From assembly GCF_009649845.1 (NCBI RefSeq), contig NZ_WJIE01000011.1, positions 62,001 through 126,000 of the forward strand: a stretch of DNA of 64,000 nt, read 5' to 3'. A model generated the notes under the pieces. The model had not been told where the DNA came from. It saw only the letters and a program-made list of their open reading frames with translations, and did no database searches. Within the stretch, counting starts at the first letter, position 1. Each line of letters starts with the position of its first letter. Origin of the DNA: Polyangium spumosum (GTDB lineage Bacteria; Myxococcota_A; Polyangia; Polyangiales; Polyangiaceae). Shown here piece after piece: positions 1 through 64,000 of the stretch. A program made the translations under genes and the position numbers.

Positions 1-149
1 GGTCCCTCGTGGGCCGCGAGGGCATCGAGCCGCGCCTTCGCCTCGGCGAGCAGCGCCCTCACGGCGGGCTCGACGTGCTCGCCGCGGATGCGATCGAAGG
101 GGATGTCGTTGCCGAGGCCGAGCAGCGGATTTTCGTGAGATTCAGGCAT
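1..149 (-). CDS. M3-family oligopeptidase, N-terminal fragment (cut by window edge)
   Basis: Only the first 49 codons lie in the window; the gene continues beyond base 1. The ATG at 149-147 opens a protein with NPLLG near the start and then PFDRI..EHVEPAVRALLAEA. This is the usual opening of M3A zinc oligopeptidases (oligopeptidase A / dipeptidyl carboxypeptidase type), cytoplasmic enzymes that cut short peptides left by other proteases. The catalytic HExxH region is outside the window, so activity cannot be judged. It is divergent from the DUF350 gene starting at 288, with a 138-bp shared upstream region. OpdA/PrlC and Dcp cannot be told apart from this fragment. Confidence 0.8.
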   Translation of the reverse strand, partial: MPESHENPLLGLGNDIPFDRIRGEHVEPAVRALLAEAKARLDALAAHEG

Positions 150-287
150 GTTCGGTGCTCTCGCGGCGAGCGCGCCTCCTCTGGGGACTACTTCGTCCTT
201 GGTACCTACGATCGCCTCCGGACTCGCGCAACGCTTGGTTGAATCTCCAGCGTTTTCCGCGGTCTCCGGTTCCGCTACCCTCGCGCC

Positions 288-833
288 GTGAACGTCGCGC
301 TCTTCCTCATCGGGATCGGCAAGATCCTCTTCGGCATCGTCGTCGGCGCCCTGGGCGTCTGGCTCGGCTCGCGCGTGCTCGGGCGGCTCTTGCGCCTCGG
401 GGAGATGGACGAGGAGCTCGCGAAGGGGAACAGCGGCGTCGCCGTGATCTCGGCCGCGGGCCTGCTGTCGCTCGGGCTCCTCGTGCAGCACGCGGTGAGC
501 GCGACGTTCGCCGCGATGGACCTCATGTACCGCGGACAGAAGCTTCAGCCGGCGATGCTGAGCAAGTTCGCGTTTTACGGCCTTTCGCACGTCGCGCTCT
601 CGCTCGCGGTGGGCGCGCTGGCGATCGCCGTGGGTACGTTCCTCTTCGTCCGCGTCACGCGTGGCGTGGACGAGCTCGCCGAGATCCGGAAGGGCAACGT
701 CGCGCCTGCGCTCGTGCTCGGCGCGGTGATGGTGGTGATCGCGCTCGTGGCCGCGCCGGGGCTCGAGACCGCCCTCGACGGCCTGCTCCCGCTGCCCGAG
801 CTCGCGCGTGACGAGGTGATGGCGCCGTCATGA
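288..833 (+). CDS. DUF350 family inner-membrane protein
   Basis: A 181-residue hydrophobic protein starting with GTG. It has four predicted membrane segments (roughly residues 5-26, 53-75, 95-120 and 138-158) in two similar halves. Each half carries a short charged stretch (EMDEELAKGN and VDELAEIRKGN), the repeated signature typical of DUF350 proteins. The function of the family is unknown; members often sit beside transglutaminase-like or polyamine genes. Its stop overlaps the start of the next gene by four bases (ATGA), so the two are probably translationally coupled and work together. Confidence 0.75.
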   Translation: MNVALFLIGIGKILFGIVVGALGVWLGSRVLGRLLRLGEMDEELAKGNSGVAVISAAGLLSLGLLVQHAVSATFAAMDLMYRGQKLQPAMLSKFAFYGLSHVALSLAVGALAIAVGTFLFVRVTRGVDELAEIRKGNVAPALVLGAVMVVIALVAAPGLETALDGLLPLPELARDEVMAPS

Positions 834-1750
834 AGGAAGGCAAGCTCCTCGCGCTCGCCGCGACCACGTGCCTCTTCGTCACGGGCTGCTGCTGCGGCCT
901 CGGCGACCTCGCCGAGCTTCTCACGCAAGAAGGCGACGAGGAGCCCGCCGCGGGCGAGGCGGGCGTCGATCTCGGCGTCGCGGTGTACCCCGAAGCGACG
1001 CCCCCGTCCGGCGCGACGAGGTATACGTGGCGGGATCGCCGCCTCGAGCCGCCCGTCTATCGCGCAGGGTACGCGCTCGGCGCGGACGAACAGCGGGACG
1101 TCGACCAGGCGCACCACGAGCTCGCGAAGCGCCTGCGCTACCAGGACGCGGGCAACGGCGCGTTCAAGTGGGTGCCGCCGCCCGGCTGCGACGCGAGCAT
1201 GCAGTGCATCTTCGAGTCGCTCGCGGAGCGCAGCAAGCCCGACATCGATCCGCTGGCCGCGCGCTTCAAGGCGCGTATCCGCGAGGCGAAGATGAGCACC
1301 CTCGACGCCGTCGAGCTCCTGACCTCGTTCGTCCAGACGATCCCTTACGAGATCCCCAAGGAGCGCCCGTTTGGCCTCATGCCGCCGGCGCTCGTCGCCT
1401 CGGCGAAGAAGGGCGACTGCGATTCGAAGGCGCTGCTCTTGCACATGCTGCTCGACGCGATCGGCGTGGACAGCGTGATCGTGAACTCGAATGCCCATCG
1501 CCACGCGATGCTCGGCGTCGCCGTGCCTGCACAAGGCCAGAAGATCCGCTACCAGGGCCGCGAGTACGCGTTCGTCGAGACGACCGCGAAGGACGCGCCG
1601 GTCGGGTGGATCTCGAAGGAGCTCTTGAAGCCGAACGACTGGGTCGTCGTGCCCGTGCGTATCCGCTCGAAGGAGTCTTCGCCGAAGAACGAGGCCGCGA
1701 CCGGGAAGGCCGCGGAGCCGCCGAAGACGAGGTCGACGAAGAGGCGTTGA
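830..1750 (+). CDS. Transglutaminase-like lipoprotein
   Basis: A 306-residue protein with a type II signal peptide; the lipobox is VTGC with Cys20. A Cys-His-acid triad of the transglutaminase-like fold is visible: Cys197 in KKGDCDSKA, His225 in HRHAML and Glu250 in FVETT. Such bacterial proteins may be cysteine proteases or cross-linking/amidase-type enzymes acting on envelope peptides; the substrate is not evident. The C-terminus is Lys/Arg-rich. The ATG overlaps the DUF350 stop by four bases, suggesting a two-gene operon of a membrane protein and a membrane-anchored enzyme. DUF350/transglutaminase pairing supports a shared envelope role, which is inference. Confidence 0.7.
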   Translation: MKEGKLLALAATTCLFVTGCCCGLGDLAELLTQEGDEEPAAGEAGVDLGVAVYPEATPPSGATRYTWRDRRLEPPVYRAGYALGADEQRDVDQAHHELAKRLRYQDAGNGAFKWVPPPGCDASMQCIFESLAERSKPDIDPLAARFKARIREAKMSTLDAVELLTSFVQTIPYEIPKERPFGLMPPALVASAKKGDCDSKALLLHMLLDAIGVDSVIVNSNAHRHAMLGVAVPAQGQKIRYQGREYAFVETTAKDAPVGWISKELLKPNDWVVVPVRIRSKESSPKNEAATGKAAEPPKTRSTKRR

Positions 1751-1756
1751 GGATCG

Positions 1757-2965
1757 CTACGAGCCGAGCGCGTCGGAGAGGACGTGCACCGCGGCGATCA
1801 TCCCTTCCGTGAGGCTCTCCGGGCGCGTGTCGGTCGGGGACTCCCGGGACATGCGCGCGCGGTACACCACGAGATCAACGAGCGTGAGCAGATACGGCGA
1901 GGCCTTCGCCCTGTTGAGGGCCTGTTTCAAGGCGCCAAACCGCTTGCGCGCCTCCTCGGTCGTGTCGAGGGCCGAGAGCGCCGCGAGCATGGCGGCCGCG
2001 CGTGGTTCGTCCTTCGTTTTGATGGCGTCGCGAGCGGCGTCGACGAGCACGTGCCCGAAGGCCGCGAGCCGCGCCTCGTCGAGCTCCGCCGAAACACCGG
2101 CGCCCTGCGCCACGAGCTCCTGCAGCTCCGGGAAAGCGCGCCTGCCGACGAGCGCCAGAAAGAGCCCGGCGCCGTTCGTCTCCCAGTCCGCCTTCGAGGC
2201 GAGCTTCTTTCCAATCCACGCGACGACGGGCGTCGCCACGGGCCCGCGTTGCAGGGAGGCGAGCGCGGCGTTCATGAGGCGCTCGGCGTCGACGCTCTGC
2301 GCGTCGAGCCATTCGAGCAACATCGCGCGCTCGTCGCCGTTCGTCCCGCTGTCGACCTTCTCGAACGCCTCCTCCACGGTGAGCCCCGCGAACGGATCGG
2401 CGAACAGCGGGTCCCCTTCGTCGCCGCCGAGATCGAGCCCGAGCTCGTCGCCGAGCGAGCCGCCGCCGAAGAACGAATCGTCGTCCGCCTTCGAGGCCGG
2501 CGCTGCGGGCGCGGTCGCGTCGTCGAGGTCGAACATCGCCGCGAGATCGACGGGTTCGTCCGCGGATGAAAAGAGCGCGGGCGCCGGCGCGGGGGCGCGG
2601 GTCTCTCGGCGCTCGATACGCGCGAAGAGCGCGGGGGGGACCTTGCCGCGCACGAGGTCCGCGAGCGTCGCCCATTCCCGATCCTCGAAGGAGAACCCCG
2701 GCGCGTTCAGCACCTCGTGCTCGAACTCGGCGGGTTTGTCCTCGGCGAGCTTCGCGAGCGCGACGAGGATCGGCGGGCGGCCCACGTACGGGGTGCGCGC
2801 GCGCCAGCGCAGGAGATCCGCGGAGGTGAGCTCGTGGGCGTGCGTGGCGAGGAAGGCGTGATCGTCCGGCCCGAGCGCGCCCTGCCGGAGGACGTGCAGG
2901 AAGGCCACGGCGCGGGCGTTTCCTCGATGGGCGCGTTTCAGGGCATCGATTTCGGCCTTATCCAT
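1757..2965 (-). CDS. Hypothetical cytoplasmic protein, alpha-helical, 402 aa
   Basis: No family recognised. The chosen ATG (2965-2963) begins MDKAEIDALKRAHRGNARAV; longer in-frame starts add Pro/Arg-rich sequence that looks non-coding. The N-terminal 150 residues are helical. An acidic, Gly-rich linker follows (about residues 140-200, with PVDLAAMFDLDD and FFGGGSLGDELGLDLGGDEGD), and then a second helical, Leu/Ala-rich half with a HEAT-like feel. There is no signal peptide or membrane segment. It converges on the transglutaminase-like gene (6-bp gap) and diverges from the serpin. It could be a scaffold protein; nothing further is supported. Confidence 0.6.
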   Translation of the reverse strand: MDKAEIDALKRAHRGNARAVAFLHVLRQGALGPDDHAFLATHAHELTSADLLRWRARTPYVGRPPILVALAKLAEDKPAEFEHEVLNAPGFSFEDREWATLADLVRGKVPPALFARIERRETRAPAPAPALFSSADEPVDLAAMFDLDDATAPAAPASKADDDSFFGGGSLGDELGLDLGGDEGDPLFADPFAGLTVEEAFEKVDSGTNGDERAMLLEWLDAQSVDAERLMNAALASLQRGPVATPVVAWIGKKLASKADWETNGAGLFLALVGRRAFPELQELVAQGAGVSAELDEARLAAFGHVLVDAARDAIKTKDEPRAAAMLAALSALDTTEEARKRFGALKQALNRAKASPYLLTLVDLVVYRARMSRESPTDTRPESLTEGMIAAVHVLSDALGS

Positions 2966-3332
2966 GGGAGCTCTCACCTTACCAGGGATGGGCCCTCGCG
3001 AGCGACGCTCGTATCGTGCTCCGTCGGGTGGGCTCCGGGCGCGCTCCGCCCGGGGCGATAACGTGGACCGAGGGCCAAAAGGATTGCATTCGTTGGAATC
3101 GAGTTGACGGGGCGCGCGGGGCGGGCTTCCATGACCTCGATCGCGATTGTTCCCGCTCGGCGATCCAGCCCCGCGGCTCATGGGGAGCCCGGGGCTGTAT
3201 TATTTCGGGCCGCATGACCGATCGGGCGTGCCACCCTGGGCCGCCTTCGGACATCGTTGCCTCGCTCGATGCCCGCGCGCCTTGAAATCGCGGAAAATCG
3301 CTCGTGGCACACCGGTTGCTCAGGGCGCCGGC
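2966..3332. other. Intergenic region between divergent genes
   Basis: This 367-bp region separates the hypothetical gene from the serpin. It holds a GC hairpin at 3035-3053 (7-bp arms CCGGGCG/CGCCCGG, 5-nt loop) and the sigma-54-like motif at 3305-3320. I see no credible gene in it. Confidence 0.6.
3305..3320 (+). promoter_or_regulatory. Candidate sigma-54 (-24/-12) promoter for the serpin gene
   Basis: The bases read TGGCAC, five bases, TTGCT, which matches the RpoN consensus TGGCAC-N5-TTGCW exactly, including the GG and GC cores with correct spacing. Transcription would begin about 12 bases after the GC, near 3331, almost at the serpin ATG (3333), so the mRNA would be nearly leaderless. 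Myxobacteria use many sigma-54 promoters. A chance match in GC-rich DNA remains possible. Confidence 0.4.
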
Positions 3333-4640
3333 ATGCGAAAACTTCCCCTTCTTTCTCTGCTCCTCTCGCTCTCGGCCCTCGCTTGCAGCTCGTCTGCGCC
3401 GCCCGAGCCCCCCGGGGCCACGAATGAAGAATGCCATGACGCGAACACGCCCGGCTGCGTCGTGACCTCCGGGCAGCAGCGCATCACGAGCCCCAATGTC
3501 TCGAGCGCCGACCTCGGCACCCTCGTCGACGGCAACACGGCGTTCGCCACGGACATGTACAAGGTCCTCCGCAGCGAGCCGGGAAACTTCTTCTATTCGC
3601 CGCACTCCATCTCGAGCGCCCTCGCGATGACCTGGGCCGGCGCGCGTGGACAAACCGAGACGGACATGGCGAAGACGCTGCACTTCGACCTCCCGCAGGA
3701 CAAGCTCCACCCGGCGTGGAACGAGCTCGACCTCGAGCTCGCGAGCCGCGGCGAGGACGCGATGGGCTCGGACGGCCAGAAGTTCCGGCTTAACGTGGCG
3801 AACGCGGTCTGGGGCCAGGTCGGTTATCCCTTCGAGAAGGCGTTCCTCGACGTGCTCGGCCTGCATTACGGCGCCGGCATGCACGTGGTCGATTACGTGG
3901 GCGCGGCCGATCAGGCCCTCGAGCTGATCAACGGCTGGGTCGCCACGAAGACCGAGGACAAGATCCAGAAGATCCTCTCGCCGGGCTCGATCAACTCCGG
4001 CACGCGGCTCGTCCTGACGAACGCCGTGTACTTCAATGCCGCCTGGCAGACGCCGTTCGAGGAGGCGAACACGAAGAACGCGCCGTTCACGACGAGCGCG
4101 GGCGCCACCGTCGACGTCCCCATGATGCAGGGTCACATCGAGGCGCCGTACGCGCAGGGCGCGGATTACGCGGCCGTGGAGCTGCCTTATGACGGTCGCG
4201 AGCTCTCGATGGTGCTCGTCCTGCCGAACGACCTCGACGCCTTCGAGGGCAGCCTCGACGCGGCCCGTATGAACGAGGTGGTCTCCGCCCTGTCGGAGAA
4301 GCTCGTCGACACGCGGATGCCGAAGTTCAAGTTCGAGTCGAAGTTCAGCCTGGTCGACCCGCTGAAGACCCTCGGCATGGGCGTCGCGTTCTCGGAGGGC
4401 GCCGATTTCTCGGGGATCAACGGGACGGGCGGGCTCGTGATCACGGACGTCATTCACCAGGCGTTCGTCGCGGTGAACGAGGCGGGGACCGAGGCGGCGG
4501 CGGCGACCGCGGTGATCGTCGGCGAGACGAGCGCGCCGGAGCCCGCGGCCATCACCTTCGACAAGCCGTTCCTGTTCTTCATCCGCGACATCGCGACGAA
4601 GCAGGTGCTCTTCGTCGGCCGCGTGGCCGATCCGAGCTGA
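3333..4640 (+). CDS. Secreted serpin-family protease inhibitor, lipoprotein
   Basis: A 435-residue serpin (I4 family) with a lipoprotein signal (LSALAC lipobox). Serpin landmarks are present: N-terminal NFFYSPHSISSALAM, the LVLTNAVYFNAAW strand and the C-terminal DKPFLFFIRD..LFVGRV. The reactive-loop hinge (from about residue 385) reads GTEAAAATA, the small-residue pattern that lets inhibitory serpins insert the cleaved loop. By alignment to the hinge the scissile bond would be near Thr-Ser in VGETSAP, suggesting an elastase-like or subtilisin-like target; that assignment is approximate. It probably sits on the outer membrane and protects the cell from host or prey proteases, or from its own secreted ones. 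The start was chosen because it gives the signal peptide. Confidence 0.88.
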   Translation: MRKLPLLSLLLSLSALACSSSAPPEPPGATNEECHDANTPGCVVTSGQQRITSPNVSSADLGTLVDGNTAFATDMYKVLRSEPGNFFYSPHSISSALAMTWAGARGQTETDMAKTLHFDLPQDKLHPAWNELDLELASRGEDAMGSDGQKFRLNVANAVWGQVGYPFEKAFLDVLGLHYGAGMHVVDYVGAADQALELINGWVATKTEDKIQKILSPGSINSGTRLVLTNAVYFNAAWQTPFEEANTKNAPFTTSAGATVDVPMMQGHIEAPYAQGADYAAVELPYDGRELSMVLVLPNDLDAFEGSLDAARMNEVVSALSEKLVDTRMPKFKFESKFSLVDPLKTLGMGVAFSEGADFSGINGTGGLVITDVIHQAFVAVNEAGTEAAAATAVIVGETSAPEPAAITFDKPFLFFIRDIATKQVLFVGRVADPS

Positions 4641-4665
4641 GCCTCTCCAGACATCCAGCCGGGCG

Positions 4666-4709
4666 GGGCGTATCTTGCGGGGCGGAGGCTTCCGCCGCAA
4701 GATACGCCC
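4666..4709 (+). repeat. Perfect 15-bp inverted repeat (hairpin) abutting the msrA start
   Basis: Arms GGGCGTATCTTGCGG (4666-4680) and its exact complement (4695-4709) enclose a 14-nt loop that itself can pair (CGGA/TCCG). The right arm ends at the base before the annotated msrA ATG, leaving no room for a separate ribosome-binding site. It could be a terminator for the serpin (there is no T-tract), a translational switch, or a sign that msrA starts further downstream. Confidence 0.7.
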
Positions 4710-5366
4710 ATGTTCTTCAAGGACCCTCGCAAGCTGCAGATGCCCACGAAGGCGCAAGCCCTGCCCGGGCGGAGCGCTCGTATGCGCGTGCCCGAGCGGC
4801 ACTTCGTGAGCGGCGCGCGGATCGTGCCTCCGTTCCCCGAGGGCACCGAGCAGGCCATGTTCGGGCTCGGGTGCTTCTGGGGGGCGGAGCGCAAGTTCTG
4901 GCAAACGAACGGCGTGTACGCGACGGCGGTCGGATACGCGGCCGGGTTCACGCCGAACCCCACCTACGATGAGGTCTGCACGGGCCTCACCGGCCACAAC
5001 GAGGTCGTGCTCGTGGTCTTCGAGCCGGCGAAGGTCTCGTACGAGGACCTGCTCAAGGTCTTCTGGGAGAGCCACGACCCGACGCAGGGCATGCGCCAGG
5101 GCAACGACGCCGGCACGCAGTATCGCTCGGGTATTTATTGCTTCGGCCCCACGCAAAAGACGGCCGCCGAGCGCTCGCGTGTCGCCTACCAGGAGGCGCT
5201 GCGCGCGGCGGGGCACGGCGACATCACGACGGAGATCCTCGAGGCGCCCGAGTTCTATTACGCCGAGGACTATCACCAGCAGTACCTCGCGAAGAACCCC
5301 GGCGGTTACTGCGGGCTCGGCGGCACCGGCGTGAGTTGCCCGGTGGGTCTCGTTTCGACGGGCTGA
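4710..5366 (+). CDS. msrA: Peptide-methionine (S)-S-oxide reductase MsrA
   Basis: A 218-residue MsrA, which repairs oxidised methionine in proteins. The catalytic motif GLGCFWGAE (Cys55), the core stretches TAVGYAAG and [12 protein letters not shown], and the [12 protein letters not shown] motif are intact. Likely resolving cysteines lie in the C-terminal region ([16 protein letters not shown]). The protein begins with about 45 residues before the core and has no signal peptide, so it is cytoplasmic. The ATG directly follows a strong hairpin, and in-frame ATGs at 4740 and 4782 are alternatives that keep the whole domain. It follows the serpin on the same strand. Confidence 0.93.
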
Positions 5367-5367
5367 G

Positions 5368-5382
5368 CACGCCTCCGGCGTG
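5368..5382 (+). terminator. Short hairpin after msrA
   Basis: A CACGCC/GGCGTG stem with a 3-nt loop starts two bases after the msrA stop. There is no T-run, so it is at best a weak or Rho-assisted terminator. Confidence 0.3.
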
Positions 5383-5416
5383 ACACGCGCCGCGCCTCGC
5401 GGATACCATCCCCTCC

Positions 5417-6316
5417 ATGATCGAGACACGACGACACACGGGTCGGATGGGGCGGTTTGCGCTCGTCCTTTCGATGATGGGCCTGCTCGGCGCGGCGGCC
5501 GCGTGCGGGGGCGACGAGCCGAACGCCGCGGGCGGCGGCCTCGGCGGATCGGGCGCCGGTGGAAACGGCGCCGGCGCCTCGGGCGGGATGGGCCAGGGAG
5601 GAATGGGCGGCGGCCAGGGCGGGCAAGGCGGAGAGCTCTTCCCCTCGGGCGTGGGCGGCGCGGGCGGCGGCGCGGGCGGCGGCGGCCCGAGCTGCGACCC
5701 GATCCTCAAGGCCACGGTGCGTGATTTCCAGGTCGCGCACCCCGATTTCGAGTACGTCGTCGGCACGGACAAGGGCATCGTCGGGGGCGAGCTCGGGCCC
5801 GACGGGAAACCCGTCTATGCGGGCAACCCGACGACGCCGACGACGACGGGCAAGGCGAATTTCGACCAATGGTACAACGACGTGTCCGGCGTCAACATGG
5901 CGATCCCCGTGGAGATCCCGCTCATGGCCGCGGGCGGGGGGACGTACACGTACAACAACTCGGCCTTCTTCCCCATCGACGGTCAGGGCTTCGGCAACGA
6001 GGGCAACGTCCACAATTACCATTTCACCCTCGAGCTCCGGACGCAGTTCATCTACGAGGGCGGCGAGGTCTTCACGTTCACGGGCGACGACGACCTCTTC
6101 ACGTTCATCAACGGCAAGCTGGTCATCGATCTCGGCGGCGTGCACGGCGCGCAGAGCGCGACGGTGGACCTCGACGAGCGCGCGGCGGAGCTCGGCATCG
6201 AGAAGGGCAAGACGTATCCGCTCGATTTCTTCTTCGCCGAGCGGCACACGAGCGAATCGAATTTCCGGATCGACACGACGATCGGCTGCTTCTCGGAGCC
6301 GCCGATCCCCGAATGA
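5417..6316 (+). CDS. Fibro-slime domain lipoprotein (copy 1)
   Basis: A 299-residue surface lipoprotein. The signal segment ends at AAAACGG and is followed by a long Gly/Ala/Ser-rich linker (to about residue 90). The remainder is a fibro-slime domain: VRDFQVAHPDFEY, NFDQWYNDVSGVN, then GEVFTFTGDDDLFTFINGKLVIDLGGVHG, a PA14-related beta-sandwich element shared with slime-mould proteins. Such domains are common in myxobacteria and probably bind carbohydrate or build extracellular matrix. A paralogue lies at 36613-37524 with the same order of motifs. An alternative start at 5447 would shorten the signal peptide. It is convergent with thiD, one base apart. Confidence 0.85.
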   Translation: MIETRRHTGRMGRFALVLSMMGLLGAAAACGGDEPNAAGGGLGGSGAGGNGAGASGGMGQGGMGGGQGGQGGELFPSGVGGAGGGAGGGGPSCDPILKATVRDFQVAHPDFEYVVGTDKGIVGGELGPDGKPVYAGNPTTPTTTGKANFDQWYNDVSGVNMAIPVEIPLMAAGGGTYTYNNSAFFPIDGQGFGNEGNVHNYHFTLELRTQFIYEGGEVFTFTGDDDLFTFINGKLVIDLGGVHGAQSATVDLDERAAELGIEKGKTYPLDFFFAERHTSESNFRIDTTIGCFSEPPIPE

Positions 6317-6317
6317 A

Positions 6318-7121
6318 TCAATCGAAGGGCCGGGCCGTGACCGCGTGATTCAGCGGCCCGTGCCCGTGCCCGAGCCCCGGCGCCTGCTCGATCGCGAGCC
6401 GCAAATAACGCCGCGCCCGCCCGATGGCCGCCTCCATCCCGAGCCCCTGCGCGATCCCCGCGGCGATCGCCGACGCCAGCGTGCAGCCCGTCCCGTGCGT
6501 CGAGCGCGTCTCGATCCGATCCGCCTCGAAGAGCCGCGCCTCCCCCGCGGCCGTGACCAGCACGTCCGTCACGACCGGCCCCTCGAGGTGCCCGCCTTTC
6601 AAGAGGACCGCCTTCGGCCCGAGCGCGAGCAGCGCCTCGGCGACACGTCGCATCGCCGGCACACCGTCGATCGTTTGTCCTGAAAGCACCTCGGCCTCGG
6701 GCAGGTTCGGCGTGATCAGCGCCGCGCGCGGCAGGAGCCGTCCGAGCAGCGCCTCCCGCGCCTCCGGCAAGAGGAGCGGCGCGCCGCCCTTGGCCACCAT
6801 CACCGGATCGACGACGAGCGGGACGTCCTCCGCGAGGCGCGCGTGCACGCCGGCCACGGTGTCGATCACCTCGGCCGAATGCAACATGCCCGTCTTGATC
6901 ACGTCCGCGCCGATGTCCTCGAGCACGAGGCTCATCTGCTGCTCGATGAACGCGGGCGGGACCGGAGAGACCCCGAAGACGCCGCGCGTGTTCTGCGCCG
7001 TGAGCGCCGTGATCGCGGTCGCCCCGAAGGCGCCGAGGGCCGTCACGGCCTTCAGATCCGCCTGGATACCGGCCCCGCCGCCCGAGTCCGAGCCGGCCAC
7101 GATGAGGACACGCCCTCTCAT
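6318..7121 (-). CDS. thiD: Hydroxymethylpyrimidine / phosphomethylpyrimidine kinase ThiD
   Basis: A 267-residue ribokinase-fold enzyme that phosphorylates HMP and HMP-P to HMP-PP in thiamine biosynthesis. The N-terminal AGSDSGGGAGIQADLK motif, the ALTAQNTRGV stretch, LITPNLPEAEVL and the C-terminal THGTGCTLASAIAAG anion-hole/catalytic motif are all present, and length is normal. It lies 47 bp downstream of the lipase chaperone on the same strand, too close for a TPP riboswitch; it may be read through from the lipase operon or from a short local promoter. No other thiamine gene is nearby. Confidence 0.93.
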   Translation of the reverse strand: MRGRVLIVAGSDSGGGAGIQADLKAVTALGAFGATAITALTAQNTRGVFGVSPVPPAFIEQQMSLVLEDIGADVIKTGMLHSAEVIDTVAGVHARLAEDVPLVVDPVMVAKGGAPLLLPEAREALLGRLLPRAALITPNLPEAEVLSGQTIDGVPAMRRVAEALLALGPKAVLLKGGHLEGPVVTDVLVTAAGEARLFEADRIETRSTHGTGCTLASAIAAGIAQGLGMEAAIGRARRYLRLAIEQAPGLGHGHGPLNHAVTARPFD

Positions 7122-7168
7122 GCCGAGGCGCGTACCAGCGCCGCTCCCGACGCGCAAGCCGCCCGCGC

Positions 7169-8203
7169 CTACTTGCTCGACATCGCCAGCGTCGCCCGCA
7201 CCCTTCGTTGCTCGAGCGGCGTGAACGACTCGTCGAGCAGCGCTTGCTCGGCCGCCTTGAACGTGGCTTCGTCCTCGGTCTTCGCGGCGAGCGCGTCGCG
7301 CTCCTTCCGGAACGCCTCGACACGCGCCTTCCACGCCGCCCGCTCCGCGTCGAGCGCGGCGAGCCTGTCCGCCGCCTCCACGCCGAGCGTCTCCACGCGT
7401 TTGGCGTGGACGTCCTCGTCCGTCGCCCCTTCCGCGCGTAACGCCTCCGCCTCGGCCCGCGCGCGCAGCGGCAGCGTCGCGGCCTCCCGCGCCTCGCGCG
7501 CCCCCGCGGGCAAGCTCTCTTCGAGCGCGGCGATCTTGCGCTCGCGCTCCTCGGCCGAGAGCGCCTCGTCCTTCCGGATCCGGCTCGCCTCGGCGGCCAC
7601 CTCGCCCTCGCGCTCCTCGTCGCCGAAGAGCGCCTCCGCCGCCTCCTCGCCGAAATGCTTCCGGCGGAGCTTCTTCAGCGCTTCGAGCCGCGCCGTCGGG
7701 TCGCTCTCCTCGTCTTTCGGCAGCGCGAGCCCGTCCTTGTCCTTTCGATAAGCGAGATAGTCGTCGAGCAGCTTCGCGGCCTCGATCGCGGCCGGGCCAT
7801 CGACCCGCTCTCGAATCGCGGCCAGGATCCGGGCGCGGATCGTCTCGTCGCTCTCCTCGCCCTCGGTGGTGAACCAGTAATCGAAGAGGCGCAGGATCTC
7901 CGGCCCGAGCAGGAGCGATCCGTCGGGACCGACGCGCAAGGCGCCGTCCTCGCTCGTGCCGCGCAGCGACCGGGCCTTGTCCGTGAAAGGGCTCTTCTCG
8001 CGGGTATCGACCCTCGCCTCGGCGCGGCGAGCCGGCGGCGCCGAGGTCCTCCGATCGACCACGTGATTCGAATGGCTGCCGCGCGCCTCGGTCGTCGCCT
8101 CGACCCGTCGTTCGGGTTCGTCCGCGCCCGTTTTCCACACGGCGAGGCCGGCGGCGAGCGTGACGACGAGGACGATCCCCGTGGTGATGCGGCGGCTCTT
8201 CAA
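7169..8203 (-). CDS. lifO: Lipase-specific foldase / chaperone (LifO family)
   Basis: A 344-residue steric chaperone anchored by one N-terminal membrane helix (residues 7-23), with the rest in the periplasm. After a low-complexity linker come the family signature SLRGTSEDG and LFDYWFTTEGE (the RxxFDY-type motif region), then a long, charged alpha-helical arm rich in Glu/Arg/Ala, as expected for the Lif helical clamp that wraps the lipase. The start is TTG (8203-8201), chosen because GAGGAG sits five bases upstream, overlapping the lipase stop; the gap to the lipase is 10 bp. It should fold the lipase encoded just upstream before export. Confidence 0.88.
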   Translation of the reverse strand: MKSRRITTGIVLVVTLAAGLAVWKTGADEPERRVEATTEARGSHSNHVVDRRTSAPPARRAEARVDTREKSPFTDKARSLRGTSEDGALRVGPDGSLLLGPEILRLFDYWFTTEGEESDETIRARILAAIRERVDGPAAIEAAKLLDDYLAYRKDKDGLALPKDEESDPTARLEALKKLRRKHFGEEAAEALFGDEEREGEVAAEASRIRKDEALSAEERERKIAALEESLPAGAREAREAATLPLRARAEAEALRAEGATDEDVHAKRVETLGVEAADRLAALDAERAAWKARVEAFRKERDALAAKTEDEATFKAAEQALLDESFTPLEQRRVRATLAMSSK

Positions 8204-8213
8204 AGGCTCCTCG

Positions 8214-9368
<1,155 letters not shown>

Positions 9369-9374
9369 TCATGA

Positions 9375-9393
9375 AGGATCCAGGGTGGATCCT
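9375..9393 (-). terminator. Stem-loop between the TonB-type gene and the lipase operon
   Basis: A perfect 8-bp stem (AGGATCCA / TGGATCCT) with a GGG loop lies 34 bp past the stop of the TonB-type gene at 9427. No T-tract follows on the minus strand, so it may be a Rho-assisted terminator, an RNA-processing site or an operator for the lipase. Confidence 0.4.
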
Positions 9394-9426
9394 CCGCGTA
9401 TCAGCCCCGCCGATCCACGCGGCGCC

Positions 9427-10194
9427 TCACTGCAGCTTGAATTTGAACGTGAGGTTGTAGCGGACGCTGACGGGCCGGCCGCCGTACGTCATCGGGCTGT
9501 AACGTTGCTGCGCGAGCGTGGTGTTCACGGCCGAATCGAGGAACGGGTGCCCCTTGAGGATGCGGCAATCCCGCAGCCGGCCCTCCGTGGTGATGGTGCA
9601 TTGCGCGATGACGGTCCCTTCGACCCGCGCGCTCCTCGCCTCGTTCGGGTAGGGCGGCTGGGCCGGGCCCCCGATGAGGACCGGGCGGCCCATTTCGGAG
9701 GCCCAGTTCATCGTGATGTGTCGCGGCGGCTCCGGCGGCGGCTCCGGCGGCGGCGGCCCCTTCCCGCCCACCTCGCCGCCCACGACGCCCTCCGGGACCC
9801 CGTTCGGATCGCCCCCATTACCCGCGCCGTCCGGCGCCGTCGCTCCGCCCCCGGAGAGACCCGGATCCGGCGCCTCGGGGGGCTCGGGCGGGGCCGGCTC
9901 GGCCTCCGGCGGCTCGGCCGTCAGGACCGGGACCTGCGGGCGCTTCGGCCGGGGCGGCTTCGGTCGCGCCGCCTGCTGCGGCTCGGGGGCCGCGGGGCCC
10001 GGGGAGCCCAGCAGCGCCGGTGGCTTCGGCAGCGTGAACACCACGACCGGCTCGTCCTCCGTCGAGGTGGCCTTCTTGCCGGGCAGGGCGAGCACGATGA
10101 ACGCCGCGAGCGCGTGCGCGCCGATGGAAAGAAATGCTCCGGTGCCGAGGCGCGAGTGGGCGCCCTCGTACCGGCCCAGGGCCGATTCGAACAC
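9427..10194 (-). CDS. TonB-type energy-transducer protein
   Basis: A 255-residue protein with one N-terminal membrane helix (about residues 21-38) and a long Pro/Glu-rich spacer typical of TonB. Its C-terminal TonB domain (about 165-255) contains PPYPNEARSARVEGTV, CTITTEGRLRDCRIL and YSPMTYGGRPVSVRYN. It would span the periplasm, or act as a myxobacterial TonB-like protein in signalling. The start is GTG with AAAGGAGG six bases upstream. It follows the sigma/anti-sigma-like pair on the same strand with a 65-bp gap. No exbBD or TonB-dependent receptor is in the window, so its partners are unknown. Confidence 0.8.
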   Translation of the reverse strand: MFESALGRYEGAHSRLGTGAFLSIGAHALAAFIVLALPGKKATSTEDEPVVVFTLPKPPALLGSPGPAAPEPQQAARPKPPRPKRPQVPVLTAEPPEAEPAPPEPPEAPDPGLSGGGATAPDGAGNGGDPNGVPEGVVGGEVGGKGPPPPEPPPEPPRHITMNWASEMGRPVLIGGPAQPPYPNEARSARVEGTVIAQCTITTEGRLRDCRILKGHPFLDSAVNTTLAQQRYSPMTYGGRPVSVRYNLTFKFKLQ

Positions 10195-10259
10195 GAATGC
10201 CTCCTTTCCGGGACGAGCGGAGCCGCCCCGGAGAAACCTATTTCACGCTCCGATTCACT

Positions 10260-10988
10260 TCACTTCGGCGGAACGGGGTGGACCTTCGAGACGTACCGCA
10301 CGGAGACGGGCCGCCCGCCCTGCGTCGCAGGCGAGAATCGCCAGGTGCGCGCCGCCGCGAGCAGCTCGCCGTCCATGTGCGGCAAGGATTTCAAGAGCCG
10401 ACAATCCCTCGTCGCGCCCTCCGCCGTGACCTCGCATTCGAGGAGGGCCGCGCCTTCCACGCGGGCCTCGAGCGCCTCGCGGGTGTACACGGGATCCCGT
10501 CCGCCGATACGCTTCGGCTCGGTATCGACGAGGACAGGCGCGTCGTCGTCGTGCGCCGGCGCCGCCGCCGCCGAGGAGCGGCCCTGCGCGCCGAGATCGA
10601 GCTCCGCATAACGACGCGGCTCGTCGATCGGGCCCCTCGACGTCCGATCCCCCGACGTCGGCTGCGCGAGCAGCACGACCCCGAAGACGGCCGCCGCGAG
10701 CGCGGCTCCATTGCGGATGTCCTGGAAGCGCCCGGCCTGCCTCCCCGTCGGCCCGAGCACGCTCTGGAAGAGCGCGCGTGGCGCCGCCTGCGTCGCTCGC
10801 CTCGTATTCGCCGAGAGCGCCCGCGCGGGCACAACGGCGGCCCTCGCCGCCCGTACCGGCTCGATCCCGAGCGCGGCGAGGGCCCGCGCCTTCGACGCGG
10901 CGGGCGCCCGATCGGCCCGCGCCGAGGCGAGCAGCGCCGTCGCCGGATCGTCGCCCTTCTCGTCCAGCAGCCTGCGCATCTCGCTCAT
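10260..10988 (-). CDS. Putative anti-sigma-like membrane protein with TonB C-terminal domain
   Basis: A 242-residue protein with an N-terminal cytoplasmic segment of about 90 residues (helical, Ala/Arg-rich, opening MSEMRRLLDEKGDD). One membrane helix follows (about 92-108, AALAAAVFGVVLLAQP), and then a periplasmic part ends in a TonB-type domain (RIGGRDPVYTREALEARVEG, CEVTAEGATRDCRLL, GGRPVSVRYVSKVHP). The gene overlaps the ECF sigma stop by four bases, the usual place of an anti-sigma factor, so the cytoplasmic part probably binds that sigma. No zinc-binding HxxxCxxC motif of classical anti-sigmas is visible. The TonB domain would act as sensor or transducer. Confidence 0.6.
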   Translation of the reverse strand: MSEMRRLLDEKGDDPATALLASARADRAPAASKARALAALGIEPVRAARAAVVPARALSANTRRATQAAPRALFQSVLGPTGRQAGRFQDIRNGAALAAAVFGVVLLAQPTSGDRTSRGPIDEPRRYAELDLGAQGRSSAAAAPAHDDDAPVLVDTEPKRIGGRDPVYTREALEARVEGAALLECEVTAEGATRDCRLLKSLPHMDGELLAAARTWRFSPATQGGRPVSVRYVSKVHPVPPK

Positions 10989-11677
10989 GGCCGCCCCCTT
11001 CCTTGTGTATTCACGACCCGCGCCGAGAGCTTCGTGAAGACCTCCCGCGCGCGCCGGAGCCGCGACGCCACCGTGCCCATGGGCAGGTCGAGCGCCGCGC
11101 TGATCTCCTGCATCGTGAGCTCCTCGAGCTCGAACAAAACCAGCGCCGTCCGGAGCTCCTCCGGCATCGCCGCGAGCACCTCGTCGAGAAGAGCCCGCAG
11201 GCGCCGCTGCTCCACGATTTCATCGGGCTGCGGCCCCTCATCGGCCTTCCCGTCCGCCGCCTCGTCCCCCTCGGGGACCTCGCGCCGCCTGCGCTGCGAG
11301 CGCCTGGCGTGTGAGGCGACGTGCACGGCCGTGCCCATCAAAAAAGCCTTCTCGCGCCCCGGCTGGATGACCGCGAGTTTGCCCGAGGCCACGACGAAGA
11401 CCTGCTGCGCGCAATCGTCGAGCTCCGCCGCCGGCACGCCGAGCCTGCGCAGCGCCACGTAGACGGCGTCGAAGTGCGCCTCGACCATCCCCCGGAGCCG
11501 GGCCTTCTCCGCGGCGGGCTCGCCGCTCCGGGCCCAGCCGTCTTCGACGAAACGAGGCTCGTCCGCCTCGCAGATTTCCACGTCCTCGACCACGAGGGAC
11601 GCGGCGGACGCAGGGCAGAGGTGGGCGAGGAGCGGGGCCACGTCTCTACCATGCCCGGTCGAGCGCTGCTTGATCAC
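10985..11677 (-). CDS. ECF-type RNA polymerase sigma factor
   Basis: A 230-residue sigma-70-family protein. Region 2 is FDAVYVALRRLGVPAAELDDCAQQVFVVA and region 4 is MPEELRTALVLFELEELTMQEISAALDLPMGTVASRLRRARE, a standard helix-turn-helix. The first 60 residues are extra compared with most ECF factors; the start is GTG at 11677, and an ATG at 11488 would give a standard-length protein. It is followed, overlapping by four bases, by the anti-sigma-like/TonB gene. The chosen GTG lies inside the right arm of a palindrome (11671-11690) that could control its translation or transcription. Confidence 0.88.
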   Translation of the reverse strand: MIKQRSTGHGRDVAPLLAHLCPASAASLVVEDVEICEADEPRFVEDGWARSGEPAAEKARLRGMVEAHFDAVYVALRRLGVPAAELDDCAQQVFVVASGKLAVIQPGREKAFLMGTAVHVASHARRSQRRRREVPEGDEAADGKADEGPQPDEIVEQRRLRALLDEVLAAMPEELRTALVLFELEELTMQEISAALDLPMGTVASRLRRAREVFTKLSARVVNTQGRGRP

Positions 11678-11690
11678 AAAAAAGTGATCA
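11671..11690 (-). promoter_or_regulatory. Palindrome spanning upstream gene stop and sigma-factor start
   Basis: Perfect 7-bp arms TGATCAC and GTGATCA surround a run of six A (six T on the coding strand). The left arm on the minus strand contains the TGA stop of the 204-aa gene, and the right arm contains the GTG of the sigma factor. It could be an RNA hairpin coupling the two genes, or a dimer-binding operator if the sigma factor really starts further downstream. Confidence 0.5.
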
Positions 11691-12302
11691 GCGGAAGAAG
11701 CGCCGGATCGCGTCCTCGATCCTCGGCCAGAAGGAGCCCATCGAGCCCGAGATGGACTCGTCGTAGAGGATCATGGGCCCGAGATCGGGCCGCGCGATCC
11801 AGCGCGCGCGCCCGTCTCCCTCGGCGGGGCGGCCCTCTTTGGGCGCGAGGACGGCGGTGAGGCGAACCGCGTCGTCCTTCGTGAGGGCGATCTCCTGATA
11901 GGCCGCCAGACCCCGCTTGAAGCGGTGCGCGGCGACGGCTTCCTTCAGATCGTCGGGCAGGCGCCCGTCGATGGGCATGGCCGACGCCCCGTCGATCCCC
12001 GGGATCCGGACCTCGAGGTCCTCCGCGGGGACCGTGACGAGCCCCTCCTCGGTCTCGATGAGCAGGCTGTCGCCGACGAGCAGGGACGTGATCTCCTCGA
12101 AGACCACGACCTCCCGCTCGTTGCCCTCGTGGTCGCGCTCGCGATCGGTGTACTTCTCGCCGACGCTGATCCGGAAGAGGGCCGCGCGCATGCCGGTGAC
12201 GGGGCTCGTCGCCTTGCTCGCGGAGGCGACCCGACCGGTGATCGTCATCTCCTCGGGTCCACGCAGGGACGCGAGCGTCTTTTGTCGGAAGAAGCTCCCC
12301 AT
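11688..12302 (-). CDS. Hypothetical protein, GIDE-like
   Basis: A 204-residue soluble protein opening MGSFFRQKTLASLRGPEE. The stretch ITGRVASASKATSPVTGMRAA followed by a beta-rich segment (SLLVGDSLLIETEEGLVTV) recalls the GIDE domain of bacterial and mitochondrial proteins, in which a Ser-Pro-Leu/Val-Thr-Gly motif recurs. The membrane segments usual for GIDE proteins are absent here. The resemblance is by eye only. The ATG at 12302 is preferred over a longer in-frame start because the extra 27 residues are Arg/Pro-rich and look random. It lies 10 bp upstream of the ECF sigma gene, so the two are probably co-transcribed. Confidence 0.5.
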   Translation of the reverse strand: MGSFFRQKTLASLRGPEEMTITGRVASASKATSPVTGMRAALFRISVGEKYTDRERDHEGNEREVVVFEEITSLLVGDSLLIETEEGLVTVPAEDLEVRIPGIDGASAMPIDGRLPDDLKEAVAAHRFKRGLAAYQEIALTKDDAVRLTAVLAPKEGRPAEGDGRARWIARPDLGPMILYDESISGSMGSFWPRIEDAIRRFFR

Positions 12303-12829
12303 GGCGTGAAGCTTACACCACTCCTCCACCGGGGTATCGACCCTCTTCGAAGAGGGTCGCGACCGTCTCCGGCCGGGGCCCATCTCTCTCGGCGCGCACT
12401 TCCAACCGTCCGCGCCCTCGTCTCGACGGTTTCCCGGTCACACCGGACCCACCCTGCACCGGATCGACCGGTCTCCGCAGGCGCGTGGACCTGACGTCCG
12501 CGTGGCTCTCGACCCTCTTCGAGCGGCCTTCGAACCCGGCTCCGCCCCGGATCGCCCCGTCTCCCGACCGGATCCACCCCTCGTGGAGGCGACTCTCGAC
12601 CCTCTGCGAGAGGGGGCCTTCTGTCTCCGGAGACAGCACGACCCTCCGCGGGACACGGCGGACGGTCGCGGAGACCGTCGCGCCGCTCCCCATTGGGGGA
12701 CGAAACCTCGTATTGGCTCAGTCGCGCAGGAGCGAGGGGAGGCTGACGAGCAGGTAGGCCGCGGACGCGCCGGCCATGATGGATTGGGCGATCACCGCCG
12801 CGGGCCGCTCGATACGTCGAGGGCGATTG
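12303..12829. repeat. Non-coding stretch rich in palindromes
   Basis: A 527-bp gap between the XRE gene stop and the next minus-strand gene. It holds a perfect 22-bp palindrome (12338-12359, centred on TTCGAA), ACCGG/CCGGT (12458-12472), CTCTCG/CGAGAG (12593-12612), a perfect 16-bp palindrome (12621-12636, centred on CCGG) and GACGGTC/GACCGTC (12661-12679). The string TCGACCCTCT recurs near 12337, 12509 and 12596. This looks like a degenerate intergenic repeat family or a multi-operator region. I see no convincing gene; a 25-codon hydrophobic reading frame at 12718-12795 lacks a ribosome-binding site. Confidence 0.6.
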
Positions 12830-13174
12830 TCAACCCTTTTTCTTCGGCGCGGGGACGCGGCCCTCGATCTCCTTGCGGAGCTTCTTCCACTCGGACTTCG
12901 GCAGCTTGCGCACGGCGTCGGCGATGCGGGCGCGCTCGTCCTCCCCGGGGAAGGCGAGGATGTAGAGCGGCGGGATATCGAGCGCGCGGGCGATGCGATC
13001 CACGGTCTCGATCGTGATTGCCGCGAAGCCGTGCTCGATGTTCGAGAGGTGGCCTTTCGAGATCGAGCTGGCCTCGCCGAGGGCCGGCAGCGACATGTTG
13101 CGCTCGAGCCGCAGCTCGCGGATGCGCGCGCCGACCTTGGAGGAGAAGGGGCTGGGTTCGGTTCTTCGGGGCAT
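12830..13174 (-). CDS. XRE-family transcriptional regulator
   Basis: A 114-residue DNA-binding protein. Residues 15-70 form a Cro/C1-type helix-turn-helix: VGARIRELRLERNMSLPALGE, then ISKGHLSNIEHGFAAITIETVDRIARALDIPP. The C-terminal 40 residues are charged and end PAPKKKG; no sensor domain is present. It is a small cytoplasmic regulator that probably controls itself or its neighbours. The palindrome-rich region starts immediately downstream of its stop. Its targets cannot be inferred. Confidence 0.88.
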   Translation of the reverse strand: MPRRTEPSPFSSKVGARIRELRLERNMSLPALGEASSISKGHLSNIEHGFAAITIETVDRIARALDIPPLYILAFPGEDERARIADAVRKLPKSEWKKLRKEIEGRVPAPKKKG

Positions 13175-13588
13175 GGATCACCTCTCGTCAGCGAGGATTC
13201 CCCCCTACCACAACATGCGCGGAAGACAAACCCCCCTGTTCGTCCGACCCGCAGATTTCGGTTCGGGCGTCCGAGGACCCGCCAGCGCCCAGGGGCGCGG
13301 GGGGACGTTTGGCCCCCCCGCACATAAGGCTTGATCGTTCCAGGGGGAGCTGGCATGGGCGCGGCCGGGGGGAGGCTCACCTCATCCGTGTCATCCGTGG
13401 CGCGGGCGGGGCGTGGGGGCCACCACGGGCAAGAAGGGCAGCCGGCCACGGCCGGGCGGGGTCCACGCGCCACGAAGCCGCGCACCCGCGGACGTTCTCT
13501 GGCCGACCCCCCGAGCCTCGCCCTTGCGGCCCCGCCGAATCCGGCATACGCATTCGGTATCGAACACGTTTTGCCGGAGGGTGCACGC
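13175..13588. other. Intergenic region between divergent XRE and lipoprotein genes
   Basis: A 414-bp GC-rich region. In-frame coding upstream of the lipoprotein is Pro/Arg/Gly-rich and unlike real protein, so I treat it as non-coding. No clear promoter box or repeat is visible. Confidence 0.45.
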
Positions 13589-14830
13589 TTGAATTCGTCT
13601 CGATACCTCGTCGCCATTTCATTCGCCGTCGCCCCGCTCGTCCTGTTCGCCTGCGCCAAAGGAAGCACCCGCCCAGGCGGCGGCGGGGGCGAAGGGGGCG
13701 AAGGGGGAGACGATTGGGGCGGGCCTGCACAATCGTCGAGCAGCAGCGCGGGGATGGGCGGCGGCGGAGGCACCGGCGGCGGGGCGAGCTCGTCCGTCGG
13801 CGGGGGCGGCAGCGGCGGCGGCGGCGCGCCATTGCCCATCGTGCTCCTGCGCCTCGGAGATGGCGTGACGGCGCTCTCGTCCGCGGCGGCGCCGGTCTCG
13901 CTCGAGTGGCGGCTGACGGACGGCTCGGCCACGCCCGGCGGGCCCGGGACGACCGGCATGCCGCAGGCGACCTCGGGATCGAATTACACGTTCACGCTGT
14001 CGGGGACGGCGACGTCGGAGGGTCACCTCTCGCTCTCGGCGAACGGCAAATACGTGCTGCTCGCCGGGTATGCCGCAGGCGTGGGGACGCTGAACGTGAG
14101 CACGCAATCGGCGGACGTCGTCCCGCGTGTCGTCGGCCGGGTCGACGCGTTCGGCAACGTGAACACGTCGACGCTCGTCTCGGGGGCCTTCAGCGCGAGC
14201 AACGTGCGCGGCGCGACGTCGACGGACGGCTCGTCGATCTGGGTCTCGGGCAACAGCACCACGACCGGCGGCGTCCATTTCATCACGGTCGGCTCGACGT
14301 TCGGCGCGCAGGTCCTCGCGAATCCGCTCAATACCCGGTGCGTGCACGTCATCGACGGCCAGCTCTACGGGACCTCGGGCGCGGGCACGTTCGTCAACGT
14401 CTTCGAGGTCGGCGCGGGCGCCCCCACGTCGAGCGGGCAAACGGCGACGTCGCTGCCGGGCCTGCCCACCGTGGGCGCGAGCCCGTACGGGTTTGCCCTG
14501 CTGGATCTCTCGGCCGCCGTGTCCGGGCCGGACACGCTCTACGTGGCGGACGACAGGAGCCCGGCGAGCGGCGGAGGAATCCAGAAATACGTGTTCGACG
14601 GCGGCACGTGGTCCCTCGTGGCGACGTGGAGCGACGGGACGAGCGGCGTGCGGGGCCTCGCGGCGACGTCCACGGGGGCGGGCGTGCGTGTCGTGGCGAC
14701 GACCTCGGACAGCAGCGCGAACAAGCTCATCACGCTGCTCGACGACGGCTCGGCGTCCCCCCCGGTCACGGTCGCCACGATCGCGCCGACGAATACCGTC
14801 TTCCGCGGCGTCGCATTTGCGCCCCAGTGA
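13589..14830 (+). CDS. Secreted lipoprotein, probable beta-propeller
   Basis: A 413-residue protein. The TTG start at 13589 is chosen because GGAGGG lies seven bases upstream and it yields a clean lipoprotein signal ending LVLFACAKG. A Gly/Ser-rich linker follows to about residue 80. The rest is beta-rich with repeated elements of the type GKYVLLAGYAAG, GSSIWVSGNS, DGQLYGTSGAG and GPDTLYVADDR, spaced like blades of a beta-propeller. No enzyme motif is seen. Such propeller lipoproteins with Gly linkers are frequent in Polyangiales; the function is unknown. It is followed after 40 bp by the AstD-like gene. Confidence 0.6.
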   Translation: MNSSRYLVAISFAVAPLVLFACAKGSTRPGGGGGEGGEGGDDWGGPAQSSSSSAGMGGGGGTGGGASSSVGGGGSGGGGAPLPIVLLRLGDGVTALSSAAAPVSLEWRLTDGSATPGGPGTTGMPQATSGSNYTFTLSGTATSEGHLSLSANGKYVLLAGYAAGVGTLNVSTQSADVVPRVVGRVDAFGNVNTSTLVSGAFSASNVRGATSTDGSSIWVSGNSTTTGGVHFITVGSTFGAQVLANPLNTRCVHVIDGQLYGTSGAGTFVNVFEVGAGAPTSSGQTATSLPGLPTVGASPYGFALLDLSAAVSGPDTLYVADDRSPASGGGIQKYVFDGGTWSLVATWSDGTSGVRGLAATSTGAGVRVVATTSDSSANKLITLLDDGSASPPVTVATIAPTNTVFRGVAFAPQ

Positions 14831-14870
14831 CCCTTGACAAGGGCCCGGGCGCCCGGGACCCTTCCGCCCG

Positions 14871-16412
14871 ATGTCTGCCCACCTCGCGCACGCGCCGTCG
14901 GATCTCCTCGAAGGTCAATGGGTCCCGCTGCCCGGCGACGCCCTCACCTCCCGGAGCCCCGCGCGTCCGGCCGAGGTCGTCTGGCAGGGTAGCCCCGCGC
15001 CCGCGCACGCCGACGCGGCCGTCGCGGCGGCCCGGCGCGCGCTCTCCGCCTGGGCGGCGCTGCCTGCCGAGCGGCGGTTCTCGGCGCTCCGCCGCTTCCG
15101 CGACCTCTGCAAGGCGCGCGCGGCGGAGATGGCCCGCCTCATCAGCGACGAGACGGGCAAGGCCCTCTGGGACGCGCGGGCCGAGGCCGATCTGCTCGCG
15201 GCCAAGGTCGACATCACGCTCGACGCCTCCGAGCACGGTGGCCTCCGGCGCGTCTCGGGCTTCGAGATCACGCTCTCGCCCTCGCGCACGGGGCGCGCGT
15301 GGTTCCGGCCGCACGGCGTGATGGCCGTCCTCGGCCCCTTCAATTTCCCGGCGCACCTGCCGAACGGGCACATCATCCCGGCGCTCGCGCTGGGCAACAC
15401 CGTGGTGTTCAAGCCGAGCGACAAGGCGCCCGCGGTCGGACAAACCCTCGCGGCGTGGCTCTCCGAGGCGCTCGTCGCCGAGGGCGCGCCGCCCGGGGTG
15501 TTGAACCTCGTGCACGGCGGCGCGAGCGTGGCGTCGCGGCTCGTCGCGAACCCCGATATCGACGGGGTCCTCTTCACGGGCTCGTGGCCCGTGGGCCGGC
15601 ACATCATGGAGGCGAGCCTCGACTTTCCAGGCCGTATCCTCGCGCTCGAGATGGGCGGCAATGCCCCGTCGGTCGTGCTGCCCGACGCGGACCTGCGGCA
15701 GGCGGCGATCGAGGTCGCGCGCTCGGCGTTCGTGTCGACGGGGCAACGCTGCACGTGCACGCGGCGGCTCGTCGTGCACGGGGCCGTGGCGGAGAGATTC
15801 GTCCGGACGATCGAGGCGATCGCGTCGCGGCTGCGGGTGGGCGATCCGCTCGCGGATCCGCAGCCCTTCATGGGGCCGATCATCTCGGCGGAGGCGCGCG
15901 CGGGCGTGCTCGCGGCGCAAGAGCGATTCGCGGGCGGCGGGGCCGAGGTCCGGCTCGCGGCGCGGGCCCTGCCGGATGCGTCCGGGGGCCATTACGTCTC
16001 GCCGGGCATCGTCCGCGTCGATCGGTTCACGCTCGCCGAGGAGGGGCCGGGCGCGGACGTCGAGGTGTTCGGCCCGCTGCTCCGTTATGTCGTCGTCGAT
16101 TCGCTGGAGGAGGCGATCGCGCAGGCCAACACGACACGTTTCGGGCTCGCGGCGTCGATCTTCACGAAGGATCCGGGCGCGATCGAGCGGTTCCTCGCGG
16201 AGGCGCGCGCCGGGTGCGTGAACGTGAACACGGGCACGGCGGGCGCGAGCAGCAAGCTGCCGTTTGGCGGGGTTGGTTTGTCGGGCAATCACAGGCCGGC
16301 AGGGTCGTTCAGCCTGGATTATTGCGCGTATCCGGTGGCGGGGATGATCGAGGCGGGCGCGGCGGCGCCGGTGCCGACGGGGATGACGTTCGAGGAGAGC
16401 TGGCTCGGGTAG
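14871..16412 (+). CDS. astD: Aldehyde dehydrogenase, succinylglutamate-semialdehyde dehydrogenase (AstD) type
   Basis: A 513-residue NAD(P)-dependent dehydrogenase. Motifs include RPHGVMAVLGPFNFPAHLPNG, NTVVFKPSDKAP, FTGSWPVGRHI (cofactor site), LEMGGNAPSVV (general base Glu) and STGQRCTC (catalytic Cys). The RPHGV...PAHLPNGHI block and ETGKALWDA are characteristic of AstD, which oxidises succinylglutamate semialdehyde in arginine catabolism. No other ast genes lie beside it, so the physiological substrate is not proven; another semialdehyde is possible. It is convergent with the receiver-like gene (2 bp between stops). Confidence 0.82.
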   Translation: MSAHLAHAPSDLLEGQWVPLPGDALTSRSPARPAEVVWQGSPAPAHADAAVAAARRALSAWAALPAERRFSALRRFRDLCKARAAEMARLISDETGKALWDARAEADLLAAKVDITLDASEHGGLRRVSGFEITLSPSRTGRAWFRPHGVMAVLGPFNFPAHLPNGHIIPALALGNTVVFKPSDKAPAVGQTLAAWLSEALVAEGAPPGVLNLVHGGASVASRLVANPDIDGVLFTGSWPVGRHIMEASLDFPGRILALEMGGNAPSVVLPDADLRQAAIEVARSAFVSTGQRCTCTRRLVVHGAVAERFVRTIEAIASRLRVGDPLADPQPFMGPIISAEARAGVLAAQERFAGGGAEVRLAARALPDASGGHYVSPGIVRVDRFTLAEEGPGADVEVFGPLLRYVVVDSLEEAIAQANTTRFGLAASIFTKDPGAIERFLAEARAGCVNVNTGTAGASSKLPFGGVGLSGNHRPAGSFSLDYCAYPVAGMIEAGAAAPVPTGMTFEESWLG

Positions 16413-16414
16413 GA

Positions 16415-16807
16415 TCAGGCCGCTCGCCTGGCGGACGCGGCGCGCGTCACGGCGGAGACGAGGGTGTCGACCGCGTGCGGGCAGTTCCGGAGGTCGATCG
16501 CCTCGCGCAGGAGCGGCTCGTGCTCGTGGCCCGCGGTCGTCGTGAGGACGAACGTGGGGCGCGAGCCGACCTTGGTGCTGCGCAGGAACGTGAGAAACGG
16601 GACGCTCTCGTCGTTCGGCGAGACGTCGTAAACGACGACACGCGGGTCGTGCCGGGCGAGGAGCGCGAGCGCCTCGTCCGGCGCCGAGACGAGCGCGCCG
16701 AGCGCGGCCGTGACCGCGCGGAGGCCCGACGCCTCGATCTCTTCGGCGAGCAACCTCGCCACGGCTTCGTCTTCGTGAATGATGGCCACGACGGCAGAGT
16801 GCTGCAT
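16415..16807 (-). CDS. Receiver-like (CheY-fold) protein
   Basis: A 130-residue protein starting MQHSAVVAIIHEDEAVARLL. The acidic pair HEDE and the central RVVVYDVSPN (candidate phospho-Asp) fit a response-regulator receiver, and a TTTAG stretch occupies the place of the conserved Thr. There is no output domain. The C-terminus (NCPHAVDTLVSAVTRA) lacks a clear conserved Lys/Pro motif, so phosphorylation is uncertain; it may be a divergent single-domain receiver. It is divergent from the zincin gene (about 100 bp between starts). No histidine kinase is adjacent. Confidence 0.55.
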   Translation of the reverse strand: MQHSAVVAIIHEDEAVARLLAEEIEASGLRAVTAALGALVSAPDEALALLARHDPRVVVYDVSPNDESVPFLTFLRSTKVGSRPTFVLTTTAGHEHEPLLREAIDLRNCPHAVDTLVSAVTRAASARRAA

Positions 16808-16906
16808 GAACGCGATCGCAAGGCAGGGCGCGTGCCTGCTCGCGCCGCGTCGTGATCGCACGCTCGCCTCGTCCGCCCCGATCGATTAGTCTCTCGATCA
16901 CTCGCC

Positions 16907-17536
16907 ATGTTTTCTCGCCGCGCCATCCTCTCCTCGGGCCTCGTCTTCGCGGGATCTTTGCTGCTCCCGAGGCGCGCCCTCGCGAAAAAGGGGGAACCAG
17001 CGCCGATCCCCCCGCTCCCGCTCTCGTTCGCCGTCGCCGAGGAAGACGCGGTCGCGGTGCAAAACGAGGCGTGGATCAACGAGCAGATCGCCGAGGTCAC
17101 GCGGCTCTTCACGCCCCTCGGCGTCACGCTGCGCAAGACGAGCGCCCGCGCGCTCCCGGCGGCCCTCGCCAGGCTGGAGACACGCGCCGACAGGGACGCG
17201 CTCGCCGCGCACCTCGAGGCAAAGCGGATCAACGTGATGATCGTGGCATCCCTGCGGGACGTGGACGATCCGAAGCTCTTCCGGATGGGCGTGCACTGGC
17301 GGCACAGGAAGACGCCGGCCAAGCATTGGGTGATCGTCGCGGCGAGCGCGCGGCCGAGCACACTTGCACACGAGCTCGGCCATTTCTTCGGCCTCGGCCA
17401 CAGCGACGTGACCGACAACGTGATGAGTTATTCGCGTACGGGGAAGGTGCCCCCGTTCCTCGACGCCAGGCAGGCCGAGCGGATCCAGAGCATGGCCCGG
17501 ATGTACGTGGGGTCGAAGCTCCTCGAGCCCGCGTGA
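16907..17536 (+). CDS. Exported zinc metalloprotease (zincin, HExxHxxGxxH)
   Basis: A 209-residue protein with a twin-arginine-like signal (SRRAILSSG followed by a hydrophobic segment ending ALA). The zinc site AHELGHFFGLGHS provides the three histidines and catalytic Glu of metzincins, and NVMSYS downstream is a Met-turn-like element. It is therefore probably an active extracytoplasmic peptidase in the matrixin/archaemetzincin style, small for the class and without accessory domains. A Tat signal would mean export already folded with metal. Neighbours do not suggest a substrate. Confidence 0.78.
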   Translation: MFSRRAILSSGLVFAGSLLLPRRALAKKGEPAPIPPLPLSFAVAEEDAVAVQNEAWINEQIAEVTRLFTPLGVTLRKTSARALPAALARLETRADRDALAAHLEAKRINVMIVASLRDVDDPKLFRMGVHWRHRKTPAKHWVIVAASARPSTLAHELGHFFGLGHSDVTDNVMSYSRTGKVPPFLDARQAERIQSMARMYVGSKLLEPA

Positions 17537-17619
17537 GCGGCGCGCGTGATTCGCTCGCCACGGAGACCGGGATCGTTGTACGCTGCGGATCGTCCGGCCG
17601 ATCGGGCCCGGGTTCTGGC

Positions 17620-18477
17620 ATGCAAACGCCTCCACGTCGAACGACCCCACCGCCGTCCCTCGTCGCGCCCGTCTCTGACCGCGCGGGGCCGAGTGATCGC
17701 GCGCCCGCAGGTCCGGCGTGGAGCGCCCTCAGGCCGAGCCGGCCGCCGCCCTCGTCGAGCGAAGGCGCGCCGCGCTCCTCGGAGACCTGGGCGCCGAGCT
17801 CGTCCGAGCGCCCGTCGCGCCCCTCGACGCGCCCGCCGACGGCGACGGGCGAGCGCTCCTGGTACCTGGATCTACCGTCTCCGCCGGGAGAGGGGACGTT
17901 CCGGATCAAGGGGATCGCGTATCGGGGCCTCGCCCACCTCGTGACGAGCCGCGTCGAGGGCGGGACGTCGGCGTTCGCCGCGGCATTGCCGACGCCAGCT
18001 TTGCAGGCCTTCTTCGGTCAGCCGTTCCTCGCGAGCAGCTTCTACGACGTGTATCCGCTCGTCGCGGGCAGCGGCGTCCTCGCCTCGCTCGCGCGCACGC
18101 CGATCGACACCTTCGCGCAGCAGCAGGGGCGCGCGCAGGCCGCGTACGACGTGGAGCACGCCTATCGGGCCTTGTTGCAGGGCAAATCGAGCGACGACAT
18201 GCATTCGCGTCTGCGCCCGCTCGCCGGCCGCTATTACGATTTTGGTGAATGGGACGTCGAGCGGCAGGGCCCGGGCCGGATCCGCATCGTCGAGCGGAAC
18301 CTGCCCGTCTGGATCATGCCGTGGTTCGTCCCGATGCAGCTCGGGTATTTCTCCGGCCTCATGGCCGCGATGGGCAAGCCGGGCTCCACCGTGACGATGC
18401 AATCGTTCCGCCGCGAGGGCCTCGCGGGCGTGATGCCGCTCGTCGTCCTGGAGCTCGAGGTCTTATTGCGCGACTGA
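17620..18477 (+). CDS. DUF2378 (TIGR02265)-like myxobacterial protein
   Basis: A 285-residue protein. The first 90 residues are Pro/Ser-rich and disordered. From about residue 95 there is a compact domain with FRIKGIAYRGLAHLV, FFGQPFLASSFYDVYPL and ARTPIDTFAQQQGRAQ, and a C-terminal beta-rich stretch ending VLELEVLLRD. The order and spacing resemble DUF2378, a roughly 200-residue family described almost only from myxobacteria; its function is unknown. The resemblance is judged by eye. No signal peptide or membrane helix is seen. An ATG at 17620 is the only start that avoids long low-complexity extension. Confidence 0.5.
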   Translation: MQTPPRRTTPPPSLVAPVSDRAGPSDRAPAGPAWSALRPSRPPPSSSEGAPRSSETWAPSSSERPSRPSTRPPTATGERSWYLDLPSPPGEGTFRIKGIAYRGLAHLVTSRVEGGTSAFAAALPTPALQAFFGQPFLASSFYDVYPLVAGSGVLASLARTPIDTFAQQQGRAQAAYDVEHAYRALLQGKSSDDMHSRLRPLAGRYYDFGEWDVERQGPGRIRIVERNLPVWIMPWFVPMQLGYFSGLMAAMGKPGSTVTMQSFRREGLAGVMPLVVLELEVLLRD

Positions 18478-18538
18478 TCGGGCATTCGAGCGTACAAACG
18501 GGTCTTCTCGCGCGGGCCTCTCCGTGGTAGGCCGGGGC

Positions 18539-19993
18539 ATGCGGTTCTTCCTCGGTGCCTCCTCTTTATGCCTCCTCGGGGCGCTCGGCTGCGGCGGCGG
18601 CGAGACCCCGGCCCCGCCTTTCTTCGACGTCACGGGCAAGATCGTCGATGTCCACCTGACCGACGGCGGAGAGGTGACGAATGTCCGTGACCCCGGACAA
18701 TTCGAGATTGCCGCGGTCGTCCTCGACGCGGACGGCGCCGAGCAGGAGTTTCTGGCCGAGGTCGCGGAGGACGGCTCCTTCGTCATTCGAGACGTGCCGG
18801 AGGGGCCCTACGATCTCCGATTCATCGAGCTCTTCGGCACGGGGACGCGGCCGCCGCGGTTCGTCATGAACGCGCCGCGCACGGTGGACCTCGGCCGCGT
18901 CTTCGTGGGCCGCCCCGACGCCGATCCGATCACGCTCGACGCCACCGAGCTCGAGGTCACGTTCGACGGATTGAGCCCGTGGGGGGAAGGTTCGAGCCTC
19001 GAAATCTTCTCGCTCGGCGCGGGCACGATGGGCACGCTCGAGCCGGCGACCATGCTCCCTGCCATGGACACCACGGAGCTCACGAATCACCGCTTCCTCA
19101 CGTCCGGGCTCACCGTGCCGAACATCATCGCGGGGGGCGCCGGGGATCAGGCCTATTTCACGCAGATGGTCGGGACGACCGGCCTGAGCACGCCTTATCG
19201 AGCGGTGCGCAAGGGGCTGGGCCCCACCTCGTTCACGCTCGCGGAGGGCGCGACCACGCCCGTCCAGGGCTCGTTCGTGGATGCGCCCACGAAGAAGCTC
19301 GCCGTTTCGTTCGACGACGCCGCGTTCGGGGCCCTCGCCGAGAGCGTCCATCCCGAGGCGACGATCGCGGGTAAGGACGTTCGAATCGGCGTGGAGCCGG
19401 GCGGCCTCGAAAAGACGTCCGTGTCGCCCACGCCCGATCTGCTCCTGTTCTCCGGCCTCCCGAACGCGCAGCCTCCCGCCGAGCTCGTGTATGGCAATCC
19501 ATTCCCCGCGGAATGGGCGGAGGTCGCCGCCGTGCAGGTCTCGTATGCCGTGACGCACGTCGCGCCCACGGGGGTCCCGAAGACCACCGCCGTGGCCGTG
19601 GGCCGCACCGGCCCCGCCTCCTCGTTCTCCGGCGCGATCGCGCCGACGCTCGGCCCTCCGCTCGACGTCCGGGTGAATGGCGAGCCCGCGTATGCAGAGC
19701 GCCTCGGCATCGGAAAGACGCCCACGGTGACGTGGAGCGCGCCCTCGCTCGGCAAAGCGGCGGCGTACGTCATCACGCTCCGGCGCCTCGATCCCGGAGG
19801 GGCGCTCACGCGGACCATGGCCTCGTTCTCGACGCGGGACACCACGTTCCGGATCCCGGACGGCCTGCTCGACGTGGGGTATTATTATTATCTCCGCATT
19901 GGCGTACGGGAGGAGTTCGACAGCGCGGCGCCGCTCAAGGTCCAGGCGAAGCGCGTGTACGCCGAGGCGATCACCGGCGTCCTCTCGCCCTGA
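18539..19993 (+). CDS. Large hypothetical lipoprotein
   Basis: A 484-residue predicted lipoprotein (signal ending GALGCGGG). The mature part is all-beta: it opens with a carboxypeptidase-regulatory-like segment (FDVTGKIVDVHL...FVIRDVPEGPYDLRF) and continues with strands lacking enzymatic motifs, ending with a fibronectin-like segment rich in tyrosine (VGYYYYLRIGV). It is probably displayed on the outer membrane; no function is recognised. The ATG at 18539 was chosen over one 15 bases upstream because it starts at the basic n-region. GltS follows after 15 bp on the same strand. Confidence 0.6.
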   Translation: MRFFLGASSLCLLGALGCGGGETPAPPFFDVTGKIVDVHLTDGGEVTNVRDPGQFEIAAVVLDADGAEQEFLAEVAEDGSFVIRDVPEGPYDLRFIELFGTGTRPPRFVMNAPRTVDLGRVFVGRPDADPITLDATELEVTFDGLSPWGEGSSLEIFSLGAGTMGTLEPATMLPAMDTTELTNHRFLTSGLTVPNIIAGGAGDQAYFTQMVGTTGLSTPYRAVRKGLGPTSFTLAEGATTPVQGSFVDAPTKKLAVSFDDAAFGALAESVHPEATIAGKDVRIGVEPGGLEKTSVSPTPDLLLFSGLPNAQPPAELVYGNPFPAEWAEVAAVQVSYAVTHVAPTGVPKTTAVAVGRTGPASSFSGAIAPTLGPPLDVRVNGEPAYAERLGIGKTPTVTWSAPSLGKAAAYVITLRRLDPGGALTRTMASFSTRDTTFRIPDGLLDVGYYYYLRIGVREEFDSAAPLKVQAKRVYAEAITGVLSP

Positions 19994-20008
19994 GGCGCGC
20001 TCCTTTTC

Positions 20009-21205
20009 ATGGACGTTCCTACCTACTCGATTTCCTCGATTCAGGTCCTCGGCCTCGCCTGCTTCGGCCTCGTCCTCGGCCGGGGGATCCGGCGCCTCGC
20101 GCCCGTCTTCGAGCGGCTCAGCATCCCCGCGTCCATCCTCGGCGGCCTCGTGTACGCGATCGTCGGCCTCGCCTTGCGGGATCGCGTCTGCAATTTCAAG
20201 TTCGACCTCGCCCTGCGCGACATCCTCATGATCGCGTTCTTCACGACCGTGGGGATGACGGCGAGCCTGAGGCTGCTCGCGCTCGGCGGCAGGCGCGTGG
20301 CCATTTTCCTCGGCGCTGCGGTCCTCGGCCTGCTCGCGCAGATGGGCTGGGGCGCAGGGGCGGCGAAGGTGATGGGTTTGCCCCCGCTGCTCGGCGTCAT
20401 TCCGGGCGCCGTGTCGCTCACGGGCGGGCCGGCCACCGCGCTCGCGTTTGGCCCGGTCTTCGAGGAGGCCGGCGTCCCGGGCGCGACCGCGATTGGCCTC
20501 GCGTCGGCCGTCTTCGGGATCACCGTGAGTGGTCTGCTCGGCGGCTTCGTCGGCAGCTTCTTGATTCGCCGCCACGCCTTGCGTCCGGGCGCGAGCGACG
20601 CGATGCCCGCGCCCGCGATCGACATCGACGCGGGGCCCTCCGAGAGGCACGGCGATTACCTCTCGCACATCATCGCGCTCGGCGTGGCGATGGCGCTCGG
20701 CTCGCTGCTCTCGGCGCAGTTTTCCGCCTGGAAGCTCACGCTCCCCGCGTACATCGGGGCGATGATCGTGGCCGGCGTGATGCGCAACCTCGACGATCGC
20801 CTGCAGTTCGCCGGTATCGATCAGGACAAGATGGAGGCGATCGGCGGCATCGCGCTCGAGCTCTTCATCGTGATGGCGCTCCTCACGCTGGAGCTCTGGC
20901 AGCTCCAGACGCTCGCGCTGCCCGTGCTCTTGATCCTGATCGGCCAGGTGGTGCTCACGATCGGGCTCTGCTGGACGGCGATTTACTGGATGATGGGCCG
21001 GAGCTACACCTCGGCGGTCATGGCGGGCGGGTATTGCGGGTTCATGCTGGGCACGACGGCGAACTCGCTCGCCTGCATGAACGAGATCGTGCGGAAATCG
21101 GGCCCGGCGCCGCAGGCGTTTTTCGCGGTGAGCATCGTGGGCGCCTTCCTCATCGATTTCATCAATGCGCTGCTCGTCACGCAGGCCCTGAACGTGCTGC
21201 GCTGA
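20009..21205 (+). CDS. gltS: Sodium/glutamate symporter GltS
   Basis: A 398-residue inner-membrane carrier with about ten hydrophobic segments. Family hallmarks are ERLSIPASILGGLVYAI near the N-terminus and the re-entrant loops PGAVSLTGGPATALAFGP and YCGFMLGTTANSLACMNEIV, each with the small-residue signature of GltS. It imports glutamate with sodium. Length is as usual for the family (about 400). It starts 15 bp after the lipoprotein and precedes galE by 62 bp; no functional link to either is obvious. Confidence 0.93.
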   Translation: MDVPTYSISSIQVLGLACFGLVLGRGIRRLAPVFERLSIPASILGGLVYAIVGLALRDRVCNFKFDLALRDILMIAFFTTVGMTASLRLLALGGRRVAIFLGAAVLGLLAQMGWGAGAAKVMGLPPLLGVIPGAVSLTGGPATALAFGPVFEEAGVPGATAIGLASAVFGITVSGLLGGFVGSFLIRRHALRPGASDAMPAPAIDIDAGPSERHGDYLSHIIALGVAMALGSLLSAQFSAWKLTLPAYIGAMIVAGVMRNLDDRLQFAGIDQDKMEAIGGIALELFIVMALLTLELWQLQTLALPVLLILIGQVVLTIGLCWTAIYWMMGRSYTSAVMAGGYCGFMLGTTANSLACMNEIVRKSGPAPQAFFAVSIVGAFLIDFINALLVTQALNVLR

Positions 21206-21267
21206 GCGCGATCGCTTGTCGGGCCGGCAGCCTTCGGGTACGCTTCGCCGGCTCGTCCCGGAGGCCC

Positions 21268-22266
21268 ATGACCACCGTTCGCAGGACCGTCCTCGTCACC
21301 GGCGGCGCCGGGTACATCGGCTCGCACGCGGCCCTCGCCCTCGCGGAGCGCGGCTACCGGCCGCTCGTGCTCGACAATTTGAGCAAAGGCCACCACGAGC
21401 CGATCGAGCAGGCCCTCGGCGCGCCCGTGATCCAGGCCGATACCCGTGACCGAGCCGCCCTCGACGCGATCTTCGCGCGCGAGCGGATCGACGCCGTGAT
21501 GCATTTCGCCGCGTTCATCGAGGTCGGCGAGTCCGTCGCCGATCCGCTCAGGTATTACGAGAACAACGTCTCCGGCACGGTCACGTTGCTCCAGGCGATG
21601 CAGGCGGCCGGCGTCGGGACGTTCGTGTTCAGCTCGACCTGCGCGACCTACGGCGTGCCAGAGGTCATCCCGATCCCGGAGGATCACCCGCAGAATCCGC
21701 TGAACCCGTATGGCCGGTCGAAGCTCGTGGTGGAGGCGATCCTCTCCGAGTGCGAGACCGCCTGGGGCCTCAGGTCCGTGAGCTTTCGATATTTCAATGC
21801 GGCCGGCGCGCACCCGAGCGGCTTGCTCGGCGAGGATCACGACCCCGAGACGCACCTGATCCCGCTCGTCCTCCACGCCGCCCTCGGCAAACGTCCGTCG
21901 ATCCGGATCTTCGGCGAGGATTACGATACGCCGGACGGGACGTGCATCCGTGATTACGTCCACGTCTCGGACCTGGCGGACGCGCACGTCCTCGGGCTCG
22001 AGTATCTGCTCGGCGGCGGGGCGAGTATGGCGGTGAACCTGGGCAATGGTCGGGGTTTTTCGGTCCGGGAGGTGATCGCGGCGGCAGAGCGGGTCACGGG
22101 ACGCACGATCGTCGTGGAGAAGGCCGCGCGCAGGGCCGGGGATTCACCGGCGCTCGTGGGGTCGAGCGAGCGCGCGCGCACGCGGCTCGGCTGGTCGCCG
22201 CGGTATCCCGAGCTCGAGACGATCATCGCCCACGCGTGGGCGTGGCATCAGAAGAAACACGGCTGA
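21268..22266 (+). CDS. galE: UDP-glucose 4-epimerase GalE
   Basis: A 332-residue extended SDR enzyme interconverting UDP-galactose and UDP-glucose. The NAD motif VTGGAGYIGSH, the catalytic SSTCATYG (Ser/Thr) and YGRSK (Tyr/Lys) motifs, NPYG and RYFNAAGAHP are complete. The ATG at 21268 gives the exact SDR N-terminus and has GGAGG just upstream. Its 3' end overlaps that of the alpha-galactosidase gene on the other strand by 44 bp. It would supply the epimerase step for the galactose released by the facing glycosidase operon. Confidence 0.95.
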   Translation: MTTVRRTVLVTGGAGYIGSHAALALAERGYRPLVLDNLSKGHHEPIEQALGAPVIQADTRDRAALDAIFARERIDAVMHFAAFIEVGESVADPLRYYENNVSGTVTLLQAMQAAGVGTFVFSSTCATYGVPEVIPIPEDHPQNPLNPYGRSKLVVEAILSECETAWGLRSVSFRYFNAAGAHPSGLLGEDHDPETHLIPLVLHAALGKRPSIRIFGEDYDTPDGTCIRDYVHVSDLADAHVLGLEYLLGGGASMAVNLGNGRGFSVREVIAAAERVTGRTIVVEKAARRAGDSPALVGSSERARTRLGWSPRYPELETIIAHAWAWHQKKHG

Positions 22267-24433
22267 CGGCCTCGGCGGGCGCCTCGGGGAGGGACGCGGC
22301 CGGGATGGCGACGAGGCTCCCGCGGCGACCGTGAGGTTTGGCGGAAATGAACACACCGTTCACCCGGGCGCCGGGCTCGCCCGCGTGGGGGCGCAGGAAG
22401 ACGAGGCCGCGGCCGCGGGCGCGCGGTGCGCGCAGGGCGCGGAGGCCGCCCTCGCCGTCCGGCGCGAGGGAATGGATGTCCGAGCCGGGAAAGAGGCTCG
22501 ACGTGGAGCCGACGAGGCGGGCCTCGGCTCCGCCGTCCTCGAGCAGGCAGATCGACGCGTGGGGCGGGAGGGAGACGACCTCGCCCGCGGAATGAAAACA
22601 CGCCTCGCCGCGGATGCCGCGCGAGAATGCGTCCTTTTCGAGGGCGCGGCGCGCGGGCGCGTCCGAGAGGTTCGCGAGGACCGTGTACCGGAGCTCGCCG
22701 ATGCGAAAATGGACCTCGTAGAACCCGCCGACCTCCCCGAAGGCAGGCGGGGCGCCGGCGAGCGAGGCCCGCACGTCCTCTTTTTCACGGAGCGGGAAGG
22801 AGGAGAGATAGAGGTCCATCACCTCGTCGTCGTATTCGTCGATGTCGTCGGAGGTGAACACGAGCCGGCCGAAGAGGTTGTTCAGGAGAAACAGAGTGTA
22901 TTTCTCGTCGCGCGAGAGGGGCTGCTTCTTTCCCCAGCGGGCCTGCTGGAGGGCCAAAAAAGGGTCGAATCGCTCGTGCCCGAAGGAAAGGTCGCGGAGG
23001 AAAAACACGTCGGGGTCGTTCAGGAAGGCTCGCCCCGAGAGGTGATGACGGCCGACGGCGTTCTCGAGGGCCGTCACGGTGGAGATGGTCTCGCGGATGC
23101 CGAGGCCACGCGTGAGGGTATTCTTCCATTCATGGCCCACGTCGGGGCCGATACGGCAATACTCGACGCGGCCGAAGGCAGGCCCGAGCGGGACGCCGCA
23201 GCCGAGGATCATCTTGTCGCCCACGAGCTCACGCGCGAGCTCCATCGCGCAGGTCATCATCTCGCCCCGGGTCTTGCCGTGGCGGGGGACGAGGCAGGCG
23301 CCGTAGAGAAAATCGAGCTTCACGAGGTCCATGGCCCAGGCGCCGAGGATCGTGTCGAAGACCCGCGCGAGGTGATCACGGAGGCCCGGATGAAAGGGGT
23401 CGAGGCCGTAGAAATCGCCGCTCCAGAGCGCCGAGTTTCCCGCGGGGACGGGCTCGCCGCGCTCGTCGCGGAGCAGCCACGCGGGGTGATCGGCGACGAG
23501 GCGCGACGATTTCTCCGCGACGAACGGCGCGAGCCAGAGGCCGGCGCGATACCCCGCCTCGTGAATACGCTCCGCGAGGAACGCGAGGCCCCGCGGGAAC
23601 TTCGTGTTCACGTCGAGCCAATCACCGACGGCGCCTTGCCAGCCGTCGTCGAGCTGGAAGACGTCGATCGGGATCCTGCGCCGCGAGAACGCGTCGAGGT
23701 TCTTCAGGGCGATCGACTCGTTGATGTTCGTGTAATGGTAATACCAGCTCGTCCAGCCGGTCCCGGGCGCGGCGGGGCGAGGCACGACGCCGCTCGTGGC
23801 GTGGAAGCGGCGGAGATACGTATCGAAGACCTGGTGTTCGTCGCCGACGCCCCGGTGGAGCCGAAGGGCCTTCCACGTCGACCCGGCGCGGAGGTTCAGC
23901 CCCTCGCAATCCTTCTGGACGACGAGCCGTCCTTCCTCCGGCAGGACGCGGAAGACGGTGAACCCCTCGCGCTCGGAGAGCGAGCCGAGGAGCTCGATCG
24001 CCGAGCCCTCCGCCTCGCGGAGGTAGAAATAGGTGAAGCCGTGCAGGCTCCGTCCCGAGGGCGGGACGATATCGTAGTCGCCGTAATGGTTCGTCCGAAA
24101 GAACCGTTCGAGCGCGGGTCGGGCGAGGGGCGGGAAGGGGTGGATACGTTCGTCCGGGGAGAACTCGCGCGTGTCGGTCCAGGACTGGTAACCATTCAGG
24201 AAAAACCGATCGCCCTCGCGAACGGGGAACTCGTAACGCAGGGTGAGCGCCTCGACCGCGAGGTCCACATCGGCGTGGAGCGTGACGGAGAGGCCATCGC
24301 CCGCGTCCTCGGCGATGGCGAGGCGGACCTTCCCGTCCTCGACGAGGCCCGGCCGTGAAGCGTCGAAATGCAGAAAAAACGTGCCGCGGCGCGTGCGGTA
24401 CCGGAGCTCGCCGCGGGGGCGCGAGAGTCGCAT
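22223..24433 (-). CDS. Alpha-galactosidase, GH36 type
   Basis: A 736-residue glycoside hydrolase. An N-terminal beta-sandwich (to about residue 240) precedes the barrel. The barrel carries PIDVFQLDDGWQ, LWLAPFVAE, the nucleophile motif DLVKLDFLYG and the acid/base region YCRIGPDVGHEW, all typical of clan GH-D alpha-galactosidases. No signal peptide is seen, so the enzyme is probably cytoplasmic and acts on imported oligosaccharides such as melibiose or raffinose. It is last in the galactoside operon, 8 bp after the GH1 gene, and overlaps galE tail to tail by 44 bp. The exact substrate is unproven. Confidence 0.88.
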   Translation of the reverse strand: MRLSRPRGELRYRTRRGTFFLHFDASRPGLVEDGKVRLAIAEDAGDGLSVTLHADVDLAVEALTLRYEFPVREGDRFFLNGYQSWTDTREFSPDERIHPFPPLARPALERFFRTNHYGDYDIVPPSGRSLHGFTYFYLREAEGSAIELLGSLSEREGFTVFRVLPEEGRLVVQKDCEGLNLRAGSTWKALRLHRGVGDEHQVFDTYLRRFHATSGVVPRPAAPGTGWTSWYYHYTNINESIALKNLDAFSRRRIPIDVFQLDDGWQGAVGDWLDVNTKFPRGLAFLAERIHEAGYRAGLWLAPFVAEKSSRLVADHPAWLLRDERGEPVPAGNSALWSGDFYGLDPFHPGLRDHLARVFDTILGAWAMDLVKLDFLYGACLVPRHGKTRGEMMTCAMELARELVGDKMILGCGVPLGPAFGRVEYCRIGPDVGHEWKNTLTRGLGIRETISTVTALENAVGRHHLSGRAFLNDPDVFFLRDLSFGHERFDPFLALQQARWGKKQPLSRDEKYTLFLLNNLFGRLVFTSDDIDEYDDEVMDLYLSSFPLREKEDVRASLAGAPPAFGEVGGFYEVHFRIGELRYTVLANLSDAPARRALEKDAFSRGIRGEACFHSAGEVVSLPPHASICLLEDGGAEARLVGSTSSLFPGSDIHSLAPDGEGGLRALRAPRARGRGLVFLRPHAGEPGARVNGVFISAKPHGRRGSLVAIPAASLPEAPAEAVSRVSSDATPTRGR

Positions 24434-24441
24434 GTCGGGCC

Positions 24442-25860
24442 CTAGCCCGCTTCGGGCTCGAGCCCGAGCCCGCGCGCGATCTCCTGGAAGGTCTCGACGG
24501 CGGGCGTGGGCGAGCGCCGTTTGTCGGGGCTGTCGAAGTCGACGCGGAAGAGGCCGAAGCGAGGCTCGTAGCCCTCGGCCCATTCGAAGTTGTCGAGGAG
24601 AGACCAGTGGAAATAACCACGCACGTCGACGCCCTCGCGAGCGGCGCGCACGAGCGCCTCGAAGTGGGAGCGCAAGAAGGAGGGGCGGACGTCGCCGCTC
24701 TTGTCGGGGATGCCGTTCTCCGTGACGTACACCGGCAGGCCGAGCGCGCCATAACGCTTGAGGACCTGGTAGAGGCCCTCCGGGTAGATCTCCCAGCCGA
24801 GGTCGTTGACGGGCCGATCGGCGGGCACGAACTGTTTCGACAAGGCAGGATCGCGGAGGTCGGCCTTCACGTGGTCGCGCGTGTAGTAATTGATGCCCAT
24901 GTAATCGAACGAGCCGAGGAGGCCGGGGACGGCCTCGTCGACCTCGACGACGCCGGGGATCGCGAGCTCGATGCGGCCCGTGAAGGGCGCGGACGCGACG
25001 GCCTCGTTGAAGAAGCGGTCGGTGAGACCGGCGACGAGCCGGTCGAGCGGGGAGCGCGTCGCTGGCTGGAAAATGCGGACGTGGTGCGCAATGCCGATAC
25101 GCGTGGCCCGCCCATCGCCGTCCGCGTCCGTGGTGTCCACCTCGCGGATCGCCTCGGTCATGCGCGCGTGAGCCTTCAGCATGCGGGCCATCACGTGCGC
25201 GGCGATTCGAGGATCCTCGAGCCCGGGCGGGAAGATCCCCTTCACGTACGAGAGCGCCGCGACCACGCTCGGCTCGTTGATCGTGCACCAGAGATCGACG
25301 GCCGATCCGAGCTTCTTCGCGACCCTGCGCGCGAAGGCCGCGAGGAGCTCGATCGTCCGATCGTTCATCCATCCGCCCTGCGTCGCGACCCAGCGGGGCA
25401 ACGTGAAATGGTGGATCGTGACCATGGGCTCGATCCCGGCGGCGCGCAGGGCGTTCGCCCAGGCGAGGTATCGATCCGCGGCGTCCTCGTTCCAGGCGCC
25501 CTCCGTGGGCTCGAGGCGGCTCCACTCGACGCTGAATCGATATGCGTTCGCGCCGAGGCGGCGCATGAGCCCGATGTCCTCGTCGATGCGGCTCCACGAA
25601 TCACACGCGGCGCCCGAGACCGCGCGATCCTTGATGTGCGGCTCGCCGCCCGGGTGGGCGCCGCGCTCCCAGTCGGTCCAGTCGTTATCGAGCCCGCCCT
25701 CGATCTGGTGCGAGGCCGTGGCGGTGCCGAGCAAAAAACCCGCCGGCAGGGCCGAGCGTAACGAGGAGAGCGCGTCCTCGGCGCCGAGCACGCACGGCGG
25801 CGGGTGTGGATCCCTGGTGAGCGCGGCGTAACCGAGGCGGGCGAGGCGGGCGATGTTCAT
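24442..25860 (-). CDS. Family GH1 beta-glycosidase
   Basis: A 472-residue (beta/alpha)8 enzyme. GFLLGTATASHQIEGG, the acid/base motif WCTINEPSV, YMGINYYTRDHVKAD and the nucleophile motif VYVTENGIPD are all present, followed by GYFHWSLLDNFEWAEGY and RFGLFRVDFDS. It hydrolyses beta-glucosides and/or beta-galactosides; given its position between galK and an alpha-galactosidase, beta-galactosidase activity is likely but inferred. The first 37 residues before the barrel are extra, and a later in-frame start is possible. It is 54 bp after galK and 8 bp before the GH36 gene. Confidence 0.92.
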   Translation of the reverse strand: MNIARLARLGYAALTRDPHPPPCVLGAEDALSSLRSALPAGFLLGTATASHQIEGGLDNDWTDWERGAHPGGEPHIKDRAVSGAACDSWSRIDEDIGLMRRLGANAYRFSVEWSRLEPTEGAWNEDAADRYLAWANALRAAGIEPMVTIHHFTLPRWVATQGGWMNDRTIELLAAFARRVAKKLGSAVDLWCTINEPSVVAALSYVKGIFPPGLEDPRIAAHVMARMLKAHARMTEAIREVDTTDADGDGRATRIGIAHHVRIFQPATRSPLDRLVAGLTDRFFNEAVASAPFTGRIELAIPGVVEVDEAVPGLLGSFDYMGINYYTRDHVKADLRDPALSKQFVPADRPVNDLGWEIYPEGLYQVLKRYGALGLPVYVTENGIPDKSGDVRPSFLRSHFEALVRAAREGVDVRGYFHWSLLDNFEWAEGYEPRFGLFRVDFDSPDKRRSPTPAVETFQEIARGLGLEPEAG

Positions 25861-25914
25861 GATGCAGGCAGCTTTATAGGCCGGCCGCGCGCGGGCGAAA
25901 AGAGGTTTTGCGGC

Positions 25915-27080
<1,166 letters not shown>

Positions 27081-27084
<4 letters not shown>

Positions 27085-28163
27085 GGATGGCTCGTGCGCC
27101 GATCCTGGGCTCGGGTCTTCGATTTGTACAGGTTGAAATCAGCGCCGACGACGAGGATCCAGGAGAACGCGTATTGCCACATCGGGTCGATGAGGTTCGT
27201 GCCGAGCTGCGCGATGGCGAAGGGCGAGATGCGGTCCTGCGAGAACTTCTTCGGCAGCCGGAAGAAGGCGACCGCATTGAGCGAGAGCTGCTCGAGGCCC
27301 GTGCCGAGGACGCGTTGATACCGGCCGCTCAGGCCGAGCAGGAGCTCGCCCGGCCGAGGGACGGGGGCCGAATAGGCCACGAGGAGCTCGTGCGCGTGGC
27401 TGAAGTCCCGGATCTTGCGCAGCGTGAAGGTGAACGTATCGTGATAAACGTCGTCGGCGCCGGCGCCGGGCGCGCTGTAGAAATTCCAGTCGCCGGTGAG
27501 GTTGTATTGAAAGGCGATGGGGCCGACCTTGCCCTGGAGGGTGGGCAGGACCCGGAGCCGGAGACCGCCCTGGTTGATGGGGGCGAGGAAGTTGTCGCGG
27601 TTATCCATTCCATTGCCGTCCTCCTGGTTCACCCAGTCGACGGACGACGTGTCCCCTCGCCGGATCTGGCGGGAGGCGACGCGCTGGCGGCCGAGCGGGG
27701 TCATGACGCGGAGCCCACCATTGAACGGTTCGCGAATGAAGTAATCGTAGGCGCCCTGGACCTGGAGGCGGAAGAAGGCGATCGGCGTGATGTCGACGAA
27801 GGGCCCGAAGGTGTTGTTGACGAAGCCGTAGACGTCACGCACGCCGAAGGTGACGTTCGTCGAATCCCACAGGATCCCCTTCTTTTGCACGAGCGGGATC
27901 TTGTAGCCGAGCGTCGCGCCGAGGGCCGCGCGGGTGTAGTGCATTCCCCAGGGGAGCCAGAAGACGCCGAGGTCGAGCGAGCGCGGGCGGGGCTCGTCGG
28001 GCGGCGCGGGCGCCTCTCCTTGCTTCGCCGCGAGGGGTTTGTCCTTCGCGACGGTTTTGGTCGCGCCGCCCGCGGGGCGGCCCGCATCGGCGTCGTCCGC
28101 GCGGGCCGCGAAGGAGAGCGAGAGGAGGGTGAGCGCCGAGAGACCGCAGAGGAGGGTTCGCAT
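27081..28163 (-). CDS. Outer-membrane beta-barrel protein of the galactoside operon
   Basis: A 360-residue exported protein with a cleavable signal (MRTLLCGLSALTLLSLSFAARA). A Lys/Pro linker follows to about residue 60, and then alternating beta-strands rich in aromatic residues (GVFWLPWGMHYTRAALGATLG, FFRLQVQGAYDYFI, IAFQYNLTGDWNFY, LLLGLSGRYQRVLG) end in strands typical of an outer-membrane barrel. It is placed directly ahead of galK with a four-base overlap, so it may form the sugar uptake pore or report on it. No TonB box or plug is visible. The start was set at the ATG that gives the signal peptide. Confidence 0.65.
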
Positions 28164-28188
28164 GACGTGCGCCGCGCGGCCCGCGTGA

Positions 28189-29064
28189 TCAGGTTTCGGC
28201 GCGGCGACAGGTGATGTCGACGATTTCGCGCTGCCAGCCCACCGACGAGCTCGCCTGGATGCGGCGGAACTCGGCGATGGCGCGGACACGCGCGTCGTCC
28301 TCGTCGGCGGCCTCGATCCGGAACGTGCCGCGGAAGATCCGGGCCTCGTGGCCCGCGTGCTCGGCGAACGTCGGCTCTTTGTACGATATGACGATCTCGT
28401 AGAGCGCGCCGCGCGGGGCAGGGGCCGCGTGGGAAGTGCGCTCGGCACGCTCGCGCTCCAGCGTATCGGGGAGGAGCTTCCGCGTGCTCGGCGCGTCGTC
28501 CATCACGTCGTTTGGCGTCGTCACGAGGACCATCCTAGCAGAGGCGGGGAGCCTCTCCCAAGAGGCTTTCGCCTCGATCGAGGGCCTGGCAAAAGGTTGC
28601 ACCTCCAAGGATCGTGATCGGCGCATGTTCTCGGGCACGCCGATCGGCGCGGACGAGGAGGCGCCGATCGCCTCGGCGGCGATGAGGGCGCGTCGCTCGG
28701 CGAGCCAGGCGCGGGCCTCGGCTTCCGTCGCGAAATAACGTGTGGGAACGGCGTCGATTCGGCGGATGAAGTTGCCGGCGCGCACGACGAGGTCCGCGAG
28801 GACGCGGATCGCGAAGTGCGCGCCGAAGATGGCCACGCCGAGGACGGGGACGTCGTGCACCTTCTCCGCCCCCGCCTTGCGCGCGCCCGCGCTGACGGAC
28901 CCGATGCGCGAGAGGTCCACGAGCTTGAGGAGATAGGGGCGGCCCTCGATGAAGGACCTTTCCAGCAGCGTGAGCTCGCGCATCTCCGCCTCGCGGATGT
29001 CACCGACCATCCTCCACACGGTCGTATCTGGCTGCTCGAAAAATACCGTATGCCTCTCCCTCAT
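28189..29064 (-). CDS. STAS/SpoIIAA-like protein with C-terminal extension
   Basis: A 291-residue protein. Residues 1-135 look like a SpoIIAA-like/STAS fold used in many myxobacterial genes: HTVFFEQPDTTVWRMVGDI, YLLKLVDLSRIGSVSAGARK, AIFGAHFAIRVLADLVVRA, ending ATEAEARAWLAERR. A second part (about 170-291) is unrelated and unrecognised, with a beta-rich segment ALYEIVISYKEP. It lies 25 bp upstream of the outer-membrane gene on the same strand and so is probably first in the galactoside operon. The start follows from the N-terminal homology; longer frames are Arg-rich and unlikely. Confidence 0.6.
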   Translation of the reverse strand: MRERHTVFFEQPDTTVWRMVGDIREAEMRELTLLERSFIEGRPYLLKLVDLSRIGSVSAGARKAGAEKVHDVPVLGVAIFGAHFAIRVLADLVVRAGNFIRRIDAVPTRYFATEAEARAWLAERRALIAAEAIGASSSAPIGVPENMRRSRSLEVQPFARPSIEAKASWERLPASARMVLVTTPNDVMDDAPSTRKLLPDTLERERAERTSHAAPAPRGALYEIVISYKEPTFAEHAGHEARIFRGTFRIEAADEDDARVRAIAEFRRIQASSSVGWQREIVDITCRRAET

Positions 29065-29245
29065 CGGGCGTCCCGAGAAACGACCAGGCCGATGGATCGT
29101 GCCGAAACCGATCCATGAAACCAAGCAAAAACGGCGCGTAAAACGGGCTCGCACGGGGGAATCCGCATCACCTCGAAGCCGCGGCGTCAGCCGGGGCGCC
29201 CTTGACAGGGCGCGGCTCCTGTGCCTGTTGATCGCGCTGGAGATC

Positions 29246-30949
29246 ATGAGCACGATGGTGGACAAGCTCGATGTCGCCCGAGCGCTTCGCGAGATCGGCG
29301 CGCTTCTCCGATGCAAAGGGGAGAGCTCGTACAAGGCGCAAGCCTACGAGAATGGCGCGGCCTCGGTCGAGGCCCTCTCCGAGGACCTCGCGCGGCTGGT
29401 CGAGGAGGGGCGGTTGACCCAGGTGCCAGGCATTGGCGCGTCGCTCGCCTCGGTCATCACCGAGATGGTCCGCGCCGGGCGCTCCGAGCTGCTCACCAAG
29501 CTGCGCGCCGAGCTGCCGCCCGGCGTGCTCGAGCTCTGCGAGATCCCGGGGCTCAGCCCGAAAAAAGTGCAGGTGCTGCACGACGCCCTGGGGATCACGA
29601 GCGTGGAGGACCTCCGGCAGGCGTGCCTCGCGGGGCGCGTCCGGTCGGTGAAGGGATTCGGCCCGAAGACGCAGCAGAGCCTGCTCGAGGCCATCGCGCA
29701 GCGAGAGGCGCGCGAGGCGAGGGTGCTGCTCGTCGACGCGCTCGGCGTCGCGGAGCCGCTGATCGAGCACCTCCGCGCCCTCCCCGAGGTGAAGCAGGCG
29801 GATCTCGCCGGCGAAGCGCGTCGTTTTTGCGAGACGGTCACAGGCGTGCAGGTCGTCGTGGCGAGCGACGAGGCGGACGCCGTGCTCGACCACGCGGCGC
29901 GATTCCCGCGGGTGACGCGGGTGCGGAGCCGGGGAGCTTCACGAATCGATCTTTTCCTCGCCGGAGACGTGCCGGCCGCGGTGCACGTGGCGCCCCCCGC
30001 CCATTACGCGGCGGCCCTCTTGACGTGGACCGGCGCTCCGGCGCACCTCGCCGAGCTCGGGCGAGCGAGCGTGGAGCGCGGCGGAGGCGGGGCGAGCGAG
30101 CTCGTGGGCCTGGAGAGCGAGGCGCAGATCTACAGGGCGCTCGGCCTCGCGCCCGTGCCGCCCGAGCTCCGCGAGGGAGACGGCGAAATCGAGGCCGCGC
30201 GCGGGGGCGGCTTCGACGATCTCGTCACGCTGGGCGACATCCAGGGCATGGTGCATTGCCACACGGTGTTCTCCGACGGCAACGACACCATCGAGGACAT
30301 GGCGCGCGCGGCCGAGGCGATGGGGATGAAATACCTCACGATCACGGATCATTCGCCCACGGCGCATTACGCGAGGGGCGTGGAGCTCGATCGCCTCAAA
30401 TCGCAATGGGACGAGATCGCGCGCGTGCAGGAGCGGGTGAAGATCAAGCTCCTGCGAGGGACGGAGTCGGACATCCTCGCGACCGGCGCGCTCGATTACC
30501 CCGACGCGATCCTGGAGCAGCTCGACGTGGTGATCGCGAGCGTCCATTCACGCATGAAGATGGACGAGGCGGCGATGACGCAGAGGCTCGTGGAGGCGAT
30601 GCGGCAGCCGATCTTCAAGATATGGGGCCACCCGCTCGGCCGCCTGCTGCTGCGGCGCGAGCCCTTCGCTTGCCGGGTCGAGGAGGTGCTCGACGTGATC
30701 GCGGAGTCCCGGGCGGCGATCGAGGTCAACGGGGACCCCTACCGGCTCGACATGGAGCCGCGCTGGCTGAAGGAGGCGAAAAAGAGGGGGATCCGCTTCG
30801 TCGTCTCGACCGACGCGCATTCGACGAAGGGTTTTTCCTCGCTGCGTTTCGGCGTCGGTGTGGCGCGGCGAGGCGGGCTCCGGAGGGGCGAGGTGTTGAA
30901 CACGCTCGACCCCGAGGGGTTCCGCGCGGCGGTCAGGCCCATCGGCTGA
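29246..30949 (+). CDS. PolX-like protein with degenerate polymerase palm and intact PHP domain
   Basis: A 567-residue protein with the layout of bacterial family X DNA polymerase: an 8-kDa/HhH part (residues 1-155, VPGIGASLASVI and VKGFGPKTQQSL), a palm/thumb region (about 160-285) and a C-terminal PHP phosphoesterase (from about 333). In active PolX the palm carries GSLRR and a DxD pair, with a third Asp further on. Here the matching stretches read ETVTGVQVVV (196-205) and AAVHVA (244-249), so all three metal-binding carboxylates seem lost. The PHP domain keeps its ligands (VHCHTVFSDG, DHSPTAH, ESDI, ASVHSR, GHPLG, STDAHS). It is probably a phosphoesterase/nuclease with DNA binding, not a polymerase. 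Confidence 0.85.
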   Translation: MSTMVDKLDVARALREIGALLRCKGESSYKAQAYENGAASVEALSEDLARLVEEGRLTQVPGIGASLASVITEMVRAGRSELLTKLRAELPPGVLELCEIPGLSPKKVQVLHDALGITSVEDLRQACLAGRVRSVKGFGPKTQQSLLEAIAQREAREARVLLVDALGVAEPLIEHLRALPEVKQADLAGEARRFCETVTGVQVVVASDEADAVLDHAARFPRVTRVRSRGASRIDLFLAGDVPAAVHVAPPAHYAAALLTWTGAPAHLAELGRASVERGGGGASELVGLESEAQIYRALGLAPVPPELREGDGEIEAARGGGFDDLVTLGDIQGMVHCHTVFSDGNDTIEDMARAAEAMGMKYLTITDHSPTAHYARGVELDRLKSQWDEIARVQERVKIKLLRGTESDILATGALDYPDAILEQLDVVIASVHSRMKMDEAAMTQRLVEAMRQPIFKIWGHPLGRLLLRREPFACRVEEVLDVIAESRAAIEVNGDPYRLDMEPRWLKEAKKRGIRFVVSTDAHSTKGFSSLRFGVGVARRGGLRRGEVLNTLDPEGFRAAVRPIG

Positions 30950-30956
30950 CGTGGGC

Positions 30957-31003
30957 GCCGAAGGCGCAGATCGTCCCGGTACGATCTTCGCAGCGCCTTC
31001 GGC
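30957..31003 (+). repeat. Long inverted repeat abutting a start codon
   Basis: The outer arms GCCGAAGGCGC (30957-30967) and GCGCCTTCGGC (30993-31003) and the inner arms AGATCGT/ACGATCT form an almost continuous 18-bp stem with a 5-nt bulge and a 6-nt loop. It begins 8 bp after the PolX-like stop and ends exactly before the ATG at 31004. It could be a terminator without T-tract or a translational control element. Confidence 0.7.
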
Positions 31004-31366
31004 ATGACCCCGAAAGCGAAAAATGCCATCCGCCTCCAGAGCCCGGCCCGCCCGCGGACCCTCCCGCGTCGAGCTCCCGCCTCGAACGCTTGCCCGATGT
31101 TTTTCCGGGTCCTCGTGTACGCGGCGCGCTCGGGCGAGAAGAGCTTCACCGATTGCGGCTACGAGCTCGGCCGGCAGATCTTCTCCATCGTGGGGAGCGA
31201 CCTGGGCGAGGACGTGATCGGCGAGCTCATGGTGCTCGTCATGAAGCGCGACACGCTGGCGATCCTGCAATGGCTGAAGGCGCGCGTGCCGCGGATGATG
31301 GACATGATCCCGACGCGTGAATATCGGGCCTTCATGAAGGGGTTCATGCAGGCGGTCGTCGAGTGA
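31004..31366 (+). CDS. Small hypothetical protein
   Basis: A 120-residue protein of unknown family. The first 30 residues are Arg/Pro-rich; a later ATG at 31097 would give the 89-residue core MFFRVLVYAARSGEKSFTD followed by amphipathic helices (GRQIFSIVGSDLGEDVIGELMVLVM, PTREYRAFMKGFMQAVVE). It has no signal peptide and no cysteine motif. The first ATG directly abuts a strong hairpin and has no free ribosome-binding site, which favours the shorter version. It is convergent with the PPC-type lipoprotein gene. Confidence 0.5.
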   Translation: MTPKAKNAIRLQSPARPRTLPRRAPASNACPMFFRVLVYAARSGEKSFTDCGYELGRQIFSIVGSDLGEDVIGELMVLVMKRDTLAILQWLKARVPRMMDMIPTREYRAFMKGFMQAVVE

Positions 31367-31373
31367 CGCGCGC

Positions 31374-31877
31374 TCAAAAGAGCTCGAGCGTGAGCTGGAA
31401 CGTGCCGGTCTCGCCCATCCAGCCGTCGACGACGACGTAATAGGTTTCGCCGGCCTGGACCTCATCGACCTGGTTGACGTCGGTGTCCTCGGTCGTCGAA
31501 CCGAACGAACAGTCGAGCAAGTCCGCGTCGCTCCCCGGGCACGCGTCCCACGTGTGCAGCCAGTGGTGCGCGTAATCGGACTGGACCGTCGCGACGAGCT
31601 TGCCCGACTTCGTGGGCATGACGCCGAAGATGAGCTCCTTGCCGCGTCGCTCCCCCGCCATGCACTCGCTGAAATCCGGGCTCTCGGTCACGAAGTCCCT
31701 CCCCCGGCCCGTGTCATCCACCAGGTCCTGCGGCTGGCCGGGGACGAGCTCGGTGATCGACGTGCAGTCCGGCCCCTCCACGCCCGGGGGTGTGTAATCG
31801 TCGGCGATACAAGCCGGGAGGGAGAGGCCGAGCAAAAGGCAGATACCGGGGCGTTCGAGGCGCGAGCGTCTGGACAT
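31374..31877 (-). CDS. Lipoprotein with PPC-like beta domain
   Basis: A 167-residue predicted lipoprotein (MSRRSRLERPG..LSLPAC lipobox). The mature part is a beta-sandwich with ELIFGVMPTKSGKLVATV, an SDYAHHWLHTWDAC segment and VQAGETYYVVVDGW..GTFQLTLEL, the pattern of bacterial pre-peptidase C-terminal (PPC) domains that commonly decorate secreted enzymes; here it stands alone. It is probably a surface binding module of unknown ligand. The ATG at 31877 gives a good n-region; a GTG six codons earlier is possible. The rhomboid gene lies just upstream on the same strand. Confidence 0.65.
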   Translation of the reverse strand: MSRRSRLERPGICLLLGLSLPACIADDYTPPGVEGPDCTSITELVPGQPQDLVDDTGRGRDFVTESPDFSECMAGERRGKELIFGVMPTKSGKLVATVQSDYAHHWLHTWDACPGSDADLLDCSFGSTTEDTDVNQVDEVQAGETYYVVVDGWMGETGTFQLTLELF

Positions 31878-31940
31878 CACGTGCGAGTTTTCCACCGCGG
31901 CGTCCTCGGGACAAGAGGGAAGTTCCGGCGTTCTGGCCGG

Positions 31941-32558
31941 TCAAAAGAAGCTCTTCACCGTGCGCTCCACGCGCGTCGGCTCGAAGAGCCAGGTGAGCAG
32001 GGCGCCGTAGACCGCGCCGGAGAAATGGGCGTCGTGATTGATGTCGTCCCCGGCCGCGATGGAGTGCCATGCGCTATAGGCCAGGTAGAGAAAGGCGAAG
32101 ATGATGCCCGGGATCGGAATGGGCAGGAACATGAGCTGCAGCTTCAGGTTCGGGACGAGGAGGACGGCGCTGAACATCACGGCGGCCACGGCGCCCGAGG
32201 CCCCGAGCGAGTTGTAATTCGGTTTCTTCATGTGCCGCAGGGTCGTCGGGATGAACGCGACGACCACCGCGGAGACGTACAGCACGAGGTAACGCGTCAC
32301 GCCGAGGACGCGGATGGCTTGTTCCGTGAAAAAGTACAGCGAGAACATGTTGAACGCCAGATGCGAGAAATCCGCGTGCAGCCATCCCGCGGTCAGCAGG
32401 CGATGGAGATGGCCTTTCTTGCGGACCTGATAGGGGTTCAGGATCAGCGCGCGTTTCACGGGCTCGGAGACGAACCCGAGCAGGCTCACGATCACCACGG
32501 AGGCCATCAGCAAGAGGGAAACGGGCAAGGCGAGGACGCGCGCCGGGAGGTCGTTCAT
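31941..32558 (-). CDS. Rhomboid-family intramembrane serine protease
   Basis: A 205-residue membrane protein with six hydrophobic segments. The rhomboid elements are intact: HADFSHLAFNMFSLYFF (the H...H...N motif), the nucleophile motif NSLGASGAV, and the catalytic histidine in DAHFSGAVYG. It is therefore probably active and cleaves within membrane helices of substrate proteins. It precedes the PPC-like lipoprotein by about 60 bp on the same strand; no substrate with a cleavable anchor is obvious nearby. Length fits the compact bacterial form. Confidence 0.88.
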   Translation of the reverse strand: MNDLPARVLALPVSLLLMASVVIVSLLGFVSEPVKRALILNPYQVRKKGHLHRLLTAGWLHADFSHLAFNMFSLYFFTEQAIRVLGVTRYLVLYVSAVVVAFIPTTLRHMKKPNYNSLGASGAVAAVMFSAVLLVPNLKLQLMFLPIPIPGIIFAFLYLAYSAWHSIAAGDDINHDAHFSGAVYGALLTWLFEPTRVERTVKSFF

Positions 32559-32623
32559 GGCGCGAGGATAACACGGTCCGGACGCACCGCGGCGCCCGGT
32601 CGTGGCAGGCAGCTCGGCGGCGC

Positions 32624-33079
32624 TCAGCGCGGAGCCCCGAGCATCCGGCGGAGCTCGGGGACGGCGGCGCGGGCCTCGGCGAGGTCACGCACGAAGCGGG
32701 TCGGGCTCGGGTGCGCGGGGCGGAGCGCGCGGACCGCGCGAAAGAGGAGATCGGCGAGGGTCCGCAACATCGGATTGGCCCCGATCACGACGATGGCCCG
32801 CCGAGGCCCGATGTCGCGTGTCTCGGCGAAGGCGCGACGTGCGGCCATGGTCAAGTGTTCGAGGCCGGAGACGTCGCAAAGCACGATGGCGTGAGGCCAC
32901 TCGGCGCCGGCCGCGAACTGCGCCGCGAGCAGGGGCATGGCCTCCGCCACGTCGACGGTGCCGCGCATCGTGACGTGCAGGATGTCGGGCCGCTCGATCC
33001 ACACGTCCGGGTGGTCCGTGGGCAAACGCTGGGCAGGGGCCTCTCCGGGCGGCGCCGGTTCACAATCGCTCATCGACAT
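32624..33079 (-). CDS. STAS/SpoIIAA-like small protein
   Basis: A 151-residue soluble protein. WIERPDILHVTMRGTVDVAEAMPLL, HAIVLCDVSGLEHLTMAARRAF and RRAIVVIGANPMLRTLADLL alternate strands and helices as in STAS or SpoIIAA-like folds, comparable with the N-terminal half of the protein at 28189-29064. The phosphorylatable Ser of classical anti-anti-sigma factors sits in DVSGLEHL if the alignment is right. Two in-frame ATGs (33079 and 33073) overlap the end of the acetyltransferase gene upstream, so the pair is translationally coupled. The function is unknown. Confidence 0.55.
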   Translation of the reverse strand: MSMSDCEPAPPGEAPAQRLPTDHPDVWIERPDILHVTMRGTVDVAEAMPLLAAQFAAGAEWPHAIVLCDVSGLEHLTMAARRAFAETRDIGPRRAIVVIGANPMLRTLADLLFRAVRALRPAHPSPTRFVRDLAEARAAVPELRRMLGAPR

Positions 33080-33891
33080 GGCGTCCCGAATCGATCCGTC
33101 ATCCACGCCGCGCCGAACTCCACGAGGTCCGCGGCCTCGATGAGCTCGCTCGGCGCCCGGCCGACGGTCCCGCGGCGCGCGCGGCCCGTGGCCAGGTAGT
33201 CCTGCAAGATCCGCGCGAAATAATCCTCGCCGGGCCAATCGACGATCCCCTCGCTGTCGTCGAGGCAATCGACATACCGGATCTCCGGTCCCGCGTCTCC
33301 GAGGACCCGACGGTATCGGCGCACCCGCCGTTTGTTCGGTACATCTGCGAGATATTCTGCCCAGTGAAGCACGGTGGTGGTATTCGGATCCGCGCCGAGG
33401 CGGAGGACACGTCCGCCTGCCTGGCAGAGCCGTTCGAGTGGTGATCCGGGCCCGTAGTAATCGTGCCATGGCGGATCACGGAGGAGCTCTTCGGCCCGCG
33501 CGCCCCGGGCGCCGAATCGCCCCTCGGGGTGGTCCGTCACCCGCGTCCCCGGCCGCTGCCGGAAGGCTTCGGCGAGGTGACCGACCTCCGGCTCCGCGGG
33601 CGTCCTTTGCGCGTCGAAGGGCTCGGCGTCGGCGAGCCGGGCCGCGCGTTCGCCCTCGGGCAGCTCGTTCACCCAGGCCCAATCGTCGCGCGCGCCGAGG
33701 ACCATCAAGAGCGTTCCGTCGTCTCCGACGGCCTCGTCGAGGGCGTCGAGGACGCCGCGCGCGCCACCTTCAGCCGGCCCGATGGCGCGGAGCGACGCGT
33801 GGATCATCAACGTGTCGCCCGCGCGGACGCCGAGCTGAAAGAGGTCACGCGCGAGATCCGTGGGGCGTGCTGGCGAGGGGGGCGGGGACAT
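33070..33891 (-). CDS. AAC(3)-family (antibiotic N-acetyltransferase type) protein
   Basis: A 273-residue protein with the landmarks of the aminoglycoside 3-N-acetyltransferase family: GVRAGDTLMIHASLRAIGP, DDGTLLMVLGARD, TDHPEGRFGARG and GRVLRLGADPNTTTVLHWAEY, with the conserved histidines in place. The family acetylates aminoglycosides with acetyl-CoA, but many chromosomal members act on other amines, so resistance should not be assumed. It is divergent from the ABC-F gene (117 bp between starts) and coupled to the STAS-like gene downstream. Confidence 0.82.
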   Translation of the reverse strand: MSPPPSPARPTDLARDLFQLGVRAGDTLMIHASLRAIGPAEGGARGVLDALDEAVGDDGTLLMVLGARDDWAWVNELPEGERAARLADAEPFDAQRTPAEPEVGHLAEAFRQRPGTRVTDHPEGRFGARGARAEELLRDPPWHDYYGPGSPLERLCQAGGRVLRLGADPNTTTVLHWAEYLADVPNKRRVRRYRRVLGDAGPEIRYVDCLDDSEGIVDWPGEDYFARILQDYLATGRARRGTVGRAPSELIEAADLVEFGAAWMTDRFGTPCR

Positions 33892-34008
33892 TCGATCGGG
33901 CGTCCTTCGTTCCTGGAAACTGCGGGGAGCGTACCTCGGAACGGAGAGCCGACGAAGAAGAACTCCTTGCGGCGAGCCGTGAGATTTCGTGCTAGTGCCG
34001 GCGCCGCG

Positions 34009-35622
34009 ATGATCACGCTCGACAAGCTCTCCAAGCGGTTCGGTCCGAAGGTCCTCTTCGAAAATGTCTCGATGCGCTTCGATCCCGGCAAGCGTTACGC
34101 CCTCGTTGGGGCCAACGGCGCGGGAAAGTCGACGCTGCTCAAGGTGATCTCGGGCGAGCACGACTCGGATCAGGGCTCGGTCGAGATCCCGGGCAAGCTC
34201 AAGGTCGGCGTGCTCTCGCAGGACCACTTCGCGTACGAGTCCGTCCGCATCCTGGACGCGGTCCTCATGGGCAACCGCGTCTTGTGGGACGCCATGCAAG
34301 AGAAGGATCGGCTGCTCGCCGGCGAGATGGACGACGAGGTCGGCATGCGCCTCGCCGAGCTCGAAGGGACGATCGGCGAGGAGGACGGCTACACCGCCGA
34401 GGCCCGCGCCGCGGAGATCCTGGAGGGCCTGGGGATCGCGACGCATCGGCACCTCGATACCGTCAGCACGCTCGCGGGCGGGTACAAGCTGCGCGTGCTC
34501 ATCGCGCAGACGCTCTTCGCGGGGGCCGACGTGCTCCTCCTCGACGAGCCGACGAACCACCTCGACCTCGACTCCATCCGGTGGCTCGAGTCGTACCTGA
34601 CGCACGACTTCCGCGGGACGTTGCTCGTCGTGAGCCACGACCGGCATTTCATGAACGCGATCGCCACGCACGTGGCCGACGTCGATTACCAGACCGTCAC
34701 CGTGTACACGGGCGACTACGACGATTTCGTCGAGCAGAAGACGACGGGCAAGCGCCAGTCGGAGGCCGACGCGGCCCAGAAGAAGAAGAAGATCGCCGAG
34801 CTCAAGGACTTCGTGGCCCGCTTCGGCGCGAGCGCGAGCCGGTCGAGCCAGGCCCAGTCGCGCGTGAAGGAGATGGAAAAGCTCGAGGCCAGCATCCAGG
34901 TGCGCCGCTCGAGCGTCGTGCGGCCGTACATCAAGTTCGAGATCGAAAAACCCTCCGGCCGCGACGTGCTCCGCGTGGAGGGGCTCTCGAAGAGCTTCGG
35001 CGACCTGAAGGTCATCGACGGGCTCGACCTCAACCTGAATCGCGGGGACAAACTCGCGGTGATCGGGCCGAGCGGCATCGGCAAATCCACGCTGCTCAAG
35101 CTGCTCGTCTCGGAGCACGCGGCGGACGCGGGCACGGTCGTGTGGGGCCACGACACGAGCGTGGGATACTTCGCGCAGGATCACCACGAGGCGCTCGAGC
35201 CCGGCTTCTCCGCGTACGAGTGGCTGCACCGCTTCGATCCGGAGGCGAAGCTCGAGGACGTGCGCTCGGTGCTCGGGAAGCTCCTGTTCAGCGGGGACGC
35301 GGGGCTCAAGAAGACGGAGAGCCTGTCGGGCGGGGAGGCGGCGCGGCTGCTCCTGGCCAAGCTCATCCTGCTGAAGAACAACGTGGTCGTCCTGGACGAG
35401 CCCACGAACCACCTCGACGTCGAGAGCATCGACGCGCTCCTGCAGGCGCTCATCGCCTTCAAGGGGACCGTCGTCGTGACCAGCCACGACCGGCACTTCA
35501 TCGGCAAGCTCGGGACCCGCGTGCTCGAGCTGTCCCGCAAAGGGCCGCGGCTCTTCAATGGGACGTACGAGGAGTTCCTCGAGCGGTTCGGCGACGAGAC
35601 GAGCGCCCACCGCGGGAATTGA
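34009..35622 (+). CDS. ABC-F family ATPase (YbiT-like)
   Basis: A 537-residue soluble protein with two ABC domains and no membrane part. Domain 1 has GANGAGKST, the signature LAGGYKLRVLIAQ and LLLDEPTNHLD; domain 2 has GPSGIGKST, LSGGEAARLLLAK and VVLDEPTNHLD. Between them is the charged ABC-F linker (SEADAAQKKKKIAELKD and RFGASASRSSQAQSR). ABC-F proteins act on the ribosome, either as translation factors or for antibiotic target protection. The first signature and linker match the YbiT/Uup-like housekeeping branch better than resistance proteins. Divergent placement beside an AAC(3)-like gene is noted but not proof of resistance. Confidence 0.92.
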   Translation: MITLDKLSKRFGPKVLFENVSMRFDPGKRYALVGANGAGKSTLLKVISGEHDSDQGSVEIPGKLKVGVLSQDHFAYESVRILDAVLMGNRVLWDAMQEKDRLLAGEMDDEVGMRLAELEGTIGEEDGYTAEARAAEILEGLGIATHRHLDTVSTLAGGYKLRVLIAQTLFAGADVLLLDEPTNHLDLDSIRWLESYLTHDFRGTLLVVSHDRHFMNAIATHVADVDYQTVTVYTGDYDDFVEQKTTGKRQSEADAAQKKKKIAELKDFVARFGASASRSSQAQSRVKEMEKLEASIQVRRSSVVRPYIKFEIEKPSGRDVLRVEGLSKSFGDLKVIDGLDLNLNRGDKLAVIGPSGIGKSTLLKLLVSEHAADAGTVVWGHDTSVGYFAQDHHEALEPGFSAYEWLHRFDPEAKLEDVRSVLGKLLFSGDAGLKKTESLSGGEAARLLLAKLILLKNNVVVLDEPTNHLDVESIDALLQALIAFKGTVVVTSHDRHFIGKLGTRVLELSRKGPRLFNGTYEEFLERFGDETSAHRGN

Positions 35623-35677
35623 TGAACGGAGGCAGGCTGTGATACGTCCCTCGGAGCGATCCGATCGGAGGTATACC

Positions 35678-36535
35678 ATGCGAGCTCCGCCTCCGGCGCC
35701 GAATGCTGGGCGCTGGACCATCCACGAGATCATCGACGCGGCTGTTCTGGCCCTCCTTTCGGCCGCGGGGCTCCTTCACCCCGAGAGCCCGGGGACCTGG
35801 TTCTCGAGCCTCGCCGTCTCCTTCGCCGTCCTCGTGGTGCCCGTTTTGTCGGGCGCGGCCATCGTGACGGCCCTCTCGCTCCGCCTCGGGACGCGGATCC
35901 AGGGGCCACGCCTCAAGCCGGCGCCCATGGCGCGGGAGGCCTTCGAGACGGCGCGCGCCATGTACGTCGCCGCCTGCCTCATGGCCTGGCCCCTCACGGC
36001 GTGGCGATTGGGCCACCCGACGGGGCTCGTCTGGGACCTCGGCGAACACGGCGTGAGCGTGTGGCAGGTCCTCTTGCAGACCGTGCTCGGCGTCGTCGTG
36101 ATCGACGCGTGGCTCTACTGGAAACACCGGCTCTTGCACACGCGGCTGCTCTTCGGCTTCCACAAAGGCCACCACGCCTTCCGCGACCCCACCGCCTTCG
36201 CCGGCTTCGCCGTGGCCCCGGTCGAGGCGCTGCTCACCTTCTGGCCGATTCTTTTCTTGTGCATGCCCGAGGCCGTGCACTGGGCGCCGCTTTATTTCGG
36301 GCTGGTCGTGGGGTTCGTGAACCTCAACTTCTATCTCCACTGCGGCGTGACCCTGTCGTGGGTCGAGAAGACGTTGCCGCGTATCTTCCTCAACACCTCG
36401 GCCTTCCACAACGTGCACCACGCCCGGGCGAACACGCATTTCGGCGAGGCGCTTTACCTGTGGGACGTCCTCTGCGGCACGCGGCTCACGGGAAAACCGG
36501 CCACGGAGCCGGCCGCGGAGTCCGCGCCGGGGTGA
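35678..36535 (+). CDS. Fatty acid hydroxylase / sterol desaturase superfamily membrane protein
   Basis: A 285-residue protein with four to five membrane helices and the di-iron histidine boxes of the superfamily: KHRLLH, FHKGHHAF and NVHHARANTHFGE. The enzyme would use oxygen to hydroxylate or desaturate a lipid (fatty acid, sterol or carotenoid); the substrate is unknown. Myxobacteria make sterols and hydroxy-lipids, so either is possible. The ATG at 35678 has GGAGG nearby (ATCGGAGGTATACC). It follows the ABC-F gene by 55 bp on the same strand. Confidence 0.85.
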   Translation: MRAPPPAPNAGRWTIHEIIDAAVLALLSAAGLLHPESPGTWFSSLAVSFAVLVVPVLSGAAIVTALSLRLGTRIQGPRLKPAPMAREAFETARAMYVAACLMAWPLTAWRLGHPTGLVWDLGEHGVSVWQVLLQTVLGVVVIDAWLYWKHRLLHTRLLFGFHKGHHAFRDPTAFAGFAVAPVEALLTFWPILFLCMPEAVHWAPLYFGLVVGFVNLNFYLHCGVTLSWVEKTLPRIFLNTSAFHNVHHARANTHFGEALYLWDVLCGTRLTGKPATEPAAESAPG

Positions 36536-36543
36536 CGGGAGGG

Positions 36544-36567
36544 GCGGCGGCTCGGATTCACCGCCGC
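36544..36567 (+). terminator. Hairpin after the hydroxylase gene
   Basis: A 7-bp perfect stem GCGGCGG/CCGCCGC with a 10-nt loop starts 9 bp after the stop at 36535. A second inverted repeat, TACCACG/CGTGGTA (36576-36602), follows before the fibro-slime ATG at 36613 and may be regulatory. Neither has a T-tract. Confidence 0.4.
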
Positions 36568-36612
36568 GACGAAGATACCACGTTCGATCGAGGCGCGTGG
36601 TAGCCTCTGCCA

Positions 36613-37524
36613 ATGCGCACCTCGATCCTTTGGCTCCTCGGCTCGCTCCTCGTCCTCGGTTGTTCGTCTGGTCAGGGCGGCGGTTCCCCGGCGGGTGGGG
36701 CCACGGCATCGTCCGGCTCCGCTTCGGGGGGCGGGGGGAGCGGCGGCGCGGGGGCGGGCGGCGTGGGCGGCGAAGGCGGCCTCAACCTCACGACCTCCAG
36801 CGGCACCGGCGGCGATACCGGTGAGGAGTGCCTGAGCACCTTGACCATGCGCGTCCGCGACTTCTCCGAGAGCCACCCCGACTTCCAGTGGGGCGGACAC
36901 CCCCATTTCGCCCAGCTCGTCGGCGTTCGTCCGGGCATCCTGGCCGCGGAGCTGGCCCAGGAGCCCGACGGCAGCTTCAAGCCGGTGTACGTCGCCGGCA
37001 ACGACGTCGGCCCCGAGGGCCCGACCTACGCGCCCTTCACCGGCGCCGCCAGCTTCGATACGTGGTACCGGGACACCCCCGGCGTCAATTTCGCCACGAA
37101 CGTGCAGATCCCGCTCACGGGCAATGGCTCCACGCTCGTCTACGACGACGCCGATTTTCATCCGATCGACGCGACCTTCGGCTTCGGGAACGAAGGTTTC
37201 GAGCTGAATGGCATGCCGAACAACTGGCACTTCACCTCCGAGGCGCGGGTCTCTTTCCGTTACAAGGGCGGCGAGGTGTTCACGTTCCGCGGCGACGACG
37301 ACATCTGGGTGTTCATCAATCACCGCCTCGCCATCGACCTCGGCGGCCTGCACGGCCCCGAGCAGGGCACGGTCGATCTCGACCAGCGCGCCGCGGAGCT
37401 CGGCCTTTCCCTCGGCGGCGTGTACGATCTCCAGGTCTTCCACGCCGAGCGGAACTACTCGGGATCGAATTACCGATTCGAGACGAGCAACTTCTGCTTC
37501 TTGCCGGTGGACCCGCCCAAGTGA
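36613..37524 (+). CDS. Fibro-slime domain lipoprotein (copy 2)
   Basis: A 303-residue surface lipoprotein paralogous to the one at 5417-6316. The signal ends LVLGCSSG and a Gly/Ser linker runs to about residue 70. The fibro-slime domain follows: MRVRDFSESHPDFQWG, TWYRDTPGVNFATN, and GEVFTFRGDDDIWVFINHRLAIDLGGLHGPEQGTVDLD. The two copies differ clearly in sequence but keep every motif, so this is an old duplication or independent family members. Likely role: extracellular matrix or prey/substrate adhesion. It ends 54 bp from the convergent disulfide-repeat lipoprotein, with a palindrome between them. Confidence 0.85.
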   Translation: MRTSILWLLGSLLVLGCSSGQGGGSPAGGATASSGSASGGGGSGGAGAGGVGGEGGLNLTTSSGTGGDTGEECLSTLTMRVRDFSESHPDFQWGGHPHFAQLVGVRPGILAAELAQEPDGSFKPVYVAGNDVGPEGPTYAPFTGAASFDTWYRDTPGVNFATNVQIPLTGNGSTLVYDDADFHPIDATFGFGNEGFELNGMPNNWHFTSEARVSFRYKGGEVFTFRGDDDIWVFINHRLAIDLGGLHGPEQGTVDLDQRAAELGLSLGGVYDLQVFHAERNYSGSNYRFETSNFCFLPVDPPK

Positions 37525-37561
37525 CACGAGGGAAAGGCCGGGGAGGTGGGAGGCGGCGGGG

Positions 37562-37575
37562 AGGGAGCGCTCCCT
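37562..37575. terminator. 14-bp palindrome between convergent genes
   Basis: The perfect palindrome AGGGAGCGCTCCCT lies between the convergent stops at 37524 and 37579. It can fold from either strand and is placed as a shared terminator. On the plus strand it is followed by ATTTC, a weak U-containing tail. Confidence 0.4.
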
Positions 37576-37578
37576 ATT

Positions 37579-39387
37579 TCACTTCGCGATCACGCGGCCG
37601 GTCGCGAACTTGAAGAAGGCCGAGTACGCCGCGGCATTGAGGCAGGTATTGAGGTCGACGGTCTGGTTGCCCGCGTCACGGCAGCCGGTCACCGCCTTCG
37701 TCATCGCGTTCGTCGTGAGCGTGTAGGGCGCGCCCGCGCCCGCGACCGGCGCGTCCGGATCGGACTCGTCGGGCTGGCTCGCGGTGATGACGTTGACGAA
37801 GCCGAAGACGGTGCATCCGCCGACCATGACGTCGAGCAGGGAGTTCTGCGTCGTATAATCCTGGTCGCACGCGATCATGCCGCCCGCGGCGAGGTCGGGG
37901 GGGACCGGGACCTGGTCGAGCGAGGTCGCGCTGACGTTGCCGCAGAGCTTGCCGGCGCCCAGGTCGTCCGGCTGCCCCATGCTCGCAAAGCTCTGGAGCG
38001 CGGGGTCGAGGTTCTCCGAGGCGAGGTGGCCCGGCGGAGTGCCGGCCGACGCGAGGGGCGTGCTCGCGGAGCCGATGGATGCCGTGAGCCGCGCATTGCT
38101 CATCGCGAGCGCCGCAGGGATACCGGCGAAGTTGATGCCGATCGAGAGCTTGCCCGGGCCCGCGGTGAGCGTGCTGGCGCTGATGAAACCCGTGAGCTTG
38201 TCGAGCGGGTCGCGGTTCGCGTCGATGGAGAGCGGATTGACCGTGTACCACCAATCGAGATCGGCCGTGCCGTCGTACATGGCGCCCATCGGGAGGACGG
38301 GAGCGCCGCCGAGGACGCCGATCTCGATCGCCGGGTCGGAGGCGCCGCTGAGGTCGCCGAGGCCGAGCGTCTTCAGCATGATGTTGATCGAGCCATTCTG
38401 GACGCCGGTGTCGAGCGAGGTCTGGAGCTGGCCCTGCGCAGCGGCGGAGATGGCGCTGCCGAGCCGGTTCGCGGCGCAGAAAGGAGCCTCGGTGGCGAAC
38501 TGCATCTTGAGCCAGGTCGCGCGCTGGACCTGCTCGAACTTGCACGTGGAGTCGCAGCCGTCGAGGTTCGTCGTGTTGCTGTCGTCGCATTGCTCGTCCG
38601 CCTCGCGGACGCCATCGCCGCAGACCCCCGCGGGGGGCAGCGTGCAATCGGCCTGGCAACCGTCGCCGTCGACGACGTTCCCGTCGTCGCAGGCCTCACC
38701 GGGATGCATGACGCCGTCGCCGCATACGATGGGGGAGCAGGCGCCATTCACGCAGGCGGCGGCCATCGCGCAGACGTCGCCTTCGCTGACGGGATTGCCG
38801 CAGGTATGCGTGGCGTCGTCGCAGGTGGTGGCGACGCAGGGGTCGAGGTTCGAGCAGTCGCGCGTCGGGTCCTCCGAGGCGCAGCTGAATTTGCAGGAAT
38901 CACAGCCGTCGCCGTCCACCATGTTGGTGTCGTCGCACTCCTCGGCCTGGCTGACGAAGCCGTCGCCGCAAATGTCGTCGAGGCAGGCGCCCGAAATGCA
39001 GATCTTGCTGTCGCCACACGAGGAGCCGTCCTCCTCGTTCACCCCGGGCGCGCAGGCGTGGTCGTCGCCGCAGGTCTCGGCGCCGTTGCAGGGATCCCCG
39101 TCGTCACATTTCGTGTCGCCGGTGTCCGGGTTCTTGTTGTCGCAGCTATAAGAGCAGTCGGCCTCGCAGCCGTCGCCGCTCACGTCATTGCCGTCGTCGC
39201 ACGCCTCGTCGCCGTCGACGACCGCGTTGCCACAGGTCTCGCCGCCGCCGCCCGCGCCGCCGCCGCCCCCGCCACCGGGGCCCGTGGACGTGACCGCGCC
39301 GTCGCCACCACAACCGGCCACGGGTGCCATCACGCCGAGCCCTGCGATCGCCATCAGGGCCCCAAGTCCAAGCGAATTCGAAAACAT
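37579..39387 (-). CDS. Lipoprotein with Myxo-type disulfide repeats
   Basis: A 602-residue predicted lipoprotein (signal MFSNSLGLGALMAIAG...PVAGC). After a Gly-rich linker come about five Cys-rich repeats of the type CGDGxxxxxEACDDGNxxxGDGCxxxC (residues about 50-290), a family nearly specific to myxobacteria and related bacteria. Calcium-like DxDGD motifs suggest metal-stabilised loops. The C-terminal half (about 300-602) is a beta-rich domain without recognised relatives, with scattered Cys (APFCAANRLG, KLCGNVSA, GGCTVFGF, NTCLNAAA). It is probably on the cell surface. Transcribed away from the 43-bp repeat array, which sits in its upstream region. Confidence 0.75.
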   Translation of the reverse strand: MFSNSLGLGALMAIAGLGVMAPVAGCGGDGAVTSTGPGGGGGGGAGGGGETCGNAVVDGDEACDDGNDVSGDGCEADCSYSCDNKNPDTGDTKCDDGDPCNGAETCGDDHACAPGVNEEDGSSCGDSKICISGACLDDICGDGFVSQAEECDDTNMVDGDGCDSCKFSCASEDPTRDCSNLDPCVATTCDDATHTCGNPVSEGDVCAMAAACVNGACSPIVCGDGVMHPGEACDDGNVVDGDGCQADCTLPPAGVCGDGVREADEQCDDSNTTNLDGCDSTCKFEQVQRATWLKMQFATEAPFCAANRLGSAISAAAQGQLQTSLDTGVQNGSINIMLKTLGLGDLSGASDPAIEIGVLGGAPVLPMGAMYDGTADLDWWYTVNPLSIDANRDPLDKLTGFISASTLTAGPGKLSIGINFAGIPAALAMSNARLTASIGSASTPLASAGTPPGHLASENLDPALQSFASMGQPDDLGAGKLCGNVSATSLDQVPVPPDLAAGGMIACDQDYTTQNSLLDVMVGGCTVFGFVNVITASQPDESDPDAPVAGAGAPYTLTTNAMTKAVTGCRDAGNQTVDLNTCLNAAAYSAFFKFATGRVIAK

Positions 39388-40130
39388 CCGCACGTCATAC
39401 CTCCTAAGTGCCGCGGCCCGCGTCGAGCGGAGCCGCGACGCCATCCTACCCGGATCCGTCCACGAACCGGGTCCCGGAAGAAGGTGCCCTCGAGGTATCC
39501 CGGAGCGTGAAGGAGGCGACCGCGCTCGGGGACGTGGAGGCTGTGAGCGTCGCCGCTCTGGCGCTCGGTACGTTGCTGTGCGTACCTTCCTGAAGGCTCG
39601 GGGACGCCGAACAGGCTTGACACGGCCTGCCAGCGTGCGTCCTTCCGTGCGTGTGCTCACAGAAAATGCGCCAAAGAGAGGTCCGGACGTCCCGACCTGG
39701 CTTTGGCGCAGGTGCAAAGCCACCTCCGGGCGTCCCGAGACGCGTATGGCGCAGGTGCGAAGCCACCTCCCGACGTCCCGACCTCTCGTTGGCGCAGGTG
39801 CAAAGCCAGGTCCGGGCGTCCCGACCTCTCGTTGGCGCAGGTGCAAAGCCAGGTCCGGGCGCCCCGACCTCTCGTTGGCGCAGGTGCAAAGCCACCTCGG
39901 GGCGCCCCGACCTCTCGTTGGCGCAGGTGCGAAGCCACCTCGGGGCGTCCCGACCTCTCGTTGGCGCAGGTGCAAAGCCAGGTCCCGACGTCCCGACCTG
40001 GCTTTGGCGCAGGTGCAAAGCCACCTCGGGGCGTCCCGACCTCTCTTTGGCGCGGGTGCAAAGACTTCTCCGGGCGTCCCTGCGCTTGTAAAGCGTGGCC
40101 GGGCATGGCACCATCGCCCGCGGCTTGGAC
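39388..40130. other. Intergenic region holding the 43-bp repeat array
   Basis: A 743-bp region between the divergent lipoprotein and vgrG genes. Its first 280 bp (39388-39667) show nothing recognisable; the remainder is mostly the repeat array. Open frames across the array exist in several frames and on both strands because the unit lacks stop codons; I regard them as non-coding. Confidence 0.6.
39668..40093. repeat. Tandem array of about ten 43-bp units with terminal inverted repeats
   Basis: Eight full units starting GGCGCAGGTGC at 43-bp spacing run from about 39708, preceded by a partial first unit and followed by a degenerate last one. The consensus runs GGCGCAGGTGCAAAGCC, then AGGTC or ACCTC, GGGCG, TCCCGACCT, and CTCGTT or GGCTTT. 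The left edge GCGCCAAAGAGAGGTC (39668-39683) is the exact reverse complement of 40038-40053. Individual units carry internal inverted symmetry (AGGTC...GACCT), so each could fold as RNA or DNA. The unit is not a multiple of three, against a protein repeat, and there are no unique spacers, against CRISPR. Confidence 0.85.
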
Positions 40131-42635
40131 ATGGATTATCACGATTTCACGTTTGCGTGGGAGGGCGCCGTCGGCGGCGCGCCCTTCGCTCATCTTCAGG
40201 TGGTCCAGTTCCGCGGCACCGAGGAGCTCTCGGGCCTCTATCGTTACGAAATCGTGCTGCTCGCGCGTGTTCCCGCGCCGGAGGTCGATCCGGCGGAGCT
40301 CGTCCACGCGCGGGCCACGTTGCGGATCGCCACCACGACAGCGCCCGCGTACAAGGTCGTGCATGGGGTCATCGTCGAGGCCGAGGAGCTCGGCGGCGTG
40401 CCCGAGGGCATGCTTTATCGCGTGGTGCTCCTGCCGCCCCTCGTCCGCGCGAAGTACCGCAGGCGCTGCCGGATCTTCCTGGAGAAGACGTTGCGGCAGA
40501 TCATCGACGCGGTCCTCACGGGTGATCCGCTCCTCACGCGCCTCGACGGCGCCTCCGTTGATCCCGACGACGGCGACATGGCGGCGTTCACGCCCGCGGC
40601 CGAGCATTTCACCTGGCGCCTCACGAAGAGCCCGCGCGCCGATCTCGCCTCCGCCCGGCCGTACTGCGTGCAATACAACGAGAGCGACCTCGCCTTCGTG
40701 TCCCGCTTGCTCGAGGAGGAGGGCATCTCCTACCATTTCGAGAACGGCGACGGCGCCTGCCTGCTCGTGCTCTCCGATCAGGACACGGGCAAATCGCGGC
40801 TCGACGGGCCGCTCGGGCCGGGCCTGCCGGGGCGCGAGGTGGGGAGCGTGAAGCTCGGCGGGAGGCTCCGGCCCAAGGTCGTCGCGATCGACGATTACAA
40901 CTGGAAGACGCCCGCGCTCGACATGCGCGTGGAGGCCCAGGCCTCGGCGGGGACGGGCGGCCTCTTCGAATACCACTGGCCGGGCGGCTTCCCGGAGGGG
41001 CCGTCGCAAGGCGCGCCGCTCGCGCGCGCCGCGGCCGAGCGTTATGGCGTGGAGGCCGCTTATGCGGTCGGGGAGGGGCCTTGCCGCGTGCTCTCGGCCG
41101 GGTCCGTCTTTTTCCTGCAGCACGCGAAGGGCCGCTACGAGGGCGAATACCTGGTGACGCGGCTCGAGGTGCGCGGGGAGCAGCAGGGCGTGATGGCCCC
41201 CGGGGGGTTTTCCTGGTCCGGGGTGCCTTTCTCTTGCAGCTTCGAATGCGCGCGACGGGGGCGCGACGGGGGCGTGGCCGAGTCTGGCTTCCGGCCGGAG
41301 CGGCGCACGCCGCGGCCGCGCGTCCAGGGGACGCAGACGGCGTTTGTCACGGCGGAGCCCTCGGCGCGCGACGCGATCGTACACGTGGGCGACCTGGTCG
41401 GCTGCGTGCGGCTGCGTTTCCACTGGGATCACGACACGGAGCGGCTCGCGAAGGAGCCGAGCTCGTGCTGGGTGCGCGTGAGCCAGATGTTCGCGGGCGG
41501 CGGCGAGGGCGCGGTGGGGCACCCGCGCGTGGGGGTCGAGGTCGTGGTGGAGTTCCTCGACGGAGATCCCGACAGGCCCATCGTGACGGGGCGCGTCTAC
41601 AATGGCGCGAACCTCCCGCCGGTGCAGGCCGTGGGCTCGGCGACGACGACGGCGTGGAAGACCACGTCGGTCCCGGGCGGCGCGCAATACAACGAGCTCG
41701 CCTTCGACGACGCCGCGGGCGCCGAGGAGATTCGCTTGCACGCCGGCCGGGACCTGAACACGGTCGTCGAGCTCGATCGGCAGGAGGTCATCAAGCGGGA
41801 CAGCATCTCCACCGTGCAGCAACATCGCTGGGAGAACACCTACGGCGATCGAATGTCGTCGGTGACGGGGGACAACACCGAGCGGGTCCAAAAGAACGAG
41901 CGTATCAAGATCGGCAAGAACCAGGCGCTCGCCGTCCTCGCCAATCAATCGGTCTCCGTGGGCGGGAACCAGACGGTCAACGTCGTCGCCAACCAGAAGA
42001 CGAAGATCGGGGGCAGCCAGACGATCGTCATCGGAGATCCGCCGCCGCCGCCCGGCGCGGGGGAGGGGGACGCGCCGCCGGCCCCGCCGCTCGAGGGGCA
42101 GGAGGTCGAGATCGTCGGCGAGCAAAAGACGACGATTCACAAGGGGCAATCGATCACGATCCTGGAGGGGGGCCAGAAGGTCGAGATCAAGGGGGGCCAG
42201 ACGGTCGGGATCGAGGGGGACCAGACGGTCGAGGTCACGGGCAACCACAAGACCACGGCGACGAGGAGCTTCGAGGCCGGCGCGGCGGAGACGATGTTCT
42301 TGAAGAGCCCCATCCAGAGCTTCGAGGCGGTGAACGGGGGCGCGGGCCAGCAGATGCACACGGCCGATTTCATGATGGTCACGGCCCTCGACACGGGCTC
42401 CTTCTCCGCGCAGAACGCGCTCGCGCTGCAGACGTCGAGCGCAGGCGGCGTCGTGACCATCAAGGGCGGCGTGATCGACGTCGTCGACGCCAGCGGCACG
42501 AATCACATCTCGATCAGCGCGGGATCCGTGACCATCCAGAATGCTGCGATCACGATCCAGGGCAACCCCGTGATCGTTCAGGGCGGCTCGCTGGTCAAGC
42601 TGCAGGCAGACACGATCAAGCTCAACAGCGAGTAA
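40131..42635 (+). CDS. vgrG: Type VI secretion tip protein VgrG (copy 1)
   Basis: An 834-residue VgrG. The gp27-like part has LSGLYRYEIVLLARVP and the YNESDLAFVSRLLEEEGISYHFE motif; the gp5 OB-fold region has LRFHWDHDTER, CWVRVSQMFAGGGEG and VEFLDGDPDRPIVTGRVYN. A long beta-helix needle follows, with NERIKIGKNQALAVLANQ-type repeats, a Pro-rich break (DPPPPPGAGEGDAPPAPP) and a beta-rich tail (about 740-834). It forms the T6SS spike and carries cargo. The start is uncertain: ATG at 40131 fits family homology, another in frame is 36 bases upstream. It is first in a plus-strand run with DUF2169 and PAAR-like genes. Confidence 0.93.
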   Translation: MDYHDFTFAWEGAVGGAPFAHLQVVQFRGTEELSGLYRYEIVLLARVPAPEVDPAELVHARATLRIATTTAPAYKVVHGVIVEAEELGGVPEGMLYRVVLLPPLVRAKYRRRCRIFLEKTLRQIIDAVLTGDPLLTRLDGASVDPDDGDMAAFTPAAEHFTWRLTKSPRADLASARPYCVQYNESDLAFVSRLLEEEGISYHFENGDGACLLVLSDQDTGKSRLDGPLGPGLPGREVGSVKLGGRLRPKVVAIDDYNWKTPALDMRVEAQASAGTGGLFEYHWPGGFPEGPSQGAPLARAAAERYGVEAAYAVGEGPCRVLSAGSVFFLQHAKGRYEGEYLVTRLEVRGEQQGVMAPGGFSWSGVPFSCSFECARRGRDGGVAESGFRPERRTPRPRVQGTQTAFVTAEPSARDAIVHVGDLVGCVRLRFHWDHDTERLAKEPSSCWVRVSQMFAGGGEGAVGHPRVGVEVVVEFLDGDPDRPIVTGRVYNGANLPPVQAVGSATTTAWKTTSVPGGAQYNELAFDDAAGAEEIRLHAGRDLNTVVELDRQEVIKRDSISTVQQHRWENTYGDRMSSVTGDNTERVQKNERIKIGKNQALAVLANQSVSVGGNQTVNVVANQKTKIGGSQTIVIGDPPPPPGAGEGDAPPAPPLEGQEVEIVGEQKTTIHKGQSITILEGGQKVEIKGGQTVGIEGDQTVEVTGNHKTTATRSFEAGAAETMFLKSPIQSFEAVNGGAGQQMHTADFMMVTALDTGSFSAQNALALQTSSAGGVVTIKGGVIDVVDASGTNHISISAGSVTIQNAAITIQGNPVIVQGGSLVKLQADTIKLNSE

Positions 42636-42661
42636 GCTAGGCGCGCCGCAGGGACGAGCCC

Positions 42662-43621
42662 GTGGAATACACCAATCGCACCCGTTTCCCAGCGCATCTC
42701 TTCCGCACGGCCGTCGGCGAGCACAAGATCGCGGCGTCGCTCCTCCTGCGCGTCACGTACGACGTCAGGGGCGGCGCGCTCGTCCCGAGCGAGGAGCAGC
42801 CCTGGCCCACGTCGACCGCGCCTTTCGAGACCGAATACGGCGTCATGCCCCCCGAAGGGGTCTTCTACCGCGGCGGCGTCGATGTTTTCGTCTTCGGCAG
42901 CGCCCACGCGCCCGGCGGCCGAAAGACCTCCGAGCTGAACGTGTCCGTCGAGATCGGCGACGGTTTTCGTCGTGACGCGCGTATCTTCGGGCCGCGGGTA
43001 TGGTACCGGCGCATCTCGGGGCTGGTCCCCGGGCCACCCCAGCCGTTCACGTCGATCCCGCTCACGCTGGCGCATGCGTATGGCGGCAAGGAGCCCTGGG
43101 ACGGCACGGAGGTCCCCTTCTCGGACAACCCCGACGGCACGGGTTTCTACACGACCGAGGAGCGCGCCGAGGGGCGCCCGCTGCCCTGCATCGAGGATCC
43201 GGCCCAACTCATCAAGAAATGGGACGACCGCCCCGCGCCCGTGGGCTTCGGGTTCGTCCCCCCGTATGCGAGCGCGCGGATGCGTGAGGTCATGCGCGCG
43301 GGGCAGGACGGAAAGATCTCGCTCGACATGCCGGCGTTCTTCAACGCGGCCTTCCCGGGGATGGTCGCCCGGCGCGTCGAGCCGGGCGCTCCCGTGCGGC
43401 TCTCCGGCGTGCACCCCTCCGGTCCCTTCACGTTCGAGCTGCCGAACACGTTGCCCGTCGCTCGCCTTCGTCTCGGACCATCGACGGCGGAGCGGCCCAT
43501 GGCCATCGACCAGATCGGCGTCGAGGTCGAGCGGCGCCGCGCCTTCGTCTCGTATCGTTACCCCTTCCGGTACGTCGTCCGCCCCCTCGAGCGGCGTATC
43601 TTCGAGATCTCGCTCGAATAG
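42662..43621 (+). CDS. DUF2169 family protein (copy A)
   Basis: A 319-residue protein starting with GTG. DUF2169 landmarks are HKIAASLLLRVTYDV, the VDVFVFGSAHAPGG block, PLTLAHAYGGKEPWDGTEVPFSDNPDGTGF and HPSGPFTFELPN. DUF2169 proteins occur almost only in T6SS vgrG loci next to PAAR and effector genes and are thought to act as cargo-loading or tip-assembly factors; the mechanism is not established. The sequence supports a full-length member without fused domains. It follows vgrG by 26 bp and precedes the PAAR-like gene by 16 bp. Confidence 0.85.
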   Translation: MEYTNRTRFPAHLFRTAVGEHKIAASLLLRVTYDVRGGALVPSEEQPWPTSTAPFETEYGVMPPEGVFYRGGVDVFVFGSAHAPGGRKTSELNVSVEIGDGFRRDARIFGPRVWYRRISGLVPGPPQPFTSIPLTLAHAYGGKEPWDGTEVPFSDNPDGTGFYTTEERAEGRPLPCIEDPAQLIKKWDDRPAPVGFGFVPPYASARMREVMRAGQDGKISLDMPAFFNAAFPGMVARRVEPGAPVRLSGVHPSGPFTFELPNTLPVARLRLGPSTAERPMAIDQIGVEVERRRAFVSYRYPFRYVVRPLERRIFEISLE

Positions 43622-43637
43622 CCGCGGAGACGTCGCC

Positions 43638-44666
43638 ATGCCGTATTGCAACGTTCACCTCCAGAGGCACGCGATGCTGGGGGTGGATCTCCACCCCATC
43701 CTGACCATCACCATCCCACCCCTTCCGTTCGACGCCCAGGGGCACGGTGTGCTCGCCAGGCTCAATGATTGGGGATGGGGCCTGATCACGGCCATGCGCG
43801 CCGATACGATCGAGGTGGACAACGGCTCGTACATCATGCAGCGGGGAACGGATATCGGGCCCGGCGTGATTCACTGGCCCCTCCTCCCCCCCGCCCCACA
43901 CTGGTTGATCCCCGCGCACATCCTCTTCGCTGCCTCCAAATCCGAGTTCGGCGCCAATCAAGTGCTGGTCGGCGGGTCCCCCGTCGCCGTGGCGATGGGC
44001 GTGACCATGGGGCTCAACCTGAATTGCAGCGGGCTCTTGGTGCCGCCGCTGCCGAGCGGGCTGGTCGATGCGCCGAGCACCGTGCAGGCCTGGACGACAT
44101 GGCGGGACATGCTGGCCGGCCTGTTCTACATGGCCCTCGACTCGGGCATCCAGTACGGCATCAACAGGTTCCTCGGCGGCAAGCCCGGTCAATGGCTCGG
44201 CACGAAAGTCGAGGGGTTCGTCGCGAAGGCGCTCGGCCAGGAATGGCCCGTCCTGATGGGGGGCATTCGTCAGCTCGGTGGGAGGTTCGGCCAGGCCATG
44301 CCCGAGGAAGCCTTCACGGCCATCTTCAGCGGGTCGAACATCGCCGGGTTTTTCCTGGGCTCCCCGCTCGGGATGTCGTCGGGGAACTTTGGAATGCCTT
44401 CGGCCTTCGTGCCGGCTGGCCACTTGTCCGGCCTCCTCTCGTCCTTGATCGTCGACCACACCGCCTATTACAATTCGCCCGACGTCGAGGAGTTCGGCGT
44501 GGATCCAGCCATGCTCGTCCCGGAGCCCGTGCCTCCCCCGCAGACCCCTCCGGCGACGCCCACCGCGACGCCGACGTACACGCCGCCCGGCACGCCCACG
44601 CCCACGGCGCCGAGCGAGCCCACCCCGCCCACGCCGGTCCCCGGACCGCGCGATGGAAAGCGTTGA
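43638..44666 (+). CDS. PAAR-like T6SS-associated protein with proline-rich tail
   Basis: A 342-residue protein. The N-terminal 130 residues include MQRGTDIGPGVIHWPLLPPAPHWLIP and FGANQVLVGGSPVAVAMGVTMGLNLNC. This G-x-D-x-G...P...P pattern recalls N-terminal PAAR-like domains of T6SS cargo proteins. The middle (about 150-290) is hydrophobic, with helices around LFYMALDSGIQYGINRFLGG and FSGSNIAGFFLGSPLGM. The tail (about 300-342) is a run of Pro/Thr repeats. It may be an effector with a membrane-active middle part or a spike adaptor; no enzyme motif is seen. It sits between two DUF2169 genes and overlaps the second by 14 bp. Confidence 0.5.
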   Translation: MPYCNVHLQRHAMLGVDLHPILTITIPPLPFDAQGHGVLARLNDWGWGLITAMRADTIEVDNGSYIMQRGTDIGPGVIHWPLLPPAPHWLIPAHILFAASKSEFGANQVLVGGSPVAVAMGVTMGLNLNCSGLLVPPLPSGLVDAPSTVQAWTTWRDMLAGLFYMALDSGIQYGINRFLGGKPGQWLGTKVEGFVAKALGQEWPVLMGGIRQLGGRFGQAMPEEAFTAIFSGSNIAGFFLGSPLGMSSGNFGMPSAFVPAGHLSGLLSSLIVDHTAYYNSPDVEEFGVDPAMLVPEPVPPPQTPPATPTATPTYTPPGTPTPTAPSEPTPPTPVPGPRDGKR

Positions 44667-45834
44667 GCTGGACCCCATGACCAAGCCGATGGCCGCTCCT
44701 TCCCCCGCGACGCGTCAGGTCTCGACCCAGAATGAAGAAGACCAGTTCGAGCTCGTCGTGCTGGCGAAGCGCACGTACAGCATCACGAGCGCGGGCCGCT
44801 GCGTCCCCGCCGACGCACAGCTTCCGCTCGTCGAGGAGCCGCGCGACGAGCCCGACGCTCCGGATCTCCTCGCCCACGACAGCGATCTCTGGCCGATCAA
44901 GAGATTCACCGACGTCGTGGTCCGGGGTCACGCGCACGCGCCGCGCGCGGCGAGCACCTTCGAGGCGGCCATCGCCGTCGGGCGCGTCGAACGAAAGGTG
45001 CTCGTCGTCGGCGATCGCCGCGCTTCGCTGTCGATCCGCGGGCGGCTCGTGTTTTCGCCCCCCGCGCCTGTCGAATCCGTGCCCCTGCGTTACGACCGCG
45101 CTTATGGGGGCCGGGATCGGGTCGCCGAGGAGAAATGGGGCAATCCCTTCGCGCTCTTCCGTGCGTACTTCCAGTCCCCCGCGAGCGCGGACCAGGCGAG
45201 CCCGTACGTTTACCCCCGGAATGCTGCCGGTCGAGGTTACCTCATGGAGCCGACGCGTGAGGCCGTCGACGCGCTCGTCTTGCCGAACCTTGAGGACCCG
45301 ACCGATCCGCTCACGCCGGAGCGTATCGTCGTCGGCAGCCCGACGCGCTGGCACCTCATGCCCCTGCCGCGCTCGTTCGGGTTCGTTCATCCCGGCTGGT
45401 TTCCGCGCGTCGGGTATCTCGGCTTCATCGCCCCGTATGACTCCGTCGGTGTGCCTTTCCAGGAGGTCGCGCGGGGCGAGGCGCTCTCCGAGGCGACGCG
45501 GGGCCTGCTCCTGCCGCCCCGCTACTCCGTCCGCTTCTTCAACGGCGCCTCGCTCGGCCTGCAGCTACCGTTCGTGTCGCCCGGGGAGCGCTGCGTCCTC
45601 ACGAACCTCATGAAGGGCGCCCCGAGCTTCGCCTTCGATCTGCCGCGCGAGCGACCGAAGTTGTGGGCGGACGGTCGCAATGGAAAGCTCGTCGAGACCG
45701 ACCCGGTCATCTACACCCTGGTCATCGAGCCGGACGAGCGCCGCCTGACCGTCCTCTGGCGGGGCGCGGCGCGCGCGCCGCGACGTTATGCCGACGAGGA
45801 GCTCGCGAAGATGCCGTTCCTCGTGGAATGGTGA
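44653..45834 (+). CDS. DUF2169 family protein (copy B)
   Basis: A 393-residue DUF2169 protein. Core elements are EEDQFELVVLAKRTYSI, FTDVVVRGHAHAPRAAS, VPLRYDRAYGGRDRVAEEKWGNP and LPRSFGFVHPGWFPR, with the C-terminal VSPGERCVLTNLMKGAPSFAFDLP. It is longer than copy A and differs much in sequence, so the two are probably specialised for different cargo. The start overlaps the PAAR-like gene by 14 bp, and its stop is directly next to that of the convergent VgrG-tail-like gene. Confidence 0.82.
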   Translation: MESVELDPMTKPMAAPSPATRQVSTQNEEDQFELVVLAKRTYSITSAGRCVPADAQLPLVEEPRDEPDAPDLLAHDSDLWPIKRFTDVVVRGHAHAPRAASTFEAAIAVGRVERKVLVVGDRRASLSIRGRLVFSPPAPVESVPLRYDRAYGGRDRVAEEKWGNPFALFRAYFQSPASADQASPYVYPRNAAGRGYLMEPTREAVDALVLPNLEDPTDPLTPERIVVGSPTRWHLMPLPRSFGFVHPGWFPRVGYLGFIAPYDSVGVPFQEVARGEALSEATRGLLLPPRYSVRFFNGASLGLQLPFVSPGERCVLTNLMKGAPSFAFDLPRERPKLWADGRNGKLVETDPVIYTLVIEPDERRLTVLWRGAARAPRRYADEELAKMPFLVEW

Positions 45835-46308
45835 CTATTTCCCGCCCTTCGGCCAGGGCATGGGCGGCGCTGCATCCGGCGAGTTCAGCCGGATGCGCTC
45901 GCCGTCGAGCTGCACGTCGTCATTGGCGCGCACGTTCACATTGCCCAGCGTGGCCTGGATGTTCTGGATGCGGGCCTCGCTATGCAGATCGCCCTCGGCG
46001 CGAAGGACCGCGTCGCCGCCCGTCGTCACCGAGACCCCGCGTTCGCCGTGGAGGGAGAGCTCGTCGGCGCGCACCGCGAGCTTGCCCGTGGTCTCGAGCA
46101 GGAGATCCGCGCCGGCGAGGCTCACCGTGATTGCCTGCGGTGTGATCGTGATCGAGACACCGACGGCGCCATTCGGACCCACCACGCGTAATACGTTGTT
46201 CTGAGGATTGCGCTCCACGGTGAGCGCGTGGCCGCCGACGAGCGTGAGGGATTCGCGCGCCGACGCGTGCTCGTCGCCGGCGGGCTGCGAGTTTTTCGGG
46301 TCGCTCAT
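45835..46308 (-). CDS. Stand-alone VgrG-tail-like beta-helix protein
   Basis: A 157-residue soluble protein. Residues 25-140 are short repeating strands (VGVSITITPQAITVSLAGADLLLE, GKLAVRADELSLHGERGVSVTT, GNVNVRANDDVQLDGERIRLN) like the beta-helix needle of VgrG; the end DGERIRLNSPDA closely resembles VgrG C-termini (compare DTIKLNSE at the end of copy 1). It has no gp27/gp5 part. It may cap or extend the VgrG needle, or be a detached cargo-binding tail. Its ATG overlaps the DUF2169 copy C stop by four bases, so it belongs to that operon. Confidence 0.6.
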   Translation of the reverse strand: MSDPKNSQPAGDEHASARESLTLVGGHALTVERNPQNNVLRVVGPNGAVGVSITITPQAITVSLAGADLLLETTGKLAVRADELSLHGERGVSVTTGGDAVLRAEGDLHSEARIQNIQATLGNVNVRANDDVQLDGERIRLNSPDAAPPMPWPKGGK

Positions 46309-48071
46309 GGCATCCTCCGGGCCCGCGCGAGGGCCTTTTCGACCTCTTCATCGAGCGCCCGATCGTGTCCGATCCGGCGCATGAAGGCACGCTCGACGGG
46401 GAAGAGCGCCTCGCGCGGAAGGCCGAGGGCCGCGAGCGCGCGATCGGCGTCGCCGCGCTCCATGCCCACCGAGATGCGCGCATATTCGTCGGCCGTGAGC
46501 GCCCGGCCGCGCGCCTTCTCCAGGGCCGCGACGTACGCGTCGTCGTGAGCGTCCTGCAGCGCGAATTCGTCGCGGCGCGTCTCCGCGTGGATGGCGTCGG
46601 CCCAGTGGCGCGCCGAGGAGGCGAGATCCCCGGGCGTGGCGTCGTGCGCGCGCAGCGAGGGCGAGATATCCCGCTTCATGCCCCGCTCGGCGGCGAGGGC
46701 GGCGCAGAGGGCGAGAGGCAGGGGCTCGCGCGGGGCCTTGGGGGCCTCGGGCTCGGGCGCGGCCGGCGCGGCGGGGGAGGGCGGCTCCGTCGGCGGGGGC
46801 GAAGGCTGAATCGATTCCAGCAGCGCGGGCGGCTCCGGGAGCGGAGGCGGCTCCGGGAGCGGGAGAGGCTGCGCGAGCGGAGGCGGAGGTGAAAGCGGCT
46901 GCGCCGGCGCGAGGTTTGGCCCGGCTTGCCCTTTCGGGAAAGGCAATGCCGGCACCGCGGGCGCCCCGCCGATGGGCAGCGTGGTTCGACCCACCTCGTC
47001 GTTCTCCGGCGCGGGTTCGGCCGGACGAATCGGCATCGGGCCAGCAGGGAGGTTTTTCAAGCCAAAGCCCGGCGGCGCGCTCGCGAACGGCAATGTGGGC
47101 CCCTGGGGGACGGACGTGCCCATCACGGTGGAGCCGCCGACCTCCTCTGCCGGCTCCTTCCCCAAAGGAGCCTCGCCGCCCGCGCCCGCCCGCGCGCGCA
47201 TGAGGCGCGAGAGCTCGTCCATGCCCACCTTCGCCCCCGGGCCCTCGAGCAGGACGCCGAGCACGCCGGCGGCGCGCTCGTCCGCGCGGCCGAGCGGGAT
47301 CGTGCCGCGATAGGTGAGCAGGGCGCGGCCGCGATCGGTGTCGATGCGGAGGGTATCGCAGCGGAGCCGGATCTCGGCGAGCTGATCCGCGCCGGGCTCC
47401 AGGCGAAATGCGCGCGGCAGAAGGGCGGGCAGGCGCGTCTCGAGGCGCGGAATGGTGGGGTGCAGGTTCTCGAGCACGATATGCGGCGCGGTCCCGAGCG
47501 CCGCGAGCTGCTGATCGCGCGGGGCGCTGTTGAAGAAGGACCAGTCGACCTGGGCCGGCGGCGGCGCGGCGCTCGCGCGGGGGCCGAGCGTCTCGGCCCA
47601 GCGCAGGATCTCCGCTCCGCGTTCGATCTCCCGCGCGCGCGCCGCGGGAGAACGCGGACCAAACCCCGCGGGCGGGGCCGCGCCTGGGCCACCTCGCGCC
47701 TCGCGGATCGGCTGGTGGACGAAGGGCGCCTCCCCGCGGAAGCCGTGCGATTTCGAGAAATCGTCCACGGAGACGCGCGCCTCGACAACCGCGACTGCCC
47801 TGCCGGCCGGCGCATGGACGTGACCCGAGAGGAGGATATCGACCCGGGGTTTGGTCGGCACGTAATCGCTGGGCGCGTAGAGGCTCGCGCCGGGGGCGTC
47901 GTCCCAGGGGATATCGTTCTGGAGCGGCTCCTGCTGCGAGGAGAGCACCGAGGTTTGCCCGTGCACCAGGGAGAAGGTGGCCTTGATGCAGAGCGTGAGC
48001 ACCCGCTCGCCGGGCCGGGGCTCCCAGAGCAGCGTGCCGACGGCGAGGGGGGTCGGGGAGACGATGTCCAT
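46305..48071 (-). CDS. DUF2169 family protein (copy C) with proline-rich linker
   Basis: A 588-residue protein. The N-terminal 280 residues are DUF2169 (PLAVGTLLWEPRPGERVLTLCIKATFSL, PSDYVPTKPRVDILLSGHVHAP, WSFFNSAPRDQQLAAL, LENLHPTIPRLETRLP). A long Pro/Glu/Ala-rich linker (about 300-430) follows, then a helical C-terminal domain (about 435-588) ending LDEEVEKALARARRMP. This DUF2169-linker-helical layout is shared with the protein at 57296-59368. A ribosome-binding site (GGTGAGAGAAG) precedes the ATG. It overlaps the VgrG-tail-like gene by four bases. Confidence 0.82.
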   Translation of the reverse strand: MDIVSPTPLAVGTLLWEPRPGERVLTLCIKATFSLVHGQTSVLSSQQEPLQNDIPWDDAPGASLYAPSDYVPTKPRVDILLSGHVHAPAGRAVAVVEARVSVDDFSKSHGFRGEAPFVHQPIREARGGPGAAPPAGFGPRSPAARAREIERGAEILRWAETLGPRASAAPPPAQVDWSFFNSAPRDQQLAALGTAPHIVLENLHPTIPRLETRLPALLPRAFRLEPGADQLAEIRLRCDTLRIDTDRGRALLTYRGTIPLGRADERAAGVLGVLLEGPGAKVGMDELSRLMRARAGAGGEAPLGKEPAEEVGGSTVMGTSVPQGPTLPFASAPPGFGLKNLPAGPMPIRPAEPAPENDEVGRTTLPIGGAPAVPALPFPKGQAGPNLAPAQPLSPPPPLAQPLPLPEPPPLPEPPALLESIQPSPPPTEPPSPAAPAAPEPEAPKAPREPLPLALCAALAAERGMKRDISPSLRAHDATPGDLASSARHWADAIHAETRRDEFALQDAHDDAYVAALEKARGRALTADEYARISVGMERGDADRALAALGLPREALFPVERAFMRRIGHDRALDEEVEKALARARRMP

Positions 48072-48081
48072 GCGGCTTCTC

Positions 48082-48195
48082 TCACCAGCTATCGGAAAAG
48101 AGTTTGACCGTGGGGAGGGCGTCGCCCATTTCGTTCATGTCGTCGCCGCGGTCGTTCGTATCGAGGGCGCGGGTGCAAGAGGCAAAAGCGGGCAT
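48082..48195 (-). CDS. Possible 37-aa small protein between kinase and DUF2169 genes
   Basis: A short frame MPAFASCTRALDTNDRGDD..., ending KLFSDSW, fills the gap between the kinase stop (48202) and the DUF2169 start (48071), with 6 and 10 bp on either side. The even spacing suggests a translated gene of the operon, but no ribosome-binding site is seen and the composition alone does not prove it. It has one cysteine and an acidic middle. Confidence 0.3.
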   Translation of the reverse strand: MPAFASCTRALDTNDRGDDMNEMGDALPTVKLFSDSW

Positions 48196-48201
48196 GGCGG
48201 G

Positions 48202-49647
48202 CTACCAGAGGCTGGGGCGATGGGGCTTCGTGGGCGGCGACGGCCGGGAAGCCTGCACCTTCACCGGCGGCGCTGCGGGCGCGGCGGATGCAGAGGGAGC
48301 GCTCGAGGGCGCGGGGGCTTGTTCGGGCGCGGCGATCGCGGCGATCGGGGCTGTCTCGCGGGGCGGGGGCGCGGGCGCGGCTGTCTCGACCGGCGCCGCC
48401 GAGGCCGCAGGCACGTCTGCGGCCGGCGTCGGCCCAGAGGAGCGGCCGAGGACAAACCAGCCGCCGCCGCCGAGCAACACGAGCGCCGCCACGGCGCCGA
48501 TGGCCACGGCAAACCTTCCGCTCGGGCGCGGGGCCGCCGCTTGCACGTAGCCGGTCTGGCCCCACGCCTGGTTCGTGGACGCCTGGATCGCCGGGGTCGA
48601 GGCGAAGGGCGGGCGCGCGAGGGCCGGTGCAGACGCGAGGGGCGCGACGGGCATCGGCATCGGAGGCGCGACGGGCATCGGCAAGCTGGGCGCCGCGGGC
48701 GGCTGCACGAAGAGGTTCGGCGCCGACGGCGCGCTCGCCCGCGCCGGCCCGGGGAGCAGCACCGTTCCGCCGGCGAGCACGGCCGCGGCCGCCGGACGCG
48801 AGGCCTCGTCGAGCGCCGCCGCGAGCTCGCCCATGCTCTGGAACCGCTCCTCGGAGCGCTTGCGCAGGCAGCGCAGGATCACCGCCTCCAGGGCCGCCGG
48901 CAGGTCCGGGCGCAGCTCGGAGGGCCGCGGCGGCTCCTCCTGCAGGATGGCCGCGACGAGCTCCAGCACCGTCTGCCCCTGGAACGGCCCGCGCGCCGTC
49001 AAGAGCTCGTAGAGCACCACCCCCATCGCCCAGATGTCGCTGCGCGCGTCGACCGATTTCGAGCGCGCGATCTGCTCGGGCGCCATGTACATCGGCGAGC
49101 CGAGCATCACGCCCGTGGCCGTGAGGGCGACCTCCTCGACGCCCGTCTGCCGGGCGACACCGAAATCGAGGACCTTGACGCAGGGGCTGCCGTTGGGGCG
49201 GCGGATCAGGAAGAGATTGGCGGGCTTCAGGTCACGATGCACGATCCCGGCCGCGTGCGCCTCGGCGATCCCGTCGCAGGCCTGGAGGACGTACGCGACG
49301 GCCTCCTCGACCGGGAGCGGCCCTCGCCGCCGCACGAGCGCGTGCAGGTCGCTGCCGTCGAGGTACTCCATGATCATGTACGGCGCGCCGTTCTCCATGC
49401 GGCCGACGTCGTGGACCCGCGCCACGTGCTCGCCCCGGAGCCGGGCCGCCGCGCGCGCCTCGCGCTCGAAGCGCTCGATCACCTCGGCGTTCTCGATCGT
49501 GGAGGTCGAGAGGAACTTGATGGCGAAGAGCTCGCCGAGCGAGAGGTGGCGGGCCGCGACGACGAGCCCCATGCCGCCTTTTCCGAGTACGCGCTCGACC
49601 CGGTACTTGCCGAGGAGGACCTCACCTGGCCTGACGGAGGTATCCAT
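48202..49647 (-). CDS. Membrane-anchored Ser/Thr protein kinase
   Basis: A 481-residue Hanks-type kinase. The catalytic domain (about 14-275) has GKGGMGLVVAA, the catalytic Lys in FAIKFL, HRDLKPANLFL, DFGVAR and MAPEQ, all intact. A Pro/Ala-rich linker, one membrane helix (about 378-400, VAIGAVAALVLLGGGGWFVL) and a Pro/Ala-rich periplasmic tail follow; no sensor domain is visible. The gene lies upstream of the DUF2169/VgrG-tail genes on the same strand. Kinases commonly control T6SS firing through FHA proteins, and an FHA protein is present in the second vgrG locus, so a regulatory link is plausible but inferred. Confidence 0.92.
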   Translation of the reverse strand: MDTSVRPGEVLLGKYRVERVLGKGGMGLVVAARHLSLGELFAIKFLSTSTIENAEVIERFEREARAAARLRGEHVARVHDVGRMENGAPYMIMEYLDGSDLHALVRRRGPLPVEEAVAYVLQACDGIAEAHAAGIVHRDLKPANLFLIRRPNGSPCVKVLDFGVARQTGVEEVALTATGVMLGSPMYMAPEQIARSKSVDARSDIWAMGVVLYELLTARGPFQGQTVLELVAAILQEEPPRPSELRPDLPAALEAVILRCLRKRSEERFQSMGELAAALDEASRPAAAAVLAGGTVLLPGPARASAPSAPNLFVQPPAAPSLPMPVAPPMPMPVAPLASAPALARPPFASTPAIQASTNQAWGQTGYVQAAAPRPSGRFAVAIGAVAALVLLGGGGWFVLGRSSGPTPAADVPAASAAPVETAAPAPPPRETAPIAAIAAPEQAPAPSSAPSASAAPAAPPVKVQASRPSPPTKPHRPSLW

Positions 49648-50185
49648 GGGAACCATCGGTAAGAATGCCCGGCGCGCCCGCCGGAAAGAGGCCCTGCTGC
49701 AAGACCCATCCACCCTACCAGCAATGGGCCGAAGGTCCAAGCGAGGGGCCCCTCGCGGATGCGCCCGCCCCGGGCGCCCGAGGGAGCAGGCAGACCGGGA
49801 GGCTGCATCGGTATTCGGACCTTGACAAGGGCTGAAGAAGGTGCATGCGCGCTCCGAGGTCGATGCAGCCCCGCCGACGCTCGGGGGCGTCGGACTCGAA
49901 GGCTCGTTTGCCATACGCCAACCTCTCCATGGGTTTGGAGGGACAACGGTTTGGCTCGACCGGCTGCGCCAAGGTCTGGCCGGGCACACGGAAGGTTTGC
50001 CCTCGGGAACGGGGGAAGCCAAGATCCACTTGACAGGGAGTACGTGCAGGTGAAACCTGGCCTCGCCAGCCCACGCGCTGGGGCGTCCGTGCAGGAGCTC
50101 GACGTCCGCATCGGACGTCCGATCTCGCGGCCCGAATTCGAGGGTGCATTGCAGCAAATGGCCCCGAAAACCCAGGACTCGGAAC
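49648..50185. other. Upstream region between divergent kinase and three-gene cassette
   Basis: A 538-bp region. Two TTGACA hexamers on the plus strand (49822-49827 and 50030-50035) could be -35 boxes for the cassette, but no good TATAAT-like partner is seen. Short frames here look like chance. No repeat or attachment site is evident. Confidence 0.45.
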
Positions 50186-51010
50186 GTGCCTCGTGCCCCC
50201 CACCTCTTCCAACCATTGAATACGCAGATCGTCGACGACGTGGAGCGTGCGGTGCGGATCGCGAATGCCGTGCCCCTCACGCGGCTGACGAAGACCAAGC
50301 TTGCCCCCGAAGCAAGCGCCGAACTGGTAAAACAGCTCGTCGCTCGTGGTCTGGAACGCGGTCCGAAGACGATCCGCGTTCCCCTCGCGGCGCAGATCGA
50401 GAGCCTCCTCCAGGGAGGCGCGCGTGTTCCACTCAAGGACGTCGGAAAACGCGTCAAGGGGGGCACGAAGGCCGAGATCCATGCTGCACTCGCCAAGCTC
50501 GCCCGGGAAGGACGCGCGCGCGTCGTGGTGCGAACGCAGGTGGAGGTGCTGGTCGGGCCCGCCGAGCGTGCGCTCGATCCGGCCGAGATCACGCAACTTT
50601 CGAAGATGGCCGCGCAGGTCGGCAAGACGCTCAAGAAGGTGCAGGCCAAGGGCTTACCACGATCGATCTTGCAGGAAGATCTGGCGGCTCTCTTCGCGCC
50701 TCTCCTGCCCTCGCTTCGTTTGGCCGCTGCCATGCCCGACGATGCGTCATCGAATCTCGTCGACGAGGCCCTGCGCCGCCTCGAAGATCCGGCGCTCAAG
50801 CTCGTGCGCATCCCGGATCTCGTGCGCTCCTTGTCCAGCCGTCTCCCGCTCGACGCCATTCACCGCGCGCTCGCCGAGGGCGCGAAGGACGGGACGCTCG
50901 AGCTGCGGCCGGAGGCGGGCGCCGAGTTCCTGAAGCCCGAGGACGTCCCCCTCTGCCCGCCTGGCCCTCGCGGCACCGTCCTCTCCTACGCGAGGCGTGT
51001 TTCTCCGTGA
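50186..51010 (+). CDS. Winged-helix-like protein, first gene of a nuclease/translocase cassette
   Basis: A 274-residue basic, helical protein with no recognised family name. It shows at least two winged-helix-like units: VPLKDVGKRVKGGTKAEIHAALAKLAREGRARVVV (about 81-125) and IPDLVRSLSSRLPLDAIHRALAEGAKDGTLEL in the C-terminal third. Both follow the helix-helix-wing pattern of DNA-binding or KITE-like proteins. The GTG at 50186 (AGGA upstream) is preferred, since the earlier ATG adds unrelated Arg-rich residues. Its TGA overlaps the ATPase ATG by one base (TGATG), so the products are made together. Probable role: DNA binding or complex assembly in the system. Confidence 0.6.
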   Translation: MPRAPHLFQPLNTQIVDDVERAVRIANAVPLTRLTKTKLAPEASAELVKQLVARGLERGPKTIRVPLAAQIESLLQGGARVPLKDVGKRVKGGTKAEIHAALAKLAREGRARVVVRTQVEVLVGPAERALDPAEITQLSKMAAQVGKTLKKVQAKGLPRSILQEDLAALFAPLLPSLRLAAAMPDDASSNLVDEALRRLEDPALKLVRIPDLVRSLSSRLPLDAIHRALAEGAKDGTLELRPEAGAEFLKPEDVPLCPPGPRGTVLSYARRVSP

Positions 51011-53049
51011 TGGATGACCCGTTCCAGACCATCCACGCGGATGCATGGGACCCCGCTCCGATCGATGTCCCCTCGATCAACACGCGCGCGAGCTCCCTCG
51101 TGCGCGCGCACATCGAACAGCTCCGCGACGTTGGGGTCCGCGAGGGAATGGGGGCTCGCTCGACGTCGATCCTGCTGCTCGGTCCTGCCGGGATTGGCAA
51201 GACACACCTCTTCACGCGGCTACGCAAGCAGGTGGGTCCACGCGCCGTCTTCGTGCACACGCGGCCCGAGGTCGGCGTCGATCCATCGCCCCGCCACGTG
51301 CTGTCAGCGACGCTGCGCTCGCTCAGGCAGCCGGTGATCCAGCAGCAACACCGGCAGATCGACGTCATCGTGGGGGCCATGCTGGCGACGCTCGAAGGCG
51401 GTCGTCCGCGCTTCCCCTTGTCCTTCATCGACGACTGCCTGAGGCAGCCGCTCGACACGCAGCGTGAGATCCTCTCGCGTGCCGTCGCGCAGGTCGAGGA
51501 TCGTTTCCCCGACGTATCCGCGCGTTACCTCGAGCACCTCCTGCGCCTGCCCTTCGCGGACCGCCTGCACCAGCGTGCTCTCTTTGCGTGGCTCTCGGGT
51601 GAGGAGCCGAGCCAGGCGCAGCTCGACATGATCGGCGAGCGTGTTGCCCTCCGCGAGGATGACCTCATCCTCGCGCTGCGCACGCTCGGCGTGGTGGCGA
51701 CGTTCGGCGCGCCCATCGTGCTCGTGTTCGATCAACTCGAGAACCTCGCGGAGGAGGAGGGAAAGACAGGCCGGATCATCCGGCACGCGCGCCTCGTGAG
51801 CGAGCTACGCGACACGGTGCGTGGGCTCGTGATCGTGCAGATGGCGCTCGACGCCGTCTGGATGCAGCGCATTCACCCGGTGCTCCACGCCAGCATGCGG
51901 GATCGGCTCGAGGAGAAGATCGAGCACCTCGCGCTCCCGACCCCCGAGCAGCGGCGAGAGCTCATCGAACGGTGGAGGAGCGCGCTGCCCGAGGAGGAGA
52001 ACAGCAAGCCATTTCCGTATCCGTTCTCGACGAGGCAGGTCGATGCATGGCTCGGCACGCCGGGAATGACGCCGCGTATGCTGATGCAAAGCTGTGGTGA
52101 GGCGTATCAGCGTCGAGCCCTGCCCGACGCAGAGGAGGCGGAGCCTGTCGACACCTCGCCGGACGAACGCCTCGCGGTGGCCTGGCAGCAGCTCCTCGGG
52201 CGAGCGCGGAAGTGCATCGACGAGGCCGCGGCGCAGGCCCAGGGCGTGGCAGCCGAGAGCATCCGCGCAGGGCTCCTTTCGGCGCTTTCGGTCGCGCAGG
52301 TGAAGGCCGAGACGGGGGAGACGGAGGGGGCTCCTGCGCTGCGCATTCGCATGGCCGACGGTGGCTGCGATATGCTTTTCGTGCAGCAAGCGCATCATCG
52401 CTCGCTCGCCCGGGTCCTGCGCGCAGCGATCGCGCTCGCCGACGAGCGCAAGGTTTTGCTGTTGCGCGAGCAAGCGTTCGCGATCCCGCCGACGTGGAAA
52501 GAGGTTCACAAGCTCCTTGGCACGTTCACCGGGAAGGCCAATGCTTCGTTCTTGCCGATCGAACGCGAGGCCCTGGCACGGCTGCTCGCCGTCGAGCGCC
52601 TGCTCGGCGCGGCCCGCTCGCAGGATCTGAGCGACGACGCCGGCAAGGTGATTGCGTACGATACGGTGATGGATTGGGCCCGGCGCACGCTCGGCTGCAA
52701 TGCGTGGGGGCCGGTGGAAGTCCTGTTCGGAGTGACGACGTCACCTGTCTCGGCGCCCCCGGCTCCTCGGCCGCCCGAGCCCCCGCCGCCTCCTCCAGCC
52801 CCGAATGCCGCCACCGCCCGCGAGCATGCAGACGAAGCATTTCCTCGCGCGACAGTGAAGACGCTTGCGGACGGTCCGGTGCTTCGAGAGCTGCGCAAAC
52901 TCCGGGTCGCGTCGATCGATCGCCTCGTGCGAGAGGTGCGCGCGTGTGAGCCCATGGCCACGCGGGCAACCGTCATGGAGGAGCTCGCCAGGCTGCCAAT
53001 CAAGCGTTTCGGCAGCGCGATCGTCGCGCTGGAGGAGCCATGGCGCTGA
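51010..53049 (+). CDS. AAA+/ORC-like P-loop ATPase of the cassette
   Basis: A 679-residue protein. The ATPase core has Walker A GPAGIGKTH (58-66) and Walker B IVLVFDQLENL (D241), with an arginine-containing helical lid (ERWRSALPEE and MTPRMLMQSCGEAYQRRAL) as in Cdc6/ORC or TniB-like AAA proteins. A helical middle (about 400-560) and a Pro-rich linker (about 580-605) lead to a C-terminal winged-helix-like unit (RKLRVASIDRLVREVRA...ATVMEELARLPI). It probably loads, senses or remodels DNA for the partner nuclease/translocase. It is coupled to both neighbours by overlaps of 1 and 10 bp. Not matched to a named defence ATPase by eye. Confidence 0.75.
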   Translation: MDDPFQTIHADAWDPAPIDVPSINTRASSLVRAHIEQLRDVGVREGMGARSTSILLLGPAGIGKTHLFTRLRKQVGPRAVFVHTRPEVGVDPSPRHVLSATLRSLRQPVIQQQHRQIDVIVGAMLATLEGGRPRFPLSFIDDCLRQPLDTQREILSRAVAQVEDRFPDVSARYLEHLLRLPFADRLHQRALFAWLSGEEPSQAQLDMIGERVALREDDLILALRTLGVVATFGAPIVLVFDQLENLAEEEGKTGRIIRHARLVSELRDTVRGLVIVQMALDAVWMQRIHPVLHASMRDRLEEKIEHLALPTPEQRRELIERWRSALPEEENSKPFPYPFSTRQVDAWLGTPGMTPRMLMQSCGEAYQRRALPDAEEAEPVDTSPDERLAVAWQQLLGRARKCIDEAAAQAQGVAAESIRAGLLSALSVAQVKAETGETEGAPALRIRMADGGCDMLFVQQAHHRSLARVLRAAIALADERKVLLLREQAFAIPPTWKEVHKLLGTFTGKANASFLPIEREALARLLAVERLLGAARSQDLSDDAGKVIAYDTVMDWARRTLGCNAWGPVEVLFGVTTSPVSAPPAPRPPEPPPPPPAPNAATAREHADEAFPRATVKTLADGPVLRELRKLRVASIDRLVREVRACEPMATRATVMEELARLPIKRFGSAIVALEEPWR

Positions 53050-55040
53050 GCTCTCAGCCCCTTCCCCGGCGCGGCGCCCGCGAGCTCTCCGTCACCGAGA
53101 TCCGCAACGCCCTCCGTTGCCCGCGCGTCTTCGCGCTCGGCCGCGCGCGCGGTCAGGCCGTCGCTTTCCCGATCGGCGCCTCGTCCCTCGGCGCGCTCTT
53201 CCACCGCATCGCCGAGCGTTTTGCGTGCGAACTCGAGGCGCCTCCCGAGCCCGTGCGCCTACTCCCCCCGCATGCGCCACGCGAGCGCGTGGCAGATGGC
53301 CTCTCGGCCTGGCTCCTTGGCCACCTCGTGGACGAGCTCGAAGCGAACCCCAGCGCGGCGAGCATGCCCGGCGAGATCGACGACCTGGCCGAGGCGCTGC
53401 GAGAGCTCGCGCGCTACCTGGCGAAACAAATCGAAGGCACGGGGCACGGGCCGGCGGAGGCCTTGCGCACGTTCCTTCAGCACGCCGAGCTCGCGGTCGA
53501 CGCCGTGCTCGACGCGTCCGGAGGCATGCCGGTGCGTGTCTCGGGCCGGATCGATGCGGTGTATTGTCGGGCGAGAGGCGCCGTCGATGTCGTCGAATAC
53601 AAGCTGACGGACGAGGCCAACCAGGAGCTCGACCAGGCGCAGGTTGCGCTTTATCGTTACCTCTTGCGCTCCGCGCTCGATCTCGACGCGGATCCGCTCA
53701 TCCTGCGCTTCAAACCGGGGCTCATCGAGACGAAGCTCTCGCCGGTGGCTGCTGACGGCATTGTGGACCGGACCCTCTCACCCCTGCTCGGCAGAATGGT
53801 GAGCTGGTCGGAGCGCCCCGAAGACGCGCCTCCGACCTCGCGCCGGGATCTCTGCCCGACGTGCCCTGTACGGCCGGCGTGTGTCGAGACGTACCGCGAC
53901 GCGCTCGAAGCTCGTGATCAGCCGCCTGCGGGCGCAGCTCGCCCCATGCCCGATCCGGCCGGGCGACTGACCGTGCCTCCTCCGCGCGAGCCCGTAGGTG
54001 CTCTGCCGGACGACACCGAGGGCATGGCGGAGGCCGAGGCCCTCGCCACGCAGATCGTCGCGCAGCTCAAACGACAAGGGGTCATTGCGAGCCTCGGTCG
54101 GAGGACAGTGGGGCCGCGGCTCCTGCGGATCGAGGTGACGAGCCCGCGGCAACGCGTGGCGCAGCTCGATCGCGCTGCGCAGGACGTGGAGCATCACCTC
54201 GCCGGGTACAACGTACGGTACGAGCGGGACGAGGCGAGGCGATACTTCACGGCGCCGCGAAAGGTGGCGCGCAGGGTCGTCCTCGAAATGCTGCTCGCGC
54301 GCAAAGCCGCGTTCTTGCGCGAGCGGCCGGGGCGCTTCGTGCTCGGGGAAGGGCTCGATGGCGAGGTGATCGCCGGTGACCTCGCCGACGGGAGCTCATG
54401 CCATCTGCTCGTGGCCGGTCAGACGGGGAGCGGAAAATCGGTTTTGTTGCGTGCTCTGGTCGTCGGGCTTTGCCATTTTCATCCACCGGCGGCCATACGG
54501 TTCACGCTGGTCGATCCGAAGCGCGTGACGTTCGGCGGGCTCGCTGCGGGGATCGGCGCGCATCTGGCAGGGCCGATCGTGTACGATGTGGAGGTGCTCC
54601 TCGCGGAGCTCGACGCGCTCGTGGCCGAGATGGAGGAGCGGTACACGCTCTTCGAGCACCGGAAGGTGCAGAGCATCGACGACTACAACGACCTCGCTCC
54701 AGCTCCGCTGCCGCGGCGGGTGGTCGTGGTGGATGAATTTCAGGATTTGATTGCGTCGAAGGCAACGCGGCAACCGTTCCTGGACGTGGTGAAGCGGCTC
54801 GGGTCGATGGCTCGCGCGGCCGGGATTCACCTCGTACTGGCGACGCAGCGGCCCGACCGCACGACGGTGCCCGGAGAGATCAAGGCGAACCTGGGCGGGA
54901 GGGTCGCGCTGCGCGTGCAGGAGGTCATCAATTCGAGGATCATCCTGGACCAGGGTGGGGCGGAGGAGCTCCTCGGAAAGGGAGATTTCTACGCGGACCT
55001 CGGGCACGGGCTCGTGCGGGGGCAGGCGCCGATGGCGTGA
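53040..55040 (+). CDS. Cas4/AddB-like Fe-S nuclease fused to FtsK/HerA-type DNA translocase
   Basis: A 666-residue two-part protein. Residues 15-290 form a PD-(D/E)XK nuclease of the RecB/Cas4 class: His55, Asp172 in GRIDAVY, Glu186/Lys188 in VEYKL, and Gln201/Tyr205 in QVALY. Cys27 with C272, C275 and C281 gives the four-cysteine iron-sulfur staple seen in Cas4 and AddB. Residues 335-666 are an FtsK/SpoIIIE-like motor: GQTGSGKS (460-467), LVDPKRVTF, VVVVDEFQDL (561-570), ATQRPD and GGRVALRVQ. GGAGGAG lies just before the ATG, inside the ATPase gene (10-bp overlap). It would move along DNA and cut it. The gene ends the cassette. Confidence 0.85.
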   Translation: MALSSQPLPRRGARELSVTEIRNALRCPRVFALGRARGQAVAFPIGASSLGALFHRIAERFACELEAPPEPVRLLPPHAPRERVADGLSAWLLGHLVDELEANPSAASMPGEIDDLAEALRELARYLAKQIEGTGHGPAEALRTFLQHAELAVDAVLDASGGMPVRVSGRIDAVYCRARGAVDVVEYKLTDEANQELDQAQVALYRYLLRSALDLDADPLILRFKPGLIETKLSPVAADGIVDRTLSPLLGRMVSWSERPEDAPPTSRRDLCPTCPVRPACVETYRDALEARDQPPAGAARPMPDPAGRLTVPPPREPVGALPDDTEGMAEAEALATQIVAQLKRQGVIASLGRRTVGPRLLRIEVTSPRQRVAQLDRAAQDVEHHLAGYNVRYERDEARRYFTAPRKVARRVVLEMLLARKAAFLRERPGRFVLGEGLDGEVIAGDLADGSSCHLLVAGQTGSGKSVLLRALVVGLCHFHPPAAIRFTLVDPKRVTFGGLAAGIGAHLAGPIVYDVEVLLAELDALVAEMEERYTLFEHRKVQSIDDYNDLAPAPLPRRVVVVDEFQDLIASKATRQPFLDVVKRLGSMARAAGIHLVLATQRPDRTTVPGEIKANLGGRVALRVQEVINSRIILDQGGAEELLGKGDFYADLGHGLVRGQAPMA

Positions 55041-55176
55041 CGGACCGAACACGCGCTGCGCCTGGCCTCGGGCCTGTCGCTCGTCACGGCGGCGCAGAGG
55101 TCCGGGTGTTTGGGGGACGCGAGGCGGACGCGGCGGGGCTCCACTCCCCCGCCAAGGCATGGTCGGATGGGCCGCT

Positions 55177-57069
55177 TCAGCCCGTATAGGGCTGGGCGAA
55201 TTCGCCCCAGGTGCCGGTGGGCTGCAGCCCGGTGCCCGGGTAATCGTCGCGGTTTTGCTGGCTCCGCAGCTCGACGGCGGCGGGGGCGAGGGCCTCGATG
55301 CTCAGCACGGCGGCGTTGATCGCCGCGTCTTCCTGGCCCTCGAGCGTCGCGATCCAGGTGCGCATGTACCGCACGCCGTAAAGGACCTCGTCTCGATCGT
55401 AGATCTCGCCGCTCTGCTTCAGGTCGTCCTCGATCAGGTAGATCCACATACGCGCGAAATTGGCCAGCATGCGATCGTAGGTCGCCCGGCGCGGATCGTT
55501 GTCGGGCGGGCGGCTCAGGTTGTTGCGTAGCTGCTTGAAGCTCAGGGTACGCACGCTGGCGATCTTGCCGGTGCCATTGCGGAAACCTTCGGCGTCCCGC
55601 CAGGCGGTCGCCGCGGACTTCTCGACGGCCGTCTTGGCGACCACGAAGGCGTGGTGGACGTCGTAGCGGGCGAGCAGCACCGACTCGAGGTAATCGCCGA
55701 TGAACGTGGCGTAATTGTGGCTCTCGTGCAGGAGCGCAGGATCACGCGCCCACGACATGACGAACCAGCTCTGCTGGAACACCTCGCTCTGCTTGATGCG
55801 CGCCTGCTCGTAGGTCGGGTTCGCGTGGATCGTCGCGTCGATCTCGGGCGGCAAGAGGGTGCAGGGCCAGCTAGCCATCGCGAAGCAGGCCGTCTCCGGC
55901 GGGCGCTGGAGCGGCGCGACGCGCAACACGTCGCCGGCTTCCCAGATCGGGTAGCGGTGGATCACCACGTCGAGGTTCTCCTGCATCGTCCCGGTCCGAT
56001 CGACGAGCACGTCCGGATATTTCACCGTCTCGTGCCGCATCATGTGCTGGACGACCTGGAGCGACTTGTACTTGAGGCGCATCCACTCGCAGGCGCGACC
56101 ATAATGGTTCGGGTCCCCCCCGGAGCTCAGATCCGCGTCGCAGCGCGTGTGCGTGTCGATGGCGTCGAAGTAGGCCCACAAGGCCTCGTCGGTCGGGTTC
56201 GCGAGGTACTGGTCGAGCAGCGCCGTCCAGGCGTCCTCCTGGCCCGGCGAGGCTGCCGTGGGGATGTCGGGGTACCATTCGAAGACCGAGAGGTGAGGCG
56301 CGCCGTAGAAGCCGTCCTCCGACAGGTGATCGAAGGGGATCCCCAGGCGCAGCGCGCCGAGATCGATCGCGTGGAGCTCGTCATAGGCCTGCTTCGCCTT
56401 TGCCAGCGAGTCGACGAGGCCGGTCGCCCAGAGCAGCTTCTTCTCGTCCGTGAGCGATTGCATGAACAGCGCGTCGCGCTCTTCCTGGGCCTTGGGGTCC
56501 GTCACCTCGAGCCCCGGCGTCGTGGCCTCGAACGCCTCGAACCCGGGCTGCTCGGGGCGATAACGCGCCGGATGCAGCAAGGTCTTCATCTCGTACTTCT
56601 GCCGCAGCGCGTGTACGTATTTCACCAGGCTCTCGGCCTTCTGGTCGTCCACGTGGGCGAGCGCGCGGCGGCGAATGTTCGCGTCGCTGTAGCCGACCTT
56701 GGCCAGGTCGTAGCCATCCGGGGCGTGGCACCCGACGCATGCGCCGCGCTGTCCGGGGAAACGAAATGCCTCGAGGCCCTCTTTCAGCGCGGCGTCGAGC
56801 TCGGCCGGGTCGAGAGCCTTTTCGGGATCGAAGGCCGGGCCGCAGCGCTCGTCATCGTGTGGCTCCGGGGGGCATAACACCGAATCCGGGTAGGCGAGGG
56901 GCGCCGCGCCACCGCCGCCTGCGCCGCCGCCGCCTGCGCCACCCGCACCACCGCCGCCGCTCGCGCCTGCGCCGCCGTTGCCCGCGCTCCCCGTCCCCGC
57001 GCCCCCACCGCCGCAGCCGGCCGCCAGCATCGCTCCCAGAAACCCGGCAGCAATCCAGATTCGTCGCAT
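55177..57069 (-). CDS. Large lipoprotein with one c-type heme motif
   Basis: A 630-residue predicted lipoprotein. The signal MRRIWIAAGFLGAMLAAGC and a Gly/Ala linker precede a cytochrome-c-like segment with a single CVGCH heme site (about residue 110-115) and a Tyr-Lys-Val loop. The remaining 450 residues are helical with many His/Trp/Tyr and no recognised domain (HHAFVVAKTAVEKSAATAW, MWIYLIEDDLKQSG). The size and single heme suggest an enzyme or electron-transfer protein on the outer membrane. The ATG at 57069 has GGAGGA six bases upstream. It is convergent with the cassette and divergent from the DUF2169 gene. Confidence 0.65.
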   Translation of the reverse strand: MRRIWIAAGFLGAMLAAGCGGGGAGTGSAGNGGAGASGGGGAGGAGGGGAGGGGAAPLAYPDSVLCPPEPHDDERCGPAFDPEKALDPAELDAALKEGLEAFRFPGQRGACVGCHAPDGYDLAKVGYSDANIRRRALAHVDDQKAESLVKYVHALRQKYEMKTLLHPARYRPEQPGFEAFEATTPGLEVTDPKAQEERDALFMQSLTDEKKLLWATGLVDSLAKAKQAYDELHAIDLGALRLGIPFDHLSEDGFYGAPHLSVFEWYPDIPTAASPGQEDAWTALLDQYLANPTDEALWAYFDAIDTHTRCDADLSSGGDPNHYGRACEWMRLKYKSLQVVQHMMRHETVKYPDVLVDRTGTMQENLDVVIHRYPIWEAGDVLRVAPLQRPPETACFAMASWPCTLLPPEIDATIHANPTYEQARIKQSEVFQQSWFVMSWARDPALLHESHNYATFIGDYLESVLLARYDVHHAFVVAKTAVEKSAATAWRDAEGFRNGTGKIASVRTLSFKQLRNNLSRPPDNDPRRATYDRMLANFARMWIYLIEDDLKQSGEIYDRDEVLYGVRYMRTWIATLEGQEDAAINAAVLSIEALAPAAVELRSQQNRDDYPGTGLQPTGTWGEFAQPYTG

Positions 57070-57196
57070 AAGCTCCTCCATTCGAGGCGCCCGCGCACGC
57101 AGAGAGGCGACGTAGGGAAGCCCCTGTTCGAAGCACGCGCGCCGTTCAAGGAAGAGGGGAGGGTACCACGCGTCGCTCTCGTATTTCAAGGTAGCG

Positions 57197-57216
57197 CGCG
57201 CGGAGGTGTCCGCGCG
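57197..57216. repeat. Inverted repeat in a divergent promoter region
   Basis: Perfect 8-bp arms CGCGCGGA/TCCGCGCG with a GGTG loop lie between the cytochrome lipoprotein and the DUF2169 gene. A TTGACA (57255-57260) followed 15 bp later by TATGAA could be a sigma-70-type promoter for the DUF2169 gene, although the spacing is short. Confidence 0.35.
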
Positions 57217-57295
57217 AAAGCGGGGGCCCGAGGAGGAGGACGCGCAGCCTCTCCTTGACATCCACGACGCCTCCTTATGAACTTTGCATCTCCGA

Positions 57296-59368
57296 ATGAA
57301 CCTCAAGCCAGGGCCCATGTTCATCCTCAATGAGGGCCCGCTGCCCATCGCCAGCGTGCTCTGGCAGCCGAGACCCGGGGCGTTTTGCTCGACCGTCGTC
57401 TGCAAGGCCACCTTCACGCTCGAGCCGGGCGAGGCCGCGCTGCGCCCCATGCAGGAGCCTCTCTGGGAGGCAGACGTCAACGACGCCGGCGCAGGGCTCC
57501 GCTGTCCTTCGGACCTCGCATGGGCCAAGCCGTGGGCCGACGTCGTCCTCGTCGGCCATGCGTACGCGCCGCGGGGTGAGCCGGCCCGAAGGTTCACCAC
57601 GCGCCTCGTCGTCGGCGCGCTCGACAAGCACGTCGAAATCTTCGCCGATCGCAGGATGTCGCGCGACGGCGCTGTGTACGAAGGCAAGCCGGTCGATCGC
57701 ATGCCGCTCGTCTACGAGCGCGCCGCCGGCGGGCCGAGGACGTGGAACCACGTCGGGCTGCGCGAGGATGCCTGGGACGCCGAAGGCTGGCTCGAGCTGC
57801 CGAACCTCGTCCCCCGCGGCGCCGATGCCCTCGCCCCGGGGCAACGATTCGAGCCGATCGGGTTCGGACCCATCCCCGCGACATGGCCGCTGCGACAGGA
57901 GCGGCTCACCAGCCACACGCCGCTCTCCGGGTCGGTCACGCGCGGCGGCGCCAGCCTGCCGCCCGACGCCGAACACTGGTTTCACAACGTCGCCCCCGTC
58001 GATCAACAGCTCGCAGGCATCGAGGACGGCGCCCGCATCGTGCTCGAGCACCTCAATCCCATGATCGGGCGGCTGGAGACACGCCTGCCCGGGCTCAGGC
58101 CCAGCGCGCGCATCGAGCGGCCCGGGCAGAAGCTCGAGCCGCTCGACCTGCGCGCGGATCTCCTGTGGATCGATACGGATCGCGGGATCTGCACGGTGAC
58201 GTATCGCGGTCGTGTTCCCTTGAAGCACGCCGAGGAGCCCGGTCAGATCATCGTCACGTTGTCGAGGGGGGCGCCGAGCCTGCGGCCGGCGATGAGCACG
58301 TCCCCGAGCGCGCAGGCCGAGGCGGAGGAGACGCAGGCGCCCGTCGTGAGGTACGACGGGCTCCCCTTTCGTCCCCAGAGCGCACCTGCCGCTCCGAACA
58401 CGACGCCGCGGCTCGACGCGCAGCCGCCGCCGAAGGGCTTGTCGCTGGGGTTCCTGTCCGCTGCGCCCGCGCCCGTTTCCGTGCCTGTGCCCGCGCCTGT
58501 GAAGCCCGTCCCGCCTCCCGCGCCGCCGCGTGTCGAAGCGCGACCGCTTCCAGCGCTCGGCGACGACGAGGCGTTCGAGCTGCTCTGGTTCGCCGTCGAG
58601 ATGATGCCCCGTATCCGGCGCCGCAAGGCGTGGAAGGAGATCCTCGACGCGCTGGAGGACGAGCCCATCGATCCAGAGCTCGACGACGCGGAGCTCTCGG
58701 CGACGCCCGCGACGGTGGAGAATCGTCGGGACATCTCGGCGATCTTGTCGTGTGGCGAGGCCCTCGGGCCGGAGCGGCTCGGCGAGGTGCTGAAGGAAGG
58801 CATCTCGGCCGGCGCGTTCACGGCGAAGATCGCGCTCTGCGCGGGGGAGCTCTCGTTCAAGTTCGACGAGGCGAAGCTCCTCGAGGCGCTCTGCGCAGCG
58901 GTCACGCCGCTCGCCGTGGATGACGATCGGCTGCGCGCCGCCCTCGCGACCGCGGACGCCTTCCTCGGCGCGCGTGGCTCTGCGAGCTTGCCAGCGGTGG
59001 CGGAGGGGCTCTTCGCGCAGATCAGGGAGGTGCTGCGCCAGGGCCGTCGGGCGACGCCGCTCGAGGGGATCCTCGCGCAGGTGGAGCGTGCGGCGCTCGA
59101 GCAGCGGGCGTATCAGCGGCGGATGGTCTTCGGCGGTCCCCACCTGCGGGGCTCGATCGCCGTCTCCGCGGGGCCGGCGGCGCAGGCCGTGCCGGTCTAC
59201 TTTCCGGAGGACATCGTGATGACGTTGCCGATGATGGCGTCGTTTCCGGCGAGGATCCTCTGCGAGGTGCGTCCGAGGGTGGATCGCGCCGAGGCCTCCT
59301 CGCTCTCGCTGCGAGGGGTCGCGATCGGCAGGGCCGTGAGCCTGGGTGCCGCGGGGAAGTCCCCGTGA
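57296..59368 (+). CDS. DUF2169 family protein (copy D), large
   Basis: A 690-residue protein. The first 300 residues are DUF2169 (PIASVLWQPRPGAFCSTVVCKATFTL, WAKPWADVVLVGHAYAPRGE, FHNVAPVDQQLAGI, LEHLNPMIGRLETRLP, LLWIDTDRGICTVTYRG), matching copy C closely in layout. A Pro/Ala linker (about 350-420) leads to a helical C-terminal half (about 425-690) that is longer than in copy C (EMMPRIRRRKAWKEILDALE, VLRQGRRATPLEGILAQVERAALEQRAYQ). It probably prepares cargo for the VgrG/PAAR tip. Several starts are possible (TTG 57284, ATG 57296, ATG 57317). The amidase-like gene follows after 16 bp. Confidence 0.8.
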   Translation: MNLKPGPMFILNEGPLPIASVLWQPRPGAFCSTVVCKATFTLEPGEAALRPMQEPLWEADVNDAGAGLRCPSDLAWAKPWADVVLVGHAYAPRGEPARRFTTRLVVGALDKHVEIFADRRMSRDGAVYEGKPVDRMPLVYERAAGGPRTWNHVGLREDAWDAEGWLELPNLVPRGADALAPGQRFEPIGFGPIPATWPLRQERLTSHTPLSGSVTRGGASLPPDAEHWFHNVAPVDQQLAGIEDGARIVLEHLNPMIGRLETRLPGLRPSARIERPGQKLEPLDLRADLLWIDTDRGICTVTYRGRVPLKHAEEPGQIIVTLSRGAPSLRPAMSTSPSAQAEAEETQAPVVRYDGLPFRPQSAPAAPNTTPRLDAQPPPKGLSLGFLSAAPAPVSVPVPAPVKPVPPPAPPRVEARPLPALGDDEAFELLWFAVEMMPRIRRRKAWKEILDALEDEPIDPELDDAELSATPATVENRRDISAILSCGEALGPERLGEVLKEGISAGAFTAKIALCAGELSFKFDEAKLLEALCAAVTPLAVDDDRLRAALATADAFLGARGSASLPAVAEGLFAQIREVLRQGRRATPLEGILAQVERAALEQRAYQRRMVFGGPHLRGSIAVSAGPAAQAVPVYFPEDIVMTLPMMASFPARILCEVRPRVDRAEASSLSLRGVAIGRAVSLGAAGKSP

Positions 59369-59384
59369 AGGGAGCGGGCGAGCC

Positions 59385-60260
59385 ATGACAATCTTGCCGC
59401 AATCGTTCGTCGAGATCATCGAGGGGGTGACGGGCCGGCAGAACTGCGGATGTGATCCGTGCTGCCCGGACCAATCGCAGAGCGCCGAGGGGCCCTGGAT
59501 GGTCACGGTCACGCCGCACCACGCCGGCCGAGCCATCTTGCGCAGCTCGCCCGAGACGCTCGGGTACGGCCCCTCGGACGCGGGGACCAACTGGATCATG
59601 TTCCTGGACGCGGGCACGCCGCTCACGGTGCTCGATACGACGCAGGACATGAGCTTTTACCGCGTCGTCACCGCCGACGGACAGGAGGGCTGGATCGGCT
59701 CGGGGCGCACGGCCTACCTGAGCGGTTTGTGCCTGGGTCATCCCTTCATCGATCGATGGGACGGCCGCGACGGCAGCCCGCGGACCGCGCTCATCCACGC
59801 GCGCACCATCATGAACGGGGAGCTGAAAGGCAGCGACTACGCCAATCGATGCCTGCGGTTCGTGAGCGATTGCTACAACATCACCGGCGTTCAGCCTCGT
59901 TGCCCCTTGATGTACAACCCGGGTCGGTGCGGCTATGCCGGCAACGCGATCGGCGCCTACCGTGCCCTCCAGCGTTGCGCGAAGATGTTGCCCCTCATCT
60001 CGCCGCTGCCCACCGGGGCGATCGTCTTCTGGGGCCCTTCCGGCAAGAATGGCAACCACGGCCATGTCGCCATCGCCCTCGAGGACGGCGTCCAGATCAT
60101 CACGTCGGGGTTCGTGACGAGCGCGGGGGTCCCGACCAACGTCGAGATCATGGAGAGCGTCGCGGCCGTCGCGACCTGGACCGGCGCCATCGCGCTCGGC
60201 TACACGACGCCCGAGGTCGCCTTCACCCCGGGGAGCTGGGGCGCGGCGAGCCCGCCCTGA
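59385..60260 (+). CDS. Candidate T6SS peptidoglycan amidase effector (SH3 + NlpC/P60-like)
   Basis: A 291-residue protein without signal peptide. It begins with a Cys-rich segment (NCGCDPCCPDQ). A bacterial SH3-like domain follows (about 45-110, HHAGRAILRSSPETLGYG...YRVVTADGQEGWIGS), and then a papain-like amidase domain: candidate nucleophile Cys in NRCLRFVSDCYN and general-base His in NHGHVAIALEDG. This Cys...His layout is that of NlpC/P60 and CHAP peptidoglycan hydrolases. Being unsecreted and located between a DUF2169 gene and a DUF4123/PAAR/vgrG operon, it is probably delivered by T6SS to cut prey cell wall. No immunity gene is recognised beside it. Its stop abuts that of the FHA-DUF4123 gene. 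Confidence 0.72.
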   Translation: MTILPQSFVEIIEGVTGRQNCGCDPCCPDQSQSAEGPWMVTVTPHHAGRAILRSSPETLGYGPSDAGTNWIMFLDAGTPLTVLDTTQDMSFYRVVTADGQEGWIGSGRTAYLSGLCLGHPFIDRWDGRDGSPRTALIHARTIMNGELKGSDYANRCLRFVSDCYNITGVQPRCPLMYNPGRCGYAGNAIGAYRALQRCAKMLPLISPLPTGAIVFWGPSGKNGNHGHVAIALEDGVQIITSGFVTSAGVPTNVEIMESVAAVATWTGAIALGYTTPEVAFTPGSWGAASPP

Positions 60261-61097
60261 TCACGCGTCCTCGCGCCGGAACACGAGGGCCGGCGCGTCG
60301 CCTTCGTCTTCCACGACGAACGCCTCCGCGTCGCCGAAGAGCCGCTGCCGCTGCCTGCCTCGCGCGCCCCGCAGCGCGGCGGCGAGCGCCCTCGGCTCGT
60401 AGAACCGAAAATAGAGCAGCTCCGACGTCTCCTTCACGCTCACGAGCAGCAGCCGGCGCAGTTGCCTGCGTACCTCGACGAACGGCCGGCGGCTCGTCAG
60501 GTAGATCCCGAGCCCTCGCCCCCAGCCCTCCCTCACGAGGCGCTCGAGCAGCCACGTGTCCTTCGGCAAGGCCACGAGGTAGGGCGCGACCTCGGCGAGC
60601 TCCTCCCCCTCCGCGCCGTCATAAAGCGACGTCACGTCCTCGGGCGAACACGAGAGCAGCGCCTTGAGCCGCTCGTCCCTCGCCGCGTCGAGCACCGCGT
60701 AGAGCGGCGCAGGCTCCGATCGCAGGAGCGACAGGATCTCCTCTTTGCGCGTCGCCGGCACGAGATCCCCGTCGTCCTCGCGCGCGAGCTTCCGCGCGCG
60801 CCCCTCGAAGTACACCGAAAACGTCGTCGCTCCGGCCCGGATCCAGTCGTCGTGCGTGACCTCGCCGGACGAGATCCGCTCGCCGTTCAGGATCGTCCCG
60901 CGCGCGCTCCCGAGATCGGCGAGCTCGCAGCGGCTCCCGTCCCACGAGAGGGCGAAGTGCAGCCCCGACATCGCGTCGTCGTGCGGCACCACGAGCCCCG
61001 CGCGTTCGCTGCGCCCGACGTGGAGCGTTTGTCCGCGATCGATGACGGCCTTGCTCCAGCGCTTCGGGCCCCACTCGATCCGGACGATGACGCGCAT
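60261..61097 (-). CDS. FHA-DUF4123 fusion, T6SS effector adaptor
   Basis: A 278-residue protein. Residues 20-95 are an FHA phospho-threonine-binding domain (LHVGRSERA, DAMSGLHFAL, DLGSARGTILNGERI). Residues 120-250 are DUF4123 (APLYAVLDAARDERLKALL, YLVALPKDTWLLERLVREGWGRGLGIYL, FYEPRALAAALRG). DUF4123 proteins are known adaptors that join effectors to VgrG. Joined to an FHA domain, the adaptor might be controlled by a Ser/Thr kinase such as the one at 48202-49647. Third in the vgrG-PAAR-adaptor operon (16 bp after PAAR). Confidence 0.85.
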   Translation of the reverse strand: MRVIVRIEWGPKRWSKAVIDRGQTLHVGRSERAGLVVPHDDAMSGLHFALSWDGSRCELADLGSARGTILNGERISSGEVTHDDWIRAGATTFSVYFEGRARKLAREDDGDLVPATRKEEILSLLRSEPAPLYAVLDAARDERLKALLSCSPEDVTSLYDGAEGEELAEVAPYLVALPKDTWLLERLVREGWGRGLGIYLTSRRPFVEVRRQLRRLLLVSVKETSELLYFRFYEPRALAAALRGARGRQRQRLFGDAEAFVVEDEGDAPALVFRREDA

Positions 61098-61113
61098 GGA
61101 GAGCTCCGCCGGC

Positions 61114-61491
61114 TCACTCGCCGGTCGGCAGGATGAACGGCGCGCGCTTGTTCTGGACCGTGTACTTGATGAACGCCGCCCGCTTCTCGGCAGCGGCGAT
61201 CTTGCAGAGGCCGCGCAGCGATCGTCCGATCCACACGGCCGGGCAGCCCGTGAGGATCACGCCGCCGTGCGCCGTCTTGTGCCCCTTGCACGCGACGGGC
61301 TCGCCGCCGATGAGGACCTCGTCGTCGCCCTCGACGATCTCGTCGATCGAGCCGTCCTCGCAGAGCACCTTGTCGCCCTTGCGCGCGACGGGCTCGAAGC
61401 AGACGAGGACCTCGTCGTACCCCTCGTCGATCGTGCCCTTCGCGTGGGCGGGGCATTTCGTGATGTCCGTCTTGCGCGCGACGATCAGCAT
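61114..61491 (-). CDS. PAAR-domain spike protein
   Basis: A 125-residue protein of PAAR type, the conical cap that sharpens the VgrG spike. It has CPAHAKGTIDEG, VLIGGEPVACKGHKTAHGG and VILTGCPAVWIGR, with Cys/His residues placed to bind zinc near the tip. A short C-terminal extension (LCKIAAAEKRAAFIKYTVQNKRAP) is basic and may contact cargo. No effector domain is fused. It lies 18 bp after vgrG and 16 bp before the FHA-DUF4123 gene, all on the minus strand. Confidence 0.8.
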   Translation of the reverse strand: MLIVARKTDITKCPAHAKGTIDEGYDEVLVCFEPVARKGDKVLCEDGSIDEIVEGDDEVLIGGEPVACKGHKTAHGGVILTGCPAVWIGRSLRGLCKIAAAEKRAAFIKYTVQNKRAPFILPTGE

Positions 61492-61509
61492 CGGGCCCGC
61501 TCCTCGTCG

Positions 61510-63702
61510 TTATTGACCGATCCCCGTCCGGCTCACGTCGTCGAGCGTGGGCAAGGGAGGCGGGGCCACCTCCGCGCGCGCGGGCTCGAGCGGCGCTTCG
61601 GGCTTCGCCTCGGAGGCCGAGATCGGCGCGCCGCCGCTGTTGATCTTCACCCGCGAGCCCTTGATCACGATGCCGTCGGGCTGCACGCGGATGAAGCCGC
61701 CCGGGCCCTTGATGCAGAAGTCCTCCTCGACCTCGAGGACGAGCCTCTTCGCCTTGATGGAGAGCGTCTCCTTCACCTCCACCACGTGCTCACCGGCGAT
61801 CGTCTCGTGCCGATCGCCGCCCACCGCCACGGAGTGCGAGCCGCCGATGCGCACGACCGCGCTCCCCCCGACGTCGAGGTGCTCGGCGCCGACGTGCTCG
61901 CGCCGCTCCGCCTCCACGACGACGTCGACGCCGCCCTCGATCGTCCAGCGCGCGTTGCCGTGGATGAGCTCGTCGTCGTTGCTCTCGACGATCGTCGTGC
62001 GGCGCTGGCCGATGTGCGTGGTCCGGTTCGCCTCGGTGATCTCCGTGCGATTGTTCCTCGTGACCTCGGTACGATCGCGCAGGGTCACCTCGGTCTCGTC
62101 GCGCTTGACGAGCTTCGACCGATCGTTGCCGACCGTGAGCACCTCGTCGTGTTTCGTGAGCCTGCGCCGGTCGCGCTCGGCCTGCTCGTAGACGAGCTCC
62201 CGCCCCTTCAGATCCTCGAACAAGATCTCGTTGTAGCCGCCCGTCTGGCCCGTGGAGTTGCTCTTCCACGCGCTGCGCGTCCGGTGCTCGGGCAGGCGGT
62301 ACGGCACCTTTTGCAGGTTGGTGAAGACACGACCGACGATGATCGGTCGATCCGGGTCTCCGCCGAGAAACTCGACGAGCACCTCCTGCCCGACCCGCGG
62401 CAGGTTGATCCCGCCGTAACCGGCGCCGCCCCAGAGCTGGCTGACGGGCACCCAGCAGGAGCTCTCGTTGTTCATGCGCCCCTCGCGATCCCAGGGGAAC
62501 TGCACGCGAACCCGGCCGAGCTCGTCGACGTGGATCTCCTCGCCTGGCGGGCCGACCACCGTGGCCGTCTCCATGCCGTTCACGCGTGGCTTTCGTGTCA
62601 CGAGCGGCGGCCGATAGGGGATCTCGGTCGCGCGCGCCTCGACCTCGTGGCTCCACTCCCCGGTGGCCGTCCCGTGGATCCGGCTCCCCACGACGAGCAA
62701 GCGGCGCTCCTCGGCCATCATCGGGTGCGGGTGCCCCTCGACCGAGAGGACGAGCCCGGGCGCGAGATCGAGGGCGTTCGTGGAGAACGTGCAGGACTTC
62801 GCGTTGCCCCGCTTGGCGTCGAGCCGCTTCTGCGCGAGCGCCTCGCCCAGGGCCTCGTCCGATCGCGTCTTGCCCCGGTCATCCGCGGCGGGCGTGGACT
62901 CGCCCTTGTCGGTCCCGAAGAGGAACGCGCCCGGGGTGTAGTGAAATCGCTCGAGCCGCTCCTCGACGCCGCGTCCCCGCGACGCGCTCGCGCCGAGGGG
63001 ATAGTCGGGCGCGAGGCGATAATCGCGATCACGCATCGTGTACCGGCCCGGCCGGACGCGCTGGCCGATGCGGACGTTCGTGACGAACTCCAGCGGCGCG
63101 GCGCCGGGCAGGGGACGCTCGACGTGCACGAGGGGCGCGCTGCGCGGGGCCGCGTCGTGGGGATTGGCGGAGAGGACGAGGCGCGTCTCGTCGCCCGCGG
63201 CCACGAAGAACGACGCGACGCCTGCGTCCTCGAGCATGCGGCACACGAACGCATGATCATTCTCGGCGTACTGGAGCCGATACTTGCGCTTCTTGTAGAT
63301 GGCCCGGTCGAGCCGCAGATCGACCTCGACGCCCCACTCGCGGAGCAACACGAGCGCAATGTCCGGCTCGGTCATCTGCTGGAAGATCCGGTAATTGCGC
63401 CGCTGCGTCGCGAGCCAGAGCCGGGGGACGATCCGGAGCTCGTAGGTGCTGAGGCCGACCTCGTCGGTCCCCGTCTGCATGATGTGCGCGACGACGCCGG
63501 AGAAGACGCGCTCGCCCGCGCCGAAGCGGATCCGGAAGCGCGCGGGCTGCCCGACGATCGAATCGAAATCGAGCGCGGGGTTCGGCGAGTGGACCATCAG
63601 ATCCACGGTGAAGAGCGCGGACATGCGGTCCTCGACGACGAAGGTCCGGACGTCCAGGGGGATCTGGGAAGCGAGCTCGACGGAGAGGTTCTCGAGCGAC
63701 AT
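61510..63702 (-). CDS. vgrG: Type VI secretion tip protein VgrG (copy 2)
   Basis: A 730-residue VgrG. The gp27-like part includes LSTYELRIVPRLWLATQRRNYRIFQ and YRLQYAENDHAFVCRMLEDAG; the OB-fold has VDELGRVRVQFPWDREGRMN and CWVPVSQLWGGAGYG, with VEFLGGDPDRPIIVGRVF. The needle has NDRSKLVKRDETEVTLRDRTEVTRNN-type repeats and ends in a beta-rich tail and Pro-rich end (EAPLEPARAEVAPPPLPT). It is closer to canonical VgrG than copy 1, which has a longer needle. The ATG at 63702 is supported by homology. First gene of the vgrG-PAAR-adaptor operon. Confidence 0.95.
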   Translation of the reverse strand: MSLENLSVELASQIPLDVRTFVVEDRMSALFTVDLMVHSPNPALDFDSIVGQPARFRIRFGAGERVFSGVVAHIMQTGTDEVGLSTYELRIVPRLWLATQRRNYRIFQQMTEPDIALVLLREWGVEVDLRLDRAIYKKRKYRLQYAENDHAFVCRMLEDAGVASFFVAAGDETRLVLSANPHDAAPRSAPLVHVERPLPGAAPLEFVTNVRIGQRVRPGRYTMRDRDYRLAPDYPLGASASRGRGVEERLERFHYTPGAFLFGTDKGESTPAADDRGKTRSDEALGEALAQKRLDAKRGNAKSCTFSTNALDLAPGLVLSVEGHPHPMMAEERRLLVVGSRIHGTATGEWSHEVEARATEIPYRPPLVTRKPRVNGMETATVVGPPGEEIHVDELGRVRVQFPWDREGRMNNESSCWVPVSQLWGGAGYGGINLPRVGQEVLVEFLGGDPDRPIIVGRVFTNLQKVPYRLPEHRTRSAWKSNSTGQTGGYNEILFEDLKGRELVYEQAERDRRRLTKHDEVLTVGNDRSKLVKRDETEVTLRDRTEVTRNNRTEITEANRTTHIGQRRTTIVESNDDELIHGNARWTIEGGVDVVVEAERREHVGAEHLDVGGSAVVRIGGSHSVAVGGDRHETIAGEHVVEVKETLSIKAKRLVLEVEEDFCIKGPGGFIRVQPDGIVIKGSRVKINSGGAPISASEAKPEAPLEPARAEVAPPPLPTLDDVSRTGIGQ

Positions 63703-64000
63703 GGGAGGACCTGATAGGAGCACGAGCCCCCGGGGTACGTAAAGCAGCGCGGCCCGCGCTCCCTCACGACCGACCCTCGTCGGTCCTCGCACCCCCGTCC
63801 ACCGCTCGCCGACCGCCGCCGACCGATACCCTCACCGCCTCGCAGCGCTCGAGCAGCGACGAGCGTCGATTCCTGCACCGATACCGAGGGCTCCTTCATC
63901 GACGAGCATCGGTCCCTCGATCTCCCCGGATCCGTCGCACCACCGGCGGCCGTCGATCCACGACCGCCGCGCGGCGATCCACGACCGCCTCATGGCGATG
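63703..64000. other. Upstream region of vgrG copy 2 to window end
   Basis: No credible gene is seen. A small hairpin GACCGA/TCGGTC occurs at 63768-63785. At the edge (about 63952-64000) a roughly 21-bp unit with core CGATCCACGACCGCC repeats twice and starts a third time; the array is cut by the window end. Confidence 0.45.

Follow-up and report, generated by a model that had tools for sequence, protein, structure and literature searches.

The closest described counterparts of the locus considered here are the Orc/CDC6-coupled HerA/FtsK capture systems, an anti-invader class predicted from sequence in 2024 by Rakesh, Aravind, and Krishnan (PMC10853773). In the available portion of that account, the class is given the architecture Orc/CDC6, iREase, REase, HerA/FtsK and multi-wHTH, with REases of two families, one of which is described as AbiJ-related (PMC10853773). 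A literature search recovered no laboratory test of these predicted systems. Against this background, we analyzed a cassette of three genes (4.9 kb), termed T1, T2, and T3, in a window of 64,000 nucleotides from Polyangium spumosum, the whole stretch of DNA under study. ORF analysis, model comparison, and profile searches delineate the following features.

50186..51010, forward strand: T1, GTG start, 274 aa, stop ending at 51010
50378..50566, forward strand: winged helix, T1 residues 65-127 (VIA-align Z 10.3, rmsd 1.5, 60 residues to 3pqk_B)
50744..51001, forward strand: C-terminal winged helix, T1 residues 187-272 (model and alignment; VIA-align Z 8.4, rmsd 1.7, 63 residues to 8s0e_7)
51010..53049, forward strand: T2, ATG start, 679 aa, stop ending at 53049, overlapping T1 by 1 bp
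51082..52119, forward strand: predicted AAA+ core, about T2 residues 25-370 (model comparison)
52252..52617, forward strand: predicted alpha-beta-beta-beta-alpha-beta domain, T2 residues 415-536 (secondary structure of the model)
52873..53037, forward strand: putative winged-helix-like C-terminal end, T2 residues 622-676 (helix-strand order of the model only)
53040..55040, forward strand: T3, ATG start, 666 aa, stop ending at 55040, overlapping T2 by 10 bp
53082..53882, forward strand: PD-(D/E)XK nuclease domain of T3 (PDDEXK_1, 2.6e-20; cysteines 27, 272, 275, and 281)
54318..54854, forward strand: FtsK/SpoIIIE motor of T3, residues 427-605 (PF01580, 2.3e-33)

These coordinates agree with the overlaps of 1 and 10 bp reported in an earlier note on this DNA and, because the genes overlap, their products are probably co-translated. 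That note had also read the three genes as encoding a basic winged-helix-like protein, an ORC-like AAA+ ATPase with intact Walker motifs, and a nuclease and motor in a single polypeptide, all of which is borne out. T1 is a fast-evolving winged-helix protein; it is basic (pI 10.07), and its model (pLDDT 84.5, pTM 0.53) contains winged-helix units. Its dN/dS against two other Polyangium (0.20 and 0.23) is the highest of the three genes, with T2 giving 0.16 and 0.16 and T3 giving 0.10 and 0.12, values that place all three under purifying selection. We consider T1 likely to be the DNA-recognition subunit.

On its model, T2 is an AAA+ ATPase of the ORC/Cdc6/TnsC-like kind that also carries an alpha/beta domain and terminates in a winged-helix-like C-terminal end. 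Its Walker A (GPAGIGKT, residues 58-65) and Walker B (IVLVFD, residues 236-241) motifs include G58, G61, G63, K64, and D241, which are invariant in an alignment of 20 T2 proteins; a profile search recovers AAA_16 (4.6e-08), and the AAA+ core aligns best with TnsC (7ufi_1, 240 residues) and Cdc6 (1fnn_A, 245 residues), at Z 15.5 and rmsd 3.6. As modeled, T2 would thereby provide the ORC/Cdc6-clade ATPase of the capture class. The domain at residues 415-536, in which no acidic or lysine residue is fully or almost fully conserved among the same 20 proteins, is a candidate inactive REase lying between the AAA+ core and the C-terminal end. The latter follows a proline-rich linker of low model confidence and displays the helix and strand order of a wHTH in the model, with structure comparison barely covering it. 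Searched as profiles against solved structures, T1 and T2 yielded weak matches only, and against PADLOC and NCBIfam only chance-level hits.

T3, as judged from its profile matches and conserved residues, joins a four-cysteine PD-(D/E)XK nuclease to an FtsK motor in one chain. All 45 T3 proteins of an alignment that left out L032, L033, L034, L064, and L140 (truncated, cut, or not called) retain the nuclease residues G169, D172, E186, K188, and Q201, and the four cysteines, whose pattern we take to be the Fe-S pattern of AddB/Cas4, are conserved across the T3 alignments. The motor covers positions 14-219 of the 221 in the FtsK_SpoIIIE profile, and its Walker residues are retained in 44 of the 45, the exception, L138, ending early as called. 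The PDDEXK_1 match with its catalytic residues and the PF01580 match would respectively account for the active REase and the HerA/FtsK motor of the capture class. An FtsK-alpha domain is detected in the Pseudanabaena T3 (4.2e-08) and only at 0.028 in the window T3. The nuclease profile found no relative in the viral contigs searched or, at E 0.1, among solved structures.

The gene order T1-T2-T3 is conserved in relatives from Myxococcota, Acidobacteriota, and Cyanobacteria. In a six-frame profile search of 23 loci, where some neighboring genes are possibly miscalled, T2 lies directly upstream of T3 in all 23 (truncated in L032 and divided over two frames in L033), and 21 have T1 ahead of the pair, the remaining two being cut by contig ends. 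The full order likewise recurs in 17 of 20 cyanobacterial regions, one with T3 incomplete as called; two further regions carry T1 and two T2 genes without T3, so T2 does not always come with T3. At L059, from a sibling branch, T2 and T3 are fused into one 1,314-aa protein. The neighborhood survey called for earlier thus finds conserved co-occurrence, but the window copy itself lies outside any recognized defense island. It sits instead among T6SS-type genes (VgrG-like, DUF2169, and FHA/DUF4123), and no modification gene was recognized among the window neighbors scanned. This setting raises the question of whether the trio is an accessory or effector cassette of type VI secretion, and a DUF2169 gene does occur near other loci; however, it is the only one among 100 scanned neighbors elsewhere, and the trio proteins are of a DNA-handling kind, which leaves such a role barely conceivable.

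The distribution of the cassette is uneven. A closer type is found in 16 of 98 genomes of the family, the other 82 having no match of that type; T2 matches occur in at least 15 of 377 genomes of the phylum and at least 45 of 339 Cyanobacteria, both being lower bounds obtained with three candidates scored per genome. Within the genus Polyangium, presence of the trio varies, its site differs between strains, and one copy is truncated. In two Polyangium loci (L026 and L027), DNA homology in the compared stretches comprises the trio with flanks of about 100-125 bp on its upstream side and 5 bp on its downstream side. One trio copy resides on a plasmid typed as conjugative. By these comparisons, the cassette is patchy, mobile, and sometimes lost.

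The genes around other copies are varied, with several loci having ordinary neighbors. ZacB and ZacC, of the Zac defense genes, adjoin the trio at one locus (L031), and SNF2 helicases lie near it in 4 of 24 loci. DNA methylase neighbors occur in two lineages: a D12 DNA methylase is found two genes upstream of the fused T2-T3 gene at L059, and a DNA methylase precedes T1 in four cyanobacterial loci, all at one common genomic site. A survey of 100 of the 121 listed neighbors (16 of L046 and L047 and five others being left out) matched 141 PADLOC families at 1e-10, whereas 98 genes drawn at random from four genomes matched 96. Among the matches listed, 25 for each set, those of the control are all protein kinases and those of the neighbors are SNF2-type and kinase models; a crude motif test found no SF2-like helicase among the control genes. 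With a weak control, the survey no more than hints at an enrichment of defense genes near the trio.

Other neighbors suggest a role in DNA-end processing or repair, in which T3, loaded by T1 and T2, would resect or degrade broken DNA in the manner of AddB or a fused HerA-NurA. Rather than never occurring together and belonging to housekeeping repair operons, as the earlier note had envisaged for a refutation, the homologues co-occur, and repair-like genes adjoin three loci: SbcD/SbcC-like genes downstream of the trio (L042), AddB/AddA-like genes upstream of it (L043), and RecB/RecD-like genes near it (L065, by inspection only). The PDDEXK_1 type of the four-cysteine domain is also consistent with repair. 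Against this stand the lack of a closer-type match in most genomes of the family, the variable presence and site and the truncated copy within one genus, and the methylase and SNF2 neighbors of other loci; on balance, we regard a repair function as unlikely.

In Cyanobacteria, 19 of 41 genomes carry a gene for a ParA of 294 aa no more than 8 kb from T2, a count that drops T2 hits below about 180 bits and so removes G462, G485, G534, and G568 from 45; in 7 of the other genomes, ParA and T2 are on different contigs. Together with the copy on the conjugative-type plasmid, this association could mean that the trio serves DNA partition or replication, for a mobile element or for the chromosome: the ORC-like T2 and the FtsK motor would segregate DNA together with ParA, and the nuclease would trim or resolve it. 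However, ParA is also found by itself: a close ParA is present in 36 genomes, and 15 of them lack a T2 scoring above about 180 bits, four of the 15 having weaker T2-like hits. Among 12 ParA loci with no T2 in this count, six carry another cassette at the site and two have T3 fragments beside another ParA-containing pair. In the myxobacterial loci, scanning the called genes for motifs revealed no ParA. A partition role hence seems quite improbable. ParA was also considered as a fourth subunit of the trio and downgraded, because it is found without T2. The cyanobacterial ParA site, which holds the whole trio in some relatives and T3 remnants or a different cassette in others, offers natural comparisons of gain and loss.

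Taking these findings together, we propose, with a probability of roughly 0.6, that the trio acts on its own as a DNA-capture restriction machine and belongs to the predicted Orc/CDC6-coupled HerA/FtsK class. T1 would bind DNA and determine what is recognized; T2 would form an ATP-dependent ORC/TnsC-like ring or filament on the DNA and recruit T3; and the FtsK motor of T3 would drive the DNA past its own PD-(D/E)XK nuclease, which would cut it. We infer a T1-T2-T3 complex, the loading and pumping steps, and invading DNA as the target. The earlier suggestion that the products recognize, reel in, and cut foreign DNA is best supported: the three genes stay linked, every aligned T3 has an intact nuclease site, distribution is patchy with signs of mobility, and methylases, SNF2 helicases, or named defense genes lie beside some copies. 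The repair-gene and ParA neighbors lend some weight to the repair and partition readings. A tentative and doubtful extension is that the trio is an invariant core with an exchangeable rule for self and nonself, into which lineages plug a methylase, an SNF2 helicase, ParA, or none, and that T1, evolving fast, redirects the ORC-loaded pump of FtsK and nuclease toward incoming DNA. As a compact three-gene version with intact active-site residues, the cassette makes the capture-class prediction directly testable; if true, the proposal would connect DNA restriction with FtsK pumps and with ATPases of the replication-initiator type.

HerA-NurA and AddAB resemble the trio in pairing a pump or helicase with a nuclease on DNA; unlike it, they are not known as cassettes of three genes that include ORC-like and multi-wHTH subunits. 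SspABCD-SspFGH, as far as the account in PMC8092258 was available, shares three genes, an FtsK-like subunit, and a Walker A subunit, but no match was found beyond the common motor, and a search of the genome for the DndC family of sulfur-modification proteins found none. The T3 motor matches PADLOC SspH at 2.9e-59, with the first 1,500 or so SspH positions unmatched. Over the SspH motor region, T3 scores 203 bits and the genome's own housekeeping FtsK 119 and 95 bits in two pieces; because these totals are similar, assignment of T3 to the SspH family was dropped. Models of SspF and SspG match neither T1 nor T2 of the window at E 1, nor any of 21 T2 proteins at E 0.1. Foldseek places SspB (6lb9_A) at rank 12 for T1 (E 0.017), and SspB, DndG, and FokI are absent among the VIA-align matches listed for T1 and T2. 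DndFGH, in the part of PMC10853773 describing it, similarly has a triple-wHTH subunit, an REase, and a HerA/FtsK motor; DndH, however, comprises about 1,700 residues in one chain, and DndF is kinase-like, whereas T2 is ORC-like. Models of DndF, DndG, and DndH do not match the window trio at E 1, the DndF hits among T2 relatives are weak (no single model hits more than 2 of the 21, and the best value is 7e-4), and the genome has no match to the DndC family (TIGR03183). By these searches, the trio appears distinct from SspFGH and DndFGH, and a form of either that cuts DNA without phosphorothioate is highly improbable.

BREX-Related Capture (BRC), in the available text of PMC12839542, also unites an ORC/Cdc6 ATPase, a wHTH module, and a HerA/FtsK motor in one locus; unlike BRC, the trio itself has no PglZ, STAND NTPase, TGT, or GNAT. 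The earlier note could not match the trio to a named system, and indeed no PADLOC 2.0 model matches it beyond the common motor, nuclease fold, or P-loop; its architecture nonetheless fits the predicted capture class (PMC10853773). The four-cysteine nuclease, linked methylases, and ParA linkage are absent from the available class description, the main text of which does not contain "myxo," "cyanobacteria," "Fe-S," "Cas4," or "AddB." Because the same domain set with a multi-wHTH gene was predicted in 2024, the word "new" in the earlier proposal of a candidate defense system is unsupported, while its DNA-defense reading is the best supported one. On its domain content, the trio is of a kind already predicted, sharing with the capture class, as available in PMC10853773, an ORC/Cdc6 AAA+ ATPase, a predicted active REase, a HerA/FtsK motor, a fast-evolving multi-wHTH gene, and mobile neighborhoods; the additional ATPase domain and the putative wHTH that follows it, as well as the FtsK-alpha known from some members of the class, may be further points in common.

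The cassette is real, conserved, and mobile. Its three genes lie on the + strand; the source genome totals 10.76 Mb across 61 contigs. Checking the open reading frames in the window upheld the earlier note's claim that they overlap by 1 and 10 bp:

50186-51010, + strand: T1, a 274-aa protein with a pI of 10.07
51010-53049, + strand: T2, a 679-aa protein of the Pfam family AAA_16
53040-55040, + strand: T3, a 666-aa protein in which PDDEXK_1 is fused with FtsK_SpoIIIE (Pfam)

Judged by this locus, Polyangium fumosum and two further Polyangium are the closest named relatives of the source organism. With T1, Pfam gave a single chance-level match (E 0.32); its AlphaFold model (pLDDT 84.5) contains winged-helix units, as recovered by structure alignment:

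T1 residues 65-127: the clearest winged helix (Z 10.3, rmsd 1.5, 60 residues)
T1 residues 187-272: a second winged helix (Z 8.4, rmsd 1.7, 63 residues)

For the T2 model (pLDDT 85.2), the best structural matches are TnsC and Cdc6 (Z 15.5, rmsd 3.6, 240-245 residues); beyond its AAA+ region come a distinct alpha/beta domain and a winged-helix-like end. The dN/dS ratio of T1 is 0.20-0.23 versus 0.10-0.12 for T3; being basic and the fastest evolving, T1 fits the expectation for a recognition subunit. By analogy with TnsC and ORC/Cdc6, T2 would be expected to build an ATP-dependent assembly on DNA, and T3 to pump DNA, cutting it with its own nuclease domain. In one 16-Mb genome of a sibling branch (G039), T2 and T3 form a single 1,314-aa protein, suggesting that the two work in contact.

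Relatives sought with the T3 nuclease domain across genome contigs yielded 23 loci from Myxococcota and deltaproteobacterial bins, Acidobacteriota/Holophagaceae, and Cyanobacteria, besides a further copy on a Pseudanabaena plasmid. T3 is directly preceded by T2 in all 23, and T1 lies ahead of T2 in 21, the remaining two ending at contig ends; T2 is truncated in one locus (L032) and split across two frames in another (L033). Among 20 cyanobacterial regions taken around T2 matches, one without usable gene calls, 17 carry T1-T2-T3 (in L138 with T3 incomplete as called) and two carry T1-T2-T2 without T3. Tandem T2-like ATPases after T1, without T3, were seen in L134, L135, and L136, the second of which also has a full trio. 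Judged by gene arrangement, these are perhaps the paired-ORC neighborhoods of PMC10853773, a paper that also describes pairing of related ORC genes with a second ORC protein. Residues G169, D172, E186, K188, and Q201 of the T3 nuclease are present in 45/45 aligned proteins. Cysteines 272, 275, and 281 occur in 40/40 of the Fe-S branch and 0/5 of the sibling branch; the first cysteine falls in an alignment gap in five cyanobacterial rows, probably due to gene calls begun too late. These cysteines are absent from the T3 nuclease of the sibling T2-T3 systems L059 to L063.

Of the family's 98 genomes, 21 have a T3 match at a threshold of 1e-30: 16 have the closer Fe-S type (at least 42% identity; one, G046, with an internal stop) and five the sibling type (33-37%). 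The closer type is present in four of the six Polyangium genomes, in one of them truncated; a fifth has the sibling type alone and the sixth has neither. T2 has matches in at least 15 of the 377 genomes searched in the phylum and in at least 45 of 339 Cyanobacteria. Within the stretches compared, the sole DNA common to the Polyangium loci L026 and L027 is a 4.96-kb segment that holds the trio with about 100-125 bp ahead of it and 5 bp beyond it. Another Polyangium locus (L032/L066) has parts of the window's wider site in common; there the trio looks dispensable, as about 1.2 kb covering the T2 end and T3 start is missing.

With a T2 limit of about 180 bits, 41 cyanobacterial genomes have T2; in 19 of them a 294-aa ParA is found no more than 8 kb from T2, and in seven of the others the two are on different contigs. 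A role of the trio in DNA partition is possible. With a ParA limit of 500 bits, 15 of 36 ParA genomes have no counted T2, four of them showing weaker T2-like matches. Loci from 12 of these 15 genomes were examined; in six of them, an adjoining 418-458-aa protein fuses a restriction-like N-terminal part to a second ParA, accompanied by a ParB-like gene (names by inspection in two, by similarity in the others). This pair, seen beside chromosomal ParA in L157, L158, L159, L162, L163, and L164, is possibly a rival mobile cassette. Two of the six loci retain T3 fragments (the opening 187 residues in one locus, the final 197 in its counterpart); here the trio was evidently once present and then lost or replaced, which is the behavior of exchangeable cassettes.

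Of 24 loci, some of them with truncated upstream flanks, four have an SNF2 helicase just upstream (L025, L030, L042, and L044; DpdE-like in L042, 2.7e-236). In L025, the Pseudanabaena plasmid, typed conjugative, a SWIM zinc-finger protein and an SNF2/DUF3670 helicase (7304-11441) are divergent from the trio. ZacB and ZacC adjoin the trio in L031. Methylases accompany only some copies: one upstream of T1 at a common site in four cyanobacterial loci, L045 to L048 (three have the DPPY and FLGSGTT motifs; the fourth, broken off at a contig end, falls in the same cluster), and a D12 methylase two genes upstream of the fused T2-T3 in L059; two N6_N4_Mtase proteins were counted among scanned neighbors. 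SbcD/SbcC-like genes come after the trio in L042 and AddB/AddA-like genes before it in L043, and RecB/RecD-like genes, named by inspection, lie nearby in L065; a role in DNA repair is possible. Several other loci have ordinary neighbors. In the window the neighbors are VgrG-like, DUF2169, DUF4123/FHA, and kinase genes, and 40095-63702 is type VI secretion-like, with three DUF2169 proteins, one FHA/DUF4123 protein, and two VgrG-like proteins around the trio:

40095-42635: VgrG-like protein
61510-63702: VgrG-like protein

Taking patchiness, mobility, turnover, and neighbors together, we propose that the trio targets invading DNA.

The earlier note's suggestion of a new kind of system is not borne out. 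PMC10853773 already predicts a class of "HerA/FtsK capture" systems that unite an active REase and a HerA/FtsK motor with an Orc/CDC6 ATPase, in which an inactive REase is inserted ahead of the C-terminal wHTH; a subset adds another fast-evolving gene with 2-4 wHTH akin to DndG, SspB, and FokI. PMC12839542 presents a BREX hybrid that is related. Experimental tests of this class were not found in the literature searched, which held few subscription papers and no preprints. Kinship of T3 with SspH was rejected, the match reflecting shared FtsK ancestry only, and the source genome gave no DndC match. The trio's architecture matches the capture class, the T2 middle domain being a candidate inactive REase, the T2 end a candidate wHTH, and the T3 nuclease a possible member of one of the class's REase families. 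This kind was predicted before, and the trio is a probable member of it; candidate additions to the published picture are the four-cysteine nuclease branch and its sibling without those cysteines, the association with methylases in two lineages, and the gain and loss of cassettes at the ParA site.
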